The position numbers and the translations under genes are program-made. Under the pieces are notes generated by a model that did no database searches, was not told where the DNA came from, and worked only from the letters and a program-made list of their open reading frames with translations. DNA of 64,000 bases, taken from the NCBI RefSeq assembly GCF_018310535.1, contig NZ_CP074102.1, positions 6,324,001-6,388,000 on the forward strand. Reading direction: 5' to 3'. This document shows positions 1 through 64,000 of this stretch, piece after piece (positions within the stretch are counted from its first letter, which is position 1; every line of letters starts with the position of its first letter). The DNA comes from Streptomyces mirabilis (GTDB lineage: Bacteria > Actinomycetota > Actinomycetes > Streptomycetales > Streptomycetaceae).

Positions 1-371
1 CCGTCTGCCTGGTCCTGGTCGATCCCGCCACCGGACGCACCCGCATCGCCAACGCCGGCCACATCCCGCCGCTGATCATCCGGGACACCGGGGGCGCCGA
101 CTACTCCAAGGCCGCCGGCCCGCTGCTCGGTGTGGGTCTGCCCCACCCGCCGCCCACCGAGCTGTTCCTCGAACCCACCGACCGGCTCCTCATGGTCACC
201 GACGGCCTGATCGAGACCCGGGGCACGGATCTGGCGGTCTCGATGGAGCATCTCCGCGCCGCCGCCACCGGCGCCCTGCCCGGCCTGGACGCCCTCTGCG
301 ACACCCTGCTCGACTGCTTCGGCCGGGACCGTGAGGACGACATCGCGCTGCTGGCGCTGCGGCTAGGGTGA
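1..371 (+). CDS. SpoIIE/PP2C-family protein serine phosphatase, 3' end only
   Basis: The 5' end lies outside the window. The visible frame reads through a PP2C-like core: a beta strand ending in NAGHIPP near the left edge, then GPLLGVG, VTDGLIE and a terminal REDDIALLALR. This Asp-containing pattern is typical of SpoIIE/RsbU phosphatases, which dephosphorylate anti-sigma factor antagonists or related Ser-phosphorylated proteins. The DG of VTDGLIE and the DD near the end are the expected metal-binding positions. Any N-terminal sensor (PAS, GAF or HATPase) cannot be seen. The family call is firm; the partner is unknown. Confidence 0.85.
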   Translation, partial: VCLVLVDPATGRTRIANAGHIPPLIIRDTGGADYSKAAGPLLGVGLPHPPPTELFLEPTDRLLMVTDGLIETRGTDLAVSMEHLRAAATGALPGLDALCDTLLDCFGRDREDDIALLALRLG

Positions 372-397
372 TCGGGAATCCTAGAACAGGAGTGCCC

Positions 398-757
398 ATG
401 CCGAACATCACCGTCGAGCATTCCCCGGCTCTCGACCACGTCGACTGGCGCGCCTTCGCCCTCGCGCTGCACCCGGTGGTCGTCGAGACCGCCGCCGCGA
501 AGATCGAGGCGTGCAAGACGCGGACGCTGCGCACCGAGGACGAGGTGGTGGGAGCGGAGGCGGACCCGGACGCGCACGCCATCGTGCACGTCACGCTCGC
601 CCTGCTGGCCGGCCGCACCGAGGAGACCAAGGCGAAGCTCACCGAGGCCACCCTTGAGCTGCTGCGCAAGCACATCGAGCCCAGCGACGGGCTCACGCTG
701 CACGTGTCCGCCGAAGTGCGCGAGCTCGACCCGTCGTACCGGAAGTACGTGCAGTAA
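398..757 (+). CDS. 5-carboxymethyl-2-hydroxymuconate delta-isomerase-like protein
   Basis: A 119-residue protein of the CHMI branch of the tautomerase superfamily, which isomerises a muconate semialdehyde-derived intermediate in homoprotocatechuate degradation. The ATG at 398 is preferred over an upstream GTG because an AGGAG lies at 388-392 and because it puts Pro at position 2, the residue that becomes the catalytic N-terminal proline once Met is removed. The length fits the family (about 115-130). It starts 26 nt after the phosphatase stop, so the two may be cotranscribed. No other homoprotocatechuate genes are nearby, so the in vivo substrate is open. Confidence 0.8.
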   Translation: MPNITVEHSPALDHVDWRAFALALHPVVVETAAAKIEACKTRTLRTEDEVVGAEADPDAHAIVHVTLALLAGRTEETKAKLTEATLELLRKHIEPSDGLTLHVSAEVRELDPSYRKYVQ

Positions 758-760
758 CCG

Positions 761-1465
761 CTATGAGGCGGCCGGGGGCGAGGCCAGCGAGATCAACCGG
801 ACGGCGAGGTCGGTGAACGGCCCGTCGCCCGGGTCGCCCTTGAGCGCCTGGCGCAGCACCGCGCCGAGCTCCTCGTCGTGCGTGGCGCTCACCGCCGCCA
901 GCGCCGCGAAGTCCTGCACGAGCTGCACCTCCAGCTCGCCGCGCGGAATCCGCCGCCCGTCCAGCCAGATCAGCGCCGTCGACTCGACGAGCGAGATCCA
1001 GGAGCGGATCACCAGCTCCAGGCGGGCGGGCGGGTCCTCGACCTTCAGATGCGACAGGATCTGGACGTAGGCGGCCTGCCGCACCCCGTCGACGAGCGCG
1101 TTGGTCTTCGAGGAGCCGACCGCGGGACCGCCGCGCATCAACGCCGCGAAACCGGGCCCGTGGTCGTCCACGAAGTCGAAGAAGCGGCGCATGACCCGCA
1201 GCAGCCGCGAGCCCAGCGGGCCCTCGTGCGGCTCCACGAACCGGCTCGCGAGATCGTCCGAGGCGCGCTGCAACGCCGCCTCGTACAGACTGAGTTTGCC
1301 GGGGAAGTAGTGGTAGACCAGCGGTCGTGAGATACCCGCGGCCGAGGCTATCTCGTCGATGGAGACCTCGTCGGGTGAGCGTCGGCTGAAGAGGTCGAGG
1401 GCGACGCCGATCAACTGCTGCCGCCGCTCCTCGACACCCATCCTGCGGCGTACCCCGGTTGTCAT
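761..1465 (-). CDS. TetR/AcrR-family transcriptional regulator
   Basis: A 234-residue protein with the canonical N-terminal TetR helix-turn-helix at about residues 12-60 (IDEIASAAGISRPLVYHYF). The remaining roughly 170 residues are the helical ligand-binding and dimerisation domain. It is the last gene of a leftward group (hydrolase, ferredoxin reductase, TetR) and ends 3 nt from the convergent isomerase gene. A CCGATCGG palindrome lies in the 56-nt gap upstream and a CCGTCA-N6-TGACGG inverted repeat precedes the first gene of the group; either could be its operator. The ligand is unknown, but the neighbours suggest a lipid or aromatic compound. Confidence 0.9.
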   Translation of the reverse strand: MTTGVRRRMGVEERRQQLIGVALDLFSRRSPDEVSIDEIASAAGISRPLVYHYFPGKLSLYEAALQRASDDLASRFVEPHEGPLGSRLLRVMRRFFDFVDDHGPGFAALMRGGPAVGSSKTNALVDGVRQAAYVQILSHLKVEDPPARLELVIRSWISLVESTALIWLDGRRIPRGELEVQLVQDFAALAAVSATHDEELGAVLRQALKGDPGDGPFTDLAVRLISLASPPAAS

Positions 1466-1521
1466 ACGAACACCTTACCGATCGGATCCGGCCTCGAACG
1501 GGCCGGTCCGGCCATGGTCGT

Positions 1522-2574
1522 TCACATGTCCAACACGATGCGATCACCGCGCGCCCGCGAAACACAGATCAGTATCGAGTCACCACGCTCCGTGTCGGTG
1601 AGCAGTTCGTCGCGGTGCTCGATCTCCCCTTCCAGCACCCGCTGTTGGCAGGTTCCGCAGAATCCCTGCTCGCAGGAGTAGGCGGTGTCGGGCAGTTCGG
1701 CGCGTACGGCGGCGAGCACGGTGGTGCCGGCGGCGACGCTCACCGTACGTCCGCTGCGGCGCAGTTCGACCTCGAAGGCGCCGTTGCCCTCGGCGGAGGT
1801 GCTCGGCGTGAACCGTTCCAGGTGCAGCGCCGCATGGTCGGGCAGTCGGCGTCCGACCGCCTCCATCAGCCCCTCGGGGCCACAGCAGTGGACGGCCGCG
1901 CCCTCCGGCACGTCCGCGAACAGCGCGTCGAGATCGGGCCGTCCGTCCTCGTCCTCGGCCACGACGGTGACCCGGCCGCCGCGCAGCTTCGCGATCTCCT
2001 CCAGGAACGGCATCGACGCGCGTGTCCGGCCGCCGTACAGCAGCCGCCACTGCGCGCGGTCCTGGACCGCCCGCAGCATCGGCAGGATCGGCGTGATCCC
2101 GATGCCGCCCGCGACGAAGACGTACGCGGGCGCCGGTGCGAGGGGGAACCGGTTGCGCGGTCCCCGCACCTCGACCGCCATGCCCTCCCGGAGCTGCTCG
2201 TGGACCTCGCGCGACCCGCCCCGCCCGTCCTCGACCAGCCGGGTCGCGACGGTGTAAGACGAGGTGTCCTCCGGGTCCCCGCACAGCGAGTACTGCCGTA
2301 CGAGCCCCGAGGGCAGGACGAGGTCGAGGTGGGCGCCGGGCTCCCAGCGCGGCAGGTCGTGCCCCTCCAGGCGCAGTTGTACGACCCCGTCGGCGACCCG
2401 CTCGTGCCGGGTGACCAGCAGCCGCAGCGCCCGGGAGCGCGGCCGGCCGGAGATCGGCTCCTCCAGGGCGGGCAGCGGCCACAGCGGCGAGACCTCGATC
2501 CGGCGGCGCAGCGCCCGCCGGACGAGCAGGGCCGTACCGGCGACGGCGACGACGGTCCGCAGCCGGGGCGTCAT
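1522..2574 (-). CDS. Ferredoxin reductase (FAD, NAD and C-terminal 2Fe-2S domains)
   Basis: A 350-residue phthalate dioxygenase reductase/VanB-type oxidoreductase that passes electrons from NAD(P)H through FAD and a plant-type 2Fe-2S centre to a partner oxygenase. The FAD motif RQYSLCGD is near residue 95, the nucleotide-binding GGIGITPIL near 150, and the cluster ligands are Cys301, Cys306, Cys309 and Cys337 (CEQGFCGTC then ICVS). The start is set by the ATGA overlap with the upstream gene stop at 2571-2574, so the two are translationally coupled. A hydrophobic segment near the N terminus (about residues 6-18) may anchor it. No oxygenase component is adjacent; the upstream diiron-like protein is the obvious candidate partner. 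Confidence 0.88.
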   Translation of the reverse strand: MTPRLRTVVAVAGTALLVRRALRRRIEVSPLWPLPALEEPISGRPRSRALRLLVTRHERVADGVVQLRLEGHDLPRWEPGAHLDLVLPSGLVRQYSLCGDPEDTSSYTVATRLVEDGRGGSREVHEQLREGMAVEVRGPRNRFPLAPAPAYVFVAGGIGITPILPMLRAVQDRAQWRLLYGGRTRASMPFLEEIAKLRGGRVTVVAEDEDGRPDLDALFADVPEGAAVHCCGPEGLMEAVGRRLPDHAALHLERFTPSTSAEGNGAFEVELRRSGRTVSVAAGTTVLAAVRAELPDTAYSCEQGFCGTCQQRVLEGEIEHRDELLTDTERGDSILICVSRARGDRIVLDM

Positions 2575-3488
2575 ACGGCTCCCCTCTCGGCAGCCGTCGC
2601 GGCTGTCGCCGCCGGTGACGAGGCGAGATAGGCGACGGCCTGCTCGGTCGAACCCTCCTGGGAGGGGTGGTAGGTCCGGCTGAGATAGCGGGGAATGGAC
2701 TTGAGCATGTCGCCGGTCGCCGGCAGTACGCCCCGCTTCCCGCTCAGGTAGAAGTCCTTGAAGCTCGCCCTGCCCGCCGTGAGGGTCGGGTCGTTCTCCA
2801 TGAAGAAGCGCACCCCGCGCTGCCACAGGAAGACCAGGGCGGTGAAGGCCGTGGCCCAGGTCCGGGCGCGGCGCCGGTAGCTCCCGTCGACATGGAGGAA
2901 CAGCTCGAAGGCCACGGACCGGTGCTCGACCTCCTCCGCGCCGTGCCAGCGCATCAGGTCCAGCATGGTGGGATCGGCGCCGCGCCGGTCCAGCTCCTCC
3001 GCGTTCAGGATCCAGTCGCCGAGGAAGGCGGTGTAGTGCTCGATCGCCGCGATGATCGCGACGCGCTCCATCAGCCACCACTTGCGGGCCCTGCCGGGCG
3101 GCAGGGTGCGATCGCCGAGCAGCTTCTCGAAGAACCAGTCGACCTGGGCGGTGTACGGCGTCGGGTCGAGTCCCAGTTCCCTGAGGTGGGGGAGTACCTC
3201 GTCGTGGGCCTGCGAGTGCATCGCCTCCTGCCCGATGAACCCGATGACGTCCGCGCGCAGCCGCTCGTCCCGGATGTGGGGCAGCACTTGCTTGTACACG
3301 TGCACGAACCAGCGCTCACCGGCCGGCAGCAGCAGATGCAGCACGTTCATGGTGTGCGTGGCGAACGGCTCCCCCGGCACCCAGTGCAACGGTGTGTCCT
3401 TCCAGGAGAACGACACCTTCCGTGCCTTGAGCGGTATCCGCTCGGACTCGACCGGCCGGGGCAGCCGGGCGGCATGCTTGTTAGACAT
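2571..3488 (-). CDS. Predicted metal-dependent hydrolase, PF10118 / COG3687 type
   Basis: A 305-residue all-helical protein of the family annotated as predicted metal-dependent hydrolase. Two Glu/His-rich helices, GQEAMHSQAHDE near residue 90 and WHGAEEVEHRSVAFE near 180, look like the ExxH pairs of a ferritin-like diiron centre, so an oxygenase or desaturase role is as plausible as hydrolysis. It overlaps the ferredoxin reductase by 4 nt (ATGA), which supports an electron-transfer pair. It leads the leftward group with the TetR gene and has an inverted repeat immediately upstream of its start. Family assignment is good; the reaction is unproven. Confidence 0.8.
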   Translation of the reverse strand: MSNKHAARLPRPVESERIPLKARKVSFSWKDTPLHWVPGEPFATHTMNVLHLLLPAGERWFVHVYKQVLPHIRDERLRADVIGFIGQEAMHSQAHDEVLPHLRELGLDPTPYTAQVDWFFEKLLGDRTLPPGRARKWWLMERVAIIAAIEHYTAFLGDWILNAEELDRRGADPTMLDLMRWHGAEEVEHRSVAFELFLHVDGSYRRRARTWATAFTALVFLWQRGVRFFMENDPTLTAGRASFKDFYLSGKRGVLPATGDMLKSIPRYLSRTYHPSQEGSTEQAVAYLASSPAATAATAAERGAV

Positions 3489-3489
3489 G

Positions 3490-3507
3490 CCGTCAATGTA
3501 CTGACGG
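3490..3507. promoter_or_regulatory. Inverted repeat CCGTCA-N6-TGACGG, candidate TetR operator
   Basis: A perfect 6-bp inverted repeat directly abuts the start of the PF10118 gene, where a repressor would block initiation of the three-gene leftward group. Symmetry and size suit a TetR dimer and the group encodes one. There is no consensus for this subfamily to compare with, so this is an inference from position and symmetry. Confidence 0.4.
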
Positions 3508-3579
3508 GTAGGTGCCGGGAGAACCCCCGTGCGCCCACTTGTTGACGCGAAGGTCGGCTCTGTCGAGTCCGGGGACCGG

Positions 3580-5496
3580 CTAGCGCAGTCCGCTGACCAC
3601 CCGCCCGTCCGTCAGGGTGCCCTTCAGCCCCGCCTGACCCCCCTGCTTCGTCCGTACGGCGAGCAGCGCGCCCCGGGCCGACCCGCTCACCCCGCCCGTC
3701 GTGCTGATCGAGGCGGTGTCCTTGCTGCCCGCCGCGAGGAGGTACCAGTCGCCCGTGCCCGACTTCCACAGCACGCCCGCCAGCACATGGGGGTCACGGC
3801 CGCCGCACGCGGGCGAGTTCTCGGCCTTCGCCGCGACCGCCCCGTACGCCCCGCCCGCGGTGTGGAACTGGGCCAGGACCAGGGTGCCGTCGCCCCGCCA
3901 GGTGTCGGCTCGGGTGCACACCCAGGCGGCCTGCCCGCTCGCGTCGGGCAGCGGCTGCTGCGCGTACTGCCAGGCGTTCACGGACCGCACGCCCTGGGAA
4001 CGCACGGCGGACAGGGAACAGGCGAACGGCGCCCAGTTCCGCAGCGCCGCCGGGCCCGCGGCGTCGTGGGGTGCCGCGGGCGGCCCCGAGGTGAGGTGGG
4101 CCGGGATCAGCTCGCCGAGATCGGTCAGCAGGTGCGGGCCCGAGGCGTCGGTCGCCTCCATGACGTTCCACGAGGTGCAGGCGCCGGTCGGGGCCGGGCC
4201 GGCCAGAGGCGTGCTGACACCCTCGGGCGACAGGGTGAGGGGTGTCGGGTCCGCGGTCGGCTTCATCAGGTCGCGCTCGGCTGCCCCGGTCACCCAGGGG
4301 GCGGTCAGATAGCGGACGTTGCCGTCGGCCCGGTCCAGGACCAGCGCCTCCGCCTCGGCCCCGGTCGCGCCGTCGACCCGGGCGAAGTCGAGGGCGGCGC
4401 CGCCCGTGCCGGCGCGCGGCTCGGCGTACCGGGCGATGCGCAGTCCGTCGTAGAAGAGCACCACGCGCGCCTGGTCCACGTCACCGGCGTAGAGCAGTTG
4501 CGGCGGTCCGGCCGGGGCGCCCGAAGGGGTGCCGGGCGTCGCCGAGACCTGCACGGACTCGCCGGGCCGGGCCCAGACGGCGAGTGCCCGGCGCAGCAGC
4601 GCGGTGTCCCCGGCGAGGTTGCCGCGCGCGGGCCACACGGAGAAGTCGGTGCGCGCGGACGACCGCCACGCCGTCGGGGCGATCCGCGTCACCCTCCCGG
4701 GGTCGAGGGCGGCCTCGGCTGCCGGGTTCTGCGCGTACGACGGGGCGGCGGCGCCGTCGGGTCCCCAGCCGCCGCTGGGCAGGGCGAGCAGCGCTCCGCA
4801 GACGGCCGCCGCGACGCCGGCGGCGATCGCGGCCTTCGTGTGCTGCCTGCGCCGCATAAGGTCGGTGGGCCGGGCGTGCAGCGAACAGGGGTCGAACTCG
4901 GGTGACAGGAGCAGGGCGTCCTTGGCCTCGACACCGCCCGCCTCCTTGAGCGCAGCGCGCGGGTCGTCGACGCCCGCCGCCGTCAGCACCTTGCGTACGT
5001 CGGGGTCGGGCAGCTTCTCCAGGCCGCGCAGGACGTATGCCGCACGGGCGGCACCGGAGAGGGCCGACAGCCGCTGGTCCAGGGCGAGTTCGTCGGCGCC
5101 GCCCGAGCGCGGGAAGAGCCTCAGGCCCCACACCTGGGGCAGCAGCGGCGGCAGCTGGGACCGCTTGGGCCAGGCCGCGCGCCGCAGTGGCACTCCTGCC
5201 TCCAGCGCCGTACGCACGACCTTGAGGCGTACGAGGGCGTAGCCGGGGTCGCCGTCGCGGCCAGTGGCCTGGGCCGGGATCGGGGTGGCGGTCGTGCGGC
5301 CCCGGGGCAGGGCGCGCTGGGTGAGGGCATGCGCGGTCAGCACCCGTCGGTTGCGGCCGAGGCTCGGCGGCAGCACCAGATAGGCGAGCCGGACGAGCCG
5401 CGGGTAGTGCTCGACGAGGGCGGCCTCGGCCTGCTCGACGTCGACGACCGGTCCTGGGGAGGCTGCGGAGCGCTGGGCTACATCCTGTGACTGCAC
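3580..5496 (-). CDS. Large single-span membrane protein of unknown function
   Basis: About 638 residues. The N-terminal 120 residues resemble the helical region 2 of ECF sigma factors in pattern (EHYPRLVRLAYLVLPP), but no usable region 4 was recognised. An arginine-rich stretch precedes one hydrophobic segment near residue 225 (AAIAAGVAAAVCGALLALP); the remaining roughly 400 residues, with scattered cysteines, would lie outside the cell. The start is uncertain: GTG at 5496 is chosen over an in-frame TTG at 5505, and neither has a strong ribosome site. It follows the TPR gene by about 30 nt, so the two are probably cotranscribed. The function is not recognised. Confidence 0.75.
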   Translation of the reverse strand: MQSQDVAQRSAASPGPVVDVEQAEAALVEHYPRLVRLAYLVLPPSLGRNRRVLTAHALTQRALPRGRTTATPIPAQATGRDGDPGYALVRLKVVRTALEAGVPLRRAAWPKRSQLPPLLPQVWGLRLFPRSGGADELALDQRLSALSGAARAAYVLRGLEKLPDPDVRKVLTAAGVDDPRAALKEAGGVEAKDALLLSPEFDPCSLHARPTDLMRRRQHTKAAIAAGVAAAVCGALLALPSGGWGPDGAAAPSYAQNPAAEAALDPGRVTRIAPTAWRSSARTDFSVWPARGNLAGDTALLRRALAVWARPGESVQVSATPGTPSGAPAGPPQLLYAGDVDQARVVLFYDGLRIARYAEPRAGTGGAALDFARVDGATGAEAEALVLDRADGNVRYLTAPWVTGAAERDLMKPTADPTPLTLSPEGVSTPLAGPAPTGACTSWNVMEATDASGPHLLTDLGELIPAHLTSGPPAAPHDAAGPAALRNWAPFACSLSAVRSQGVRSVNAWQYAQQPLPDASGQAAWVCTRADTWRGDGTLVLAQFHTAGGAYGAVAAKAENSPACGGRDPHVLAGVLWKSGTGDWYLLAAGSKDTASISTTGGVSGSARGALLAVRTKQGGQAGLKGTLTDGRVVSGLR

Positions 5497-5526
5497 GTTC
5501 AGCAAAACGAGCGAATCGGTGGATGG

Positions 5527-6045
5527 TCACCTGGCTCCGGAGAGTTGCTCCCCGGGTTGTACGAGCAGCCGCGCGTAGTTCGCCATCGAGCGCTGGTAGC
5601 GGGGCAGATGGGGCGCGAGGGCGGCGATCACCAGCGAAAGGCCCTCGCGTTCGCGGCCCAGGTCGGCGAGGCAGAGCGCGAGAGTGGCGCGTACGGCATC
5701 GTCCAACTCGTCGGAAGGGGCGTCGAGTTCGGGAGTGAGGAGCTTGACGCCTTCCTCGGCCTGCCCGATGTTCCGCAGGGAGCTGGAGAGTTGGATCTTG
5801 GTGCGGCGGCCGCGGTAGCCGCCGAGGCCGCGGGCGAGCGCCTCCCGGTACAGCGGCACGGCCTGGTCCGAGTGGCCGGTGGAGTCCCAGGCGCAGGCCC
5901 GCTCGAAGAGGCCGGCGGGGCTGTCCGCGGGCAGTTCGGCGACCAGCGCGTCGATCACCGCCCGGAAGTCCGCCGCGTCCGCTTCTTCATAGTCGTCGAA
6001 CGTGGCCCAGGCCGCCGCCGTACGCTCTTCCCAGTCTTCGGTCAC
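5527..6045 (-). CDS. Tetratricopeptide-repeat protein
   Basis: A 172-residue TPR-like protein. Repeats are visible as paired helices (SPAGLFERACAWDSTG, DQAVPLYREALARG, then GRRTKIQLSSSLRNIGQ with following helices). Conserved actinobacterial relatives are often simply called tetratricopeptide repeat protein and are presumed protein-binding. The GTG at 6045 is chosen because GAAGG precedes it by 7 nt; a GTG two codons upstream would overlap that site, and more distant in-frame starts run into the divergent promoter region. It sits just upstream of the large anchored protein and is divergent from the lipoprotein at 6216. Confidence 0.8.
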   Translation of the reverse strand: MTEDWEERTAAAWATFDDYEEADAADFRAVIDALVAELPADSPAGLFERACAWDSTGHSDQAVPLYREALARGLGGYRGRRTKIQLSSSLRNIGQAEEGVKLLTPELDAPSDELDDAVRATLALCLADLGREREGLSLVIAALAPHLPRYQRSMANYARLLVQPGEQLSGAR

Positions 6046-6215
6046 GGCCACACCTTCGCACACACGTGCCCGTTGCGGCATCGGCATTCCCACAGGATGC
6101 CTTTCCGTCCGTATCGGGGGAGATTGAGCACTTGGCGCGCCACAGCCGTATCGAAGACCAGGGCCCTCGCCGGGGCTCTCGACGGCGTGGGCGCCGACAG
6201 GCACCGGAGGAACGT

Positions 6216-6659
6216 ATGAGGTTGACACGCGAAAAGCTGAGCGGGCACGGCCTTGTGGTCGTCGCGGCCGCGGCCCTGCTGGCGCTGACCGGCTGCGGCG
6301 GGTCGGGCGGGGGAGGGACCAAGAGCGACTCGGCCGGCCAGGTCCCGGCCACCGCGACCGGCAGTCTGGAGGATCTGGCGGCCGAGGTGAAGTGCAAGCC
6401 GGACATACAGACGGACGCCGACGAGATCCGCCAGGCGATCTGCAAGAACACCGACGGAAAGTTCGTCCTCGCCACCTTCGCCACCGACCGCGGGCAGCGC
6501 GAGTGGATCAACGACGCGAAGGACTACGGGGGGTTCTACCTCGTCGGCGCCAAGTGGGTCGCCGTCGCCGACCAGAAGGTGGTCACGGCGCTGCGCGGCA
6601 CGCTCGGCGGTGACATGGAGGTCGGGACCGACCACCACCAGCACTCCCACACCGGCTGA
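6216..6659 (+). CDS. Small lipoprotein of unknown function
   Basis: A 147-residue exported lipoprotein. The signal peptide has a basic start (MRLTREK), a hydrophobic core (LVVVAAAALLAL) and a lipobox ending LTGC, so Cys near residue 26 is lipidated. The mature part is about 120 residues, contains a pair of cysteines (VKCKPD and AICKN) that could form a disulfide, and ends in a His-rich tail (DHHQHSH). GGAGG at 6206-6210 supports the ATG; longer in-frame extensions have no signal sequence. It is monocistronic with a strong hairpin downstream. The function is not recognised. Confidence 0.85.
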   Translation: MRLTREKLSGHGLVVVAAAALLALTGCGGSGGGGTKSDSAGQVPATATGSLEDLAAEVKCKPDIQTDADEIRQAICKNTDGKFVLATFATDRGQREWINDAKDYGGFYLVGAKWVAVADQKVVTALRGTLGGDMEVGTDHHQHSHTG

Positions 6660-6681
6660 GCCGCACGCACGGCACACACGC

Positions 6682-6719
6682 AGAAGGCCGGTGGCGGGTT
6701 CTCCCGCCACCGGCCTTCT
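6682..6719. terminator. Strong hairpin between convergent genes
   Basis: A perfect 17-bp stem (AGAAGGCCGGTGGCGGG and its complement) with a 4-nt loop lies between the lipoprotein gene and the convergent DUF1996 gene. Its symmetry lets it act on transcripts from either side. There is no U-run, as is usual in Streptomyces. Confidence 0.85.
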
Positions 6720-6773
6720 CAGTGCCTTGCTAGCTCTTCGGTGAAGCGACTACTGCCTTCGGTGAAGGGGCTG

Positions 6774-8324
6774 CTACCTGCACTGCTTGCCGGTGTTGAT
6801 GCAGTTGGCGATCTTGTTCGCCAGGCCACCGGTGGTGACGCTGATGAAGTCGTCGTGGTCGGTCGCCGACTTGTGGAGCTGCTCCGGGAAGCCGTCCACC
6901 GCGTACGCGTTCTTCACCACGCCGTTCTGGAGGACCGGCGGCGCGATCTTGTAGACCAGGCGCATCGTCAGCTGCGGGATCGCCTTGAAGCCGTTGCCGC
7001 AGACGCCGCTCGCGGGGTCGGGGAAGGCCACGTGCGTGCGGTGGTTGGCGCTGTCGATGTTCTGGCCGTCCCAGCAGCTCTGGAAGGCGAACGTGCGGAC
7101 CACGTTGCTGCCCTGCGGGCAGATCGGGTACTGCGACGTCAGCTGGACCTTGTTCTCGAAGCCGGTGCAGCTCCAGTGCGCGTTGGCGTTCGCCAGACCG
7201 TTGGTGGTGGTCTTGGCGTCACCGGTGATGATGCGCAGGAACTGCGGCATCGCGACGACCTTGCTGGCCGGGCTGCCGACGTACTTGATCTGCGCCTGTA
7301 CGGGCGTCAGGATTTTGCCGACGTTGCCTTCCTTGCCACCGCCGTCCGCGTTCTGGTCGAAGTCCTGCGAGCCGTCCTGGAGACGGACCACCGGCCAGTA
7401 GTACGACGACAGGTCGTTCTTGTTCTGGCAGCTGGTCCCGCCCTGCAGGAACGTGTTGTTGCTGGAGAACGCGTTGACCTTCTGGTTGCCGACGTAGTCG
7501 TGCAGGTGGTGCGCGCCGTTGGTCACGCCGGGCGCCACGATCACGTTGTCGGTGTTGTGGTTCTTGTTCGCGTTCACACCGCACGCAGTGGTGAACGTAC
7601 CCCGCGAGGCGTTGGCGGACTTCTGCGGCTTCCCCTGGACGTTCGCCGCGACCTTGGTGATGTCGACGAAGTCGGCGGCTACGGGACCGTTTCCGGCCTG
7701 ACCGCCGATGTTGGCCGGTGCGCTCGCGCTCGGAGCCGCGCTGGCCGAGGCGCCGCCGTTGTTCTGCTGGCCGCCGTTGTTCTGGCCGCCGTTGTTCTGA
7801 CCCCCGTTGTTCTGCTGGCCGTTGTTCTGGCCGCCGGCGGTGGTCTGGGCCTGGTTGGCGGTGGTGCCGGTGCAGGCGGCGAGACCGTCCAGCGTGGTCG
7901 GCGCGGCGGCGCCCACCCGGGTGAAGTCGATCTTGATTCGGCCGATGACCGCGGTCCGCTTGTCCTTGAGCGGCGACAGGATCGCGTTCTGGACGAAGCC
8001 CGCGTCATTGGCCTGAGCCTGACGTGACGAGGCCAGCCGGGCGTACGCCTCGGTGATCTGCTTGTCGAGCGTGGCCAGCTCCGTGTCGACGTTCGACTTG
8101 GCGTTGGCGGGCACGCTGGTCAGTTGCTGCCCGACATCGGGGCAGGAGATGGTGGCGACCTGGGCGGCGGCGGCCTTGGTGGTGTTCGGGCTCGAGTTGG
8201 TCTCGTGCGCCGAGGCGTAGAAATTCGCCCAGATCAATCCGCCCCCACCGATCGCGAGCGCCGCGGATGCGGCAACGGCGCGAACAGCCAGTGGCGAACG
8301 TCGTTTGCGAGTGTTGCGTCCCAT
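6774..8324 (-). CDS. Secreted DUF1996-domain protein with Gln-Asn-Gly linker
   Basis: A 516-residue exported protein. A basic N terminus and hydrophobic segment (about residues 15-35) form a signal peptide or anchor. It is followed by a helical domain with a lone Cys near residue 60, a low-complexity linker of QNNGG repeats (about 160-195), then a DUF1996 domain of about 310 residues marked by [15 protein letters not shown] and several Cys that probably pair. DUF1996 is common in fungal and actinobacterial secreted proteins; its activity is not established. The N-terminal helical domain resembles the secreted protein at 14284-14967. The 225 bp upstream is unusually AT-rich for this genome and probably holds the promoter. 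Confidence 0.85.
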
Positions 8325-8549
8325 GGAACTCCTCTGACTTCCTTGCGGGGCATCGAGGCGCCCGACAGGAGTGAAGCGGCGTCCATCAGTACGCAGGTGA
8401 CTCCTGAGGCGTTCAGAAACCCTGGAAAATCTTAGAAGTTCGTGAGGTCATTTCCGGCACAATGGGCTCAGAAGCGCATGTTTTTCGGTGAGTTGATCTC
8501 GAAAAAAAGGTTTGAACTATATTCAACGGCGTCGGCGGGCGCTTCTTCT

Positions 8550-9206
8550 TCACTGGCTGCCGTGATCCAAATACGCCAGTACGGCGAGTACGCGCCGGTT
8601 GTCATCGTCGGAGACCTCCAGCCCCAGTTTGGTGAAGATATTGGAGGTGTGTTTGGCGATCGCCCGTTCTGTGACGACGAGTTGGGCCGCGATCGCCGCG
8701 TTCGAACGCCCCTGCGCCATCAGTTCGAGCACCTCCAGCTCGCGCGGGGTCAGCCGCCCGAGCGGCTGCGCGGTGTGTGAACGCCGCGCCAGCAGCTGCT
8801 GAATCACCTGCGGATCCATCGCGGTCCCACCCGCGGCGACGCGCCGTACGGCGTCGATGAACTGCTCCGCGTCGAACACCCGGTCCTTGAGCAGATATCC
8901 GACCCCGCCCGTGCCGTCCGCGAGCAACTCCCGTGCGTACAGCTGCTCCACGTGCTGGGAGAGCACGAGCACCGGCAGCCCCGGCCGCTCCCGGCGGGCC
9001 TGAAGCGCGCACTGCAGCCCCTCGTCCGTGTGCGAGGGCGGCAGCCGTACGTCGACCACGGCGACGTCCGGCGCCAACTCGGCCAGCGCCCGGGTGAGTT
9101 CGGGTCCGCTCTCGACGGCGGCGGCGATCTCGAAGTCGTACGCCTCGAGCATCCGGACCAGTCCGTCGCGCAGCAGGAACAGGTCCTCGGCTAGGACAAC
9201 GCGCAA
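8550..9206 (-). CDS. NarL/LuxR-family response regulator, TTG start
   Basis: A 218-residue two-domain regulator. The receiver domain has acidic residues Glu7-Asp8, phospho-acceptor Asp52 (AVVDVRLPP) and the conserved Lys (YLLKDR). A C-terminal LuxR helix-turn-helix follows (LTPRELEVLELMAQG through IAKHTSNIF). No ATG or GTG in frame gives a complete receiver domain, whereas TTG at 9206 has GGAG five nt upstream and gives MRVVLAED, so TTG is taken as the start. It overlaps the 3' end of the kinase gene by 16 nt, so the two are coupled and the kinase is the cognate partner. Confidence 0.88.
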   Translation of the reverse strand: MRVVLAEDLFLLRDGLVRMLEAYDFEIAAAVESGPELTRALAELAPDVAVVDVRLPPSHTDEGLQCALQARRERPGLPVLVLSQHVEQLYARELLADGTGGVGYLLKDRVFDAEQFIDAVRRVAAGGTAMDPQVIQQLLARRSHTAQPLGRLTPRELEVLELMAQGRSNAAIAAQLVVTERAIAKHTSNIFTKLGLEVSDDDNRRVLAVLAYLDHGSQ

Positions 9207-10465
9207 GGGATCTCCATGGTGACCATGGTGGGGCCGCCCGCGGGGCTGCTGACGGCCAGGACGCCGTCGAATGTACCGAGCCGACGCTCGACGCCGGTGA
9301 GCCCCGAGCCCGCGCCGACCCGGGCGCCGCCCTCCCCGTCGTCGGTGACGGTGATGCGGAGCATTCCGTCCCTGTGCTGGAGGTCGACCCAGAGGCGCTC
9401 GGCACCGGAGTGCTTGACCGCGTTGGTCAGCACCTCGCTGACGGCGAAGTACACGGCGGACTCGACGGGCGCGTCGGCACGGCCGTCCATGTCGACGTCC
9501 ACCTCGCTCACGAGAGGCAGCCGCAGCACCAACGCCCTTACCGCGTCGCCGAGTCCACGCTCGGCGAGCACGGGGGGATGAATACCCCGCACGAGGTCGC
9601 GCAGCTCGGTGAGCGCCTCGGCGGAGGACCGGCGGGCCTGGGCGAGCAGCTGTCGGGCCTTGGCCGGGTCCTTCTCGATGAGGACCTCGACGGTCCCCAG
9701 GTCCATCCCCATGGCGACCAGTCGCGCCTGCGTCCCGTCGTGCAAGTCCCTCTCGATGCGGCGGAGTTCGGCCGCCGACGTGTCCACGGCGGTGCGCCGG
9801 GTCTCGGTGAGGACGCGGACCCGTTCGGCGAGTTCGCCGTCGCCGGAGGCGAGGACGGAGCGGGCGAGGAGGAAATGGACCCGCAGGAGGGCGGGGGAGA
9901 GGGCGTAGGAGGCGACGAGGAGCACCGCGCCCAGTGCCCCCGCGAGGAGGGCGGAGCCCTGTCCCGACACCGGCACGAAGCCGTACCACCACCCCACGTG
10001 CGTGCCGTCCGTGAAGACCCGCCACAGGCCGGCCGCCAGCGCGAAGCCCTCCAGGGGGTACAGGAGGAGGGCGGCGGGCAGCAGTGCGGTCACGAACCCG
10101 GCGGTCATGTCGACCACCAGCCAGCCGAGATCGCGCCAGGTCGCCGGGTCTCCCAGCATGCGGAAGCAGCGCGTCCACGGGGGCGTGTCCGCGGGCAGGC
10201 TCCTGTACGCGGACGGAATCCGTATCCCGCACCACTTGGCGGCGATGGTCCGCCGCCGGTCCGCGAAGGCCCGTACGCCGGTCAGGACCCAAGGGGTCGT
10301 GACGATCCCCACCCCCGCCGGCACCAGCAGGATCGACACGACGGACAGCACGAAGAGAACAACCGCTCCGGTGAACCCCCCGACGGCCAGCACCAGCCCT
10401 CGCCCTCCGGCGACCAGTACCTCAGGCCCGCGCGCCCGTATGCCCCTGCCGCTCCACATCCCCAT
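9191..10465 (-). CDS. Sensor histidine kinase (HisKA_3 type) with N-terminal membrane sensor
   Basis: A 424-residue kinase. The first 200 residues contain about four hydrophobic segments and resemble the putative-sensor domain often found on actinobacterial NarL-type kinases. The HisKA_3 box is IERDLHDGTQARL with phospho-acceptor His242. A HATPase follows with VLTNAVKHSG (N box) and DDGEGGARVGAGSGLTG (G boxes). It overlaps the downstream response regulator by 16 nt. The input signal is unknown. A GC-rich repeat cluster lies upstream. Confidence 0.9.
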   Translation of the reverse strand: MGMWSGRGIRARGPEVLVAGGRGLVLAVGGFTGAVVLFVLSVVSILLVPAGVGIVTTPWVLTGVRAFADRRRTIAAKWCGIRIPSAYRSLPADTPPWTRCFRMLGDPATWRDLGWLVVDMTAGFVTALLPAALLLYPLEGFALAAGLWRVFTDGTHVGWWYGFVPVSGQGSALLAGALGAVLLVASYALSPALLRVHFLLARSVLASGDGELAERVRVLTETRRTAVDTSAAELRRIERDLHDGTQARLVAMGMDLGTVEVLIEKDPAKARQLLAQARRSSAEALTELRDLVRGIHPPVLAERGLGDAVRALVLRLPLVSEVDVDMDGRADAPVESAVYFAVSEVLTNAVKHSGAERLWVDLQHRDGMLRITVTDDGEGGARVGAGSGLTGVERRLGTFDGVLAVSSPAGGPTMVTMEIPCALS

Positions 10466-10548
10466 ACCGCCAGTCTCACCGACCCGCCCCGCGAGGTCAC
10501 TGGGCCGAGCACCAGGGTGGGGGTGGTGCCAGGTGCACCCCGGGGACA

Positions 10549-10700
10549 GGGCTTTCCTCGCCCTCGCCGCCCCTGCCCGTCCCGTCCCGAACCTGGGGGC
10601 TCCGCCCCCGGACCCCCGGGGTGCGTTCTTCGGCTGCGGGCCGGTGGGGGTTGCTCGCGCGGTTCCCCGCGCCCCTGAAGGGGCGCGGGGAACCGCGCGG
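10549..10700. repeat. Modular GC-rich intergenic repeat, copy 1
   Basis: The gap between the epimerase 3' end and the kinase start holds three modules seen elsewhere in this window: a Ser/Pro-coding-like TTTCCTCGCCCTCGCCGCC run, a GGGGGCTCCGCCCCC palindrome, and GCGGTTCCCCGCGCCCCTGA followed by its own near-inverted copy. The last module can fold into a long GC hairpin just past the epimerase stop, so it may double as a terminator. Confidence 0.75.
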
Positions 10701-10705
10701 TGGCG

Positions 10706-11725
10706 CTACTGGGTGAGTACCTTTGTCTCCAGGTCCGGCGGGAGGCCCACCGGTGGGCGGTCCGGGCGTTGGGGGGCCACCCCGCCGATGCCCTGGAGCC
10801 AGGTCCACGTGTCCGCGACCGTCTCCGAGACGGGCCGGCACCGCAGCCCCGCCGCCACCGCACGGGACACGTCCGCCCGATGAAGAGCGTCATGCATGTC
10901 GGACCCCACCGGCACCCACACCGGCAACTGCGTCCACGGCTGAATACCGGCGTCGAGAACCACGGAAGGCTCGGTCCAACGGAGTTCCGCCCGCGCCCCG
11001 GTGACCCGGACGCACGCGTCGAGCAGCTCCCCCATCGTCGTATGCCCCTGCGGACTCATCAGGTTGTACGCCCCGCTCACCCCCGCATCCGCCGCCCCCA
11101 GGATCCACTCCGCGAGATCACGGACATCGATGTACTGGAGGGGGAGGGACCGGGGACCGGGCGCGAGTACGGGTCCGCCCCGGGCGACCCGGGTCAACCA
11201 CCACGGCAGGCGCCCGATGTTCTCGTACGGCCCGAGGATCAGCCCGGACCGCACGAGCAACGAGCGCTCCGCGCCGAACGCGGACACGGCGGCCAGCTCG
11301 CCGCCCAGTTTGTCCTGCGCGTAGTCGGTCTGTTCCGCGTCCTCGGACGCCCCTTCCACGAGCGGCGCGTCCTCGGTGTAGTCGGCGGGCGGAGCCCACG
11401 CGTAGACCGAGCAGCTCGACACGTACACATACCGCCCGGCCCGGTCGGCCAACAGCCGTGCCGTGTCGCGAACGGCCCGCGGCGCCGCCGACCAGGTGTC
11501 GACGACGACATCCCACTCACCGTCGCCCTCACCCGCGGCGGAGGCGAGCGCCGCGAGCCCGTCGGGGGCGGTGCGGTCGCCCAGCAAGGACCGCACCCCG
11601 GCGGGCGGTTCGCGGCGCCCGCGGTGGAAGACGGTCACCTCCCAGCCACGGCCGAGCGCCGCCTCCACCACGGCCCGCCCCGCGAAGTCCGTACCGCCCA
11701 GCACCAGCAGTTTCTTGGGTTTCAT
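10706..11725 (-). CDS. NAD-dependent epimerase/dehydratase family protein (extended SDR)
   Basis: A 339-residue protein with the Rossmann motif GGTDFAG at residues 10-16. The usual extended-SDR YxxxK is recognisable as YAQDK, and YVSSCSVYAW precedes it, so the catalytic Ser/Tyr/Lys are present. Members reduce or epimerise nucleotide sugars or other carbonyl substrates; the exact substrate cannot be told. It is a single leftward gene, 80 nt from the regulator at 11804, with the modular repeat at its 3' end. Confidence 0.85.
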   Translation of the reverse strand: MKPKKLLVLGGTDFAGRAVVEAALGRGWEVTVFHRGRREPPAGVRSLLGDRTAPDGLAALASAAGEGDGEWDVVVDTWSAAPRAVRDTARLLADRAGRYVYVSSCSVYAWAPPADYTEDAPLVEGASEDAEQTDYAQDKLGGELAAVSAFGAERSLLVRSGLILGPYENIGRLPWWLTRVARGGPVLAPGPRSLPLQYIDVRDLAEWILGAADAGVSGAYNLMSPQGHTTMGELLDACVRVTGARAELRWTEPSVVLDAGIQPWTQLPVWVPVGSDMHDALHRADVSRAVAAGLRCRPVSETVADTWTWLQGIGGVAPQRPDRPPVGLPPDLETKVLTQ

Positions 11726-11803
11726 ACGGACGACTCTGCCCGCACGGCCCGCCGGACGGAACGGGAATCTGCTGACAGAAGAGTTCCTGAGCGGCGGAGT
11801 GGG

Positions 11804-12388
11804 TCAACGCCCGGTCGCAGGCGCGTACTTGTACCCCACCCGCCGTACCGTCTGGATCGCCTGCCGGTGCTGCGCCCCCAGCTTGCGCCGCAACCGCGCG
11901 ACGTGGACGTCGACGGTCCGCCCGTCGCCCACGTGCCCGTAGCCCCACACGGTGGTGACCAGCTGGTCGCGGGTGTGCACCCGGTGCGGGTAGGCGACGA
12001 GGTGCGCGAGCAGCTCGAACTCCAGGTAGGTGAGGTCGAGCGGCCGCCCGTCGACCTCGGCGGTGCGCTGCACGGGGTCGATGCGGACGAGCGGGTCGTC
12101 CCCGACGGCGGCGTGGATGGGGGCCGGGGAGTCCGGGACGGCGACCGGCACCAGGGGCTGCTGGTCGGCCGGTACGAGGACCAGGTAGCCGATCATCGGC
12201 GGCTGGCCGGGGAGTACGGGCAGGGTGTGCGGGGGAGCGGGCAGCCAGGTGGCGCCCGGCGGCAGGAAGTCCGCGACGTCGACCACCTCGTCCCGGTGGA
12301 CGGCACGGAGTCGGTGCCGCGCGGGGACGGGGGCGGGTGCCGGTGCGGGGGTGGTCGCGACGGACGAGAAGGAACGAGTGGTCGCCAT
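11804..12388 (-). CDS. OmpR-type winged-helix regulator lacking a receiver domain
   Basis: A 194-residue protein. The C-terminal 95 residues form an OmpR/PhoB winged helix (LTYLEFELLAHLVAYP, VHTRDQLVTTVWGY, RTVDVHVARLRRKL, TVRRVGYKY). The N-terminal half is proline-rich with no phospho-acceptor receiver fold, so it is probably not controlled by phosphorylation from a kinase. Its position downstream of glnII and a damaged small gene is consistent with a nitrogen-related role, but this is inference. The ATG is in the expected place although its ribosome site is weak. Confidence 0.85.
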   Translation of the reverse strand: MATTRSFSSVATTPAPAPAPVPARHRLRAVHRDEVVDVADFLPPGATWLPAPPHTLPVLPGQPPMIGYLVLVPADQQPLVPVAVPDSPAPIHAAVGDDPLVRIDPVQRTAEVDGRPLDLTYLEFELLAHLVAYPHRVHTRDQLVTTVWGYGHVGDGRTVDVHVARLRRKLGAQHRQAIQTVRRVGYKYAPATGR

Positions 12389-12394
12389 GAGAGG

Positions 12395-12629
12395 TCAGCT
12401 CTTTCGCGCGAGAAGTTCGTCGGGAAGGTCGACGACCGCGAGTTCGTGGTCGGGGCCGTCGAGGACGTACGTCGTGCGCGCTGGCCGAAGGCCGGGGTGT
12501 ACGGCTTTAGAGGGCCGGCGCGTTCGTCGCGCGGCAACACACCCGGTCGAAGTCGTGATGCTGACGGGAAGGCCAGAAGGGCTCCAGGTCGGGACGACCC
12601 GTCGCGGTGTACTTCTGGAAGCTGGCCAT
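12395..12629 (-). pseudogene. Small frameshifted or broken gene between glnII and the winged-helix regulator
   Basis: Two protein-like stretches with strong GC3 bias lie end to end in different frames. The first is a 40-codon ORF starting MASFQKYTATGRPDLEPFW, containing RVCCR and stopping at 12507. The second, in the +1 frame, runs on to a stop at 12395 and ends VLDGPDHELAVVDLPDELL; no start codon was found for it after the first stop. Joined, they would make about 77 residues. Possibilities are a decayed gene, a base-call error, or a +1 shift at CTC-TAA-A, which recalls the prfB site but lacks an obvious upstream Shine-Dalgarno. The product is not recognised. Confidence 0.45.
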
Positions 12630-12719
12630 AACCCCATTGAAGCAGAAGCCGGAGCCGGGCAGGAGACTCCTCTCACAGGTCGGACGCGTCCTTGGCGTGA
12701 ACTTGACGTCGTACGACGA

Positions 12720-12754
12720 GAGGAGGCGCCCACCGTGACGGTGGGCGCCTCCTC
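12720..12754. terminator. glnII terminator hairpin
   Basis: A perfect 17-bp stem (GAGGAGGCGCCCACCGT and complement) with a 1-nt centre lies 19 nt past the glnII stop in its direction of transcription. It separates glnII from the small broken gene and the regulator downstream. Confidence 0.85.
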
Positions 12755-12772
12755 GTTCGAGTGTGGGGCGGA

Positions 12773-13801
12773 TCAGACCTGGCCGGCCTTCTCCAGGGCG
12801 GTGCAGCAGGTGTCGACGAGCAGGCGCGTGACGACGTACGGGTCGACGTTGGCGTTCGGGCGGCGGTCCTCGATGTAACCCTTGCCGTCCTTCTCGACCT
12901 GCCACGGGATGCGGACCGAGGCGCCACGGTTGGAGACGCCGTAGGAGTACTCGTTCCACGGGGCGGTCTCGTGCAGACCCGTCAGGCGGTCGTCGATGCC
13001 GGCGCCGTAGTTCTTGACGTGGTCGAGCGGCTTCGAGCCCTCGCCCAGCGACTCGCACGCGGTGATGATCGCGTCGTAGCCCTCGCGCATCGCCTTGGTG
13101 GAGAAGTTGGTGTGCGCGCCGGCGCCGTTCCAGTCGCCCTTGACAGGCTTGGGGTCGAGGGTCGCGGAGATGTTGAAGTCCTCGGCGGTGCGGTAGAGCA
13201 GCCAGCGGGCCACCCACAGCTGGTCGGAGACCTCCAGCGGCGCCAGCGGGCCGACCTGGAACTCCCACTGGCCGGGCATGACCTCGGCGTTGATGCCGGA
13301 GATGCCGAGGCCCGCCTTGAGGCAGTTCTCGAGGTGCGCCTCGACGACGTCACGGCCGAAGATCTCGTCCGCGCCGACGCCGCAGTAGTAGCCGCCCTGC
13401 GGGGCCGGGAAGCCGCCGACGGGGAAGCCGAGCGGGCGCTCCCCGTCGAAGAAGGTGTACTCCTGCTCGATACCGAAGATCGACTCCTGCGCGGCGAACT
13501 TCTCCGCCACCTCGGCCAGCGCCGCACGGGTGTTGGACTCGTGCGGCGTCATGTCGATGTTCAGGACCTCGCACATCACGAGGACGTCGTCGCCGCCGCG
13601 GATCGGGTCCGGGAAGGTCGCGACGGGCTTGAGTACGCGGTCCGAGGCGTGCCCCTCGGCCTGGTTCGTGGAAGACCCGTCGAAGCCCCAGATCGGCAGC
13701 TCGGCACCCTTGGCGTCGTCGCCCAGTATCTTCGTCTTGGAACGGAGCTTGGCCGTCGGCTCGGTGCCGTCGATCCAGATGTACTCAGCCTTGAAGGTCA
13801 C
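12773..13801 (-). CDS. glnII: Glutamine synthetase II (eukaryote-like GSII)
   Basis: A 342-residue GSII that makes glutamine from glutamate, ammonia and ATP. The GTG start gives MTFKAEYIWIDG, has GAAGGA 8 nt upstream, and fits the roughly 340-residue family length. Landmark segments are GFDGSSTNQAEG, IEQEYTFF, GQWEFQVGP, GAGAHTNFST and NRGASVRIP (substrate and metal binding). No GSI-type adenylylation loop is present, as expected for this class. A four-element GlnR-like box about 100 bp upstream suggests activation under nitrogen limitation. It is monocistronic with its own terminator. Confidence 0.97.
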   Translation of the reverse strand: MTFKAEYIWIDGTEPTAKLRSKTKILGDDAKGAELPIWGFDGSSTNQAEGHASDRVLKPVATFPDPIRGGDDVLVMCEVLNIDMTPHESNTRAALAEVAEKFAAQESIFGIEQEYTFFDGERPLGFPVGGFPAPQGGYYCGVGADEIFGRDVVEAHLENCLKAGLGISGINAEVMPGQWEFQVGPLAPLEVSDQLWVARWLLYRTAEDFNISATLDPKPVKGDWNGAGAHTNFSTKAMREGYDAIITACESLGEGSKPLDHVKNYGAGIDDRLTGLHETAPWNEYSYGVSNRGASVRIPWQVEKDGKGYIEDRRPNANVDPYVVTRLLVDTCCTALEKAGQV

Positions 13802-13901
13802 GGGCCACATCCTTCGGGGGTGTGTCTTGGGCGCACTGCGGGTGCTGCGGCGCTGCGGCACTGGGGCGCCGCGGTAATGCCCGGCAGCCTGTCAACAGGC
13901 G

Positions 13902-13939
13902 ATTTCCCGATCATTGCTCGAATGTGAACCCCGTGTTAC
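13902..13939 (-). promoter_or_regulatory. GlnR box upstream of glnII
   Basis: Read on the minus strand the site is GTAAC, TTCAC, GCAAT and GAAAT, each separated by exactly 6 nt, which is the a1-b1-a2-b2 register of actinobacterial GlnR boxes (gTnAC-n6-GAAAC repeated). The first and last elements fit well; the inner two are degenerate. It lies about 100 bp from the glnII GTG, the same spacing as the better box upstream of glnA. The rest of the 482-bp gap shows no gene, only the hairpin at 14144. Confidence 0.65.
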
Positions 13940-14143
13940 CTGGTGCCTCTGTGCTGCGACTCACTCGCCGAGAGCGATTCGCGACCGCTATCGGTGGCCC
14001 GCTCGCGAAGTCCGCGAGCACACGCGTCCGCCCACCGTGATCCTCCCGGTCCCGGTGGCGGCGGCTCGTATGCGATGGGTTTGCGGGCGCGCACCTGGCT
14101 CCGTGACCGCCAGGTGCGGTGTCGAACTCGCTCTACGTGCCGG

Positions 14144-14173
14144 TCCTGCTGTTCGTGGCCGCGAACAGCAGGA
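14144..14173. terminator. Hairpin downstream of secreted protein gene
   Basis: A 12-bp perfect stem (TCCTGCTGTTCG and complement) with a 6-nt loop lies about 110 nt beyond the stop of the leftward gene ending at 14284. It separates that gene from the glnII promoter. Confidence 0.65.
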
Positions 14174-14283
14174 CGCACGACCCGCTTCGGGGGGCGGTCC
14201 GGGCCGCGGGGCTGCTGCCGTACGCGGCCCGGCCGGTACCGCCGTCCGGTCGGCGGAGTTCCTCAGTCGTCAGGTGTGGACGC

Positions 14284-14967
14284 TCACCCGACCTTCTCGA
14301 TCCGGGCCCGGCGGATCAGGAACTTGCCCGGCTCCCGGACCTGCTCGAACGCCGCGTTGTTGAGCAGTACGCAGCTGCCCGACACGGAGGTGACCTGCAC
14401 GGTCGTGGACTTGTTGTTGTCCAGGTTCGTGACCTTGAGCTTGGTCCCGGCCGGGAACTGGTTGCTGGACGCGGCCGGGGCGCCGCCCTCACCCGAGAGG
14501 GTGACGGTCGAGCCGTTGCAGACCTGCTGGCCGGTGGCGGCGCCACCACCACCCGTCCCCTGCGCGGGTGCGGTGGTCTGCTGCTGCGCGGGTGTGGTCG
14601 TCGCCGGCTGGGCGGACTGCGCGGGCTGCGTGGTCTGGGAGCCCTGAGCCGACTCCCCAACCGCGCAACCGGACGCCTTCTGCTGCACCTTGATCTGTGC
14701 GATGACCGCCTCGCGGTTGGCGATCCGCGCCGCCGACTGCGCGTCGGGATTCGCCCGTTGGCCGTCGATGAACTTCTGGTTGTTGCCGAGGGCGGTGGTG
14801 AGCCCCTGGCAGACCGTCGAGTCCGCGGCGGACAGGGTCCGGCCGTTCTCGGTCTGCGCCGCGTTCGAGGTGGCCGCCATGGCGAACGCGCCACCTCCGG
14901 CCACGGCGGCGGCACTGACCAGCAACGCGAGCTTCTTCTTTGGACTGAGAGTCCTTCTACGCGACAT
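14284..14967 (-). CDS. Secreted protein with Ala/Gln/Thr-rich linker, unknown function
   Basis: A 227-residue exported protein. A Lys/Arg-rich start (MSRRRTLSPKKK) and a hydrophobic core with an Ala-rich cleavage region near residue 37 form a Sec-type signal peptide. A helical domain of about 60 residues carries two Cys (STVCQGL and ASGCAVG), followed by an Ala/Thr/Gln/Pro linker (about 105-145). A C-terminal beta-rich domain of about 80 residues also has two Cys (QQVCNGS and GSCVLL). The helical domain resembles that of the DUF1996 protein at 6774. The function is unknown. It is monocistronic. Confidence 0.8.
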   Translation of the reverse strand: MSRRRTLSPKKKLALLVSAAAVAGGGAFAMAATSNAAQTENGRTLSAADSTVCQGLTTALGNNQKFIDGQRANPDAQSAARIANREAVIAQIKVQQKASGCAVGESAQGSQTTQPAQSAQPATTTPAQQQTTAPAQGTGGGGAATGQQVCNGSTVTLSGEGGAPAASSNQFPAGTKLKVTNLDNNKSTTVQVTSVSGSCVLLNNAAFEQVREPGKFLIRRARIEKVG

Positions 14968-15086
14968 GTGCGCCTCCTGTCCGTGGCCGCCTCGTGCGGC
15001 GGCCGGATGCGATCCGTGTGCCGCTATGTACGAGATCCCGAACAGGGTTACTCAATGGTTAACACGAGTCAGCGAAGTGGCTTGGG

Positions 15087-15449
15087 TCACATGCGAGTCA
15101 AGGCGTCCCGAACCGCTTCCTCCGAACGGGCCACGACCGCCGTCCCGTCGTTCGCCGTGATGATCGGACGCTGGATGAGCTTCGGGTGCTCGGCCAGTGC
15201 CTTGATCCACTGCCCGCGCGAACTGTCGTCCCGCGCCCACGACTTCAGGTCGAGCTCCTTGGCGAGGGCCTCCTGTGTCCGCGTGATGTCCCACGGTTCG
15301 AGGCCCAGCCGCTCCAGTACGGCTCGGATCTCGTCCTCCGTGGGTACGTCCTCCAGGTAGCGGCGGACGGTGTACTCCGCACCCTCCGCGTCGAGCAGGC
15401 TGATGGCGCTGCGGCACTTCGAACAGGCCGGATTGATCCAGATCTCCAT
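15087..15449 (-). CDS. ArsC/Spx-family protein (arsenate reductase-like)
   Basis: A 120-residue thioredoxin-fold protein of the ArsC family. The start at 15449 gives MEIWINPACSKCRSA with a CxxC-type pair near residues 9-12; an upstream in-frame start would add 14 residues the family does not have. C-terminal family motifs are RPIITANDG (the usual IxRPI segment) and an acidic helix. It could reduce arsenate with glutaredoxin- or mycothiol-linked thiols, or act as an Spx-like adaptor. No arsenic genes are nearby, so a general thiol-redox role is equally possible. Confidence 0.85.
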   Translation of the reverse strand: MEIWINPACSKCRSAISLLDAEGAEYTVRRYLEDVPTEDEIRAVLERLGLEPWDITRTQEALAKELDLKSWARDDSSRGQWIKALAEHPKLIQRPIITANDGTAVVARSEEAVRDALTRM

Positions 15450-15621
15450 GCCGCACACGTTACGCGTGACCCCCTTTTCCGCTGGCGTCACACCACCCCC
15501 GAGGGCCCTGTGGCCAGGGGTTGGTTCATCACAAGATCATCACTTCATCTCCATGCCTCTGTCATATGCCGAAGCCAGGAACTACCGTCATCCCACCCGA
15601 AAGCACAATCAGGGGGGCGAG

Positions 15622-16107
15622 ATGACTGACCCGTACACAAGGCCGCCTGTTCCGCGCCCGCCGGACATGCGGCCTTGGCGTAAGCGCAAGCGCGTGTGGG
15701 CGGCCGGGATCCTCCTGTTCGGTCTGGGGGCCATGGGTGGCACCCAGAGCGCGCAGGACGAGGTGAACGCGGCGAAGGCCGCGGCCGCCGGCCCCCGTCC
15801 GACGGTCACAGTGACCGCCACCGCCACCGCCACCGTCACCGTGACGCCGAAGCCGCGGGTCACCGTCACCAAGACGGTGCGGACGCCGGGCCCGACCAAG
15901 ACGGTCACCGAGGCCGCGCAGGATGCCGGCGCGGACACAAGTGGGAGCAGCGACACCGGCACCTGCTCGATCGTCTCCAACTCGGGCAACTGCTACGAGG
16001 CGGGGCAGTACTGCCGGAACAGGGACCACGGCGCTTCGACGACGGATGCCGGCGGTGCGGGCATCACGTGCGCCTACCGCAACGGGTGGCGCTGGACCTA
16101 CTCCTGA
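15622..16107 (+). CDS. Anchored protein with Thr-Val repeat stalk and Cys-rich C-terminal domain
   Basis: A 161-residue protein. A short Pro/Arg-rich cytoplasmic start is followed by one membrane segment (about residues 27-42, AAGILLFGLGAMGG), a stalk of alternating Thr and Val (TVTVTATATATV and TVTKTV, about 62-95), and a compact C-terminal domain of about 45 residues with four Cys (TCSIVSNSGNCYEAGQYC, then ITCAYRNGWRW). The C-terminal domain recurs in actinobacterial surface proteins; its role is unknown. The ATG has a G-rich ribosome site at 15611-15618. It is divergent from the ArsC-like gene. Confidence 0.75.
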   Translation: MTDPYTRPPVPRPPDMRPWRKRKRVWAAGILLFGLGAMGGTQSAQDEVNAAKAAAAGPRPTVTVTATATATVTVTPKPRVTVTKTVRTPGPTKTVTEAAQDAGADTSGSSDTGTCSIVSNSGNCYEAGQYCRNRDHGASTTDAGGAGITCAYRNGWRWTYS

Positions 16108-16366
16108 CGGCGTGAGCCGCGTCCTTCCCGGTGGGTGGTGGGCGGCTCCCCGCCGTGCCCACCGGAGGGTCTGTTCGAATTTGCCGCCGCCTCACGCACA
16201 TCTCCCGGAACTGCTGTGACACGGCGGCAACTCCCTTGCTCACCTGGATGTTTGCCGGACTCTGTGGACTCCCTGGATGTCAGTGCCGGGCAGTAAACTA
16301 GAAGCAGTGTTCGAGGGTGTCGCCGGGGGGTCCGGATGGCGCCCTGACCGCGACAGGAGGATGCCT

Positions 16367-16675
16367 GTGCCCGCTGCCGCACTGAAGCCGCTGCCCACTC
16401 AGTCCACGTCCAAGAGGGCGGTCCTGATGGACCTGCCGTACGAGCCCGTGGCGAAGCGCCCGTTGCCGCCGGGGCGGCCTCGCGAGTGGTACGTCACGCA
16501 CAACCGCCGGCTCAAGGCGATGCGTCTCGCGATCGCTCTGCTCGACTCCGGTGTGTACGTTCCGAATCAGGCCCGCGACGAGAAGATCCGCAGTACCGCG
16601 GAGGCGATCGGTGTTCATCCGCCGTCGGACACCACGTGCCACATGGTGCGCGCGCTGATGCGTTACGCGCGCTGA
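16367..16675 (+). CDS. Conserved small actinobacterial protein, unknown function
   Basis: A 102-residue basic protein, likely cytoplasmic and mostly helical, without cysteine clusters or membrane segments (one Cys near the end). Features are LMDLPYEPVAKRPLPPGRP, then HNRRLKAMRLAIALLDSG and a terminal CHMVRALMRYAR. AGGAGG at 16355-16360 directly abuts an ATG at 16361 but sits 6 nt from the GTG at 16367, so the GTG is preferred; the ATG would add two residues. It looks strongly conserved in codon use, but I do not recognise a function. Confidence 0.8.
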   Translation: MPAAALKPLPTQSTSKRAVLMDLPYEPVAKRPLPPGRPREWYVTHNRRLKAMRLAIALLDSGVYVPNQARDEKIRSTAEAIGVHPPSDTTCHMVRALMRYAR

Positions 16676-16700
16676 GCGCCGGGGCGGCGGGGGTGACGTT

Positions 16701-16855
16701 CTTCGCCCCCGCCGCCCCTACTCGGGGGCTCCGCCCCCAAACCCCCGATCGGCCTGAACGGCCTCGTCCTCAAACGCCGGACAGGCTGAAAGATGCGCGC
16801 CAGCGCTCTCAAGGGGCGCGGGGAACTCCGCGATCAGCCCCCACCGGGCCCGCAG
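16701..16855. repeat. Modular GC-rich intergenic repeat, copy 2
   Basis: It fills the space between two convergent genes. Modules in order are CTTCGCCCCCGCCGCCCC, GGGGCTCCGCCCCC, AAACCCCCGATCGGCC, CCTCGTCCTCAAACGCCGGA and GGGGCGCGGGGAACTCCGCG, then CCCCACCGGGCCCGCAG. This is the full element in the orientation opposite to the copy at 32416. It may act as a bidirectional terminator. Confidence 0.8.
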
Positions 16856-16908
16856 ACAAACGAATCGGGCGGGTGGGGATACGGGGCGAAGCTCCGTGTC
16901 CTTCGTCT

Positions 16909-18099
16909 CTAACCCGTCGTCAGTTCCTTCTCCAGGGGGGTACGGAAGCGCGGGGTGATCCGGGTCGGGCCCAGCCAGGCCCGTAGGCGGGCGGCCTCCG
17001 CCTCGATGGCGGTCAGTGCCTCCCGCCCCACCCCGGCAGGGTCCAGCACCCGCCACACCAGGGCCCCGTCGGCCCGCTGCGCCCACCCTCCGACCACCCG
17101 CCCCTCCCACCACACCGTCGGTCCGACATTCCCGCTGCGGTCGAAGAGGGCGGGGCGGAGGGAGGGTGAGAGGTACCAGTCCCGTTCCTGCCATCCCATG
17201 GCCGTCGGATCGAGTCCGGGGAGGAGCGCGGCCCACGGTGCGACGGGGCCGGGGGCGGTGTCGTCGGCGGTCACATATCCGGTGGCCCCGTCGTCGAGCG
17301 ACACGGCCACCGCCCCGATCGCGGCCAGCGCCCGCCGCACATCGGTGACCTTCCACCCCGTCCACCACTTGAGGTCGGCCTCGGTGGCGGGCCCGCACAC
17401 CGCGAGCCAGCGGCGCAGCAACTCGGGCTGGGCCTCGGAGGGCGGGAGTTCGGGATGCGGTGGCGCCACGGCCCAGCGGAACTGGGTCGACGTCCAGGAC
17501 CCCAGCGGGCGCCCACGCACCACCCGCCCCTCGACCCCGAGCACCCGCATCAGCCGGGACGACACGGTGTGCGCGCTCTCGTAACCGCGCCCCGCGCCGT
17601 ACGTGAACTGCTCCCTCAACCTCGGCTCGTCCTGGGTGAGTTCGTTCACCGTGGCCTGCCCGCGCCGCGCCAGCGCGGCGAGCGCGGACGCCTCCACCTC
17701 GGTGAGCCACTCCTCGGTCAGCCGCCCGTCGCTGCCGCTCACCATGTCCTTGACCAGCCCGGCCCGGGCCTTCGCGGCGATCGCGAGCCCCGTCGAGGCG
17801 TGCACCACCGCGGCCAGCTCGGTGGGGAACACGAACACGGTGTGCCGCATGCCGTGCATCCGTACCAGCGTCCGGTCCTCGTACAGCGCCCGGTCGAGCT
17901 CCGCCACCGTCTTCCCGGCGTCCGCGAGCCGCGCGCCCACCGCCAGGTACACCGTCGCCGGATCGGTCCCGTGCAGTGCGACCAGGGACCCGGCGACCTC
18001 CTCGGGGCTCGCCGCGCGCGCCGTCCCCGTGAGCCGGTGTCGCAGGGCGAGCCGGGCCCGCCGCTCCGCCACTGCGATGTGCCGTCGCTCCTCGCCCAC
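16909..18099 (-). CDS. Winged-helix DNA-binding protein of the AlkZ/YcaQ family (HTH_42)
   Basis: A 396-residue protein of the HTH_42 superfamily, which includes the AlkZ and YcaQ DNA glycosylases that remove bulky or crosslinked bases. N-terminal helices carry LVALHGTDPATVY at the position where AlkZ proteins have the catalytic QxQ or QxD motif, so the canonical Gln is replaced by His. Tandem winged-helix segments follow (SLVALHGTDP, GQATVNELTQ, GPATEADLKWWTG) and a C-terminal beta domain (VWWEGRVVGGW). The GTG at 18099 has GGGAGG four nt upstream. It may therefore be a glycosylase paralogue with altered specificity. Confidence 0.8.
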   Translation of the reverse strand: MGEERRHIAVAERRARLALRHRLTGTARAASPEEVAGSLVALHGTDPATVYLAVGARLADAGKTVAELDRALYEDRTLVRMHGMRHTVFVFPTELAAVVHASTGLAIAAKARAGLVKDMVSGSDGRLTEEWLTEVEASALAALARRGQATVNELTQDEPRLREQFTYGAGRGYESAHTVSSRLMRVLGVEGRVVRGRPLGSWTSTQFRWAVAPPHPELPPSEAQPELLRRWLAVCGPATEADLKWWTGWKVTDVRRALAAIGAVAVSLDDGATGYVTADDTAPGPVAPWAALLPGLDPTAMGWQERDWYLSPSLRPALFDRSGNVGPTVWWEGRVVGGWAQRADGALVWRVLDPAGVGREALTAIEAEAARLRAWLGPTRITPRFRTPLEKELTTG

Positions 18100-18230
18100 G
18101 CCGCCTCCCTCTCGTAGCTGCCGTCCCCGCATCCTCTCGCGCCTCACCCGATCGGCGCCCCCGCCATGCGTACGCCCTGCTCACGGCCTTGACTGAAACG
18201 GGAATCCGCAGCGGAACGTCGGGAGACGAC

Positions 18231-18776
18231 ATGGCGCGGCACGCGAGGCAAGGGATACGCGGGACAGGCGGGGTACACGGGGTGAGCGGGATACGAGCGC
18301 CCGGCGCACGACGGACCGGCCCGGGGGCCGTGGCTGTCGTGCTCCTCCTGGTTCTCGGCGCGGCCCTGGCCGGCTGTTCCAACGGCACCACCCCGTCCGA
18401 CGTGGCCTCCGCCGCCTCCTCCCTCGCGTCCGAGGCCGGCGGCACCCTCGCCTCCGCGACCGCCGAGGCCGGGCGGAAGTTCGACGAGTTCAAGAACGGT
18501 CTGAATGCCAAGGGCGAGGTGAAGCTCGGCGGCCAGGTGACCATCGACTCCGCGGGGCGGGCCACCGTCAAGGCCACCGCCACCAACCCGACGTCCGCGG
18601 CGAAGACGTACGCGGTCCAGGTCGACTTCCGCGACAAGGGCGGCAACCTCCTCGACACGGTCGTCGTCACCCTGAAAGACGTCCCGGCGGGCGCGGCCAA
18701 GGACGCAACCGCCCGCAGCAATCGCACCCTCTCCGGAGACGTCACCGCCGACGTAGCCCGCGCCGTGCGGACCTGA
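18231..18776 (+). CDS. Lipoprotein with FxLYD-like beta domain
   Basis: A 181-residue exported lipoprotein. A long basic leader (about 30 residues) precedes a hydrophobic core and lipobox ALAGC. A Ser/Ala-rich helix follows (ASAASSLASEAGGTLASATAEAG), then a C-terminal beta sandwich of about 90 residues with the pattern KATATNPTSAAKTYAVQVDF, which resembles FxLYD-type domains that carry additional strands for cell-envelope proteins. The ATG at 18231 has GGGAG 5 nt upstream. The function is unknown. Confidence 0.8.
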   Translation: MARHARQGIRGTGGVHGVSGIRAPGARRTGPGAVAVVLLLVLGAALAGCSNGTTPSDVASAASSLASEAGGTLASATAEAGRKFDEFKNGLNAKGEVKLGGQVTIDSAGRATVKATATNPTSAAKTYAVQVDFRDKGGNLLDTVVVTLKDVPAGAAKDATARSNRTLSGDVTADVARAVRT

Positions 18777-18835
18777 CACCCGCAGACGAGCCTCCCGCTC
18801 CGGCGACCGTCATGCCGTCGTCGTCGCCGATGCCT

Positions 18836-20563
18836 TCAGCCGTACAGCTCGAACAGTCCGGTCACATACGCCGTCAGCCGTTCGCCCAGCAGCTCGGGGG
18901 TCAGGTCCGTGCGCCCCAGTTCCCGCCACGGCACCGCGAGCTTCTCGGCGTCGGGGGAGTAGGCCAGAGCGTCCAGCAGCCGCCAGTACAAGTGCTCCTC
19001 GGCGTCGGCCGGTCGGCGTCCGCCGTGTGCCTCGTACCGCGCGCGGAACCCCAGGCCGTACGCCTCCCCGTGCAGCAGCGCGAGGGCCGTGGAGCAGTGG
19101 GCCACGTCCAGGTCGGCGGGCCCCCACGAGGTCTCCACCCAGTCGACCACCCCGCTGATCCGCAGCGCGTCGCCCGCGCCGGTGAAGAGCACGTTGCCGG
19201 GATGGAAGTCCCGGTGCAGGAAACACCCTTCGTACGCCGGGGGTTCGCGCCGGATCACGTCCACGGCCCGCTCCCACAGCACGCCCCGGGGCACACGGAC
19301 GCGTTCGGGCGAGGTCCATGCCTGGTAGGGGCGCGGGCGGTCGGCGGGAACCACCGCGTGGATACGGGCCAGTTGGCCGGCCAGCAGGTCGATGCGCCGG
19401 TCCAGGTCCTCCTCGTCGACCCGTACCCCGCCCGGCAGCGAGGACATCAACAGCGAGGGGTGGTCGCAGTGTTCGGCGGCGGCGTCGACGGCCTGGAGCT
19501 CGGGCGTGGGCACGTCCTCGTACGCGGCGAGCAGGGTGAGGACGGACGCCTCGCGGGTCAGCAGGCCGGGCGCATGACGGCGGTAGAAGGGCTTCACGAA
19601 CGACCGCAGCACCAGACCCGTACCGTCGTCGAGGGCGAGCCGGCGCATCTGGGAGCTCCAGCCGCCGCGCAGGGCCGTGGACTCCCGTACGCTCCTGCCG
19701 GCCGGAAGCTGTTTGGCCACCCAGCCGCGGGTCGCGGTCCACCCCCGCTCACCCAGTCCCACGAGTACGGCGTCCACGAACCGCGCCCGGTCGGCGGCGT
19801 GTTCGCGCAGCCACAGGCCCAGCATGTGGTCGGCATCGGGGAATTCGAGCCGGGTGAACTGGGCACGGGCGGTGAGCGCGTCCGTCACGGCCTCGGTGAC
19901 GGCGGGCGGGATGACGGCGTCCGTACCGGGTACGGCGAGGACCGCACGGCCGTCGTACCCGCGCAGCACATCGAGCGCGGGGGCCTGCCGCCAGCTGTCC
20001 GGCGCCCGGATGATCTCGCTGAAGCGCCCTCCCCCACTCTCGACCTCGCTCGAGCGGGAGGTACTCCTGCCCTCCCCGAACGGAACCTGCCACGCCTCGG
20101 CGCCGTACACCGCGGGCGCGCACAGGCCCAGCGCCACCACGCGCCGCCCGTAGTGCGCGGCGAGATCGGCCACCGTCTGGCCGCTCATGCTGAACCCGAC
20201 GAGGATCAGCGGACCGTCCGCCGGGACCGACGCGTCGATGACGGAGACGGCCTGCTCGAAGCGTCGGCGCAGGCTCAGGTCCTTGAGTTCGCCCGAACTT
20301 TCGCCATGCCCGGAGAAGTCGAGGGCGAGGCCCCGGCAGCCGCGTGCCACGAACTCCTCCAGCAGCGGCAGCAGTCGCTCCTTGTTGCCGAGGCCCGCGC
20401 CGTGCAGCAGGACGACGGTGGCCGTGGCGCCTCGGCCATCGCCATGGCCGCTGCCATGGCCGTCGTCACCGTCGCCGCTGACGCAGCTCAGTCGTTCACC
20501 GTCGTGGTCGTGTGCGAAGGAGGCGAGCATCCGCCCATTCACCCATGCCCCCCCATGACCCAC
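18836..20563 (-). CDS. Alpha/beta hydrolase fused to an aminoglycoside phosphotransferase-like kinase
   Basis: One uninterrupted 575-codon ORF encoding two enzymes. Residues 45-270 form an alpha/beta hydrolase: oxyanion region VLLHGAG (51-57), nucleophile Ser125 in GFSMSG, probable acid Asp215 and His246 (DADHML). Residues 285-575 form an APH/choline kinase-like domain with the Brenner motif HRDFHPGNVLF (His450, Asp452, Asn457) and VVDWVE (Asp474). A natural role would be hydrolysis of an ester or amide and phosphorylation of the product, but the substrate is unknown. Residues about 164-180 (GEGRSTSRSSEVESGGGR) are encoded by a dispersed palindromic repeat inserted in frame. Confidence 0.85.
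   Translation of the reverse strand: MGHGGAWVNGRMLASFAHDHDGERLSCVSGDGDDGHGSGHGDGRGATATVVLLHGAGLGNKERLLPLLEEFVARGCRGLALDFSGHGESSGELKDLSLRRRFEQAVSVIDASVPADGPLILVGFSMSGQTVADLAAHYGRRVVALGLCAPAVYGAEAWQVPFGEGRSTSRSSEVESGGGRFSEIIRAPDSWRQAPALDVLRGYDGRAVLAVPGTDAVIPPAVTEAVTDALTARAQFTRLEFPDADHMLGLWLREHAADRARFVDAVLVGLGERGWTATRGWVAKQLPAGRSVRESTALRGGWSSQMRRLALDDGTGLVLRSFVKPFYRRHAPGLLTREASVLTLLAAYEDVPTPELQAVDAAAEHCDHPSLLMSSLPGGVRVDEEDLDRRIDLLAGQLARIHAVVPADRPRPYQAWTSPERVRVPRGVLWERAVDVIRREPPAYEGCFLHRDFHPGNVLFTGAGDALRISGVVDWVETSWGPADLDVAHCSTALALLHGEAYGLGFRARYEAHGGRRPADAEEHLYWRLLDALAYSPDAEKLAVPWRELGRTDLTPELLGERLTAYVTGLFELYG
20031..20075. repeat. Palindromic CTCGAGCG repeat inside the hydrolase domain
   Basis: The run CCCCCACTCTCGACCTCGCTCGAGCGGGAGG matches repeat modules at 25541, 32653 and 42831 apart from a few changes. 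Here it lies inside the hydrolase coding sequence without breaking the frame. It adds a short Ser/Glu/Gly-rich loop between the nucleophile and acid residues. Confidence 0.8.
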
Positions 20564-20706
20564 GCCCGCTTTTCAGCCACGTCCGCTTTTCGCCGGACAG
20601 GCATCAGGTGGCGGACTCGGGGCTACTCTCTACGCACCGACGGACGGGGACCCACCCCCAGTGCCCTGTCGGCACACAGCCACCCACGCACACAAGGAGT
20701 CCCGTC

Positions 20707-20991
20707 ATGGGAACCTTGATCGTTTCCGCGACCGTGACCCTGGTCGTCCTGGGCTTCTCGAACCACGTCCTGTGGCTCGCCGCGATCGCCCTGCTCTTCG
20801 TGTACGCCCGCTACGGCCGTACCTGGGGCAGCTCGTCCGCGGCGGCGCCCTCGGGCACGTCCGGTTCCCCGGCCCGTCCGGACACCAGCTACCGCGCCTA
20901 CCGTCAGCGCCGTGACCAGCAGGCCAAGTGGGAGCGCCGCTACCGCCGCGAGCGTCCGCTGGAGGCCCGCCGCCAGGAACGCCGGACGTAG
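20707..20991 (+). CDS. Small membrane protein with basic C-terminal tail
   Basis: A 94-residue protein. Two hydrophobic segments (residues 2-17, TLIVSATVTLVVLGF, and 20-34, VLWLAAIALLFVYAR) are followed by a Ser/Ala/Pro linker and a highly basic, Arg/Glu-rich C-terminal tail (RAYRQRRDQQAKWERRYRRERP). The tail would be cytoplasmic and could bind nucleic acid or acidic lipids. AAGGAG at 20694-20699 supports the ATG. It is divergent from the hydrolase-kinase fusion. No function is recognised. Confidence 0.8.
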   Translation: MGTLIVSATVTLVVLGFSNHVLWLAAIALLFVYARYGRTWGSSSAAAPSGTSGSPARPDTSYRAYRQRRDQQAKWERRYRRERPLEARRQERRT

Positions 20992-21016
20992 CACCCGGAC
21001 GCCGGTTCCCAGGAGG

Positions 21017-21601
21017 TCACAGACCCGGGGCGCCCCAGATGGGGAACCAGCGGCTGAGGTCCTGCTCGATCCGCAGATCGTCCGCGAGCGCGGCCTTGAC
21101 CTGCAGTTCCAGCGCGTTGTCGCGCCGTTGGGCCTCGCCTGCCAGCGGTGCGAAGGGATAGAAGGTGCCGCGCTTGTAGAGGTAGACGAGCCCGAGCCGT
21201 CGCTGCCCGGTGTCCTGGAAGCCGGCCACGGAGCAGAGCAGCTGCGGTCCGAAGCCGCTGCCCTCCAGCGCGCTGTTGACCGCGTGCAGATCACCGACCA
21301 GCGCGGGCAGATCGTCCGGTTCCCGCCGCGAGACCAGCCACGAATACCCGTACTCGTCCCGGCTGACCTCCACCGGCGGACCCGTGCGTTCGGCATCCGC
21401 GTCGAGCAGCTCCTGCACCTCCTGGTGTGCCTGGGCGAAGGCCCCGCCCTCGACGCTCGCGAAACACACCGCGCCCGTCCCGGTCGGGGTGAACCCGGCG
21501 GCGGCCTGCAGGGTCACGGCCGCCGACGGCAGCCCGAAGAGCTGGTCGAGATCGGGCGCGACGGCCTTGGTGCGCCCGAGCAGGATGTCCAGGAACCCCA
21601 T
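21017..21601 (-). CDS. pspAB: PspA-associated protein PspAB
   Basis: A 194-residue protein whose start (MGFLDILLGRTKAVAPDLDQLFGLPSAAV, truncated here to its first part) is diagnostic for PspAB, a soluble partner of the PspA membrane-stress system in actinobacteria. Domain features are an alpha/beta fold with VCFASVEGGAFAQ and SWLVSRREPDDLPALV. It is next to htpX in the same orientation, 80 nt downstream, an arrangement common in Streptomyces. pspA and pspAA are about 38 kb away at 59.8 kb. Confidence 0.85.
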   Translation of the reverse strand: MGFLDILLGRTKAVAPDLDQLFGLPSAAVTLQAAAGFTPTGTGAVCFASVEGGAFAQAHQEVQELLDADAERTGPPVEVSRDEYGYSWLVSRREPDDLPALVGDLHAVNSALEGSGFGPQLLCSVAGFQDTGQRRLGLVYLYKRGTFYPFAPLAGEAQRRDNALELQVKAALADDLRIEQDLSRWFPIWGAPGL

Positions 21602-21682
21602 GCAGTCGGCTGCCTTTCCGGAAGGGACGAAGGGCCATGGCCCAGGACGAGCAGGTGGGTCGGGAAGGGGCAGGAAGAAGAG

Positions 21683-22606
21683 TCAGGCGGTGTTTTCCGG
21701 AGTCGCCGCCTCACCCAGTTCCGCCGAGATCCTGCCCAGTTGTTCGAGCCGCTGCTCCAGGCTGGGGTGGGTCGAGAAGAGCTTCGCGATCCCCGGTTCG
21801 GCACCGAGGGCCGGCGTGAAGTAGAACGCGTTGAACGCCTGTGCCGTCCGCAGGTCCTTGGTCGGGATCCGCGCGATGTCCCCGGAGACCTTCGTCAGCG
21901 CGGACGCCAGCGCCGAGGGTCGGCCGGTGAGCAGGGCGGCGGACCGGTCGGCGGCCAGCTCGCGGTACCGGGACAGGGCCCGGATGAGCAGGAAGCTGAT
22001 CGCGTACACGGCCGCGGAGACGGCCATCACCGCCATGAAGATCGCCACGGTGTTCTGGTCCTTGCGGCCGCGCCCGCCGAAGAGCTGCGAGTAGAAGGCG
22101 AACCGCACGATCAGCCCGGCGATCACCCCGAGGAACGAGGCCACGGTGATCACGGCGACGTCCTTGTGCGCCACGTGCGACAGCTCGTGCGCGAGCACGC
22201 CCTCCAGCTCGTCGGGCTCCAGCCGCCGCAGCAGCCCGGTGGTCACGCAGAGGACCGCGTGATCGGCGTTCCGCCCGGTCGCGAACGCGTTCGGCATGTC
22301 GATGTCCGACACGGCGACCAGTGGCTTCGGCATGTCGGCGACGGCACACAGCCGGTCGACGACCCCGTGCAGCTGCGGATACTCCTCGCGCTCCACGATC
22401 CGGCCGTGCATCGCGTAGAGCGCGATCCGGTCCGAGAACCAGTACTGCGCGCCGAGAACCAGGGCCGCGACGACCACGACCAGCACCCAGGACTTCAGCA
22501 GCACGATCAACGCGGCGACGAAGGCCACGTACAGCAATCCGAGCAGGAACAGCGTGACCGTCATGCGTACGGTCAACCGCGGATCGCTCCGGAACCGGCT
22601 CTGCAT
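21683..22606 (-). CDS. htpX: Membrane M48 metalloprotease HtpX
   Basis: A 307-residue zinc protease that degrades misfolded membrane proteins. Two N-terminal membrane segments (about 12-33 and 35-52) and two more after the active site (about 150-175 and 188-210). The HExxH is HELSHVAH near residue 130 and the third ligand Glu is in YRELAADRSAA. The start is at ATG 22606; an ATG two codons upstream (22612) is equally served by the GGGGG ribosome site. It is probably cotranscribed with pspAB, linking membrane proteolysis to the Psp response. Confidence 0.92.
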   Translation of the reverse strand: MQSRFRSDPRLTVRMTVTLFLLGLLYVAFVAALIVLLKSWVLVVVVAALVLGAQYWFSDRIALYAMHGRIVEREEYPQLHGVVDRLCAVADMPKPLVAVSDIDMPNAFATGRNADHAVLCVTTGLLRRLEPDELEGVLAHELSHVAHKDVAVITVASFLGVIAGLIVRFAFYSQLFGGRGRKDQNTVAIFMAVMAVSAAVYAISFLLIRALSRYRELAADRSAALLTGRPSALASALTKVSGDIARIPTKDLRTAQAFNAFYFTPALGAEPGIAKLFSTHPSLEQRLEQLGRISAELGEAATPENTA

Positions 22607-22966
22607 CTGCATCACCCCCGCAGTAAGGCACTCGTCCCGCTGTCCAGTGTGCACCTGCGGACGCCCATGAAGCGGTTCCGAACAGCCCTAGGAGATGCAA
22701 AGGCAACCTGTGGGATTCCGTGCGAGATCTGGGGGATTCCGCCCAAGATGCTGAGTGGTCGATCGCCGACTAGCCTTTATTCGCGAGCAGCTCTTAGTGA
22801 AAAGAGCCGCCATCGGAGTACGCCCGCTGCACGCGTCGGCGGTTTGAACGTACTCCCCGTACTCGGGCGAGCATCGCGCCGGACCCGCTCCGCCGCGGTC
22901 ACGGCCATCTGCCATCCGTCTCGTGCCTCCGAAAGACCGCACGAGGGGTGCAAGGAGGATTCATCC
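22607..22966. other. Intergenic region upstream of the Gly-Phe-Asn repeat protein gene
   Basis: 360 bp between divergent genes. No protein-coding pattern was found. It is less GC-rich than its surroundings between 22680 and 22810 (including GCCTTTATTCGCGAGCAGCTCTTAGTG), so promoters for htpX-pspAB and for the repeat protein are expected here. A near-repeat of GGGATTCCG occurs at about 22711 and 22734. Confidence 0.4.
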
Positions 22967-23314
22967 ATGAAGGCACAACGTGCGAGGCGCTTCTTCGCGG
23001 TATCCGCCATCGGCGTTCTGATGGCCGGAGGCGCCGCGATCGGCGCAGCAGGTACGGCCTCGGCAGCTGCCCCGGCCCAAGCCCCGACCCAAGTCACCAC
23101 CTTCGGCTGTTCCAACTGGGGTGGCCGTGGATTCGGGAACAACTGCGGGTTCGGCTTCAACAACGGCTTCGGCTTCAACAACGGCTTCAACAACGGCTTC
23201 AACAACGGCTTCAACACCGGCTTCAACCGTTTCGGCTTCAACAACGGTTTCGGCTTCAACAACGGCTTCAGCAACGGCTTCGGTGGTGGAGTCGTAGTCG
23301 TCGTGGTGCCCTGA
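22967..23314 (+). CDS. Small secreted Gly-Phe-Asn-Asn repeat protein
   Basis: A 115-residue precursor. A Sec signal peptide (MKAQRARRFFAVSAIGVLMAGG then Ala-rich) probably cleaves after TASAAA near residue 36. The mature part, about 80 residues, starts with a short segment bearing two Cys (FGCSNWGG and NNCGFG), then consists almost entirely of GFNN/GFGFNN repeats, and ends with Val-rich VVVVVVP. AAGGAGG at 22952-22958 supports the ATG. A terminator follows. Aromatic-Gly-Asn repeats suggest self-assembly or surface adhesion, but the sequence is not a chaplin or rodlin. No known family is recognised. Confidence 0.8.
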   Translation: MKAQRARRFFAVSAIGVLMAGGAAIGAAGTASAAAPAQAPTQVTTFGCSNWGGRGFGNNCGFGFNNGFGFNNGFNNGFNNGFNTGFNRFGFNNGFGFNNGFSNGFGGGVVVVVVP

Positions 23315-23326
23315 CGGACCACGGCC

Positions 23327-23362
23327 GAGGGCCGCCACCTGTACTCACAGGTGGCGGCCCTC
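23327..23362. terminator. Bidirectional terminator between the repeat protein gene and glnA
   Basis: A perfect 16-bp stem (GAGGGCCGCCACCTGT and complement) with loop ACTC, then AGTTTT. It lies 13 nt past the repeat-protein stop and about 30 nt past the glnA stop on the opposite strand, so it can serve both. Confidence 0.88.
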
Positions 23363-23394
23363 AGTTTTCCAGGCGTCTTTTGGCGTCGTGATCT

Positions 23395-24804
23395 TTAGAC
23401 GTCGTAGTACAGCTCGAACTCGTGCGGGTGCGGACGAAGCTGCAGCGGCGCGATCTCGTTCGTGCGCTTGTAGTCGATCCACGTCTCGATCAGGTCGGAC
23501 GTGAAGACGTCGCCCGCGAGCAGGAACTCGTGGTCGGCCTCGAGGCGGTCGAGGACGGCCGGGAGGGAGGTCGGGACCTGGGCGACGCCCGCGTGCTCCT
23601 CGGGGGCGAGCTCGTAGAGGTCCTTGTCGATCGGCTCGGCCGGCTCGACCTTGTTCTTGATGCCGTCGAGGCCCGCGAGCAGCAGGGCGGAGAAGGCCAG
23701 GTACGGGTTGCCGGAGGAGTCGGGCGCACGGAACTCGACGCGCTTGGCCTTCGGGTTCGAACCGGTGATCGGGATACGCATGGCCGCGGAGCGGTTGCGC
23801 TGCGAGTACACCAGGTTGACCGGGGCTTCGAAGCCGGGGACCAGACGGTGGTACGAGTTCACCGTCGGGTTCGTGAAGGCGAGCAGCGACGGGGCGTGCT
23901 TGAGGATGCCGCCGATGTAGTAGCGGGCGGTGTCCGAGAGGCCCGCGTAACCGGCCTCGTCGTAGAACAGCGGGTCGCCGTTGGCCCACAGCGACTGGTG
24001 GACGTGCATGCCCGAGCCGTTGTCGCCGAAGATCGGCTTCGGCATGAAGGTCGCGGTCTTGCCGTTGCGCCAGGCGACGTTCTTCACGATGTACTTGAAG
24101 AGCTGGAGGTCGTCGGCCGCGGCGAGCAGCGTGTTGAACTTGTAGTTGATCTCGGCCTGGCCGGCGGTGCCCACCTCGTGGTGCTGGCGCTCGACCTGGA
24201 GGCCGGACTTGGCCAGCTCCAGGGAGATCTCGGCACGCAGGTCGGCGAAGTGGTCGACCGGCGGGGTCGGGAAGTAGCCGCCCTTGTAGCGGACCTTGTA
24301 ACCACGGTTGTCCTCGAGGGCACCGGTGTTCCAGGCGCCGGCCTCGGAGTCGATGTGGTAGAAGGCCTCGTTCGACTTGGTGTCGAAGCGCACGCTGTCG
24401 AAGACGTAGAACTCGGCCTCGGGGCCGAAGAACGCGGTGTCGGCGATGCCGGTCGACGCGAGGTAGGCCTCGGCCTTCTTCGCCACGTTGCGCGGGTCAC
24501 GGGAGTACTGCTCGCCCGTGATCGGGTCGTGGATGAAGAAGTTGATGTTGACCGTCTTGTCGCGGCGGAAGGGGTCGACGCGCGCGGTGGACAGGTCGGC
24601 GCGGAGCGCCATGTCGGACTCGTGGATGGCCTGGAAACCGCGGATCGAGGAACCGTCGAACGCGAGCTCCTCGGCCGGGTCGAAGGCCTCGGCCGGGATC
24701 GTGAAGTGCTGCATCACGCCCGGCAGGTCGCAGAAGCGGACGTCGACGAACTTGACGTCCTCGTCCGCGATGAACTTCTTGGCCTCGTCGGCGTTCTGGA
24801 ACAT
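23395..24804 (-). CDS. glnA: Glutamine synthetase I
   Basis: A 469-residue GSI, the dodecameric bacterial enzyme. The start at ATG 24804 gives [11 protein letters not shown], has GGAGGAG upstream, and the length matches the family exactly. Landmarks are [42 protein letters not shown] and NRSAAMRIP. The DLYELAPEE segment carries the Tyr (near 397) that adenylyltransferase modifies in GSI-beta enzymes, so post-translational control is expected. A clear GlnR box is about 100 bp upstream. It is monocistronic. Confidence 0.97.
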
Positions 24805-24902
24805 CCAGCTCCTCCTACTCCCGCCCACAGTGGACCGGGGTGGTAGTTCGTTCGTGCGGCCAGTGCGGTGGCACACGCTGGAGCCGACCATAGGGATGGG
24901 GG

Positions 24903-24940
24903 ATTTCTCCAGCGTGACCCATTTGTTTCGCCCAAGTTAA
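24903..24940 (-). promoter_or_regulatory. GlnR box upstream of glnA
   Basis: On the minus strand the elements are TTAAC, GAAAC, GTCAC and GAAAT, each separated by exactly 6 nt: a textbook a1-b1-a2-b2 GlnR site. It ends about 98 bp before the glnA ATG. GlnR activates or represses glnA in response to nitrogen status in Streptomyces. Confidence 0.88.
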
Positions 24941-25003
24941 CCGACCTGGGGCAGCCGGGCCCCTCCTGTCCGTATGCCAAAACGGGCGCAGTACCGTGGG
25001 CGG

Positions 25004-25474
25004 GTGGACAACAGGCAAGCAATCGGATCGTGGCTCTCCGGACCCCGCGCGGCCCTGGAGGACGCCGGTGCCGACCTCGGATACCGAGGCGAACAGCTGG
25101 GTCTGCCGGAACAGGGCCCCGGCTCCATCGCCCGCCCCGGCCGCAGGCTGGGCGCCCTCGTCATCGACTGGGCCCTGTGCCTGTTGATCGCATACGGACT
25201 GCTCACCCACGGCTACAAGCCGGGGTCGACGGGCAACTGGGCCCTGCTCGTCTTCTTCGTCCTGGGCGTCCTGACCGTCGGTACGGTCGGCTTCACCCCG
25301 GGCAAGCGCCTCCTGGGCCTGCGGATCGTCCCCGAGGGCGGCGGCCGTCTCAACCCGCTGCGTGTCCTGCTGCGCACCGCCCTGCTGTGCGTGGCCATCC
25401 CCGCCCTGATCTGGGACCGCGACGGCCGGGGCCTGCACGACCGCATGGCCCGCACGATCGAGGTCCGGGCCTAG
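25004..25474 (+). CDS. RDD-family membrane protein
   Basis: A 156-residue integral membrane protein. A soluble N-terminal 50 residues (from MDNRQAIGSWL) precede the RDD domain: RPGRRLGALVIDWALC starts the first helix, with two or three further segments and a terminal DRDGRGLHDRMA. The motif Arg-Asp-Asp is altered to Arg-Leu...Asp in the first helix. The GTG start is chosen over an upstream ATG at 24974 because homologs begin with this segment. The stop codon TAG is formed by the target site and first base of a MITE-like element. The function is unknown; some RDD proteins are transporters. Confidence 0.82.
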   Translation: MDNRQAIGSWLSGPRAALEDAGADLGYRGEQLGLPEQGPGSIARPGRRLGALVIDWALCLLIAYGLLTHGYKPGSTGNWALLVFFVLGVLTVGTVGFTPGKRLLGLRIVPEGGGRLNPLRVLLRTALLCVAIPALIWDRDGRGLHDRMARTIEVRA

Positions 25475-25697
25475 GGCCTGTCCGGCGGATCATGCCGGAG
25501 ACGCGGGGCTTGGCAGGCCCATCTGCGGCGTTGTCGTCACTCTCCCCCAAGCTCTCGACTTCGCTCGAGCAGGGAGGGACCCCCATCGCTCCGCTCGACT
25601 CCCTCCTCCGCCTTGCAGCTGGACGCACCAAGCCCCCGCTCACCTGTGCTTATGAGGCGCCGTCGCTTCCCTCCGACCTGATCCGCCGGACAGGCCC
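25474..25697. mobile_element. MITE-like element with 19-bp terminal inverted repeats and TA duplication
   Basis: The ends GGGCCTGTCCGGCGGATCA and its perfect complement bound 224 bp of non-coding sequence, flanked on both sides by TA. TIRs of this type are common to Streptomyces transposons, so this looks like a non-autonomous derivative. It contains the palindromic CTCGAGC repeat module at 25541-25589. No transposase fragment was seen. It lies immediately after the RDD gene and supplies the final G of its TAG stop. Confidence 0.8.
25541..25589. repeat. Palindromic CTCGAGC repeat inside the MITE-like element
   Basis: TCTCCCCCAAGCTCTCGACT followed by TCGCTCGAGCAGGGAGGGAC and CCCCATCGC. It matches the copies at 20031, 32653 and 42831. 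Its presence inside a TIR-bounded element raises the question whether the module is mobile itself or has been carried. Confidence 0.8.
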
Positions 25698-25707
25698 TAG
25701 CGACCGG

Positions 25708-25743
25708 ACACCAGGCCGTACGACGACACCAGGCCGTACGACG
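25708..25743. repeat. 18-bp perfect tandem duplication
   Basis: Two adjacent copies of ACACCAGGCCGTACGACG lie just past the MITE-like element, in the gap before the DUF4191 terminator. It is non-coding. Confidence 0.85.
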
Positions 25744-25764
25744 AGTGGTGCGGCGAACGGTACG

Positions 25765-25804
25765 ACGATGGGGGCGCCCGGAGTGATCCGGGCGCCCCCA
25801 TCGT
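25765..25804. terminator. Terminator of the DUF4191 gene
   Basis: A 17-bp perfect stem (ACGATGGGGGCGCCCGG and complement) with a 6-nt loop lies 22 nt past the DUF4191 stop on the minus strand. It also faces the end of the MITE-like element. Confidence 0.85.
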
Positions 25805-25826
25805 GGTAACTCTGCTCAGAGGAGTG

Positions 25827-26528
25827 TCAGCGGGCCTTCGGTCCGCCGCGCGGCATCCGCATGCCCTTGGGCATCGGACCCTTCGGAAGGGGCATGTTGC
25901 TCATCAGGTCGCCCATCGCGCGCAACCGGTCGTTGGTGGCCGTCACCTGCGGGCCGGTCAGGACGCGGGGGAACTTCAGCATCGTGGTGCGGAGCTTCTT
26001 CAGCTCGACCCGACCCTCACCGGTGCCCACGAGCACGTCGTGCACGGGCACATCGGCGACGATCCGCGCCATCTTCTTCTTCTCGGCCGCCAGCAGGCTC
26101 TTCACCCGGTTCGGGTTGCCCTCGGCCACCAGCACGATGCCGGCCTTGCCGACCGCGCGGTGCACCACGTCCTGGCTGCGGTTCATCGCCACCGCCGGAG
26201 TCGTGGTCCAGCCCCGGCCGATGTTGTCCAGCACGGCCGCGGCTGCGCCCGGCTGGCCTTCCATCTGCCCGAACGCGGCTCGCTCGGCCCTGCGCCCGAA
26301 GACGATCGCCGTCGCGAGGAAGGCGAGCAGAAGGCCGAGAATGCCCAGGTAGTACGGGTGGTCGATCAAGAGGCCGATCGCGAGGAAGACACCGAAGGTG
26401 ACGATTCCGACTGCCGCGAGTACAAGACCGATCTTGGAGTCGGCCTTGCGAGTCATCTTGTAGGTCAGAGCGATCTGCTTGAGTCGCCCGGGGTTCGCAG
26501 CGTCCGCTGCAGTTTCCTTCCTCGCCAT
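25827..26528 (-). CDS. DUF4191 membrane protein
   Basis: A 233-residue protein conserved in actinobacteria. Two hydrophobic segments (about residues 34-55 and 60-78) follow a basic N terminus (MARKETAADAANPGRLKQIALTY, in part). The cytoplasmic C-terminal domain includes VHRAVGKAGIVLVAEG and ends in a Pro/Gly/Met-rich basic tail. The ATG at 26528 is the start; the upstream extension is Pro/Arg noise. Neighbouring lipA, lipB and RDD genes are a conserved arrangement in Streptomyces. The molecular function is unknown. Confidence 0.85.
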   Translation of the reverse strand: MARKETAADAANPGRLKQIALTYKMTRKADSKIGLVLAAVGIVTFGVFLAIGLLIDHPYYLGILGLLLAFLATAIVFGRRAERAAFGQMEGQPGAAAAVLDNIGRGWTTTPAVAMNRSQDVVHRAVGKAGIVLVAEGNPNRVKSLLAAEKKKMARIVADVPVHDVLVGTGEGRVELKKLRTTMLKFPRVLTGPQVTATNDRLRAMGDLMSNMPLPKGPMPKGMRMPRGGPKAR

Positions 26529-26617
26529 GCCACGAAGTCTACGTGGCCCGACAAGCGCCGACGACGGCAGTGTCCGGGCGGGCGGCGGCAGTGCCCGCAC
26601 GGGGGGTCCGGCGACGG

Positions 26618-26815
26618 CTACGAACGCGTCGCCACGGACTCCAGCACGCGCTGCGCCTCGACCCGGTCCTTGGCGCGACGGCGGTCCTCCAGCACGGAGG
26701 TCCAGGCGTTGCGGCGGGCGGTGCGCTGACCGCTGCTCATGAGCAGCGACTCGACGGCACGGAGTGCATCGGTGAACGACGGGATGGCTGTGGCGCGTAC
26801 GGGCGCGGCCTGCAT
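26618..26815 (-). CDS. Small conserved helical protein between lipA and DUF4191
   Basis: A 65-residue protein, basic and predicted helical: PSFTDALRAVESLLMS, then RRNAWTSVLEDRRRAKDRVEAQRVLES. The ATG at 26815 has a GAGGGGGGA site 8 nt upstream. Its codon use and its place in a conserved lipA-DUF4191 neighbourhood support a real gene. No function is recognised. Confidence 0.7.
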   Translation of the reverse strand: MQAAPVRATAIPSFTDALRAVESLLMSSGQRTARRNAWTSVLEDRRRAKDRVEAQRVLESVATRS

Positions 26816-26883
26816 GATGGAGGTCCCCCCTCGGGATGGCGGCTCTGGACGGGGCGGTACGTGGCGTAAGACCAGGGTCACTG

Positions 26884-26924
26884 ATTGGTGTTACCAGGGC
26901 GTGACCGACCGGTCAAACACCAAT
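26884..26924. promoter_or_regulatory. Inverted repeat in the promoter region of the 65-residue gene
   Basis: Arms ATTGGTGTT and AACACCAAT are perfect complements, separated by 23 nt that include a TTGACC -35-like hexamer on the minus strand. It lies 70-110 bp upstream of the small gene and looks like a spaced operator. The rest of the 315-bp gap to lipA holds only the lipA terminator. Confidence 0.4.
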
Positions 26925-27051
26925 GAAGCCTTGATGCGGCGGGCCTCCAGCCTGACGCTGTCCTGACGCCTGTTCCCATCTGCGTGGACAGTCGACAGCG
27001 CGGTGAATTGGCCACATTGTGGGGGGAGTTGCTTGTGCGCCGATTCACACG

Positions 27052-27080
27052 CGAGCGGTGGCACTGAGTGCCACCGCTCG
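27052..27080. terminator. lipA terminator
   Basis: A perfect 13-bp stem (CGAGCGGTGGCAC and complement) with loop TGA, followed on the minus strand by a lower-GC stretch. It lies 51 nt beyond the lipA stop. Confidence 0.85.
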
Positions 27081-27130
27081 GGTTGTACGGCGTTTCAAAT
27101 TGTGTCGCCCGCACTGCTCCGTACGGGTGT

Positions 27131-28096
27131 TCAGACCGCCTGCGAGGCGACGTACGCGCCCCGCTTCTCGATGGCCATCTGGTACAGCCGGCCGGCGCGA
27201 TACGAGGAGCGCACCAGCGGGCCCGACATGACACCGGAGAAGCCGATCTGCTCGGCCTCCTCCTTCAGCTCCACGAACTCGTGCGGCTTGACCCAGCGCT
27301 CCACGGGGTGGTGGCGCACGGAGGGACGCAGGTACTGCGTGATGGTCACCAGCTCGCAGCCCGCCTCGTGCAGCTGCGTGAGGGCCTCGCTGACCTCCTC
27401 GCGGGTCTCGCCCATGCCGAGGATGAGGTTCGACTTCGTGACCAGACCGTAGTCGCGCGCTTCGGTGATGACCTTCAGCGAACGCTCGTAGCGGAAGCCC
27501 GGGCGGATGCGCTTGAAGATCCGGGGGACCGTCTCGACGTTGTGCGCGAAGACCTCCGGGCGGGACGAGAAGACCTCGGCGAGCTGGGCGGGCTCGGCGT
27601 TGAAGTCGGGGGCGAGGAGCTCGACCTTGGTGCGGCCGGCCTCGCGCTCCGCCGTCTGCCGGTGGATCTGGCGGACCGTCTCGGCGTACAGCCACGCCCC
27701 GCCGTCCTCCAGGTCGTCGCGGGCGACGCCGGTGATGGTGGCGTAGTTCAGGTCCATCGTGACCACGGACTCGCCCACGCGACGGGGCTCGTCGCGGTCG
27801 AGTGCCTCCGGCTTGCCCGTGTCGATCTGGCAGAAGTCGCAGCGCCGGGTGCACTGGTCGCCGCCGATCAGGAACGTGGCCTCGCGGTCTTCCCAGCACT
27901 CGTAGATGTTGGGGCAGCCCGCCTCCTGGCAGACCGTGTGCAGGCCCTCGCTCTTCACGAGGTTCTGCATCTTCGTGTACTCGGGGCCCATTTTCGCCCG
28001 GGTCTTGATCCACTCGGGCTTGCGCTCGATGGGGGTCTGGGCGTTCCGGACCTCCAGGCGCAGCATTTTGCGTCCGTCGGGTGCGACTGCGGACAC
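27131..28096 (-). CDS. lipA: Lipoyl synthase
   Basis: A 321-residue radical SAM enzyme that inserts two sulfurs into protein-bound octanoate to form the lipoyl group. The auxiliary cluster motif has Cys56, Cys61 and Cys67 ([13 protein letters not shown]). The radical SAM cluster CxxxCxxC is Cys82, Cys86, Cys89 (CTRRCDFC). The C-terminal SSYRAG Ser that ligates the auxiliary cluster is present. The GTG at 28096 has AGGGAG five nt upstream. It acts on the product of LipB and supplies the E2 encoded at 43235. It follows lipB in the same direction. Confidence 0.97.
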
Positions 28097-28199
28097 ATCG
28101 GCTCCCTGTAGCTTCGATTCTTCGGCGTACACCAGGGTACGCCCGTACGGTTCTCGGCCCCCGCGGTGGGCAACCTTGCGGACCGGGGGTGCATTCCCG

Positions 28200-28345
28200 G
28201 GCTTTCCTCGCCCCCGCCGCCCCTACCCGCCCCACCCCTGAGGACTGCCGCCTCCAGCCCCCGGCTTCGGCCTGAGGCCTCGTCCTCGAACACCGGACGA
28301 GTCGAGGCTTTTGGGGGCGCGGGGAACTGCGCGGTCGGCCCCCCC
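28200..28345. repeat. Modular GC-rich intergenic repeat, copy 3
   Basis: It occupies most of the gap between lipB and lipA. Modules are GGCTTTCCTCGCCCCCGCCGCCCC, a degenerate GGCCTCGTCCTCGAACACCGGACGAG, and GGGCGCGGGGAACTGCGCGG, in the same order as the copy at 16701 but without a clean GGGGCTCCGCCCC palindrome. Confidence 0.75.
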
Positions 28346-28366
28346 GCCACCCGCACCCGAAATCAG

Positions 28367-29164
28367 TCAGGCCGAGGCCCGTTCGACCTCGCGGGGGCGC
28401 AGGTCCGCGTTCTCCAGGACGTCGCGGAGGTGCTTCTCGGCGACCGGCAGGACCTCGGCGATGGTGACGTCGCGCCCCAGCTCGTACGCCAGGGACGTCA
28501 CCCCCGCGTCCCGGATCCCACACGGGATGATCTTGTCGAAGGAGGATGTGTCCGGATTCACATTCAGGGCGAAGCCGTGCATGGTGACGCCCTTGGCGAC
28601 CCGGATCCCCATGGCGCAGATCTTCCGGTCCTCGCGCCGCTGCCCGGCGTTGGAGGGCGCGTACTCGGGCCCGTTCAGACGGGGGTCGAACTCCTCGTCC
28701 GTCAGCCGCGGGTCGAAGTCGAGGGAGAGCCCGCCGAGGGAGGGGCGCGAGGCGACGGGGTCGCCCAGGACCCAGACGCCCGCCCGGCCCTCCACCCGGC
28801 TGGTCTCGACGCCGAACTCGGCGCAGACCCGGATCATGACCTCTTCCAGCCGCCGCAGGTGCGCCACCACGTCCACCGGGCGCGGCAGCTTCTGGATCGG
28901 GTAGCCCACGAGCTGCCCGGGCCCGTGCCAGGTGATCTTGCCGCCGCGGTCAACGTCGACCACGGGGGTGCCGTCGAGGGGCCGTTCGCTGTCCGCCGTA
29001 CGCCGGCCCGCCGTGTAGACCGGCGGGTGCTCCAGGAGCAGACAGGTGTCGGGGACCTCGTCCAGGAAACGGGCGGCATGCACGCGGCGCTGCTCGTCCC
29101 AGGCCTCTTGGTACTCCACGGCCTCGGCACCGAATCCCATGCGGACGAACCGCAACTCACTCAC
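28367..29164 (-). CDS. lipB: Octanoyl-[acyl-carrier protein]-protein octanoyltransferase
   Basis: A 265-residue octanoyltransferase that moves octanoate from acyl carrier protein onto lipoyl domains. Catalytic features are Lys191 ([15 protein letters not shown]) and Cys215 (KIIPCGIRD), plus [14 protein letters not shown] at 77-90. Residues about 133-180 are an insertion relative to the E. coli enzyme (Pro/Asp-rich, ending [11 protein letters not shown]) that is shared by actinobacterial relatives as I recall them. The GTG at 29164 has AGGGAGG 8 nt upstream. It is probably cotranscribed with lipA despite a 270-bp gap with repeats. Confidence 0.96.
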
Positions 29165-29466
29165 GGCAAGCGCCTCCCTAGAAGCCTCAGAACCTTCAGA
29201 ACCTGTGGTGTGGCAACCGGCGGGCCCGTTGTCCGGCAGGCGAAAGAACCTTTCGTCAGGTACGTAACGCGCCCACGCCACTGTACGTCCGGGCCGCGCG
29301 CGTCAGCCCAGCGGTCAATCCTCACACGATCGGATGAATGTATGCCGAAGAGTGCGATCACGTGTTTACTCTCCGCTACATTCGCGCCGTCCACGAGGCC
29401 ATAAGGGCTGCTCACAGGCAATCCGGGCACCCAGTGATGTCCGGAAGGCAGGAGACCGCACCGCAG

Positions 29467-30906
29467 ATGACGGAACGACCCGCGCAGCGCACGCCCAATC
29501 GCCAGCTCGCCGCGCTCATCGCAGAAGCGGGGTTCTCCAACGCAGGTCTCGCCCGTCGCGTGGACCAGCTCGGCCTCGAACACGGACTTGACCTGAGATA
29601 TGACAAGACATCGGTGACGCGGTGGCTGCGCGGGCAGCAGCCCCGCGGCACCACACCCGCCCTCATCGCCGAGGTGTTCACGCGGCGCCTCGGCCGGCGC
29701 CTCACCGCGCAGGACCTCGGGCTCGACGCCTGCGCACCCGTCTACGCGGGCCTCGAGTTCGCCGCGACCCCAGAGGAGGCCGTAGACATCGTCAGCGGGC
29801 TGTGGCGCAAGGACTCCGGCAGCCACGCCGAGCTACGCAAGATCGCCTTCACCCCGGCGGGGCTCGTCGTCCCCAGCCGCGACTGGCTGATCGGACGGGC
29901 CGACGACCGGGTGAGCCGCGGCGACCAGGCCGCCGCGCGCATCCCCGCCCAGGGGCGCCCCGGGGTCCCCCGCCAGCGCAGCCAGACCGAACGCGGCCCC
30001 GGCCAGAAGGTCACCGGCGGGGACATCGCCGCCCTGCGCTCGGTGGGCGAACTGTTCCGCGCCCTCGACCACGCCTACGGCGGCGGCCACGCCCGCCAGG
30101 CCCTGGTCCGCTACCTGGAGCACGAGGCCGAGCCCATGCTGCGCGGCGTGTACGGCGAGCAGACCGGGCGGCGCCTGTTCGCGGCCGCCGCCGACCTCAC
30201 CCGCCTCGCCGGCTGGACCTCGTACGACATCGCGGCGCACGGGCTCGCGCAGCGCTACTTCGTGCAGGCGCTGCGGCTGTCGCAGGCGGCCGGCGACCGG
30301 GCGTACGGCTCGTACGTCCTGGTCACCATGAGCCGGCAGGCGGTCTACCTCGGCCACGGGCGCGAGGCCGTGCAGCTCGCCCGGGTCGCGCAGCAGGGCG
30401 TCGGCTCGTCCGTGCCGCCCGTCGTCCAGGCGCTGCTGCACTCCGTGGAGGCGCGCGGGCACGGCGTACTCGGGGAGGTGCGGGCCTGCACGGCGTCGCT
30501 GGTGCGCGCCGAGCGGGCCCTCGAATCCGCCCGGCCGGGGGACGAGGCCCCGCACTGGGCGCGGTTCTTCGACGAGGCGCAGCTTGCCGACGAGTTCGGT
30601 CACTGCCACCGGGATCTGCAGCAGTACCGGGCCGCGGCGCAGCACGCCGAGCGCTCGCTGCAGTTGCGGGCGCCCGGCTTCGCGCGCAGCCGGCTGTTCT
30701 GCCGGGTGGTGCTCGCCTCGGCACGGCTCGGGCTCGGGGAGCTCGACCAGGCCTGCCTGTTGGGCGCCGAGGCCGCGGGGCAGGCGGCGGAGATGCGGTC
30801 GGTCCGGGCCGTCGAGTACGTACGGGACTTCGAGCGGCGGCTCGAACCGTACCGGGACGCGGCACCCGTACGGGGCTACCGGGACCGGGTGGCGGCCCTG
30901 GGCTGA
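29467..30906 (+). CDS. HTH and TPR-like regulatory protein (NsdA-type)
   Basis: A 479-residue protein. The N-terminal 60 residues look DNA-binding (LAALIAEAGFSNAGLARRV, then TSVTRWLRGQQP), a layout found in a Streptomyces family of TPR regulators that includes NsdA, a negative regulator of sporulation and antibiotic synthesis. The C-terminal 250 residues are helical repeats (QALVRYLEHEAEPML through ARLGLGELDQACLLGAEA). The ATG at 29467 has AGGAG upstream; an ATG at 29437 and one at 29338 would extend it, without clear ribosome sites. It is divergent from lipB. The resemblance to NsdA is from memory and should be treated as tentative. Confidence 0.75.
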   Translation: MTERPAQRTPNRQLAALIAEAGFSNAGLARRVDQLGLEHGLDLRYDKTSVTRWLRGQQPRGTTPALIAEVFTRRLGRRLTAQDLGLDACAPVYAGLEFAATPEEAVDIVSGLWRKDSGSHAELRKIAFTPAGLVVPSRDWLIGRADDRVSRGDQAAARIPAQGRPGVPRQRSQTERGPGQKVTGGDIAALRSVGELFRALDHAYGGGHARQALVRYLEHEAEPMLRGVYGEQTGRRLFAAAADLTRLAGWTSYDIAAHGLAQRYFVQALRLSQAAGDRAYGSYVLVTMSRQAVYLGHGREAVQLARVAQQGVGSSVPPVVQALLHSVEARGHGVLGEVRACTASLVRAERALESARPGDEAPHWARFFDEAQLADEFGHCHRDLQQYRAAAQHAERSLQLRAPGFARSRLFCRVVLASARLGLGELDQACLLGAEAAGQAAEMRSVRAVEYVRDFERRLEPYRDAAPVRGYRDRVAALG

Positions 30907-30907
30907 C

Positions 30908-32260
30908 TCAGGCCGCCGTCTCCAGATGCTCCTCCGTCGCGGCCGGACGGGTGCCCAGGTCCAGCATGAGGGCGTGGGCGGCCCGGCGGCCCGAATGCAG
31001 GGCGCCCTGGACCGTGCTGGTGTCCCGGTGGTCCCCGCAGACGTACAGGCCCGCCAGGAGGCGTACCGGGCGGCGCAGGTCGTGCGGCGGGGGCATCGCG
31101 GGGACCGCGTCACGGGTGTGGTGGACCGCGAGGAGTTCCCAGCGGGTCGTCGACGTGCCGTAGAGGCGGGCCAGTTGGGCGCGGACCGCGGTGTCCAGAT
31201 GGGTGGCGGCCGGGGGCGTGCCCAGCACCATCGAGGAGACGAGCGCCCGTCCGGCGGGCGCGCGGGAGGGGTCGACCTGGCTGATGACCGCCGTCTGCGC
31301 CACCGGGCCGCTCCGGTCGGCGTCCAGCAGCAGGGCGGGGTCGGTCAACGGGGGCTCGTCCGTGGTGTGGTGCAGGACCGTCACCGGATGGAAGGCCGGG
31401 ACGCGCAGACCGGGCAGCAGCCGGGCCGCGGCGCGGGCTCCGGTCGCCAGCAGGATGGCCCGGCAGGTGAGTTCGCCGTGGTCCTTCGTCGTCACGGTGG
31501 TCGTGGAGACCGCGGTGACCTCGACGCCGGTGTGGACGGTGCCCGGGGGCAGGGAGGCGGCGAGGAGCTCGGGCAGGGTGTCCGCGCCGCCCTCCGGCAG
31601 GCACAGCCGGCCCGTCGCGAACGAATGCAGAGCCAGGTCGGCGGCGCGGCTGGAGGTGGTGAGGGCCGGGTCGCACAGGAGTGCGGCGAGCAGGGGGCGC
31701 AGAAAGCCGTCGACCGTACGGGGCGGCAGACCACGGGTGATCAGCGCCTGTGCGGTGGGGAGGTCGGGGCGGGTGAGGAGGCGTTCGGGTGGTGTGACGG
31801 CGAGGCGGGCGAGGGCGGTGGCCAGGCGGGTCTGATCGAGGTGACCGCCGAGGGGTCCGGGGCGCGAGGCCTGGCTCCGGTGGAGACGGGGGGCGCTTGC
31901 GAGGGCGCGCGCGGCGGTGAGTGCGCCCCTTGCGCTCCGGGGGGTGGTGGGGGCGGCGGCGCGGTGGTGGCGGCCGTCGCTGTGCAACAGCACGCCCGGC
32001 GAGAACGGGCGCAGGACCAGGGCGTTCAGGCCCGGGGTGCGGTGCAGTTCGGGGTACGAGGTGGACAGGAGCCGGCCGATGCGGTCGAGCCGGAAGCCGT
32101 CCACCTTCTCCGTCGTCATGCGGCCGCCCACGGTGGGGGCGGCCTCCAGAACCTTCGTCGTGAGGCCCGCCCTGGTCAGGTGCTGGGCGGCCGCGAGTCC
32201 CGCGGCTCCGGCCCCGACGATGACGACGTCCACGTCCGCCTTGCTTACGGGCTCTAGCAC
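30908..32260 (-). CDS. FAD-dependent amine oxidase/phytoene desaturase-type oxidoreductase
   Basis: A 450-residue flavoprotein. The dinucleotide-binding motif is VVIVGAGAAGLAAAQHL near residues 12-28, followed by a conserved GGRM, with a C-terminal FAD-contact segment GLYVCGDHRDTSTVQGALHSGRRAA. This is the amine oxidase superfamily, which includes phytoene desaturases and protoporphyrinogen oxidases. The GTG start has GGAGGGG about 3 nt upstream. Its substrate cannot be inferred; it ends 2 nt from the convergent regulator gene and no carotenoid genes are present. Confidence 0.85.
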   Translation of the reverse strand: MLEPVSKADVDVVIVGAGAAGLAAAQHLTRAGLTTKVLEAAPTVGGRMTTEKVDGFRLDRIGRLLSTSYPELHRTPGLNALVLRPFSPGVLLHSDGRHHRAAAPTTPRSARGALTAARALASAPRLHRSQASRPGPLGGHLDQTRLATALARLAVTPPERLLTRPDLPTAQALITRGLPPRTVDGFLRPLLAALLCDPALTTSSRAADLALHSFATGRLCLPEGGADTLPELLAASLPPGTVHTGVEVTAVSTTTVTTKDHGELTCRAILLATGARAAARLLPGLRVPAFHPVTVLHHTTDEPPLTDPALLLDADRSGPVAQTAVISQVDPSRAPAGRALVSSMVLGTPPAATHLDTAVRAQLARLYGTSTTRWELLAVHHTRDAVPAMPPPHDLRRPVRLLAGLYVCGDHRDTSTVQGALHSGRRAAHALMLDLGTRPAATEEHLETAA

Positions 32261-32415
32261 GTACCCCTCCTCGAGGTTGCGCGGCCGGTGGGAACGTCAT
32301 GCCCCCAACGGGCCCTGGGGATACCCGAGTTCGGGTCGAGGGTAGGTGCGTTCGGGGCCGTCGACAGTCGCGCGTCGGGCGTGCACGGTCGCATGGGGGT
32401 GCACGGATGCCTTGT

Positions 32416-32722
32416 CTGCGGGCCCGGTGGGGGCTGGTCGCGCAGTTCCCCGCGCCCCTGAGGTGGGGGCTTCGCCCCGTGTGCTCCGGCCGCCCAGATT
32501 GGTTTGGCTGCGGGCCGGTGGGGGCTGGTCGCGCAGTTCCCCGCGCCCCTGACGGGGCGCTCTTGTCGGCGCCGGTTCACATTTTCAGCCCGTCCGGCGT
32601 TTGAGGACGAGGCCGATCGGGGGTTTGGGGGCGGAGCCCCCGAGTGGGGATGGTGGGGGTCCCCCCTGCTCGAGCGAAGCCGAGAGCTCGGGGGAGGGTA
32701 GGGGCGGCGGGGGCGAGGGACG
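32416..32722. repeat. Modular GC-rich intergenic repeat, copy 4 (most complete)
   Basis: The 466-bp gap is almost wholly repeat. In order it has CGCGCAGTTCCCCGCGCCCCTGA twice (about 32436 and 32528), CCCGTCCGGCGTTTGAGGACG (about 32589), GATCGGGGGTTTGGGGGCGG then AGCCCCCG (about 32612), the palindromic CTGCTCGAGCGAAGCCGAGAG module (32653-32698), and TAGGGGCGGCGGGGGCGAGG. It lies just past the epimerase 3' end. It shows every module in one place, so it is the reference copy for the family. Confidence 0.85.
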
Positions 32723-32726
32723 TTTG

Positions 32727-33653
32727 TCAGTGCAGCGCCGCTCGCAACGCCCCCTCGATCGACGGGAAGGCGAAGGTGAAGCCGGAGGACAGCAGACGGG
32801 TGGGGTGGACGCGTTGGCTGCCGAGGATGTCGCCGGACATGTCGCCGAGGGCGAGCCGGAGGAGGGGGGCCGGGGTGGGGAAGACGGTGGGCCGGTGCAG
32901 GACGCGCCCCATCGCCTCGGTGATCTCCCGGTTGGTGAGGGGCGTCGGCGCGGTGAGGTTCACCGGCCCGGACAGCGACGACGTGTCGATGAGATGCCGG
33001 ATCGCGGCCACCTCGTCATGGAGGGAGATGTAGCTCCAGTACTGGCGGCCGTCCCCCATCCGCCCACCGAGCCCCGCCTTGAAGAGCGGAAACAGCTTCC
33101 CCCACGCCCCGCCCTCACGGGCCACCACCAGCCCCGTACGGGCGAAGACGGTACGGACACCCGCCTCCCGCGCCGGTGCCGCCGCCCCCTCCCACGCCAC
33201 GCACACGGAGGGAAGGAAACCCGCCCCGGGCGGCGCCGACTCGTCCACCACCCGGTCGCCCGTCTCGCCGTAGAACCCGATCGCACTCCCGTTGACGAAC
33301 ACCCCCGGCCGTTCGTCGAGGGAGGCCACCGCCGCGGCCAGCGTCGCCGTCCCCCGCACCCGGCTGTCCAGGATCTTCCGCTTGTACGCCGCCGTCCACC
33401 GCCGCGAAGCGACCCCCGCCCCCGCGAGGTTGACCACCGCCGCGCACCCGGCGAGCCCCGCGGCGTCCATCCGCTGCCCGTCCGGGTCCCACCGCAGCTC
33501 GTCCGTCCCGCGGGGCGCACGCCGTACGAGGCGGACCACCTCGTGTCCGTCCGCGGTCAGGGAGCGCGCCAGCGCCGAACCGATCAGGCCGGACGCACCG
33601 GCGATCGCGATACGGGACCTACGGGAATCCGGAGCGAGCGGTGAGTCGTTCAT
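32727..33653 (-). CDS. TIGR01777 epimerase (SDR39U-type)
   Basis: A 308-residue extended SDR. The Rossmann motif GASGLIGSALARSL is at about residues 19-32; AAVVNLAGAGV, NGSAIGFYGE and a C-terminal DUF1731 region (EITEAMGRVLHRPTVFPTPAPLLRLALGD, quoted in part) are typical of the TIGR01777 group (YfcH/SulA-like), which binds NADP. Physiological substrates are unknown. The stop lies right against the repeat cluster; the start is divergent from the acetyltransferase. Confidence 0.88.
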   Translation of the reverse strand: MNDSPLAPDSRRSRIAIAGASGLIGSALARSLTADGHEVVRLVRRAPRGTDELRWDPDGQRMDAAGLAGCAAVVNLAGAGVASRRWTAAYKRKILDSRVRGTATLAAAVASLDERPGVFVNGSAIGFYGETGDRVVDESAPPGAGFLPSVCVAWEGAAAPAREAGVRTVFARTGLVVAREGGAWGKLFPLFKAGLGGRMGDGRQYWSYISLHDEVAAIRHLIDTSSLSGPVNLTAPTPLTNREITEAMGRVLHRPTVFPTPAPLLRLALGDMSGDILGSQRVHPTRLLSSGFTFAFPSIEGALRAALH

Positions 33654-33724
33654 GCGTCCATCCTGCCGCGTGCCCCGGGGAAAAACGGGCCGGGACTCCG
33701 CGGGGTCGCCGTAAAGTGACCTTC

Positions 33725-34213
33725 ATGCCGGCACCGCACATACGCATCGCCACCCTCGACGACGAGGACGCGCTCGGTCGTCTCGACCGCGCCACCTGGT
33801 CCACCCTGCACGCTGTCATGCCGCGCCCCCAGCCGCCGTACGAACCCTTCTACAACGAGCGGTTCGGCCCCCGGGACCATCACGTGGCCGAACTCGACGG
33901 CGTCCTCGTCGGCTACATCAAGCTGGGCTGTCCCACGCCCCTCGCCTGCAACTCCCACGTCCGGCAGATCCAGGGACTCGCCGTCGCCGAGGAGGCGCGC
34001 GGCACGGGCGTCGGACGGGCGCTGCTGCGGGCCGTGCAGGACGAGGCGCGACGGCAGGGCGCCCGGCGGATCACGCTGCGCGTCCTCGGGCACAACGCCC
34101 CGGCACGGAAGCTGTACGAGTCCGAGGGCTTCGAGGTGGAGGGCGTCCTGCCCGAGGAGTTCCTGCTCGACGGCGAGTACGTCGACGACGTGTTCATGGG
34201 CCGCTTTCTCTGA
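33725..34213 (+). CDS. GNAT-family N-acetyltransferase
   Basis: A 162-residue acetyltransferase using acetyl-CoA. Motif A is IQGLAVAEEARGTGVGRALLRAV (shown in part: RGTGVGRALL), followed by RRITLRVLGHNAPARKLYESEGF. The ATG at 33725 gives the standard length; the longer ORF has an unlikely basic N terminus. The stop directly abuts the stop of the convergent protease gene with no gap. The substrate is unknown. Confidence 0.9.
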   Translation: MPAPHIRIATLDDEDALGRLDRATWSTLHAVMPRPQPPYEPFYNERFGPRDHHVAELDGVLVGYIKLGCPTPLACNSHVRQIQGLAVAEEARGTGVGRALLRAVQDEARRQGARRITLRVLGHNAPARKLYESEGFEVEGVLPEEFLLDGEYVDDVFMGRFL

Positions 34214-35398
34214 TCACGAGGTGATCAGGTCGCCCGTGTCCACCGGTGTCGTCGCGGACGCCGCGCGCTGGGCGTCGCCCGCGACCTCGGCGGCCGTCAG
34301 GACGTAACCCGTCTCGTTGTCCGAGGTCGAGCGGGCGAACACGACGCCGTACACCCTGCCGTCGGTGGTGAGGAGCGGGCCGCCGGAGTTGCCGGGGCGG
34401 ACGGTGGAGCGGATCGAGTAGATCTCCCGGGTGACCATGCTCGAGTTGTAGATGTTCTGGCCCCGCGCGTTGATCCGGCCTGCGACCGTGGCCGCCTGGA
34501 GATCCAGACCGCCGTCCTGCGGATAGCCCGCGACGACCGCCGAGTCGCCGCGCTTGGCGCTGTCGTCGAAGCGCAGGAGGGGGACCCTGAGGTCCGGTAC
34601 GTACAGGACCGCGACGTCCTTGCGCGGATCGAAGAACACCACCCGCGCCGAGTACACGCGGCCCACACCGCCCACCCGCACGGTCGGGTTGTCGATGCCC
34701 GCCACCACATGGGCGTTGGTCATCACGTGCTGCGCCGCGTACGCGAACCCGCTGCCCTCCCGGCCCTGGTTGCCCGCGGCGCCCTCGATCTTCACCGTGC
34801 TGCGCTTGGCGGCGCTCGTCGCGGCCGCGGTGACGCTGTCGCCGGAGGGCTTCGCGACACCCGCCGTCGGCTCGTTCTCGAACGGGTTGAAGACCTGCGG
34901 GAAGCCCGCCTCCGTCAGCGCCGAGGTGGCCCGCGAGAACCAGGTGGGCGTCGTGTCCGGCATCGCCGTCTGTACGGCGCCCAGCAGCGCGGAATTGCGG
35001 ATCGACTGGGTGATGAGGGTGGACGAGGAGGCTCCCAGGACGCTCGCGGCGACCCAGGCCACCAGCAGCACCGCCACCGTGTTCGCCGCCGCCCCGCCGA
35101 CCCCGTCGGCCACCCTCAGCGGCCCCTGATCCAGCTCGCGGCGCAGCTTCAGCGCCAGCCGGCCCGCCAGCTCGTGGCCCACCACGGCGGGCACCAGCAC
35201 CGTCAGCACGGCCGTCACCGTCGCCGCCGACGTCCCCGCCGTCACCAGGTCCATCATCCACGGCAGCACCCATACGCCGATGACGGCGCCGCCCACGAAA
35301 CCGGCCAGCGAGACACAGCCGGCGACCAGCCCGCGCCGGTAGCCGGACGCCGCGTAGGCAAGGATCACCAGCAACAGCAGGATGTCGAGCAGGTCCAC
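34214..35398 (-). CDS. MarP-like membrane serine protease (CvpA plus trypsin domains)
   Basis: A 394-residue protein. Four membrane segments (within residues 3-20, 28-47, 60-80 and 105-122) form a CvpA-type domain and anchor an extracytoplasmic trypsin-like protease. The catalytic triad is His230 (MTNAHVV), Asp261 (RKDVAVLYV) and Ser338 (RPGNSGGPLL). In mycobacteria MarP protects intracellular pH by activating a peptidoglycan hydrolase; a peptidoglycan amidase lies immediately divergent here, which fits such a partnership. Two Cys of the mycobacterial disulfide were not found. Confidence 0.88.
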   Translation of the reverse strand: MDLLDILLLLVILAYAASGYRRGLVAGCVSLAGFVGGAVIGVWVLPWMMDLVTAGTSAATVTAVLTVLVPAVVGHELAGRLALKLRRELDQGPLRVADGVGGAAANTVAVLLVAWVAASVLGASSSTLITQSIRNSALLGAVQTAMPDTTPTWFSRATSALTEAGFPQVFNPFENEPTAGVAKPSGDSVTAAATSAAKRSTVKIEGAAGNQGREGSGFAYAAQHVMTNAHVVAGIDNPTVRVGGVGRVYSARVVFFDPRKDVAVLYVPDLRVPLLRFDDSAKRGDSAVVAGYPQDGGLDLQAATVAGRINARGQNIYNSSMVTREIYSIRSTVRPGNSGGPLLTTDGRVYGVVFARSTSDNETGYVLTAAEVAGDAQRAASATTPVDTGDLITS

Positions 35399-35585
35399 GG
35401 AGCCGCCTTTCTCTTGGGCCCCTTAGTACGCGTGGGGCAGGCCCAGTGATCAGGCACGCGCGCGTGGAGCCGGGAAACGGCCACGCGTGCGTGGACCTGT
35501 AAAAACGTCCCGGACCAGGACGATGGTTCCCCCAGGTGGCACAGCACACATCGCGGAGGGATCGGAACCGGGTCAGGCTGGCTCC

Positions 35586-36398
35586 ATGCGTGTCTTCCGA
35601 AAGGCGCGGGGGGCATGGACGCGGATCGCGCGGAGGGTGTGGACGCGGCGTGCCGCCGTCGTCGTGCTCGGGTGCGTGCCCGGTCTGCTCGCCGTGCTCG
35701 CGCTGGTGGTGTGTGCGGTGGGGGTCGACCGGACGGTCGTCGAGCGCGAGCGGCCGGTGGCCGCGCCACTGCCCGCGGGTCCGCATCGCGCGGCGCGGCC
35801 GGTCATCGTGCCCCGGTCGCGGTGGCTGGACGCCAGGAGCACGCACGCGCAGCCACCCGCCCGCTACGACGACCACGTCGTCGCGGTCTTCGTGCACCAC
35901 ACCGACTCGCCGAACGCGTACAAGTGCGCCGACGTGCCCCGCATCATCCGCTCCCTCTACGCCGGTCAGACCGGTGTCCGGCGGTGGGACGACATCGGGT
36001 ACAACTTCCTCGTCGACCGCTGCGGCACGATCTACGAGGGGCGGGCGGGCGGGGTCGACCGGGCCGTCACCGGTGCGCATACGCAGGGGTTCAACCATGG
36101 CACCGCGGGGATCGCGGCCATCGGTACGTTCGGGGCGGGGACGCCGGTGCCGCGGGCGATGACCGAGGCGATCGCCGTGTTGGCGGCGTGGAAGCTGGGG
36201 CTGTCCGACGTGGATCCCCGTGCCACGGTGCGGCTCGTCTCCAGCAACGACCTCAGCCGTTACGCCGCCGGTACGAGTGTGGTTCTGCCCGCGCTGGCCG
36301 GCCATGACGCCGGCTTCATGACCAACTGCCCCGGCGCGGCGCTGACGTCCCAACTCCCCGGAATCCGCTCCCGAGCCGCCCACCTCCAGGGCCGATGA
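35586..36398 (+). CDS. N-acetylmuramoyl-L-alanine amidase (PGRP/Amidase_2) with N-terminal anchor
   Basis: A 270-residue enzyme that cuts the amide between muramic acid and the stem peptide. A basic start and hydrophobic segment (about residues 23-46) anchor it. The amidase domain has zinc ligands His104 (VFVHHTDS), His240 (AGHDAGF) and Cys248 (TNCPG), with Tyr139 in DIGYNFLVDRCG. The ATG at 35586 is chosen; the ribosome site is weak and earlier in-frame starts exist. It is divergent from the MarP-like protease, a possible activator. A modular repeat follows the stop. Confidence 0.85.
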   Translation: MRVFRKARGAWTRIARRVWTRRAAVVVLGCVPGLLAVLALVVCAVGVDRTVVERERPVAAPLPAGPHRAARPVIVPRSRWLDARSTHAQPPARYDDHVVAVFVHHTDSPNAYKCADVPRIIRSLYAGQTGVRRWDDIGYNFLVDRCGTIYEGRAGGVDRAVTGAHTQGFNHGTAGIAAIGTFGAGTPVPRAMTEAIAVLAAWKLGLSDVDPRATVRLVSSNDLSRYAAGTSVVLPALAGHDAGFMTNCPGAALTSQLPGIRSRAAHLQGR

Positions 36399-36403
36399 CC
36401 CCG

Positions 36404-36494
36404 GCTGCGCACTCCGGCCGCGGGTGGGGTTGAGCGCGCAGTTCCCCGCGCCCCTGAAAGTCTCGGCCCGTCCGGCGTTCGAGGGCGAGGAACG
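36404..36494. repeat. Modular GC-rich intergenic repeat, copy 5 (short)
   Basis: Immediately past the amidase stop are GCGCGCAGTTCCCCGCGCCC (36434-36453), CTGAAAGTCTCGGCCC and GTCCGGCGTTCGAGGGCGAGG. Two of the modules seen in full at 32416 are retained, so it is a truncated or partly decayed copy. Confidence 0.8.
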
Positions 36495-36585
36495 CGTTCA
36501 CAGACAGCCCACAGTCGAGTCAACGGTGTCTCAGATCGCCGCTCTCTAGTGTCCTTCTCGTAACAGCCGACTGGAGGTGGGGAAG

Positions 36586-36873
36586 ATGAGCAGCAGGCGT
36601 ACTGAGAAGGCGGGCAAGGCGAACAAGGCGGCCGGCGCGGGGGGTTGGAGCACCGCTTTGCGGACCCCGTGGACCGTGGCCTGTGCTGTGGTGACGGTCC
36701 TCGTGGGACCCGCCGCCGCCACCGCCTCGGCACTGGACCGAGCCAACGCCGCACCTCCGTACCACGCCCACGAGAATCACGAAAACCACAAGAACCACGA
36801 GGCACACCTGCCGTACGTCACCCCGTACGCCACCTTGCCTCAGTCTCTGAAGCGCTCCCACAGCTTGGGATAG
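36586..36873 (+). CDS. Small exported His/Asn-rich protein, overlapping a convergent gene
   Basis: A 95-residue protein. The ATG has GGAGG at 36573-36577 (8 nt upstream). A basic, Ala/Gly-rich start precedes a hydrophobic segment (about residues 27-47, WTVACAVVTVLVGPAAATASA), resembling a signal peptide. The mature part has YHAHENHENHKNHEAHLPYV, a His/Asn/Glu run suited to metal binding. The last 11 codons overlap the 3' end of the convergent DUF4240 gene by 34 nt. Codon use is good for most of the length. Real but unrecognised. Confidence 0.6.
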   Translation: MSSRRTEKAGKANKAAGAGGWSTALRTPWTVACAVVTVLVGPAAATASALDRANAAPPYHAHENHENHKNHEAHLPYVTPYATLPQSLKRSHSLG

Positions 36874-37358
36874 CGCTCGGCCAGCACGGACTCGTTCTCG
36901 AAGTCGAGCGGCGTACCCTCCGGCTCGGGCGACGCCGGCGGAATGCCCAGGTCCGGCGCGACGACCCCGGTCAGCTGCTCGTACGCCTCGTCCGCGGCAT
37001 ACCCGAGCTCCTCACCGTCCCCGTCGAGATCCTCGTCGAAGTCGTCCAGGAGATCGGCGAGCGCGTCGGGATCGTGCATCGCGCCCTCGAAGACCTCCCG
37101 GCCCTGGCCGATCAGCCAGCACCGGAAGAAGTCGAACGCGTCGTCGCTCACCCCGTCGAGCAGAATCCACGCCGCACCCCACAGATCCCAGCGGTAGGCG
37201 CGGTTGTAGCGGGCCTCGAAGTGACGGGCGAAGTCGAGCACGGCGTCCGGGTCCAGCTGGACGAGCCGCTCGACGAGCAGGTCGGCGTGGTCCTCGGGGT
37301 CGCCCTCGACGGCCTCGCGGGTCGTGTCCACCAGCTCCCAGAACTCCGTCTCGTCCAT
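36840..37358 (-). CDS. DUF4240 protein
   Basis: A 172-residue acidic cytoplasmic protein. MDETEFWELVDTTREAVEGD opens the DUF4240 domain, whose hallmarks are LVERLVQLDPDAVLDFARHFE (in part), DLWGAAWILLDGVSDDAFDFFRCWLIGQG. DUF4240 is widely distributed in Streptomyces with no assigned biochemistry. The ATG at 37358 is preferred over the adjoining GTG. Its 3' end overlaps the exported protein on the other strand. Confidence 0.88.
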   Translation of the reverse strand: MDETEFWELVDTTREAVEGDPEDHADLLVERLVQLDPDAVLDFARHFEARYNRAYRWDLWGAAWILLDGVSDDAFDFFRCWLIGQGREVFEGAMHDPDALADLLDDFDEDLDGDGEELGYAADEAYEQLTGVVAPDLGIPPASPEPEGTPLDFENESVLAERYPKLWERFRD

Positions 37359-37479
37359 CACGGGTCCAGCATCGGGCCTGAACGGGAGTGACGCACGCGG
37401 AGTGCCGCAGATTGTTATGCGTGCACATGCCGACGGTAAAACCGCCAGCTACGAGCCGTTTTCCCGAGGCACTCCCCAG

Positions 37480-38466
37480 TCACCGGTACAGCGCCGCCAG
37501 CCGCACCGCATCCCCCGCGAAACGGTCCCGCAGCGCCGCGGGGGAGACCACCTCCACCTCGGGCCCGAGCCCCGTCAGTTGCCCATGGGCGACCTCCTCG
37601 GACTCGACGGGGAGGACGACCGTCACCCAGCCCCGCCCGTCAGGGGCGCCGCACTCGCCCAGCGCCTCTCTCGCCGACGCGGGGTCGACGACGTACGGAA
37701 GTCTCCTCACGCCCTCCGGAGACAGCCGTACGACGGCCTCCGCCCGCAGGATGGACCGTGCGAACTGCTCGGCCCGCTCCGCCCAGAACCCGGGCAGGTC
37801 GAACCCGTCCTCCCGGGTGAAGCACTCCGTGGCGGGCTTCACCTCCGTGAAGCGGTCGATCCGGTAGACCCGGAAGGGGCCGGATCCGGCGGACCCGGGC
37901 TCGGGCACCCGCGCGCACAGGTACCAGACGCCCGCCTTCAGCACGAGCCCGTACGGTTCGAGCACCCGCTCCACCTCGGCCGTCCCGCGCCGGTACCCCG
38001 CGGTGATCCGGCGGTCGTCCCAGACCGCCTCCGCGACCGCGGGCAGCAGCTCGGGCGTCTCGGGCTCGTTGAACCACGCGGGCGCGTCCAGATGGAACCG
38101 CTGTCCCGCCGCCCGCGAGGCGTCCCGCAGGGAGGGGAGGAGGGCGGCGGACACCTTCAGGCGCGCGGCGGAGGCCGCGTCCTGCAGACCCATGTCCCGC
38201 AGGGCCCCCGGCACCCCGCTCAGGAACAGCGCCTCCGCCTCCGTCCGGGCCAGGCCCGTCAGCCGGGTGCGGTAGCCGCCGATCAGGCGGTAGCCCCCCG
38301 CCCTGCCCCGGTCCGCGTACACCGGAACCCCCGCCTCCGACAGTGCCTGCGCGTCCCGCGTGATCGTCCGTTCGGACACCTCCAGCTCCCGCGCCAGCTC
38401 CGCGGCGGTCATCGACGGCCGCGACTGGAGCAGCAGCACCATCTTGATCAGGCGGGCAGCACGCAT
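37480..38466 (-). CDS. WYL-domain transcriptional regulator with N-terminal HTH
   Basis: A 328-residue regulator. The N-terminal winged HTH (TAAELARELEVSERTITRD at about 20-38) is followed by a WYL domain with KAGVWYLCARV near 178 and FRVYRIDRFTEV. WYL domains can bind ssDNA or small ligands and often act as sensors of DNA damage or metabolites. The HTH resembles those of DeoR/HTH_11 types. It is a single gene convergent with aceE-side sequence only loosely. Targets are unknown. Confidence 0.9.
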   Translation of the reverse strand: MRAARLIKMVLLLQSRPSMTAAELARELEVSERTITRDAQALSEAGVPVYADRGRAGGYRLIGGYRTRLTGLARTEAEALFLSGVPGALRDMGLQDAASAARLKVSAALLPSLRDASRAAGQRFHLDAPAWFNEPETPELLPAVAEAVWDDRRITAGYRRGTAEVERVLEPYGLVLKAGVWYLCARVPEPGSAGSGPFRVYRIDRFTEVKPATECFTREDGFDLPGFWAERAEQFARSILRAEAVVRLSPEGVRRLPYVVDPASAREALGECGAPDGRGWVTVVLPVESEEVAHGQLTGLGPEVEVVSPAALRDRFAGDAVRLAALYR

Positions 38467-38588
38467 ACGGCCATGATGCCGGGCCCCACTGACAGCGAAG
38501 GGGCGCGCCGCAACGCCGAAGAGCGCGCGGGAACGCCGAAGGGCGCGGCGACCGTAGCCACCGCGCCCCTCATGAAACAGGCGGACCG

Positions 38589-41300
38589 TCAGAGCCCGTA
38601 GCGCTCCCGCGCTTCCTTCACCGCGGACGCCTTGGCCTCGCCCCGTCGTGCCAGCTGCGCCAGCGCCGCGACGACGATCGACTGCGCGTCGACGCCGAAG
38701 TGGCGGCGGGCCGCTTCACGGGTGTCGGAGAGGCCGAAGCCGTCGGCACCGAGCGAGGAGTAGTCCTGCTCGACCCACTGCGCGATCTGGTCCGGGACCT
38801 GGCGCATGTAGTCGGAGACCGCGAGCACCGGGCCCTCGGCGCCGTGCAGCGCCTGGCGGACGAACGGCACCCGCTCCTCGCCGCGCAGCAGGGCCGCGTC
38901 GGCCTCCAGCGCGTCGCGCCGCAGCTCCGTCCAGGAGGTCGCGGACCACACGTCGGCGGCCACGCCCCACTCCTCGGCGAGCAGCTTCTGCGCCTGGAGG
39001 GTCCAGTGGATCGCCGTGCCGGAGCCCAGCAGCTGGATGCGCGGGGCGTTGGCGACGGGGGACAGGCCCGCCGACTCGGCCGTGTTGAAGCGGTAGAGGC
39101 CCTTGACGATGCCCTCGTCGATACCGAGGCCGGCCGGCTTGGCGGGCTGCGGCATCGGCTCGTTGTAGACCGTCAGATAGTAGAAGACGTTCGAGTCCTC
39201 GCCCGGGGCCGCCTCGCCGTACATCCGGCGCAGGCCGTCCTTGACGATCGTCGCGATCTCGTACGCGAACGCCGGGTCGTACGACAGGGCGGCCGGGTTG
39301 GTCGCCGCGATGACCGGGGAGTGGCCGTCGGCGTGCTGGAGGCCCTCGCCCGTCAGCGTTGTACGGCCGGCCGTGGCGCCGACCAGGAAGCCACGGCCGA
39401 GCTGATCGCCGAGCTGCCACATCTGGTCGGCCGTGCGCTGCCAGCCGAACATCGAGTAGAAGATGTAGAAGGGGATCATCGCCTCACCGTGCGTGGCGTA
39501 CGCGGTGGACGCGGCGATGAAGTCCGCCATGGAGCCGGCCTCGGTGATCCCCTCGTTGAGGATCTGGCCGTCCTTGGCCTCCTTGTAGTACATCAGCTGG
39601 TCGCGGTCGACCGGCTCGTACGTCTGGCCCTTGGGCGAGTAGATGCCGAGGGAGGGGAAGAGGCTCTCCATGCCGAAGGTGCGCGCCTCGTCGGGGACGA
39701 TCGGCACCCAGCGCTTCCCCGTCTCCTTGTCGCGGACGAGGTCCTTGACCAGGCGGACGAAGGCCATCGTGGTCGCCACGTTCTGCGAGCCGGAGCCCTT
39801 GTCGAAGGACGCGAACGCCTTGTCGGCGGGGGCGGGCAGCGGGGCGAGCGCGTGCGTACGGCGGGCCGGGGCCGGGCCGCCGAGGGCCGCGCGGCGCTCC
39901 TGGAGGTAACGGACCTCGGGGGAGTCGGCGCCCGGGTGGCCGTAGGGGACCTGGCCGTCGACGAACCGGCTGTCGGAGATGGGCAGCTCGAGCAGGTCAC
40001 GCATCTGCTTGAACTCGTCCGTCGACAGCTTCTTCATCTGGTGGTTGGCGTTCTTGGACGCGAAGCCCTCGCCGAGCGTGAAGCCCTTGACCGTCTGGGC
40101 CAGGATCACCGTCGGCGCGCCCTTGTGGGCGAGGGCGGCGCGGTAGGCCGCGTACACCTTGCGGGACTCGTGGCCGCCGCGGGAGAGGTGGAAGCACTCG
40201 GTGATCTTGTCGTCGCTCAGCAGCTTCGCCATCTCGACGAGCGCCGGGTCGGCGCCGAAGAAGTCCTGGCGGATGTAGGCGGCGTCGCGGGTCTGGTACG
40301 TCTGCACCTGCGCGTCGGGTACCTCGCGCAGGCGGCGTACGAGCGCGCCCGTGGTGTCGAGCTGGAACAGCTCGTCCCAGGCCGAGCCCCACAGCGACTT
40401 CACGACGTTCCAGCCGGCGCCGCGGAACTGGGCCTCCAGCTCCTGCACGATCTTGAAGTTGGCGCGGACCGGGCCGTCGAGGCGCTGCAGGTTGCAGTTG
40501 ATGACGAAGGTCAGGTTGTCCAGGCCCTCGCGGGAGGCGAGGGCGAGTGCCGCGGTCGACTCGGGCTCGTCCATCTCGCCGTCGCCGAGGAACGCCCACA
40601 CGTGGGACTGCGAGACGTCCTTGATGCCGCGGCTGGTCAGATAGCGGTTGAAGCGCGCCTGGTAGATCGCCGACAGCGGGCCGAGGCCCATGGAGACGGT
40701 CGGGAACTCCCAGAGCCAGGGCAGGCGCCGCGGGTGCGGGTACGACGGGAGGCCGTTGCCGCCCGCCTCCTGGCGGAAGTTGTCGAGGTGCTGCTCGGTG
40801 AGCCGGCCGTCGAGGAAGGCGCGGGCGTAGATGCCGGGGGAGGCGTGGCCCTGGATGTAGAGCTGGTCGCCGGAGCCGGGAGCCTCCTGGGACTCCTTGC
40901 CCTTGAAGAAGTGGTTGAAGCCGGTCTCGTAGAGCCAGGCCGCGGAGGCGAAGGTGGCGATGTGGCCGCCGACGCCGTGTTTCGCGCCCCGGGTCACCAT
41001 CGCGGCCGCGTTCCAGCGGTTCCAGGCGGTGATCCGGGCCTCCATCGCCTCGTCGCCGTCCACGACGGGCTCGGCGGCGGTGGGGATGGTGTTGACGTAG
41101 TCGGTCTCAAGCAGCTTGGGCAGCGCGAGACCGTTGCCCTCGGCGCGCTCCAGCGTGCGGCGCATCAGGTACGCGGCACGGTGCGGCCCGGCCGCCTGGG
41201 TGACGGCGTCCAGGGAGGCCTGCCATTCGGCGGTCTCCTCGGGGTCGCGGTCCGGGAGCTGGTCGAGCTCGCTCGGCTGGATTGCGGTGGGGTCGGTCAT
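38589..41300 (-). CDS. aceE: Pyruvate dehydrogenase E1 component (homodimeric)
   Basis: A 903-residue thiamine diphosphate enzyme that decarboxylates pyruvate and reductively acetylates lipoyl-E2. The ThDP/Mg motif is GDGEMDEPES through NCNLQRLDG near residues 238-279. The length matches the AceE class (about 890-920) rather than the alpha/beta type. Actinobacteria use this E1 with the shared E2 and E3 encoded here (43235 and 45148). A perfect palindrome lies 126 bp upstream of the ATG and a GntR gene is next upstream, so local repression or activation is likely. Confidence 0.96.
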   Translation of the reverse strand: MTDPTAIQPSELDQLPDRDPEETAEWQASLDAVTQAAGPHRAAYLMRRTLERAEGNGLALPKLLETDYVNTIPTAAEPVVDGDEAMEARITAWNRWNAAAMVTRGAKHGVGGHIATFASAAWLYETGFNHFFKGKESQEAPGSGDQLYIQGHASPGIYARAFLDGRLTEQHLDNFRQEAGGNGLPSYPHPRRLPWLWEFPTVSMGLGPLSAIYQARFNRYLTSRGIKDVSQSHVWAFLGDGEMDEPESTAALALASREGLDNLTFVINCNLQRLDGPVRANFKIVQELEAQFRGAGWNVVKSLWGSAWDELFQLDTTGALVRRLREVPDAQVQTYQTRDAAYIRQDFFGADPALVEMAKLLSDDKITECFHLSRGGHESRKVYAAYRAALAHKGAPTVILAQTVKGFTLGEGFASKNANHQMKKLSTDEFKQMRDLLELPISDSRFVDGQVPYGHPGADSPEVRYLQERRAALGGPAPARRTHALAPLPAPADKAFASFDKGSGSQNVATTMAFVRLVKDLVRDKETGKRWVPIVPDEARTFGMESLFPSLGIYSPKGQTYEPVDRDQLMYYKEAKDGQILNEGITEAGSMADFIAASTAYATHGEAMIPFYIFYSMFGWQRTADQMWQLGDQLGRGFLVGATAGRTTLTGEGLQHADGHSPVIAATNPAALSYDPAFAYEIATIVKDGLRRMYGEAAPGEDSNVFYYLTVYNEPMPQPAKPAGLGIDEGIVKGLYRFNTAESAGLSPVANAPRIQLLGSGTAIHWTLQAQKLLAEEWGVAADVWSATSWTELRRDALEADAALLRGEERVPFVRQALHGAEGPVLAVSDYMRQVPDQIAQWVEQDYSSLGADGFGLSDTREAARRHFGVDAQSIVVAALAQLARRGEAKASAVKEARERYGL

Positions 41301-41425
41301 TGCGCCGCCTTCCGGATGCGGAGGGGGGTTCCCTCATCGGCAAGGGGTTTTCGGGGGTGCCCTTATGTCTTTGGCAGGACAGGGCGGCGGGCTCTGGTGG
41401 GAGCCCAGCGCTGACTGTAACTCCC

Positions 41426-41442
41426 TGATCGATGATCGATCA
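41426..41442. promoter_or_regulatory. Perfect palindrome TGATCGAT-G-ATCGATCA upstream of aceE
   Basis: An 8-1-8 palindrome in the 264-bp gap between aceE and the GntR gene, 126 bp from the aceE start. Size and TGATC half-sites suit a GntR/FadR-type dimer, and the only regulator adjacent is of that class. The target relationship is inferred from position. Confidence 0.6.
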
Positions 41443-41564
41443 AAGGGTTGAAGGCGAAAACCTCTTCGTATCGCAAAAGTCGGCACGGGGTGCCTTGACG
41501 ACAGGCACCGGGTGCCTTGGAATCCCAGGGTTTCCCCAGGTGAGCATGGGTGTGCTCGGTTGTG

Positions 41565-42188
41565 TCACGGGCGCGGCGCGCAGCCCAGCACGTGTGCCTT
41601 CACCAGGTCGGCGATCAGCGGATCCCGGCGCCGGAAGGCGTCCACGAGCGCCTCGTGCTCCTCCGCGTACGACTGCTGGACGGTTCCCAGCCAGCGGATG
41701 GACAGGGCGGTGAAGACCTCGATCCCCAGACCCTCCCAGGTGTGCAGGAGGACGGAGTTGCCCGCGGCGCGCACGAGTTCGCGGTGGAAGGCGACGGTGT
41801 GACGGACCTGGCCGGTGCCGTCCGACAGTCGGTCGGCCTCGTACAGCGCCGTGACGTGCGGCTCCAGGGCCGAGCAGTCCTGGGCGAGCCGCTCGGCCGC
41901 CAGCTCCGCCGCGATGGCCTCCAGACCGGCCCGTACGGGGTAGCTCTCCTCCAGGTCGGCGGCCGTCAGGTTGCGCACGCGCACACCCTTGTTGGGTGCC
42001 GACTCGATCAGCCGCAGCGACTCCAGTTCGCGCAGTGCCTCCCGCACCGGGGTCTGGCTGACCTCCAGCTCGGTCGCGATCCGCCGCTCGACGATCCGCT
42101 CACCCGGCTTCCAGCGCCCGCTGACGATCCCCTCCACGATGTGCTCGCGGATCTGTTCGCGCAGCGAGTGGACGACGGGCGCGGTCAT
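41565..42188 (-). CDS. GntR-family (FCD) transcriptional regulator
   Basis: A 207-residue FadR-type regulator. The winged HTH is at residues 8-70 (IVEGIVSGRWKPGERIVER, then VSQTPVREALRELESLRLI). The helical FCD ligand domain has the metal-binding pattern D/H (FHRELVRAAGN near 134 and EEHEALVDAFRRRD near 172). It is placed directly upstream of aceE in the same direction; a palindrome in between is a likely operator. Regulators of this type commonly sense organic acids, so control of pyruvate metabolism is a reasonable hypothesis. Confidence 0.92.
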   Translation of the reverse strand: MTAPVVHSLREQIREHIVEGIVSGRWKPGERIVERRIATELEVSQTPVREALRELESLRLIESAPNKGVRVRNLTAADLEESYPVRAGLEAIAAELAAERLAQDCSALEPHVTALYEADRLSDGTGQVRHTVAFHRELVRAAGNSVLLHTWEGLGIEVFTALSIRWLGTVQQSYAEEHEALVDAFRRRDPLIADLVKAHVLGCAPRP

Positions 42189-42478
42189 GAGGGGCTCCTT
42201 CGTTGGGGGTGGGCCGGCCCCAAGGGCGTTTGACCTTTAGACAATAAGGCCGCATCCCCGTCGGAGAGAGGCGTACGGGGGCGCTTTCATGCAGGTGAGA
42301 CGAGACTTACACGCTGTCAGAGCGGCCGTGGACGTAAAGACCCGTACCGGGTGGGGCCCGGAGGCGTCACGTCCGTGTCACCCGGAGAACCCGCGGGCCC
42401 CGCACGGTGTGTGGGTCGGCACAGGGGTTTCGGCGCGGGGGTTCCCCCGGGGGCTCCCGCGAACGCCAGGGGGTTGGC

Positions 42479-43165
42479 ATGGGCGGATGGGGACGGAAGC
42501 GGGCGTTCCGCTGGGCTCTGGTGGCCGGGGCGGTCGCGGCCGTGGCGGCGTGCGGGCCGGTGGACACGGGGGCGGCCGCGCGGCCGAGTGCGACGCGGGC
42601 CCACGGCACCTCGGTCGCCTCCGGCGGGGCGTGTGTCTTCGTCAAGCCGGACGGCGCGCAGAAGTTCGGGCACGTCGGCTGGGGCTTCCGGATCACCGGC
42701 ACCGACCGCTGGGTGTACGGCGCGGTGGAGAACCCGTCGAACGCGCTCTACACCCCGCCCGGCCGCGACATCGGCGCCTGGCACGCGGAGGGCACGTACG
42801 GGCGGATGCTCGGCGACATGTCACGTGACGCGCTCCCCCAAGCTCTCGGCTTCGCTCGAGCAGAGGGGACCCCCATTCCAGGGAAGTCCACCCACCCGTA
42901 CAGCCGCTACCGCTGCACCGACTCGTCGACCAGTGACGTGAAGGCCGCCCGCGCCATGATCGGTACGGTCGAGGAGCGGGGCTTTCTCGTCGGCGTCGAC
43001 CCGCAGACGGGGGACCTCGACTCGCGCGACTGCCTGGACGCCACGTACGACGTCCTCAGGGCGTACCGGACGCGGCACCTGACACCCGCGTACCCGGCGG
43101 AGATTCCGAACATGTGGGTGGAGACGCTGGTGCTGTGGTCGGACGGCGCTCTGAAGCCGCGGTGA
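42479..43165 (+). CDS. Lipoprotein of unknown function containing an in-frame repeat insertion
   Basis: A 228-residue exported protein. The signal peptide ends in lipobox AVAAC near residue 24. The mature domain has GHVGWGFRITGTDRWVYGAVEN, a pattern of a papain-like or CHAP-like fold, with Cys at TACVF-like GACVFV and later RYRCTD and SRDCLD. Residues corresponding to ALPQALGFARAEGTPIPG are encoded by the dispersed palindromic repeat at 42831-42878, which sits between MLGDMSRD and the following KSTHPYSRYRC. The ATG has a GGGGG site upstream. Function unknown. Confidence 0.8.
   Translation: MGGWGRKRAFRWALVAGAVAAVAACGPVDTGAAARPSATRAHGTSVASGGACVFVKPDGAQKFGHVGWGFRITGTDRWVYGAVENPSNALYTPPGRDIGAWHAEGTYGRMLGDMSRDALPQALGFARAEGTPIPGKSTHPYSRYRCTDSSTSDVKAARAMIGTVEERGFLVGVDPQTGDLDSRDCLDATYDVLRAYRTRHLTPAYPAEIPNMWVETLVLWSDGALKPR
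42831..42878. repeat. Palindromic CTCGAGC repeat inside the lipoprotein gene
   Basis: GCTCCCCCAAGCTCTCGGCT, TCGCTCGAGCAGAGGGGACC and CCCATTCC lie inside the coding sequence in frame. Compared with 25541 the difference is a handful of bases. It extends the protein by about 15 residues in a surface-exposed stretch. Confidence 0.8.
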
Positions 43166-43185
43166 CCCGTCCGCGCACACGCGAA

Positions 43186-43215
43186 GCCCCCGCCCGGAAG
43201 GTTCCGGACGGGGGC
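43186..43215. terminator. Terminator between convergent lipoprotein and E2 genes
   Basis: A 13-bp stem (GCCCCCGCCCGGA against TCCGGACGGGGGC, one mismatch) with a short loop is centred between the stop at 43165 and the E2 stop at 43235. It can serve both strands. Confidence 0.8.
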
Positions 43216-43234
43216 AGCGCGCGAGCGGGGGTGG

Positions 43235-45055
43235 TTACAGGCCGAGCTCGACCTCGAACTCGCCCGCCTCCAGGATCGCCTTGACCGCGGTCAGGTAACG
43301 GGCCGCGTCGGCGCCGTCCACCAGACGGTGGTCGTAGGAGAGCGTCAGGTAGGTCATGTCGCGGACGCCGATGACCGTACCCTCCTCCGTCTCGATGACG
43401 GCCGGACGCTTGACCGTGGCACCGATGCCGAGGATCGCGACCTGGTTCGGCGGCACGATGATCGTGTCGAAGAGCGCGCCGCGCGAGCCGGTGTTGGAGA
43501 TGGTGAAGGTCCCGCCGGACAGCTCGTCCGGAGTGATCTTGTTCGCCCGGACCTTGCCCGCCAGCTCGGCGGTGGCCTTGGCGATGCCGGCGATGTTCAG
43601 GTCGCCCGCGTGCTTGATGACCGGGGTCATCAGGCCCTTCTCCGAGTCCACCGCGATACCGATGTTCTCGGTGTCGAAGTAGGTGATCGTGCCCTCGTCC
43701 AAGTTGATCCGGGCGTTGACGGCCGGGTGGGCCTTCAGCGCCTGGGCCGCCGCCTTCACGAAGAACGGCATCGGGGAGAGCTTGACGCCCTCACGTGCCG
43801 CGAAGGAGTCCTTCGCCTGCGCGCGCAGCCGCATCAGGCGGGTGACGTCGACCTCGACGACCGAGGACAGCTGGGCCTGCTCGTGCAGGGCCTTCACCAT
43901 GTTGTCGCCGATGACCTTGCGGATGCGGGGCATCTTGACGGTCTGACCGCGCAGCGGGGAGACCTCCAGGGCCGGCGCCTTCTTGGCCGCATGGCCACCG
44001 GCAGTCACAGCGGCAGCGGCCGGAGCCGGGGCAGCGGCGGCGGCCTTCGCGGCCTCGGCGGCGGCGAGGACGTCCTGCTTGCGGATACGGCCGCCGACGC
44101 CGGTGCCCTTGACGGAGGCCAGGTCGACGTAGTTCTCCGCGGCGAGCTTGCGCACCAGCGGTGTCACGTACGCGCCCTCGTCGGTGGCCTGCGCGGCCGG
44201 AGCCGGAGCCGGGATGACCGGGGCGGGCGCGGTGACCGGCGCGGGAGCCGGAGCGACGGGCGCGACCGGGGCCGGAGCCACGGGCTGGACCGGAGCCGGG
44301 GCGGCAGCGGCCGGGGCGGCCGGAGCAGCGGGGGCCGGAGCCGGAGCCGCGGGCGCGGCGGGGGCGGCCGGAGCGGCGGCGGGGGCAGCCGGAGCCGCGG
44401 GGGCGGCAGCGACCGGAGCGGCGCCGGGCGCGCCGACGACGGCGAGCTTCGCGCCGACCTCGGCGGTCTCGTCCTCGGCGACCAGGATCTCCAGCAGGAC
44501 GCCGGCCACCGGCGACGGGATCTCGGTGTCGACCTTGTCCGTGGAGACCTCGAGCAGCGGCTCGTCCTCCGCGACCTCCTCGCCGACCTCCTTCAGCCAG
44601 CGGGTGACGGTGCCCTCGGTGACCGACTCGCCCAGCGCGGGCAGCACGACGTCGGTACCGGAGGCGCCACCGGCCGGAGCGGCGGGGGCGGGGGCGGCGG
44701 GGGCCGGGGCGGCCGGAGCCGCGGGGGCCTCGGCGACCGGGGCGGGAGCGGCCGGAGCCGGAGCCGGGGCGGCCACGGGCTCGGCGGCCGGAGCGGGGGC
44801 GGCGGCGGGCGCGCCCGTGCCGTCGTCGATGACGGCCAGCTCGGCGCCGACCTCGACCGTCTCGTCCTCGGCGACCTTGATGGAGGCGAGCACACCGGCG
44901 GCGGGAGAGGGGATCTCGGTGTCGACCTTGTCGGTCGACACCTCGAGCAGCGGCTCGTCGGCCTCGACGCGCTCGCCCTCGGCCTTCAGCCAGCGAGTGA
45001 CAGTGCCCTCGGTGACGCTCTCACCGAGCGCCGGAAGGGTTACGGAAACCGCCAT
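43235..45055 (-). CDS. sucB: Dihydrolipoamide acyltransferase E2 with two lipoyl domains
   Basis: A 606-residue E2. Two lipoyl domains have identical [11 protein letters not shown] attachment motifs at Lys43 and Lys172. They are separated by long Ala/Pro linkers. A peripheral subunit-binding domain is at about 305-340 ([18 protein letters not shown]), and the catalytic domain ends with [11 protein letters not shown] (His576). In actinobacteria this protein annotated as SucB or AceF serves pyruvate dehydrogenase and is shared with the 2-oxoglutarate complex. It needs LipB and LipA for cofactor. It is followed upstream by lpdA in the same direction. Confidence 0.94.
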
Positions 45056-45147
45056 GGTTTCTGTTGCTCCTTACGAATGGTGCGGAAGTCTGTGGTCGTC
45101 GTCGCGCCCAGGGGCGACGCGGTGACTGAAAACAGCCGGGGGCTGGA

Positions 45148-46536
45148 TCAGTCGTGCGAGTGCAGCGGCTTGCCCGCGAGGGCGAGGTGGGCCTCGCCGA
45201 GCGCCTCGTTCTGCGTCGGGTGGGCGTGGATGAGCTGGGCGACCTCGGCGGGCAGCGCCTCCCAGTTGTAGATCAGCTGGGCTTCGCCGACCTGCTCGCC
45301 CATGCGGTCGCCGACCATGTGGACGCCGACCACGGCACCGTCCTTCACCTGGACGAGCTTGATCTCGCCCGCGGTGTTGAGGATCTTGCTCTTGCCGTTG
45401 CCCGCGAGGTTGTACTTCAGGGCGACGACCTTGTCCGCGCCGTAGAGCTCCTTGGCCTTGGCCTCGGTGATGCCCACGGAGGCGACCTCGGGGTGGCAGT
45501 ACGTCACCCGGGGCACGCCGTCGTAATCGATCGGAACGGTCTTGAGGCCGGCCAGACGCTCTGCCACCAGGATGCCCTCGGCGAAGCCGACGTGCGCGAG
45601 CTGGAGCGTCGGGACCAGGTCACCGACGGCGGAGATGGTCGGGACGTTCGTCCGCATGTACTCGTCGACCAGGACATAGCCGCGGTCCATCGCGACGCCC
45701 TGCTCCTCGTAGCCGAGACCGGCCGAGACCGGGCCGCGGCCGACGGCGACGAGCAGCACCTCGGCCTCGAACTCCTTGCCGTCGGCGAGGGTGACCTTGA
45801 CACCGTTCTGGGTGTACTCGGCCTTCGAGAAGAAGGTGCCCAGGTTGAACTTGATGCCGCGCTTGCGGAACGCGCGCTCAAGAAGCTTGGAGGAGTTCTC
45901 GTCCTCGACCGGGACGAGGTGCTTGAGGCCCTCGATCACCGTCACGTCGGTGCCGAAGGACTTCCACGCGGAGGCGAACTCGACGCCGATGACGCCGCCG
46001 CCGAGCACGATCGCGGACTGCGGGACGCGGTCCAGGACCAGCGCGTGGTCGGAGGAGATGATCCGGTTGCCGTCGATCACCAGGCCCGGCAGCGACTTCG
46101 GCACGGAGCCGGTCGCGAGCAGCACGTGGCGGCCCTGGATGCGCTGGCCGTTCACGTCGACCGAGGTGGGGGAGGACAGTCGGCCCTCACCCTCGATGTA
46201 CGTCACCTTGCGGGACGCGATGAGACCCTGCAGGCCCTTGTAAAGGCCCGAGATGACCCCGTCCTTGTACTTGTGGACGGCCGGGACGTCGATGCCCTCG
46301 AAGGTGGCCTTGACGCCGAACTGCTCGCTCTCGCGGGCCTGGTCGGCGATCTCGCCCGCGTGCAGCAGGGCCTTGGTGGGGATGCATCCCCGGTGCAGGC
46401 AGGTGCCTCCGACCTTGTCCTTCTCGATCAGGGCGACGTCCAGGCCCAGCTGCGCCCCGCGGAGCGCCGCGGCGTAACCGCCACTGCCACCGCCGAGGAT
46501 CACTAGGTCGAAAACGGTGCTGGCGTCGTTCGCCAC
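45148..46536 (-). CDS. lpdA: Dihydrolipoamide dehydrogenase E3
   Basis: A 462-residue flavoprotein that reoxidises dihydrolipoyl groups with NAD. FAD motif GGGSGGYAAALRG at 15-27; redox disulfide Cys46/Cys51 in GGTCLHRGCIPTK; NAD motif VLGGGVIGVEFAS near 180; C-terminal HAHPTQNEALGEA with the His/Glu pair. The GTG at 46536 with GGAGG 7 nt upstream is chosen; the extended ORF is out of family. The gap to the E2 gene is 92 bp, so the E3 and E2 genes are likely cotranscribed. Confidence 0.96.
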   Translation of the reverse strand: MANDASTVFDLVILGGGSGGYAAALRGAQLGLDVALIEKDKVGGTCLHRGCIPTKALLHAGEIADQARESEQFGVKATFEGIDVPAVHKYKDGVISGLYKGLQGLIASRKVTYIEGEGRLSSPTSVDVNGQRIQGRHVLLATGSVPKSLPGLVIDGNRIISSDHALVLDRVPQSAIVLGGGVIGVEFASAWKSFGTDVTVIEGLKHLVPVEDENSSKLLERAFRKRGIKFNLGTFFSKAEYTQNGVKVTLADGKEFEAEVLLVAVGRGPVSAGLGYEEQGVAMDRGYVLVDEYMRTNVPTISAVGDLVPTLQLAHVGFAEGILVAERLAGLKTVPIDYDGVPRVTYCHPEVASVGITEAKAKELYGADKVVALKYNLAGNGKSKILNTAGEIKLVQVKDGAVVGVHMVGDRMGEQVGEAQLIYNWEALPAEVAQLIHAHPTQNEALGEAHLALAGKPLHSHD

Positions 46537-46796
46537 GTCACGTCCTCCATGCATGTGCGCCACGCCGGTCTCCAGTGACCGGTCGGCGGCTGGTGTCCGG
46601 CCGCTCTTCTTCGGCCCTGTGGTGGGGGCCCTGTCCTGCCGAGAACCCATCTTCGCACTTGTCCGGAGCGTTCGAGACGCCGGGCCGGTGTGTGAGAAGT
46701 CGCACTGCCCGAATACGGGGGGTACCTCCGCGCCGTGACAGGGACGCGGAGGTACTGCGCGATCGGCCGCGAATCACCCGCGGCCGCGACACATTC

Positions 46797-48326
46797 CTAG
46801 CCGAGATCGCCCGCGGCGGTCAGCTCGGCGAGCCGCACCAGCGTCCGCACCGCCGACCCCGTACCACCCTTCGGCGTGTAGCCGAAGGGGCCGGACTCGT
46901 TGAACGCGGGCCCGGCGATGTCCAGGTGCGCCCACGTGATGCCCTCGCCCACGAACTCCTTCAGGAACAGACCGGCGACCAGGCCGCCGCCCATCCGCTC
47001 GCCCATGTTGGCGATGTCGGCGGTCGGGGAGTCCATCCCCTTGCGCAGGTGCTCCGGCAGCGGCATCGGCCAGGACTCCTCGCCGACCTCGTCCGCGGCC
47101 TCGACGATCGCCGTACGGAACGCGTCGTCGTTGGCCATCACGCCGAAGGTGCGGTTGCCGAGCGCGAGCACCATCGCTCCGGTCAGCGTCGCCACGTCGA
47201 TGATCGCGTCCGGCTTCTCCTCGGAGGCCTTCCACAGCGCGTCGGCGAGCACGAGACGGCCCTCGGCGTCGGTGTTGAGGACCTCGACGGTCTTGCCGCT
47301 GTACATGCGCAGCACGTCACCGGGGCGGGTGGCGGAACCGGAGGGCATGTTCTCGGCGAGCGCCAGCCAGCCGGTGACGTTGACCTCGAGTCCGAGGCGC
47401 GCCGCGGCGACCACGGCGGCGAAGACCGCCGCCGCGCCGCTCATGTCGCACTTCATCGTCTCGTTGTGCCCGGCGGGCTTGAGGGAGATGCCGCCCGAGT
47501 CGTAGGTGATGCCCTTGCCGACGAACGCGAGGTGCTTGGTCGCCTTCGGCGAGGTGTACGACAGCTTCACCAGGCGGGGAGCGGCGGCCGAGCCCGCGCC
47601 GACGCCGAGGATGCCGCCGAAGCCGCCCTTCTGGAGGGCCTTCTCGTCGAGCACCTGCACCTTGATGCCGTGCTCCTTGCCGGCGGCGGTGGCGACGGCG
47701 GCGAACGCCTCGGGGTAGAGGTCGTTCGGCGGGGTGTTGATGAGGTCGCGGGCGCGGTTGAGCTCCTCGGTCACGGCGGTGGCGCGTGCGAGGGCCGCCT
47801 TGTACGCCGCGTCCCGGGGCTTGCCGCCGAGCAGCGTGACCTCGGCGAGCGGAGCCTTGCCGTTCTTCGCGTCCTTGCCGTTCTTGCCGGTCTCCTTGTA
47901 GGCGTCGAAGGCGTACGCGCCGAGCGCCGCGCCCTCCGCCAGGACGCCCGCGTCGGCGGCGTCGGTGATCGGCAGGGCGAAGACGGCCTTCTTGGCACCG
48001 GCGAGCGCGCGGGCCGCGGCACCGGCCGCGCGGCGCAGCGCCTCGGCACTGAACGTGTCGTCCTTCTCCGGGACGGCTCCCAGTCCGACGGCCACGACGA
48101 CGGGCGCCTTGAAGCCGGTCGGTGCGGGCAGCTTCGTCACCTCGCCCTCGCCGCCGGATGCGCCGAGGGTCTCCAGGATTCCGGCGAGTGCGCCGTCGTA
48201 CGCCTTGTCCACGGCCTCGGCACCCGGTGCGACGACCGGGCCCTTGGCGCCCTTCGCGACACCGACGACGATCGCGTCGGCCCGCAGGCCGGACACCGCG
48301 GCGGTGCTGAGAGTCAGAGCAGTCAC
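46797..48326 (-). CDS. pepA: Leucyl aminopeptidase (M17)
   Basis: A 509-residue di-zinc aminopeptidase that removes N-terminal residues from peptides. Family motif NTDAEGRLVLADAL is near residue 340; GKGITYDSGGISLKP near 270 supplies a Lys and Asp of the metal site; and EGITWAHLDIAGPAF closes the domain. The N-terminal domain is Ala/Gly-rich as in other actinobacteria. It is a single leftward gene between lpdA and cobS. Its length fits the family. Confidence 0.95.
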   Translation of the reverse strand: MTALTLSTAAVSGLRADAIVVGVAKGAKGPVVAPGAEAVDKAYDGALAGILETLGASGGEGEVTKLPAPTGFKAPVVVAVGLGAVPEKDDTFSAEALRRAAGAAARALAGAKKAVFALPITDAADAGVLAEGAALGAYAFDAYKETGKNGKDAKNGKAPLAEVTLLGGKPRDAAYKAALARATAVTEELNRARDLINTPPNDLYPEAFAAVATAAGKEHGIKVQVLDEKALQKGGFGGILGVGAGSAAAPRLVKLSYTSPKATKHLAFVGKGITYDSGGISLKPAGHNETMKCDMSGAAAVFAAVVAAARLGLEVNVTGWLALAENMPSGSATRPGDVLRMYSGKTVEVLNTDAEGRLVLADALWKASEEKPDAIIDVATLTGAMVLALGNRTFGVMANDDAFRTAIVEAADEVGEESWPMPLPEHLRKGMDSPTADIANMGERMGGGLVAGLFLKEFVGEGITWAHLDIAGPAFNESGPFGYTPKGGTGSAVRTLVRLAELTAAGDLG

Positions 48327-48501
48327 TGTGGTGAGATCTCGCTTCCATTGTTTTGCTGCGGCCGAGTAGGGATGGGTCGACCGGGCCCTGACGAATGACC
48401 CTAGATCCGGCCTCAGGGAGTGTCGTTACCTGGGTGGCACATAGTCGGGACGAGCCTACGCGCGCCACCGGGTTTCGCTCATTTCTACGCTCGCTGGAAG
48501 T

Positions 48502-49284
48502 TCAGCCGAGGGAGAGCGCCACGAGGGCGGTGGTCGCCGCCGTCTCGGCGAGGCCGCCGAAGACGTCGCCCGTGACGCCGCCGAAGCGGCGTGTGCAGTG
48601 GCGCAGGAGCAGTTCGGCGGTCGCGCAGGCGGCGAGGACGGCCAGTGGGGCGCGTACGAGGTCGTACGTGCCCAGGAGCGCGCCGGCGCCGGCCGCCGCG
48701 ACGGCGACGGCGAGGGCCACCAGCAGGGCGCCGCGCACGGGCACCGTGCCCGCGACCGCGGCCCCCAGGCCCTCGGGGCGGGCCGGGGGCACCCCGGTGC
48801 GCGCGGCCAGGGTGAGGGCGAGACGGGCCGCGGTCGCCGAGACGACGGCCGCGAGCACACCCCGCGCCCACGAGGCCTCGTAGGCCTGGAAGAGCGCGGC
48901 GACCTGTGCCAGCAGCACGAAGAGCAGGGTGATCACGCCGAACGGGCCGATGTCGGACTGCTTCATGATCCGCAGCGCGTCCTCGGCGGGCTTGCCGCTG
49001 CCGAGGCCGTCCGCGGTGTCGGCGAGTCCGTCGAGATGCAGACCACGGGTGAGCGCGGCCGGTACGGCGGCGGTGGCGACGGCGGCCAGCAGCGGGCCCG
49101 CGCCCATCGCGAGCAGCGCCACGCCCACCAGGGCCGCGCCGGCCCCGACGACCAGCCCGGCGACGGGGGCGCACAGCATTCCGCCGCGCGCCGCCTCACG
49201 GTCCCAGCGGGTGACCGTGACCGGGAGCACGGTCAGGGTGCCGAAGGCGAAGCGGAGGCCGTGGGGGAGAGGGGTCCTGGACAC
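48502..49284 (-). CDS. cobS: Adenosylcobinamide-GDP ribazoletransferase
   Basis: A 260-residue integral membrane enzyme joining adenosylcobinamide-GDP to alpha-ribazole in the final step of cobalamin assembly. At least five hydrophobic segments. The signature GLHLDGLADTADGLGSGKPAEDAL (residues about 80-103) is the acidic substrate site. The GTG at 49284 gives a good family-length protein with SRTPLPHGLRFAFGTLTVLPV (in part) at the N terminus. The partner genes cobT and cobU are at 52933 and 55262. It is likely membrane embedded with its products passed from CobU and CobT. Confidence 0.93.
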   Translation of the reverse strand: MSRTPLPHGLRFAFGTLTVLPVTVTRWDREAARGGMLCAPVAGLVVGAGAALVGVALLAMGAGPLLAAVATAAVPAALTRGLHLDGLADTADGLGSGKPAEDALRIMKQSDIGPFGVITLLFVLLAQVAALFQAYEASWARGVLAAVVSATAARLALTLAARTGVPPARPEGLGAAVAGTVPVRGALLVALAVAVAAAGAGALLGTYDLVRAPLAVLAACATAELLLRHCTRRFGGVTGDVFGGLAETAATTALVALSLG

Positions 49285-49369
49285 CGGCGCAGGGTACCCG
49301 GGGCGGTGGCGGGCCGGCCGAGGACGGGTGCGGCGGCCGGGCGTGAGCGCCGCGGATAAAGTGCGCAAT

Positions 49370-50131
49370 ATGGGTCATTGGTTGCAGAGGAACATCATCG
49401 AACCGGGAAAGCTGCCGCTTCTGCTGGCACTCGCCTCCTTCGTGCTGACCTTTGTGATCACCCGTGTCATCGTCCGCCTCATCCGCGCGGGCAAGGGTCC
49501 GTTCGGCAACGTCAAGGCGGGCGGCCTGCACATCCACCACGTCGTGCCCGGTGTCGTCCTGACCGTGATCGGCGGCTTCGGCGCGGTGGCCAGCTCCCGG
49601 CACGGCTTCGGCGCCTCGTTGTTCGCGGTGGTGTTCGGGATGGGCGCCGGGCTGGTGCTCGACGAGTTCGCGCTGATCCTGCACCTCGACGACGTGTACT
49701 GGAGCGAGGAGGGCCGCAAGAGCGTCGAGGTCGTCCTGGTCACGGCGGCCCTCGTCGGCCTGGTGCTCGGTGGTTTCCTGCCGTTCGGGGTCAACGACAT
49801 GACCCAGGAGGAACTCCAGGATCGCGGCGGGGTCATCCTGAGCGTCGCCCTGAACTTCCTCTTCGCCCTGCTCGCCCTGAGCAAGGGCAAGGCCCGCATG
49901 GCGATCTTCGGCGTGATCGTCCCGTTCGTCGCCCTCATCGGCGCCGTCCGGCTGGCCCGCCCGGTCTCCCCGTGGGCCAGGCGCTTCTACCGCCGCAGGC
50001 CGCGCGCCCGGGCCAGGTCGATCCTGCGCGCCTACCACCACGACCGCCGCTGGTTCGGCCCGCGCCGCAAGCTTCAGGACTGGATCGGCGGCAAACCGGA
50101 TCCCGTCCGGTCCCTGCCCGGCCGCCAGTGA
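49370..50131 (+). CDS. Multi-pass membrane protein, unknown function
   Basis: A 253-residue protein with five or more hydrophobic segments (residues 13-33, 55-75, 82-105, 125-142, 160-178). HIHHVVPGVVLTVIGGFGAV and LVLDEFALILHLDDVYW carry conserved His and Asp that could coordinate metal or form an active site. It is highly basic at the C terminus. The ATG at 49370 is taken although a GTG two codons upstream is possible; no clear ribosome site. It is divergent from cobS. The last 58 nt overlap the 3' end of the convergent gene. The function is not recognised. Confidence 0.8.
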   Translation: MGHWLQRNIIEPGKLPLLLALASFVLTFVITRVIVRLIRAGKGPFGNVKAGGLHIHHVVPGVVLTVIGGFGAVASSRHGFGASLFAVVFGMGAGLVLDEFALILHLDDVYWSEEGRKSVEVVLVTAALVGLVLGGFLPFGVNDMTQEELQDRGGVILSVALNFLFALLALSKGKARMAIFGVIVPFVALIGAVRLARPVSPWARRFYRRRPRARARSILRAYHHDRRWFGPRRKLQDWIGGKPDPVRSLPGRQ

Positions 50132-50799
50132 CGGCGACGGCGACGGTGGCGGTGGCGGTGACGCAGGATCGAGATCCCGTACAGCACGAAGACCGCGGCG
50201 AGCGCGGCGATGTGCTCCTTGCCCGCGAGGTTCCCCTTGAGCGCCACCTCGATCACCATCGCCGCGGCCACCCCCCACCCCGTCCAGTACGCGCGATAGC
50301 GCCAGGCGACGAACACGGCGAGGCCGACCACGGCCGCCGAGGGCCCGGTGTCCACGACCTGCGCGTCCGTCACGGGCAGCCCCAGGGGATTGCCCGGGCT
50401 CAGCGAGATCGCCACGCGCGCGTAGAGCGTGCCGGCCAGCGTGGCGGCGTACGCGATGACGAGCATCCGCCACCAGCCCAGACAGATCTCGGCGATCCCG
50501 AACACGATGAGGAGTTGCAGCAGCGCACCCCACACCGGCAGGTCGAGGGCCGGCACGAACAGGGACAGCGGGGTGCGCAGCAGGGCGAGCCAGAGCGGCT
50601 CCTCGGCCCGTACGGAGCCGATGTCCTGCACGAACTGGAAGCCCCAGGGCTGGTTCTGCACGAACTGGAGGAGGGCCGTCAGAAGGACGGCCCCGAGCGT
50701 CACCGGCATCGCCCGCCAACGCTGTCTGGCGAGTGCCTCGCGCACGGTGACGTACAGCAGTCCCCATTCCTCGCGGGCGAGGCGGGCGAGGGTGTTCAT
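50074..50799 (-). CDS. Rhomboid-like membrane protein
   Basis: A 241-residue protein with about six hydrophobic segments. Rhomboid proteases use a Ser in GxS and a His in a later helix. Here the matching positions are TGPSAAVVG and GKEHIAALAAVF, so the dyad seems to be present. The C terminus is very basic (RHRHRHRRRRRHW). The ATG at 50799 follows from the conserved MNTLARLAREEW start. It is directly downstream of the LPG-synthase-like gene (70 bp) in the same orientation. It overlaps the 3' end of the convergent gene by 58 nt. Confidence 0.7.
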   Translation of the reverse strand: MNTLARLAREEWGLLYVTVREALARQRWRAMPVTLGAVLLTALLQFVQNQPWGFQFVQDIGSVRAEEPLWLALLRTPLSLFVPALDLPVWGALLQLLIVFGIAEICLGWWRMLVIAYAATLAGTLYARVAISLSPGNPLGLPVTDAQVVDTGPSAAVVGLAVFVAWRYRAYWTGWGVAAAMVIEVALKGNLAGKEHIAALAAVFVLYGISILRHRHRHRRRRRHWRPGRDRTGSGLPPIQS

Positions 50800-50869
50800 G
50801 CAGCGGTCCCCATCCGTCCTGCTGTCACGGTCCCCGTCCGCCAGGCTCGCCCCGTCCGTCCGGTCGCCG

Positions 50870-52684
50870 TCATCGGTGCGACTCCAAGTGCCTGCGGTGC
50901 AGCCACTTCGGTAGTCCGGGTGCTTCGAGAAACCCCTCGGCGCGCGCGGCCGCGAGGCCGATACGCAGCAGGTCCGCGCTCTTCTCGAAGAGCAGGAACC
51001 GGGGTTCCCAGATCGGCCGGTACTTGGCGTTGGCCCGGTACAGCGACTCGATCTGCCACCAGCGCGAGAAGAAACTGAGCAGGGAACGCCACAGCCGCAG
51101 CACCGGCCCTGCGCCGAGGCGTCCACCACGTTCGAAGACGGAACGGAACATGGCGAAGTTGAGCGAGACCTGGGTGATCCCGATCTCCTGGGCGCGGCGC
51201 AGGAGTTCGATCACCATGAACTCCATCAGCCCGTTCTCGGCGTCCCGGTCACGCCGCATCAGATCGAGCGAGAGCCCCTGCGGCCCCCACGGCACGAAGG
51301 ACAGCAGCGCCCGCAACTCTCCCTCCCCTCCTTCCCCGGCGCGGCTGTCCCTGCATTCCAGCATCACGCACCGTCCGTCGTCCGGGTCGCCGAGCCGTCC
51401 GAGCGCCATGCTGAAACCGCGCTCGGTCGCCCCGTCCCGCCAGTCGTCGGCACGCCGCAGGAGGTACGTCATCTCGTCGGCCGGGATGTCCTCGTGCCGT
51501 CGGATGCGCACCTCGTACCCGGCCCGCTTGACCCGGTTGTAGGCCTGCCGGACCGTGCGCATGGCGCGTCCATCGAGGGTGAATTCGGCGGTCTCGACGA
51601 TCGCCTCGTCACCGAGTTCGAGGGCGTCGAGTCCGTGCCGTGAGTAGACGGTCCCCGCCTCCTCGCTCGCTCCCATCACGGCCGGGATCCAGCCGTGCGC
51701 GCGGGCCTCGGCGAGCCAGGGCTCGATGGCGCCGGGCCACGCCTCCGGGTCGCCGATCGGGTCGCCGGAGGCCAGTGAGACCCCGCCGACGACGCGGTAC
51801 GCGACCGCGGCCTTGCCGGTCGGCGACCAGATCACGCTCTTCTCCCGGCGCAGCGCGAAGTAGCCCAGCGAGTCGCGGTCGCCGTGCCGGTCGAGCAGGG
51901 TGCGCAGCCGGTTCTCGTCGTTCTCGGTGAGCGGGTCGACGGCGCGGCGGGAGCGGAAGGCGGCGTAGAACACGGCGAGGACCAGCAGGGTGCTGAGCAC
52001 GTTGATGGTGACGTTGACCCAGTTGGCGATCTCCAGGCCGGGGAAGCGGGAGTCGTCGGCGGCGACGGAGACCAGTCGCAGGGCGCCGTAGCGCCAGCGG
52101 TCCCAGAAGGTCGAACGGTAGGCGTCCTGCGCGCTGTTGGTGACCGTCACCAGCAGTGCGGCGAGCAGGGAGGCGACGAGCAGTCCGCCGACGGCGACGG
52201 CCGCGGCGAGCTTGGGGTTCGACCGGTCGCCCTTCGCGTAGAACTCCCGGCGGCCGACGACGAGCGAGACGACGAAGGCGGCGGTCAGGACGATCGAGAC
52301 CCAGTTCTGGGCGTACTGGCGGATTTCCGGGAACGTCATCGCGACGGCGAACAGCATCAGAAACAGTCCGCTGAGCACGAAGTTGAGGATCCAAGCGGCC
52401 CGTTTGCGGCGGCGCATCGTGATGGCCAGGAACATGGTGAACACGCCCGACGCGAATCCTGCCGTCAGCAGGTACGGGGTGAAGAAGTTCTCGGTGTTGT
52501 GGCGCCGTACGTCCTGTCCGAGCGACACCCACGCGGCGCTCAGGAAGTTGATGAACGCGACGGCCCGCAGGTACCAGACCGCGAAGGCGGCGGCTCTGCG
52601 CGACGCGCCTGTGGACAGGTGGTCCCCTTCACCCTGACGGGCCGGGACCCGCTCCTGATCAGCGGCAATTCGGGCATCTCCCAT
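50870..52684 (-). CDS. Membrane protein with C-terminal LPG-synthase (DUF2156/MprF-like) domain
   Basis: A 604-residue protein. Six hydrophobic segments in the first 270 residues are followed by a soluble domain (about 290-590) with the aminoacyl-transfer fold of LPG synthases: SPTGKAAVAYRVVGGVSLASGDPIG, WIPAVMGASEEAG, DDWRDGATERGFSMALGRL and SFVPWGPQGLSLDLMRR (each quoted in part). Relatives add lysine or other amino acids to phosphatidylglycerol, which reduces sensitivity to cationic peptides. There is no LysRS-like part, so it uses charged tRNA if the assignment holds. Confidence 0.82.
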   Translation of the reverse strand: MGDARIAADQERVPARQGEGDHLSTGASRRAAAFAVWYLRAVAFINFLSAAWVSLGQDVRRHNTENFFTPYLLTAGFASGVFTMFLAITMRRRKRAAWILNFVLSGLFLMLFAVAMTFPEIRQYAQNWVSIVLTAAFVVSLVVGRREFYAKGDRSNPKLAAAVAVGGLLVASLLAALLVTVTNSAQDAYRSTFWDRWRYGALRLVSVAADDSRFPGLEIANWVNVTINVLSTLLVLAVFYAAFRSRRAVDPLTENDENRLRTLLDRHGDRDSLGYFALRREKSVIWSPTGKAAVAYRVVGGVSLASGDPIGDPEAWPGAIEPWLAEARAHGWIPAVMGASEEAGTVYSRHGLDALELGDEAIVETAEFTLDGRAMRTVRQAYNRVKRAGYEVRIRRHEDIPADEMTYLLRRADDWRDGATERGFSMALGRLGDPDDGRCVMLECRDSRAGEGGEGELRALLSFVPWGPQGLSLDLMRRDRDAENGLMEFMVIELLRRAQEIGITQVSLNFAMFRSVFERGGRLGAGPVLRLWRSLLSFFSRWWQIESLYRANAKYRPIWEPRFLLFEKSADLLRIGLAAARAEGFLEAPGLPKWLHRRHLESHR

Positions 52685-52788
52685 AAAGGGCGATGATATG
52701 GGGCGGGGTGCGTCGTCCGGGGGAGGGGCGGTACGGGTGATGCGGGCCTGGGTTCTGTTGCGGGGTGGGTTTCGCGCGCGGTTTTTGG

Positions 52789-52930
52789 CTGCCCGTCGGT
52801 GGGGGCTGGGCGCGCAGTTCCCCGCGCCCCAAAGGGCTTTGGGGCGGGCGGCGTTTACGGGCGAGGGCGCGGGGCGTGCCCTCGCCCCCGCCCGCGTCTT
52901 TCAGCCCGTCCGGCGTTCGAGGGCGAGGCC
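52789..52930. repeat. Modular GC-rich intergenic repeat, copy 6
   Basis: CGGTGGGGGCTGGGCGCGCA, GTTCCCCGCGCCCC, then a shorter filler, TTTCAGCCCGTCCGGCGTTC and GAGGGCGAGGCC. It directly precedes the cobT stop (cobT ends at 52933). The order matches the copy at 32416 but lacks the palindromic CTCGAGC module. Confidence 0.8.
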
Positions 52931-52932
52931 GT

Positions 52933-54018
52933 TCACTCGTTCTGGTCGGAGGCCTCGGGCTCGGGCTCGGGGGCCGGCGTCTCCGGGAGTTCGGCGGAGA
53001 GGGCGGCGGCGGCCTGGACCAGGGGGAGAGCGAGGAGGGCTCCCGCACCCTCGCCGACCGTGACCCCGTGGTCGAGCAGGGGTTCGAGGGCCATGCGGTC
53101 CAGGGCCTTCGCCTGGGCCGGCTCGCCACTGTTCTGGCCGGCCAGCCACCAGTCCGGCGCCCGGAAGGCGACGCGCTGCCCCACGAGGGCGCACGCGGCC
53201 GAGACGACCCCGTCGAGGATCACCGGCATCTTCCGCACCGCGCTCTGCAACAAGAACCCCGTCATCGCCGCGAGATCGGCGCCGCCCACCACCGCGAGCA
53301 GCTGCAGCTGATCCCCGAGCACCGGCCGGGCCCGCCGCAAGGCGTCCCGCACGGCCGCGCACTTGCGCATCCACGCGAGGTCGTCGATGGGCCGCCCGCC
53401 CCGCCCGGTGACCACGGACGCGTCGGTCCCGCACAGCGCCGCGACCAGCACGGCCGCCGCGGTGGTCCCGCCGACGCTCACATCGCCGAGCACCACCAGA
53501 TCCGTACCGGAGTCCGCCTCCTCGTCCGCGACCGCGACCCCCGCGCGGAACGCGGCCTCCGCCTCCTCCAGGGTCAGCGCGTCCTCGACGTCGATCCGCC
53601 CCGACCCGCGCCGCACCCGATGCCCTGCGACCTCGGCGGGCAGCTCCTGCGGATCGCAGTCCAGCGCCATGTCGACGACTCGTACCGGCACGCCGAGCCG
53701 GCGCGCCAGCACCGCCGCGGGGCTCGCGCCCTCCAGGACCGCCCGCGCCAACCGGTCGGCGGTGCCCGCGGGCCGCGCCGACACACCGAGTTCGGCGACC
53801 CCGTGGTCGCCCGCGAACAGCACCACACGCGGGTGCTCGATCGGCCGCACCGGCACCGCGGACTGCGCCGCCGCCAGCCACTCACCCAGTTCGTCGAGGC
53901 GGCCCAGCGCCCCGGGCGGCACGATCTGGCGCTCCCGGCGCGCCTCGGCGTCCCGGCGCACGCCTCCGTCGGGGCGCTCGATCAGATCGGTGAAGTCGTC
54001 GAGATTAAGCGAGCTCAT
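52933..54018 (-). CDS. cobT: Nicotinate-nucleotide-dimethylbenzimidazole phosphoribosyltransferase
   Basis: A 361-residue enzyme making alpha-ribazole phosphate from nicotinate mononucleotide and DMB, the lower ligand step of cobalamin synthesis. Features are VLFAGDHGVAELGVSA near 65, GDVSVGGTTAAAVLVAA, GRGGRPIDDLAWMRKC and the catalytic Glu in GEGAGALLALPLVQAA near 325. The ATG at 54018 gives MSSLNLDDFTDLIERP. It ends at the repeat cluster. It works with CobU and CobS encoded nearby. Confidence 0.95.
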   Translation of the reverse strand: MSSLNLDDFTDLIERPDGGVRRDAEARRERQIVPPGALGRLDELGEWLAAAQSAVPVRPIEHPRVVLFAGDHGVAELGVSARPAGTADRLARAVLEGASPAAVLARRLGVPVRVVDMALDCDPQELPAEVAGHRVRRGSGRIDVEDALTLEEAEAAFRAGVAVADEEADSGTDLVVLGDVSVGGTTAAAVLVAALCGTDASVVTGRGGRPIDDLAWMRKCAAVRDALRRARPVLGDQLQLLAVVGGADLAAMTGFLLQSAVRKMPVILDGVVSAACALVGQRVAFRAPDWWLAGQNSGEPAQAKALDRMALEPLLDHGVTVGEGAGALLALPLVQAAAALSAELPETPAPEPEPEASDQNE

Positions 54019-54169
54019 TCGCCGAACAGTACCGGCAGCGATCGAACACGTCCGCGCCACGTCGTTGCGCCCCGGATCGCGATCCGCTACGTACCGTTTG
54101 TGTCGGATTGTCGTACGGCTCGATCGCGCGCCCCGCCGTCCCCCCACCCTGCCGTCCCCAGGAGCGTCC

Positions 54170-55234
54170 ATGCCCCCCACGCCACCCCCGAGCGCCGAGC
54201 GCCGCGCCGCCTACGCGGCCGAACTCGCCCAAGGCACCGACCGGTTCCACGAGCCGCGCCGGGAGGACTGTCCCTGGTGCGGCTCGAAGCGGCTGCGCAC
54301 CCGGCTGCGGACGCCGGACCAGGTGCAGCGCAAGCCCGGCACGTTCGTCGTCGACGAGTGCGCGGACTGCTCGCACGCCTTCCAGAACCCCCGGCTCAGC
54401 GCGGAGGGACTGGCCTTCTACCACCGGGACTTCCACGAGGGACTCGACGGCCTCACCGACCGGCTCCTCGGCGCCCGCGGCAGCAGAGGGCGCCACCGGG
54501 CCGCCGCCCGCGCGCTGCTCCGGTACGCCGAGCCGGAGAGCTGGCTCGACGTCGGCACCGGGCACGGGCACTTCCCGGCCGTCGCCCGGGAGGTCCATCC
54601 GTACACGTCCTTCGACGGCCTCGACCCCACCCGGCGGGTCGAGAAGGCACGGGCGGCCGGGCACATCGAGGAGGCCCACCGCGGCCGGCTCACCGACCCG
54701 CGGATCATCGGGCGGCTGAGCGCCCGCTACGACGTCGTGAGCATGTTCCACCATCTGGAGCACACCCGCGACCCGCGCGAGGAACTGCGCGCCGCCCTGA
54801 CGGTCCTGCGGCCCGGCGGCCACCTCCTCGTCGAAGTGCCCGACCCCGACTGCGCGTTCGGCGCGCTGCTGGGCAGGTGGTGGGTGTCGTACGGCCAGCC
54901 GCGCCATCTGCACCTGATGCCGCTGTCCAACCTGCTGGGCGAACTGGAGTCCCTCGGCTGCGAGATCGTCGCGACGGACCGCCGTGAACCGCACATCCCG
55001 TACGACCTCGCCGGCGCCCTCGCGCTGGCCCTCGGCCGCGTCCTGCCCGACCTCGACGCCCCCTGGCGCCCCGCCCCGCCGACCTCGCTCCAGCGCACCC
55101 TGCACACGGTCCTGGCCCGGGTGAGCGTCCCGCTGCTCGCCTCGGTCTCCGCCCTGGACCACGCGATGGCCCCGGTCTTCCGCCGCACCCGCTTCTCGAA
55201 CGCCTTCCGGATCATCGCCCGCAGGCAATCCTGA
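54170..55234 (+). CDS. SAM-dependent methyltransferase with N-terminal zinc-ribbon
   Basis: A 354-residue protein. An N-terminal CxxC pair (DCPWCGSKRL and ECADCSHAF) is likely a zinc ribbon. The class I methyltransferase domain has motif I LDVGTGHGHFPAVA near 125, FDGLDP and the acidic motif, and a C-terminal membrane-leaning segment (DLAGALALALGRVLPDL). AGGAG at 54160-54164 supports the ATG. It is divergent from cobT and convergent with cobU. The acceptor is unknown. Confidence 0.85.
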   Translation: MPPTPPPSAERRAAYAAELAQGTDRFHEPRREDCPWCGSKRLRTRLRTPDQVQRKPGTFVVDECADCSHAFQNPRLSAEGLAFYHRDFHEGLDGLTDRLLGARGSRGRHRAAARALLRYAEPESWLDVGTGHGHFPAVAREVHPYTSFDGLDPTRRVEKARAAGHIEEAHRGRLTDPRIIGRLSARYDVVSMFHHLEHTRDPREELRAALTVLRPGGHLLVEVPDPDCAFGALLGRWWVSYGQPRHLHLMPLSNLLGELESLGCEIVATDRREPHIPYDLAGALALALGRVLPDLDAPWRPAPPTSLQRTLHTVLARVSVPLLASVSALDHAMAPVFRRTRFSNAFRIIARRQS

Positions 55235-55270
55235 GCCCCGGTCAGCCCCGGTCAGCCCCGGTCAGCCCCG
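55234..55270. repeat. 10-bp tandem repeat spanning two stop codons
   Basis: Nearly four copies of GTCAGCCCCG run from the end of the methyltransferase stop (TGA, 55232-55234) into the cobU stop, whose TCA at 55262-55264 is part of a repeat unit. Each unit carries a stop codon on the minus strand, so slippage could not extend CobU. Confidence 0.85.
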
Positions 55271-56461
55271 CAGTGCCAGCGCCTGCCCCGCCACCACCAG
55301 CAGCACGTGCTCGCACTCCGCCGCGAACCCCGCGTTCAGGCGGCCGAGTTCGTCGCGGTAGCGGCGTCCGGAGGCGGTGGCGGGGACGATGCCGGAGCCG
55401 ACCTCGTTGGAGACGGCGACGAGGGTGCGGCGCGTGTTGCGGACGGCGGAGGTGAGTTCCTCGACGCGGGCGCGCAGCGCGCGTTCGCCGCCGCCGGCCC
55501 ACTCCGCGTCGTCCCACGCGTTCACGGAGTCCATCGCGTCCGTGAGCCAGAGGGAGAGGCAGTCGACGAGAAGGGGAGGACCGGAGCCCTCCAGGAGCGG
55601 CACCAGGTCGCAGGTCTCCACCGTGTGCCAGGAGCCGGGCCGCCGCTCACGGTGGGCGTGCACGCGCGACGCCCACTCGTTGTCCCCGTTGCGAGATCCG
55701 CCCGTCGCGACGTACAGCACCTCGGGGAAGGACTCCAGACGTCGTTCCGCCTCCACCGACTTGCCCGAGCGCGCCCCGCCGAGCACGAGGGTGCGGCGCG
55801 GTACGTCGGGTACGTCCTCGTAGACGCCCACGTCCAGCGTCGTCCCGTCCGGCACTGCCCGCGCGCCCGCCGCCGCGAGCCGCCGCCGCAGTTCGGGGCC
55901 CGGCGGCACGTCGTGGTCGAGGTGGACCGCGATCACGTCCGTCGTCGGCCCGACGGCCCCGACCGCGCGCAGCTTCGCCAGGGCGTCCGGCCGCCCCACC
56001 ACATCGGCGACCACCATGGCGTACGAGTCGCCGTTCTCGTCCAGTCCCGCGGGCGCCGCGCCCGGCGGCAGATACAGCAGCCGCTGTCCGTCCGGCCCGG
56101 TCACCGCGTACCCCGTGCCGGGCGAGTCCATCGGCACCGCCCGCACCCGGTGTCCGGTCAGCAGCGCCAGCTCGCTGCCGTCCGGAACCCGTACGGGCTG
56201 CGGCAGCCCGGCCGGCACCTCGACGGCGGGCCCGTCGTGCGGATGCGAGAGCAGGACCTGCCGTACGCCGCCCAGCGAGTGCCCGGCGCGGGCCGCGGCG
56301 AACGCGGCGCCGGGCGTGAGGTCGAGCAGCAGGGTGCCGTCCACGAGCAGCGCGGTGGCCGCCCGCGCGTCCCCGCCGAGCGCACTCGCACAGGCCGCAC
56401 AGGGACAGTCGGGACGGGGCAGGCCCTCGGGGGCACCGGTGCCGAGCAGAGTCAGTTCCAC
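55262..56461 (-). CDS. cobU: Bifunctional adenosylcobinamide kinase/guanylyltransferase fused to an N-terminal MBL-like domain
   Basis: A 399-residue protein. The C-terminal 180 residues are CobU: P-loop GGARSGKS at 228-235, a His-rich segment (VHAHRERRPGSWHTVE) that carries the GMP-accepting His, and VDCLSLWLTD. It phosphorylates adenosylcobinamide and transfers GMP. The N-terminal 215 residues resemble a metallo-beta-lactamase fold (LTLLGTGAPEG at 3-13, LLSHPHDGP at 70-78, VIAVHLDHD at 176-184) but the metal motif HxHxDH is only partial, so it may be inactive or structural. The GTG at 56461 is chosen. It is convergent with the methyltransferase. Confidence 0.88.
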   Translation of the reverse strand: MELTLLGTGAPEGLPRPDCPCAACASALGGDARAATALLVDGTLLLDLTPGAAFAAARAGHSLGGVRQVLLSHPHDGPAVEVPAGLPQPVRVPDGSELALLTGHRVRAVPMDSPGTGYAVTGPDGQRLLYLPPGAAPAGLDENGDSYAMVVADVVGRPDALAKLRAVGAVGPTTDVIAVHLDHDVPPGPELRRRLAAAGARAVPDGTTLDVGVYEDVPDVPRRTLVLGGARSGKSVEAERRLESFPEVLYVATGGSRNGDNEWASRVHAHRERRPGSWHTVETCDLVPLLEGSGPPLLVDCLSLWLTDAMDSVNAWDDAEWAGGGERALRARVEELTSAVRNTRRTLVAVSNEVGSGIVPATASGRRYRDELGRLNAGFAAECEHVLLVVAGQALALRG

Positions 56462-56661
56462 GCCCTGATTTTCCCGTGCCGCCGTGGGCGGCGCGCGTTC
56501 GGGTACAGCGCCCGGAGGCGCGCGGGGCCGTTCACGACCCGCGACGCGTGCCGCGACTCGCGATCTTCTGTTCCGCACCCGGCTCAGCGCCTAGGCTTCG
56601 GACGGGAGCCGGATCTTGTGCGGCTTCCACTGTGCAGTGTGCTCATACCTGGGAGGCGTAC

Positions 56662-56874
56662 ATGGCGGCATGGACGTGGCGGTTCGAGAAGTCCGACGGG
56701 ACAGAGGTCCAACCCGCGGTGCAGCCCGAGGAGTTCACCACACAGGGGGATGCGGAGTCCTGGATCGGCGAGGTCTGGAAGGACCTCCTGGAGGGCGGCG
56801 CGGACCAGGTGTTCCTCTTCGAGGACAGCACGAAGATCTACGGGCCGATGAGCCTGCACGCCGAACCGGAGTAG
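56662..56874 (+). CDS. Small conserved acidic protein, unknown function
   Basis: A 70-residue protein, acidic, soluble and likely alpha/beta (MAAWTWRFEKSDGTEV, then DAESWIGEVWKDLLEGGADQVFLFED). GGGAGG at 56651-56656 supports the ATG. Its residue composition and codon bias are those of a real gene and relatives occur widely in Streptomyces. No function is recognised. A hairpin follows. Confidence 0.8.
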   Translation: MAAWTWRFEKSDGTEVQPAVQPEEFTTQGDAESWIGEVWKDLLEGGADQVFLFEDSTKIYGPMSLHAEPE

Positions 56875-56883
56875 GCCGGCCGG

Positions 56884-56909
56884 GGTTGCCGGGACCGCTC
56901 CCGGCAACC
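56884..56909. terminator. Hairpin after the 70-residue protein gene
   Basis: An 11-bp perfect stem (GGTTGCCGGGA and complement) with a 4-nt loop lies 9 nt past the stop. It is 46 nt from the convergent HtrA-like gene, so it may serve both. Confidence 0.75.
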
Positions 56910-56954
56910 TCGTTCGCCGTGCGTCAACCCCTCGCCGCCGCCTTCACCCCGTAC

Positions 56955-58043
56955 CTACTGCTCGCCCAGCCGCACGTCGACCGTCCGCTCGGTCCCGCCC
57001 CGGACGAACGTCACCCGGGTCCGCCGGCCCGGCTTGTCGGCCGCGAGCGCCTCGGCGAGCGAGGTGAGGGTGGTGATGTCGTTCGTGCCGATCCGGGTGA
57101 TGATGTCGCCGGGCCGGATGCCCGCCGTGTCGGCCGCGCCGCCGGGCTTCACCTCGACCACGGCGACACCCGCGGGAGCGTAGGTCTCGTCGAGCACCGT
57201 ACGACCGGTGATGCCGAGCGCGGCCCGCCCCGAGTCGGTGACCTTGCCGGTTCTGATGATCTGGTCGGCGATCGTCCGCACTATCGAGGCGGGGATCGCG
57301 AATCCGATACCGGGCGCCGTGCTGTTTCCCAGGCTCGGGTCCGTCGCGGCCAGCGTGGGAATGCCGATGACCTGCCCGTTCAGGTCGACGAGCGCGCCGC
57401 CGCTGTTGCCCGGGTTGATCGCGGCCGACGTCTGCACCATGTTGGCGATGGTGGCCCCCGTCCCGCCGCCGGTGCTGCTCTCGCTGACGGTGCGCCCGGT
57501 CGCCGACACGATGCCCTGGGTCACGCTGGACGACAGGCCGAGCGGCGAGCCCATCGCGAGCACGATCTGGCCGACCTCGACCTTCTCCGAGTTCCCGATG
57601 GTGGCCGCCTTCAGCCCGCTCGGCACCTTGTCCAGCTTGATGACGGCGAGGTCCTGGCCCGGGTAGGTGTACACGAGCTTGGCCGCCAGCGCGTTCTGGC
57701 TGTTGGCCGTCGTCACCCTGAACGTCTTCTCGGTCCCGACCACGTGCGCGTTGGTGACGATGTGTCCCTGGTCGTCGTACACCACCCCCGAACCCAGGCC
57801 GTGGCTCGCCTGGATCTGCACCACCGAGGGCAGGACGTTCTTGATCACCTTCAGGTACGCGTTCTGCAGGTCGTCGGCCGCGAGCGGGACGACGGCCTGG
57901 GTCGTCCCGTCCTTCGTCCCGTCCTTCGTGCCGCTCTGGGCAGGCGACCCGGCGTCGGAACAGCCGGAGAGCAGGGCGGCGGCGCAGACGAGGGCGGTTA
58001 TGGGGAGCAGCAGACGCGACACGGGGGCACGGGTGGCAGCCAT
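56955..58043 (-). CDS. HtrA/DegP-like lipoprotein serine protease with PDZ domain
   Basis: A 362-residue exported protein. Lipobox LLSGC puts lipidated Cys at residue 28. The trypsin-like domain has His100 (VTNAHVV), Asp131 (GQDLAVIKL) and Ser214 (INPGNSGGALVD). A PDZ domain follows (about 265-360; PGGAADTAGIRPGDIITRIG). Such proteases handle misfolded envelope proteins. Unlike many Streptomyces HtrA proteins, there is no cytoplasmic tail or membrane span beyond the lipoprotein anchor. It lies 100 bp from the methyltransferase. Confidence 0.92.
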   Translation of the reverse strand: MAATRAPVSRLLLPITALVCAAALLSGCSDAGSPAQSGTKDGTKDGTTQAVVPLAADDLQNAYLKVIKNVLPSVVQIQASHGLGSGVVYDDQGHIVTNAHVVGTEKTFRVTTANSQNALAAKLVYTYPGQDLAVIKLDKVPSGLKAATIGNSEKVEVGQIVLAMGSPLGLSSSVTQGIVSATGRTVSESSTGGGTGATIANMVQTSAAINPGNSGGALVDLNGQVIGIPTLAATDPSLGNSTAPGIGFAIPASIVRTIADQIIRTGKVTDSGRAALGITGRTVLDETYAPAGVAVVEVKPGGAADTAGIRPGDIITRIGTNDITTLTSLAEALAADKPGRRTRVTFVRGGTERTVDVRLGEQ

Positions 58044-58142
58044 GTCCCGAGTGTCCCTTTCGTGACGCTGCTCCGGCTTGCGGTGCAGGGCCGAACAGGG
58101 GGCGACCAGACAGCGGTCAACCGCGTACGCCGCAGGGATCGA

Positions 58143-58931
58143 TCAGCCGCGTACGCCGCAGAGATGCAGCAGGGCCGCCACCTGGCGATAGGGGTCCGTC
58201 CGCCCGGCCCGCTCCTCCGCGGCCAGGAGAGCCTCCACGTCATCGGGGGCGGGGGTCCCGTCGGGCGCCGTGTCCGTGAAGACCCGCACGCCGTACCAGG
58301 CGTGCAACGCCGCCCCGATCCCCGCGAGCGTCGACGTCAGCGTGGCGAGCCGGTCCGCGCGGACGGCGAGGCCGAGCCGATTGACGTAGGCGTCCGTGTC
58401 GAACGCGGCCAGGGTCGCCGTCCAGTCCCCGGACAGACCCGGCCGCATGGCCAGCGCGTCGGCGTTGCGCACCAGCAGCGAGAGCAGCCCGCCCGGGGCC
58501 AGCATCCGCGCCAGCCCCGCGAGGAGCGGGTCCGGCTCCTCGACGTACATGAGTACGCCGTGGCACAGCACCACGTCGAAGCTGCCGGGCAGGAAGTGCA
58601 CGCCCGTCTCGCGTCCGTCGCCCTCGATGAGCCGCACCCGGCTCCGGATGCCCTCGGGCTCGGCGGCCAGCGCCTGGCGGGCCGCGGCGAGCATCTTCGC
58701 GTCCTGCTCGAGGCCGGTCACCTGATGCCCGGCGCGGGCCAGCCGCAGCGCCTGCGTGCCCTGGCCCATTCCGACGTCGAGAACCCGCAACCGCTGCCCG
58801 ACCGGGAACCGCCCTGCTATCTGCTCGTCGAGCTGCCGGGCCACCAGCTCCTGTCGTACGACATCACGCAGCCCGCCCAGCTTGCTCAGCCAGGCATCCG
58901 CCGCGCCTCCGGAGAACGATGTCGCGCTCAG
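58143..58931 (-). CDS. SAM-dependent methyltransferase with probable CTG start
   Basis: A 262-residue class I methyltransferase. Motif I is VLDVGMGQGTQALRLA near residues 49-64, then GLEQDAKML, DVVLCHGVLMYVEEPDP and LAPGGLLSLLVRN. No ATG, GTG or TTG lies in frame where the family begins. A CTG at 58931 overlaps the TGA of the upstream gene as CTGA, with GGAG 7 nt before it, so a CTG start coupled to the preceding gene is the best choice. It matches SmtA-like methyltransferases with unknown acceptors. Confidence 0.8.
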   Translation of the reverse strand: MSATSFSGGAADAWLSKLGGLRDVVRQELVARQLDEQIAGRFPVGQRLRVLDVGMGQGTQALRLARAGHQVTGLEQDAKMLAAARQALAAEPEGIRSRVRLIEGDGRETGVHFLPGSFDVVLCHGVLMYVEEPDPLLAGLARMLAPGGLLSLLVRNADALAMRPGLSGDWTATLAAFDTDAYVNRLGLAVRADRLATLTSTLAGIGAALHAWYGVRVFTDTAPDGTPAPDDVEALLAAEERAGRTDPYRQVAALLHLCGVRG

Positions 58932-59524
58932 GGCCGCTCTCCGCGCTTGACCTGCGGCTTGGGCAGCCGGAGGCGACGCATCTGGAGGGTGCGCATCAGC
59001 GCGTACCTGACCGCGCCCTTCGTGGGCACGTCGGGGAAGCGGGCGGGCAGCTGCTTCTTCAGACGGATCGCGATGCCGATCGAGTCGACCACGATCATCA
59101 CGATCACCACGAGCCACAGCAGCAGCGCGATGTTCTGCAGCGGTCCCACCCGCACCATGCTCAGCACGAGGATGACCACGGCCATCGGCAGGAAGAACTC
59201 CGCGACACAGAAGCGCGAGTCCACGAAGTCGCGTGCGAACTTCCGCACCGGCCCCTTGTCACGGGCGGGCAGATAGCGCTGGTCGCCGTTGGCCAGGGCC
59301 TGGCGCTGCTTCTCCATCTGGACACGACGTTCGTCGCGCTGCCGCTTGGCCGCCTCCTTGCGCGTCGTCGGCGTCTGGGCGACGCTGCGACGCTGGGTCT
59401 GGGCCTCACTGCGCTTGGGCGTGGGGCGGCCCTTGGGGGCCTGCGGATCACGGGTCTGCTTGGAGTCGGTCACCTGCGCCTTGTCGGCGGGGGCCTTCTC
59501 TTCCTTGGCACGGCTACGGAACAC
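58928..59524 (-). CDS. DUF3043 membrane protein
   Basis: A 198-residue protein. A charged N-terminal 80 residues (FRSRAKEEKAPADKAQVTD through GRPTPKRSEAQ) precede a basic helix and two hydrophobic segments (about 111-126 and 131-149, MAVVILVLSMVRVG and IALLLWLVVIVMIVVD) and a short tail. DUF3043 is actinobacterial and uncharacterised. The GTG at 59524 is chosen since relatives begin FRSRAK; the ATG at 59554 is possible. It is coupled to the downstream methyltransferase by a 4-nt overlap and is divergent from pspA. Confidence 0.85.
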   Translation of the reverse strand: MFRSRAKEEKAPADKAQVTDSKQTRDPQAPKGRPTPKRSEAQTQRRSVAQTPTTRKEAAKRQRDERRVQMEKQRQALANGDQRYLPARDKGPVRKFARDFVDSRFCVAEFFLPMAVVILVLSMVRVGPLQNIALLLWLVVIVMIVVDSIGIAIRLKKQLPARFPDVPTKGAVRYALMRTLQMRRLRLPKPQVKRGERP

Positions 59525-59800
59525 AAAACCCAAGGGTACGGGGTGCGGCGGCATGGACGTCGATCGAGTGGGGAACGATCCGGCAACACCGTACGTCTGT
59601 AGTGGGACAGAGCGGACGTTGTGTACGGGTGGACCCCGAGTCCCACCTACTCCCTACGCCGGAGCGGTGCCGTACGCAGTCGTCCTTGGGGATGAGCGCA
59701 TCCGTCCCCGAACAGTGCGGTAATGGATGCAGGGCCCGTACTGTGGGTTCTGTTGCAGTACCTGGAGCTGGAGTCCGTCAGAAGGGGGCGCGCGAAGCCC

Positions 59801-60592
59801 ATGAGCGGTGTCATGAAGCGTATGGGGATGATCTTCCGCGCGAAGGCGAACAAGGCCCTTGACCGGGCCGAGGACCCGCGCGAAACCCTCGATTACTCGT
59901 ACCAGAAGCAGCTGGAGCTGCTGCAGAAGGTGCGCCGCGGCGTCGCGGATGTGGCGACCAGCCGCAAGCGCCTCGAACTTCAGCTGAACCAGCTCCAGAA
60001 CCAGTCCACCAAGCTGGAGGACCAGGGCCGCAAGGCGCTCGCGCTCGGCCGCGAGGACCTGGCCCGCGAGGCGCTCTCCCGCCGGGCGGCGCTCCAGCAG
60101 CAGGTGACGGACCTGGAGACGCAGCACCAGACCCTCCAGGGCGAGGAGGAGAAGCTCACCCTCGCGGCGCAGCGACTCCAGGCCAAGGTGGACGCCTTCC
60201 GCACCAAGAAGGAGACCATCAAGGCGACCTACACGGCGGCCCAGGCGCAGACCCGTATCGGAGAGGCCTTCTCCGGCATCTCCGAGGAGATGGGCGACGT
60301 CGGCATGGCGATCCAGCGTGCCGAGGACAAGACCGCGCAGCTGCAGGCCCGCGCCGGCGCGATCGACGAGCTGCTCGCCTCCGGTGCGCTCGACGACCAG
60401 TCCGGTCTGGCCAAGGACGACATCCAGAGCGAGCTGGACCGGCTCTCTGGTGGTACGGATGTAGAGCTGGAACTGCAGCGCATGAAGGCCGAGCTCGCCG
60501 GTGGCTCGCCGCAGCAGGCGATCGAGGGCGGCACGGGACAGTCCCAGTCGCAGTCCCAGCCGCGGGACACCCCGCGCTTCGACAAGCAGTGA
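59801..60592 (+). CDS. pspA: PspA/IM30-family phage shock protein
   Basis: A 263-residue coiled-coil membrane-repair protein. MKRMGMIFRAKANKALDRAED (in part) is the amphipathic N-terminal helix. Long coiled coils follow (KQLELLQKVRRGVADV, QNQLQNQSTKLEDQ, TIKATYTAAQAQTRIGEAFSG in part). The tail is Gln/Ser-rich. PspA oligomers support stressed cytoplasmic membranes. It is followed 30 nt on by pspAA. The ATG at 59801 with GAAGGGGG upstream is chosen. The 276 bp upstream hold the divergent promoters for pspA and DUF3043. Confidence 0.92.
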   Translation: MSGVMKRMGMIFRAKANKALDRAEDPRETLDYSYQKQLELLQKVRRGVADVATSRKRLELQLNQLQNQSTKLEDQGRKALALGREDLAREALSRRAALQQQVTDLETQHQTLQGEEEKLTLAAQRLQAKVDAFRTKKETIKATYTAAQAQTRIGEAFSGISEEMGDVGMAIQRAEDKTAQLQARAGAIDELLASGALDDQSGLAKDDIQSELDRLSGGTDVELELQRMKAELAGGSPQQAIEGGTGQSQSQSQPRDTPRFDKQ

Positions 60593-60622
60593 CCCACACC
60601 TAGGGCGCCTGAGGAGGGCGAC

Positions 60623-60901
60623 ATGATCGTACGGATCATGGGGGAGGGGCAGGTGAGGTTGGACGACAGCCACCTCACCGAACTGAACAAGCTGGACGAC
60701 GAGCTGCTCGCCGAGATGGAGAGCGGTGACGAGGCCGGCTTCCGCCGCACCCTGACCACTCTTCTCGACTCGGTCCGCCGTCTGGGCGCTCCGCTGCCCG
60801 ACGAGGCCCTGGAACCCTCGGACCTCATCCTCCCGTCCCCGGACGCGACCCTCGACGAGGTCCGCGCCATGCTGACCGACGAGGGCCTGATCCCAGGCTG
60901 A
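60623..60901 (+). CDS. pspAA: PspA-associated protein PspAA
   Basis: A 92-residue protein that partners PspA. MIVRIMGEGQVRLDDSHLTELNKLDD (in part) and a C-terminal ATLDEVRAMLTDEGLIPG are diagnostic. GAGGAGGG at 60611 is its ribosome site. It is cotranscribed with pspA. PspAB is encoded 38 kb away, next to htpX. Confidence 0.88.
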   Translation: MIVRIMGEGQVRLDDSHLTELNKLDDELLAEMESGDEAGFRRTLTTLLDSVRRLGAPLPDEALEPSDLILPSPDATLDEVRAMLTDEGLIPG

Positions 60902-60944
60902 CGGTTCCCTCCGGGGGTCGAGCGGGGGGACCTCCTCAGCTCCG

Positions 60945-60990
60945 GGGCCGCCCGGCTCGCCCACGCAGTTCCCCGCGCCCCTGAAGGGCG
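60945..60990. repeat. Modular GC-rich intergenic repeat, copy 7 (short)
   Basis: After the pspAA stop comes GGCTCGCCCACGCAGTTCCC, CGCGCCCCTGAAGGGCGCTG. Only the CGCAGTTCCCCGCGCCCCTGA module is retained. It lies between the pspA operon and the kinase. Confidence 0.7.
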
Positions 60991-61055
60991 CTGGGTCGCC
61001 GGCGATGTCCAGAGCCCCGTTCCGCCCCCTGCATGGGCCCCGTACCGTAAAACGA

Positions 61056-62279
61056 GTGAGCACCCTAGAGCGCACGAAGTACAGACTCCGCGCGCATCCC
61101 ATGGCCCTGGACGCCACCCTGGCGACCGGCGTACTCGTGACGATGATGGCCAGCTCCTTCGTCGACCCCCACGGGGAGAACGGAGCGACCTGGGGCACGC
61201 ACACCCCGAACGTCCTCAGCCTCACCCTCATGGTGCTCAGCGCCGCCGCCCTCGTGTTCCGCCGGCGCGCCCCCAGAACGATCCTCGCCACGACCGGCGC
61301 CTTCTCCGCCCTGGAACTGGTGGCCAGCGACCCCAGAGCCCCGGTGGTGATGTCCGCCGTCGTCGCCCTCTACACCGTCGCGTCGGCCACGGACCGCCCC
61401 ACCACCTGGCGCGTCGGCCTGCTCACGATGACGGTGCTGACGGCCTGCGCGATGCTGGTAGGCCCCCTGCCCTGGTACGCGCAGGAGAACCTCGCGATCT
61501 TCGCCTGGACGGGCATGGCCGCCGCCGCGGGCGACGCCGTACGCAGCCGCCGCGCCTTCGTGCACGCCATCCGCGAACGCGCCGACCGCGCCGAGCGCAC
61601 CCGCGAGGAAGAGGCCCGCCGCCGGGTCGCCGAGGAGCGGCTGCGTATCGCCCGCGACCTGCACGACGTCGTCGCCCACCACATCGCCCTCGTCAACGTG
61701 CAGGCCGGAGTCGCGGCCCATGTGATGGACAAGCGCCCCGACCAGGCCAAGGAAGCCCTCGCGCACGTCCGCGAAGCCAGCCGCTCGGCCCTCAACGAAT
61801 TGCGCGCCACCGTCGGCCTGTTGCGCCAGTCCGGCGACCCCGAGGCCCCCACCGAACCCGCCCCGGGCCTCGCCCGCCTCGACGAACTCGCCGACACCTT
61901 CCGCAACGCCGGACTCCCCGTCGAAGTCGCCCGCGCCGACCACGGCACCACCCTCCCCGCCGCCGTCGACCTCGCCGCGTACCGCGTCATCCAGGAAGCC
62001 CTCACCAATGTGCAGAAACACGCGGGCCCGGAGGCGAAGGCCGAGATCAGCGTCGTGCGCGTGGGACCGAACGTGGAAGTGACCGTCCTCGACAACGGAC
62101 CCGGGCAGGACGACGGCCCGGAGGAGGGCGGTGGGCACGGGCTGCTCGGGATGCGCGAGCGGGTCACCGCGCTCGGCGGCACCTGCACGACAGGTCCCCG
62201 CTACGGAGGCGGCTTCCGGGTGCATGCGATCCTTCCGGTCAAGAACCGCACCGCGCCCGCCCTGGGGGACTCCGCATGA
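61056..62279 (+). CDS. Sensor histidine kinase (HisKA_3)
   Basis: A 407-residue kinase. Four or five hydrophobic segments (within 20-160) form the sensor. HisKA_3 box RIARDLHDVVAHHIALVNVQAG (in part) has phospho-acceptor His203. HATPase motifs include YRVIQEALTNVQKHAG (N) and DNGPGQDDGPEEGGGHGLLGM (G). The GTG at 61056 gives the standard start. It overlaps the downstream regulator by 4 nt (ATGA). Being next to pspA it could sense envelope stress, but the signal is unknown. Confidence 0.92.
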   Translation: MSTLERTKYRLRAHPMALDATLATGVLVTMMASSFVDPHGENGATWGTHTPNVLSLTLMVLSAAALVFRRRAPRTILATTGAFSALELVASDPRAPVVMSAVVALYTVASATDRPTTWRVGLLTMTVLTACAMLVGPLPWYAQENLAIFAWTGMAAAAGDAVRSRRAFVHAIRERADRAERTREEEARRRVAEERLRIARDLHDVVAHHIALVNVQAGVAAHVMDKRPDQAKEALAHVREASRSALNELRATVGLLRQSGDPEAPTEPAPGLARLDELADTFRNAGLPVEVARADHGTTLPAAVDLAAYRVIQEALTNVQKHAGPEAKAEISVVRVGPNVEVTVLDNGPGQDDGPEEGGGHGLLGMRERVTALGGTCTTGPRYGGGFRVHAILPVKNRTAPALGDSA

Positions 62280-62959
62280 CCATCCGTGTCCTGCTCGCCG
62301 ACGACCAGGCGCTGCTGCGCAGCGCGTTCCGTGTCCTCGTCGACTCCGAGCCCGACATGGAGGTCGTCGGCGAGGCGTCCGACGGCGCGGAGGCGCTGCG
62401 GCTCACCCGGGAGGCCCGCGCCGACGTGGTGTTGATGGACATCCGGATGCCGGGCACCGACGGCCTCGCCGCCACCCGGCTGATCAGCGCCGACCCGGGA
62501 CTCGCGCACGTACGGGTGGTGATGCTGACGACCTTCGAGGTCGACGAGTACGTGGTGCAGTCGCTGCGGGCCGGCGCCTCCGGCTTCCTCGGCAAGGGCG
62601 CGGAGCCGGAGGAGTTGCTGAACGCCATCCGGATCGCGGCGGGCGGCGAGGCACTGCTGTCCCCGGCGGCCACCAAGGGGCTGATCGCCAAGTTCCTCGC
62701 CCAGGGGGACGGTTCGGACGAGGGCCGGGACTCCGCCCGGGCCGAGCGGCTCCAGGCGCTCACCGGGCGCGAGCGCGAGGTGCTCGTCCAGGTCGCGGGA
62801 GGCCACTCCAACGACGAGATCGCCGAGCGGCTGGAGGTCAGTCCGCTCACCGTGAAGACGCACGTCAACCGGGCCATGGCCAAACTCGGCGCCCGCGACC
62901 GGGCCCAACTCGTCGTCATCGCCTACGAGTCGGGCCTGGTACGCCCGAGGGTGGAGTGA
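62276..62959 (+). CDS. NarL/LuxR-family response regulator
   Basis: A 227-residue regulator. Receiver domain with Asp9/Asp10, phospho-acceptor Asp55 (VVLMDIRMPG), Thr at MLTTFE and Lys in FLGKGAEP. LuxR HTH from LTGREREVLVQVAGGHSNDEIAERL (in part). The ATGA overlap with the kinase shows translational coupling. Its 3' end lies inside a 24-bp near-duplication. Confidence 0.94.
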   Translation: MTIRVLLADDQALLRSAFRVLVDSEPDMEVVGEASDGAEALRLTREARADVVLMDIRMPGTDGLAATRLISADPGLAHVRVVMLTTFEVDEYVVQSLRAGASGFLGKGAEPEELLNAIRIAAGGEALLSPAATKGLIAKFLAQGDGSDEGRDSARAERLQALTGREREVLVQVAGGHSNDEIAERLEVSPLTVKTHVNRAMAKLGARDRAQLVVIAYESGLVRPRVE

Positions 62960-62987
62960 TCCCGGTACGCCCGAGGGCGGAGCGATC
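62938..62987. repeat. 24-bp near-perfect tandem duplication spanning the regulator stop
   Basis: GGTACGCCCGAGGGTGGAGT with GATC is repeated 26 bp later with two changes (GGTACGCCCGAGGGCGGAGCGATC). The first copy encodes the last codons and TGA of the response regulator; the second is non-coding. A recent duplication. Confidence 0.85.
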
Positions 62988-62993
62988 TCCGAG

Positions 62994-64000
62994 TTACGGC
63001 AGCGCCAGCATCCGCTCCAGCGCCAGCTTCGCGAACGCCTCCGTCTCCTTGTCCACCTCGATGCGGTTGACCAGGTTGCCCTCGGCGAGGGACTCCAGGG
63101 TCCACACCAGGTGGGGGAGGTCGATGCGGTTCATGGTGGAGCAGAAGCAGACCGTCTTGTCGAGGAAGACGATCTCCTTGTCCTCGGCCGCGAAACGGTT
63201 CGCCAGGCGGCGGACCAGGTTCAGCTCCGTGCCGATCGCCCACTTGGAGCCGGCCGGAGCGGCCTCCAGCGCCTTGATGATGTACTCCGTGGAGCCGACG
63301 TAGTCCGCCGCCGACACGACCTCGTGCTTGCACTCGGGGTGGACGAGGACGTTCACCCCGGGGATGCGCTCGCGGACGTCGTTCACCGAGTCCAGCGAGA
63401 AGCGGCCGTGGACCGAGCAGTGGCCGCGCCACAGGATCATCTTGGCATCGCGCAGCTGCTCCGCGGTGAGGCCGCCGTTCGGCTTGTGGGGGTTGTAGAG
63501 GACGCAGTCCTCCAGGCTCATCCCCATGTCGCGGACGGCGGTGTTGCGGCCGAGGTGCTGGTCGGGGAGGAAGAGGACCTTCTCGCCCTGCTCGAACGCC
63601 CACTCCAGGGCCCGCTGGGCATTGGAGGAGGTGCAGATCGTGCCGCCGTGCTTGCCGGTGAACGCCTTGATGTCGGCGGACGAGTTCATGTACGAGACGG
63701 GCACGACCTGCTCGGCTATCCCGGCCTCGGTCAGCACGTCCCAGCACTCGGCGACCTGCTCGGCCGTCGCCATGTCGGCCATGGAGCAGCCCGCGGCGAG
63801 GTCGGGGAGGACCACCTTCTGGTCGTCGGACGTCAGGATGTCCGCGGACTCCGCCATGAAGTGCACACCGCAGAAGACGATGTACTCGGCCTCCGGGCGC
63901 GCGGCGGCGTCGCGGGCCAGCTTGAAGGAGTCGCCCGTGACGTCGGCGAACTGGATGACCTCGTCGCGCTGGTAGTGGTGGCCGAGCACGAAGACCTTGT
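62994..64000 (-). CDS. nadA: Quinolinate synthase, 5' end cut by the window edge
   Basis: The 3' 335 codons of NadA, which condenses iminoaspartate with dihydroxyacetone phosphate to quinolinate in NAD synthesis. The [4Fe-4S] ligands are Cys in FCGVHFMAES, HPECKHE and CFCSTMNRID. Substrate contacts are in LGHHYQRDEVIQFAD and NPHKPNGGL. The frame is open to the right edge, so the start lies beyond it. It is convergent with the response regulator. No nadB or nadC is seen in the window. Confidence 0.95.
   Translation of the reverse strand, partial: KVFVLGHHYQRDEVIQFADVTGDSFKLARDAAARPEAEYIVFCGVHFMAESADILTSDDQKVVLPDLAAGCSMADMATAEQVAECWDVLTEAGIAEQVVPVSYMNSSADIKAFTGKHGGTICTSSNAQRALEWAFEQGEKVLFLPDQHLGRNTAVRDMGMSLEDCVLYNPHKPNGGLTAEQLRDAKMILWRGHCSVHGRFSLDSVNDVRERIPGVNVLVHPECKHEVVSAADYVGSTEYIIKALEAAPAGSKWAIGTELNLVRRLANRFAAEDKEIVFLDKTVCFCSTMNRIDLPHLVWTLESLAEGNLVNRIEVDKETEAFAKLALERMLALP

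Follow-up and report, generated by a model that had tools for sequence, protein, structure and literature searches.

A short palindromic element of Streptomyces that replaces four or five target bases and lies in frame within protein-coding genes

The stretch of DNA analysed here (the window) comprises 64 kb of the Streptomyces mirabilis genome and harbors four copies of a short palindromic element, two of them within genes, one within a MITE and one in an intergenic gap (sites A to D, Table 1). All four copies had been named in the original prediction, and their coordinates are refined here.

Table 1. Copies of the element discussed in the text and the features that host them
Feature	Position	Strand	Context
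Site A, short-form element with one extra base, 41 bp	20030..20070	+	In frame, net +12 codons
Site A host ORF	18836..20563	-	Fusion of alpha/beta hydrolase and APH-type phosphotransferase
Site B, long-form element with one extra G, 44 bp	25543..25586	+	Inside a MITE
Site B host MITE, 228 bp	25472..25699		Ends TAGGGCCTGTCCGGCGGATCA and its reverse complement, read by eye
Site C, long-form element, 43 bp	32653..32695	-	Intergenic repeat-rich gap
Site D, long-form element, 43 bp	42834..42876	+	In frame in a lipoprotein-like gene, net +13 codons
Site D host ORF, 252 aa	42407..43165	+	Putatively lipoprotein-like, by the look of its N-terminus
pheT copy (L324)	G242:C1:1843000-1844270		In frame in phenylalanyl-tRNA synthetase beta

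As read from the genome's own copies, the element occurs in a long form of 43 bp, TCCCCCAAGCTCTCG(G/A)CTTCGCTCGAGCAGGGGGGACCCCCAT, and in a short form of 40 bp, in which AG at the left and A at the right are missing together, with individual copies spanning 40-44 bp. Sites B, C and D carry the long form, whereas site A, the copy first placed at 20031, has the short one. A search of the window with a 32-base core (up to 3 mismatches) gave 2 matches compared to none in 100 shuffles, while the 11-base centre alone stayed within chance (4 matches, a number reached by 24 of 100 shuffles). Genome-wide, a 19-mer core (up to 2 mismatches) detected 39 copies compared to 0 for a reversed control, 24 in forward and 15 in reverse orientation, with no bias by replication arm when judged by eye. 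The window yielded no Rfam match at the gathering score. At 60918-60932, 15 bases are identical to part of the short form's right half and possibly represent a degenerate or partial copy.

Folding of a single strand of the element gave a hairpin closed by CCCCC/GGGGG, which was only modestly more stable than shuffles (z -0.7 to -2.4). Among 83 distinct copies, hairpin pair 11-28 showed a compensatory change (C-G in 67, T-A in 7, C-C in 7 and C-A in 2) and the outer pair 3-36 was loosely kept (C-G in 53); given the seven C-C combinations and the loose outer pair, conservation of the hairpin is imperfect. Both forms are free of stop codons in all six frames, and the segment encoded by the insert is of the LPQALGFARAGGTP type. 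An adaptive reading of this openness was rejected, as 33% of GC-matched 43-mers of the window were equally stop-free, and shuffling gave stop-free sequences in 35% of cases for the long form and in 53% for the short form.

At site D, whose host ORF matched neither Pfam nor PDB entries, eight empty relatives carry 4 bp (ACTA or ACCA) in place of the element, whereas at site A, where the element is antisense to the host gene and falls in the hydrolase part of the fusion protein, empty relatives carry 5 bp (GTCGC and alike). An identical site A protein was also found (P0123). Alignment with relatives lacking the module showed that most of them differ in residues at the insert (DAHYPGK versus DALPQALGFARAEGTPIPGK in the lipoprotein, FGEGDGRF versus FGEGRSTSRSSEVESGGGRF in the hydrolase-kinase). 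The original claim that both genes keep their frame was borne out; its figure of 15-17 added residues counts the element's own codons, and compared to empty homologues the net gain is 13 residues in the lipoprotein and 12 in the hydrolase-kinase. The MITE at site B has near-perfect terminal inverted repeats, and two copies of the same MITE (L073 and L075) lack the element. A second element-bearing copy of this MITE (L021, G000:C1:8382352) lies ~1.2 kb from a Y1 transposase gene (L142). Comparison of the window MITE and L021 with L089 revealed two insertions 6 bp apart in one MITE family. At site C, four loci (L061, L062, L063 and L098) carry GTCC in place of the element, with right flanks that vary in length. 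The surrounding region (32580-32700) is an intergenic composite of several repeats, including CAGCCCGTCCGGCGTTTGAGGACGAG, and G375 harbors what is apparently the same repeat, with the element between GTCCTCAAAC and GACGGGCTG.

Empty sites were sought in eight named relatives using the flanks of the genome's own copies; the junctions were read and the losses computed, with element ends set by hand from the junction strings. Such sites do exist in the DNA of relatives, with flanks up to 98% identical: an empty orthologue could be read for 23 of the 39 copies (with L015 and L021 counted separately although they belong to one MITE family). Of the remaining copies, L152 was left out as unreadable, L003, L153 and L154 lacked a clean empty site, and 12 had no empty orthologue. 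The filled and empty alleles differ by a swap, C|RYYN| becoming C|TCCCCC...CCCCCAT|. At 16 of the 23 sites, at least one relative showed a loss of four bases (15 sites when only the closest relative is considered); the other 7 showed a loss of five, and, as bases were lost at all 23 sites relative to the closest relative, target duplication is absent. The element has one extra base at the 5-base sites L015 and L021 (one MITE family), L030 and L149, so that the net gain there stays at 36 or 39 bp, and the 5-base site L020 may represent a 4-base loss with a 1-base flank change. The loss differs among relatives of one site at L006, L016, L023 and L027. Measured against the closest relative, 18 of 23 sites had a net gain of 36 or 39 bp, equal to 12 or 13 codons, and the remaining five gained 35, 37, 37, 37 and 38 bp.

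The swap is seen most directly at L014 (L157 versus L181), where near-identical flanks enclose four bases in the empty allele (GTCCC|GCTC|GACGG) and 40 bp in the filled one (GTCCC|40 bp|GACGG). Clean empty junctions were likewise read at L001 (TGACC|GCCG|TCCAC), L022 (CCC|GTCG|CCGA), L018 (AGC|ACTC|GGGC), L024 (AAC|GCTA|GCGC) and L025 (CCC|GCCA|GGCC), and the usual empty form of the lipoprotein site is GACGCCC|ACTA|CCCCGGC; Streptomyces sp. WM6386 (L277) carries the short form at exactly the four bases where the window has the long form. In the closest relatives, the lost bases of the 16 four-base sites read R (15), Y (15) and Y (14). Among the matches listed, 83 filled flank pairs from many genomes, which were hand-copied and cleared of near-duplicates by eye (so that a few may be off by one position), had C at -1 in 74, C at -2 in 61 and C or G at +1 in 81. 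The target is weak, nnCC|RYYN|S, and occurs in both coding and noncoding DNA. The idea that the target is a hairpin loop was not supported: 21 empty sites were unpaired at 0.53 compared to 0.43 for 560 control positions (p 0.087). Nested insertion of the element into its own loop was observed at L023 in the S. mirabilis genome and, among the matches listed, in G009, G090 and G138. S. olivochromogenes lacks 11 of 24 readable own copies (by span or junction, some being called filled by span alone), which indicates recent movement. At L006 (G000:C1:2531875), the three closest relatives are empty and four more distant ones are filled, with strongly diverged loops and conserved ends, a pattern that possibly reflects excision or repeated insertion.

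Further intragenic copies, for which the original prediction had proposed a search, were found in large numbers in this genome and in others. Own coding sites with an empty relative comprised 12 in frame (gain 36 or 39 bp) and 1 broken. By Pfam names, the in-frame hosts include a GNAT acetyltransferase (L010), a MaoC hydratase (L014), a PfkB kinase (L018), a beta-galactosidase (L022), a glycerophosphotransferase (L029) and a sensor kinase (L149), alongside an MFS transporter (L148, at its N-terminus), a luciferase-like protein (L155), the hosts of sites D (L017) and A (L030), L025 and L027; L027 and L148 were judged coding from their translations, and L025, which has no Pfam match, by codon score. 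The broken case, L002, gains 38 bp and disrupts the apparent start of a short-chain dehydrogenase, as judged from the translation, while own sites called noncoding gain 35-39 bp. As most net gains amount to 39 or 36 bp, the typical insertion leaves the frame unshifted.

In other genomes, we hand-chose 40 copies among the matches listed, outside obvious host repeats: 14 had a strong coding signal on both sides, 25 failed the coding test (L311 and L320 owing to a gene boundary close by) and 1 lay between genes on two strands. All 14 strongly coding copies keep one frame. Ten of them were scanned with Pfam, and their hosts include phenylalanyl-tRNA synthetase beta, enoyl-CoA hydratase, ABC ATPase, aldehyde dehydrogenase and AlkZ-like glycosylase. 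The copy in pheT, a gene that is normally essential, encodes a segment that is an insertion relative to the solved chain 7k9m_B. A plasmid gene annotated as a transposase, TnpB-like by reading, also has an in-frame element, and a LysR-like gene in G033 is apparently frame-broken by its copy (L279, by eye).

Within its order, the element is nearly confined to Streptomyces. In a draw of genomes from across the order, it was present in 191 of 273 from Streptomyces and in 1 of 5 from other Streptomycetaceae, and was absent from all 15 belonging to other families; the reversed control matched once each in two genomes. In separate searches, the 19-mer (up to 1 mismatch) was present in 62 of 101 Streptomyces genomes, with up to 50 copies, and the 43-mer (3 mismatches allowed) in 109 of 392 genomes, with no control match in either case. 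All 25 plasmid records carrying the element are from Streptomyces, and no match was found among 50,697 phage records.

Single sites differ in occupancy among lineages. Among 121 homologues of the site D lipoprotein, 16 carry the insert at the same codon position and in the same orientation (7 long, 9 short) and 105 lack it, the remnant-like P0081 being counted among the latter. On a tree built with the insert columns removed, the filled and empty states require 15 changes, at least 9 of which are forced by strongly supported branches; this number is no lower than with shuffled labels, which required 15.3 changes on average and gave an equal or lower count in 254 of 500 shuffles. A single clade was rejected for the seven long rows (p 5e-15) and for the nine short rows (p 2e-64), in tests based on quick trees, with groups named after the tree was seen. 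A search of 49 named genomes recovered the lipoprotein gene in 22, of which 20 were empty, 1 carried the short form and 1 a degenerate insert of long length. The site A insert is present in the window's clade and in P0144, possibly in degenerate form in P0176 and P0223, and P0135 looks frame-shifted. The beta-galactosidase site is filled in G132 (L308; flanks 77% and 85%), with the same bases and orientation as in the window's genome, and is empty in 6 of the 7 relatives examined, including three that share 94-96% identity with the window's genome; the seventh (L162) carries an unrelated longer sequence. Judging from the trees, some sites appear to have been filled repeatedly in different lineages, and this recurrence may come from target preference, selection against insertions elsewhere, or allele exchange.

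Alternatively, and in our view less likely than not, filled alleles may have been exchanged, or the element may have been lost many times after an old ancestor had carried it. Streptomyces do recombine, some copies are old and degenerate yet in frame (L065/L278, P0019 and P0027), P0081 looks like a remnant, and the L006 pattern, with nearer relatives empty and more distant ones filled, would fit as well. Against this stand the occurrence of both forms at the same 4 bp (short in L277, long in the window), the rejection of each form as one clade, and the beta-galactosidase site, which is filled in a distant genome and empty in six nearer ones.

Taken together, we consider it probable that the element is a non-autonomous mobile hairpin of 43 or 40 bp that is driven in trans, replaces 4-5 target bases and is mostly frame-neutral. 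An enzyme acting in trans would move the hairpin, most likely by cutting the two target strands ~4 nt apart, with the resulting overhangs being lost and not filled in. Such a reaction would delete the target bases that ordinary transposons duplicate; to our knowledge, no transposase class swaps ~4 target bases for the element upon insertion. Because the typical insertion is frame-neutral, copies at tolerant positions would survive and persist as peptides of 12-13 residues, whereas others would be purged by selection. More tentatively, and with real doubt, it can be suggested that the swap of ~4 target bases for 40 or 43 bp renders the element frame-neutral by construction, and that the element returns to identical tolerant codons across many lineages, thereby supplying peptides of 12-13 residues to proteins throughout the genus. 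Several observations count against the mobile hairpin: no mobilising gene was found, some sites lost five bases, the loss can differ among relatives of a single site, some net gains are 35, 37 or 38 bp, L002 and L279 look frame-broken, the hairpin is imperfectly conserved and only modestly more stable than shuffles, and targets did not lie significantly in hairpin loops.

No autonomous partner or mobilising gene came to light. Nothing pointed to the element as the end of a larger IS: closely spaced and contig-end copies, inspected by eye, led to an apparent MITE (G095) and to unrelated genes, and the only close pair spaced widely enough to hold a gene (L279) showed no transposase in between by eye. 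One candidate mobiliser is an IS200/IS605-like Y1 (RAYT) transposase moving the element as a REP-type single-strand hairpin, which would agree with its size and shape. Across 101 genomes, Y1_Tnp counts correlate with copy number (Spearman 0.34, p 0.0005), and a Y1_Tnp gene of this genome (L142) is located ~1.2 kb from one of the copies. However, the element has no GTAG or CGTC foot, the genome's other five Y1_Tnp loci (of six) are free of copies within 1.5 kb on each side, and target bases are lost here, whereas IS200/IS605 insertion is not known to lose any. Moreover, Y1_Tnp is present in only 29 of the 101 genomes, and 12 of the 27 genomes with at least 5 copies have no Y1_Tnp match, including G026 with its 29 copies. 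On account of these copy-rich genomes, RAYT was rejected as a necessary driver: a Y1 transposase is not required, and we hold movement by this route to be improbable. Finally, that the segments are native protein parts or low-complexity expansions, for which nothing speaks beyond the open reading frame, is almost certainly wrong, being refuted by the empty sites, by the presence of the same DNA in MITEs, gaps and unrelated genes, and by the 105 of 121 lipoprotein homologues without it.

The element was compared to known systems. Rickettsia palindromic elements (RPEs) are described as palindromes of 105-146 bp that are fused in frame to 19 reading frames and for which target duplication is listed as unknown (PMC2229807); PMC3767692 presents hotspots as one reading of RPE-4/6/7 sites and lists phenylalanyl-tRNA synthetase beta among the hosts, and RPEs are further treated in PMC10969869. 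Like RPEs, the Streptomyces element is a mobile palindromic repeat found both between genes and in frame in unrelated protein genes, among them phenylalanyl-tRNA synthetase beta, which hosts inserts in Rickettsia (PMC3767692) and the element in G242. It shares the in-frame insertion into genes, but not the length of about 100-150 bp: it is 40-44 bp long, GC-rich and swaps 4 or 5 target bases, compared to the 105-146 bp given for RPEs in PMC2229807. This comparison was made by description rather than by RPE sequences, and the element is nearly restricted to Streptomyces within its order. The likeness to protein-coding small palindromic elements drawn in the original prediction is apt as to behaviour, and its interpretation is supported, the placement of the inserts in protein loops being putative.

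REPs, described in PMC3733652 as short hairpin repeats, some of them inside genes, resemble the element in both respects. They differ from it in that the element ends in TCCCCC...CCCCCAT with no GTAG/CGTC foot, has two length forms and replaces target bases; an associated RAYT/Y1 gene is absent from 12 of 27 copy-rich genomes, though counts correlate. Like MITEs (70-300 bp with TIRs, PMC3733652), the element is non-autonomous, multicopy and presumably moved in trans, but it loses target bases with no target duplication, whereas MITEs leave target duplications (PMC2229807). The accessible parts of the RPE and REP papers cited here describe neither a Streptomyces element nor a fixed target swap, and no description of the element was found in the openly accessible literature (subscription papers and preprints lying outside this scope), its own letters used as a query included. 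We would class the element as a kind of protein-coding palindromic element distinct from RPEs, REPs and classical MITEs, with RPEs the closest in behaviour.

Most of what is known about protein-coding palindromes comes from Rickettsia and related bacteria. For the element described here, empty and filled alleles are numerous in bacteria that are free-living and genetically tractable, its target swap is a sharp mechanistic clue, and its recurrence makes the question of whether inserted selfish DNA becomes protein directly testable. The element may also account for odd insertions of 12-13 residues in Streptomyces proteins.
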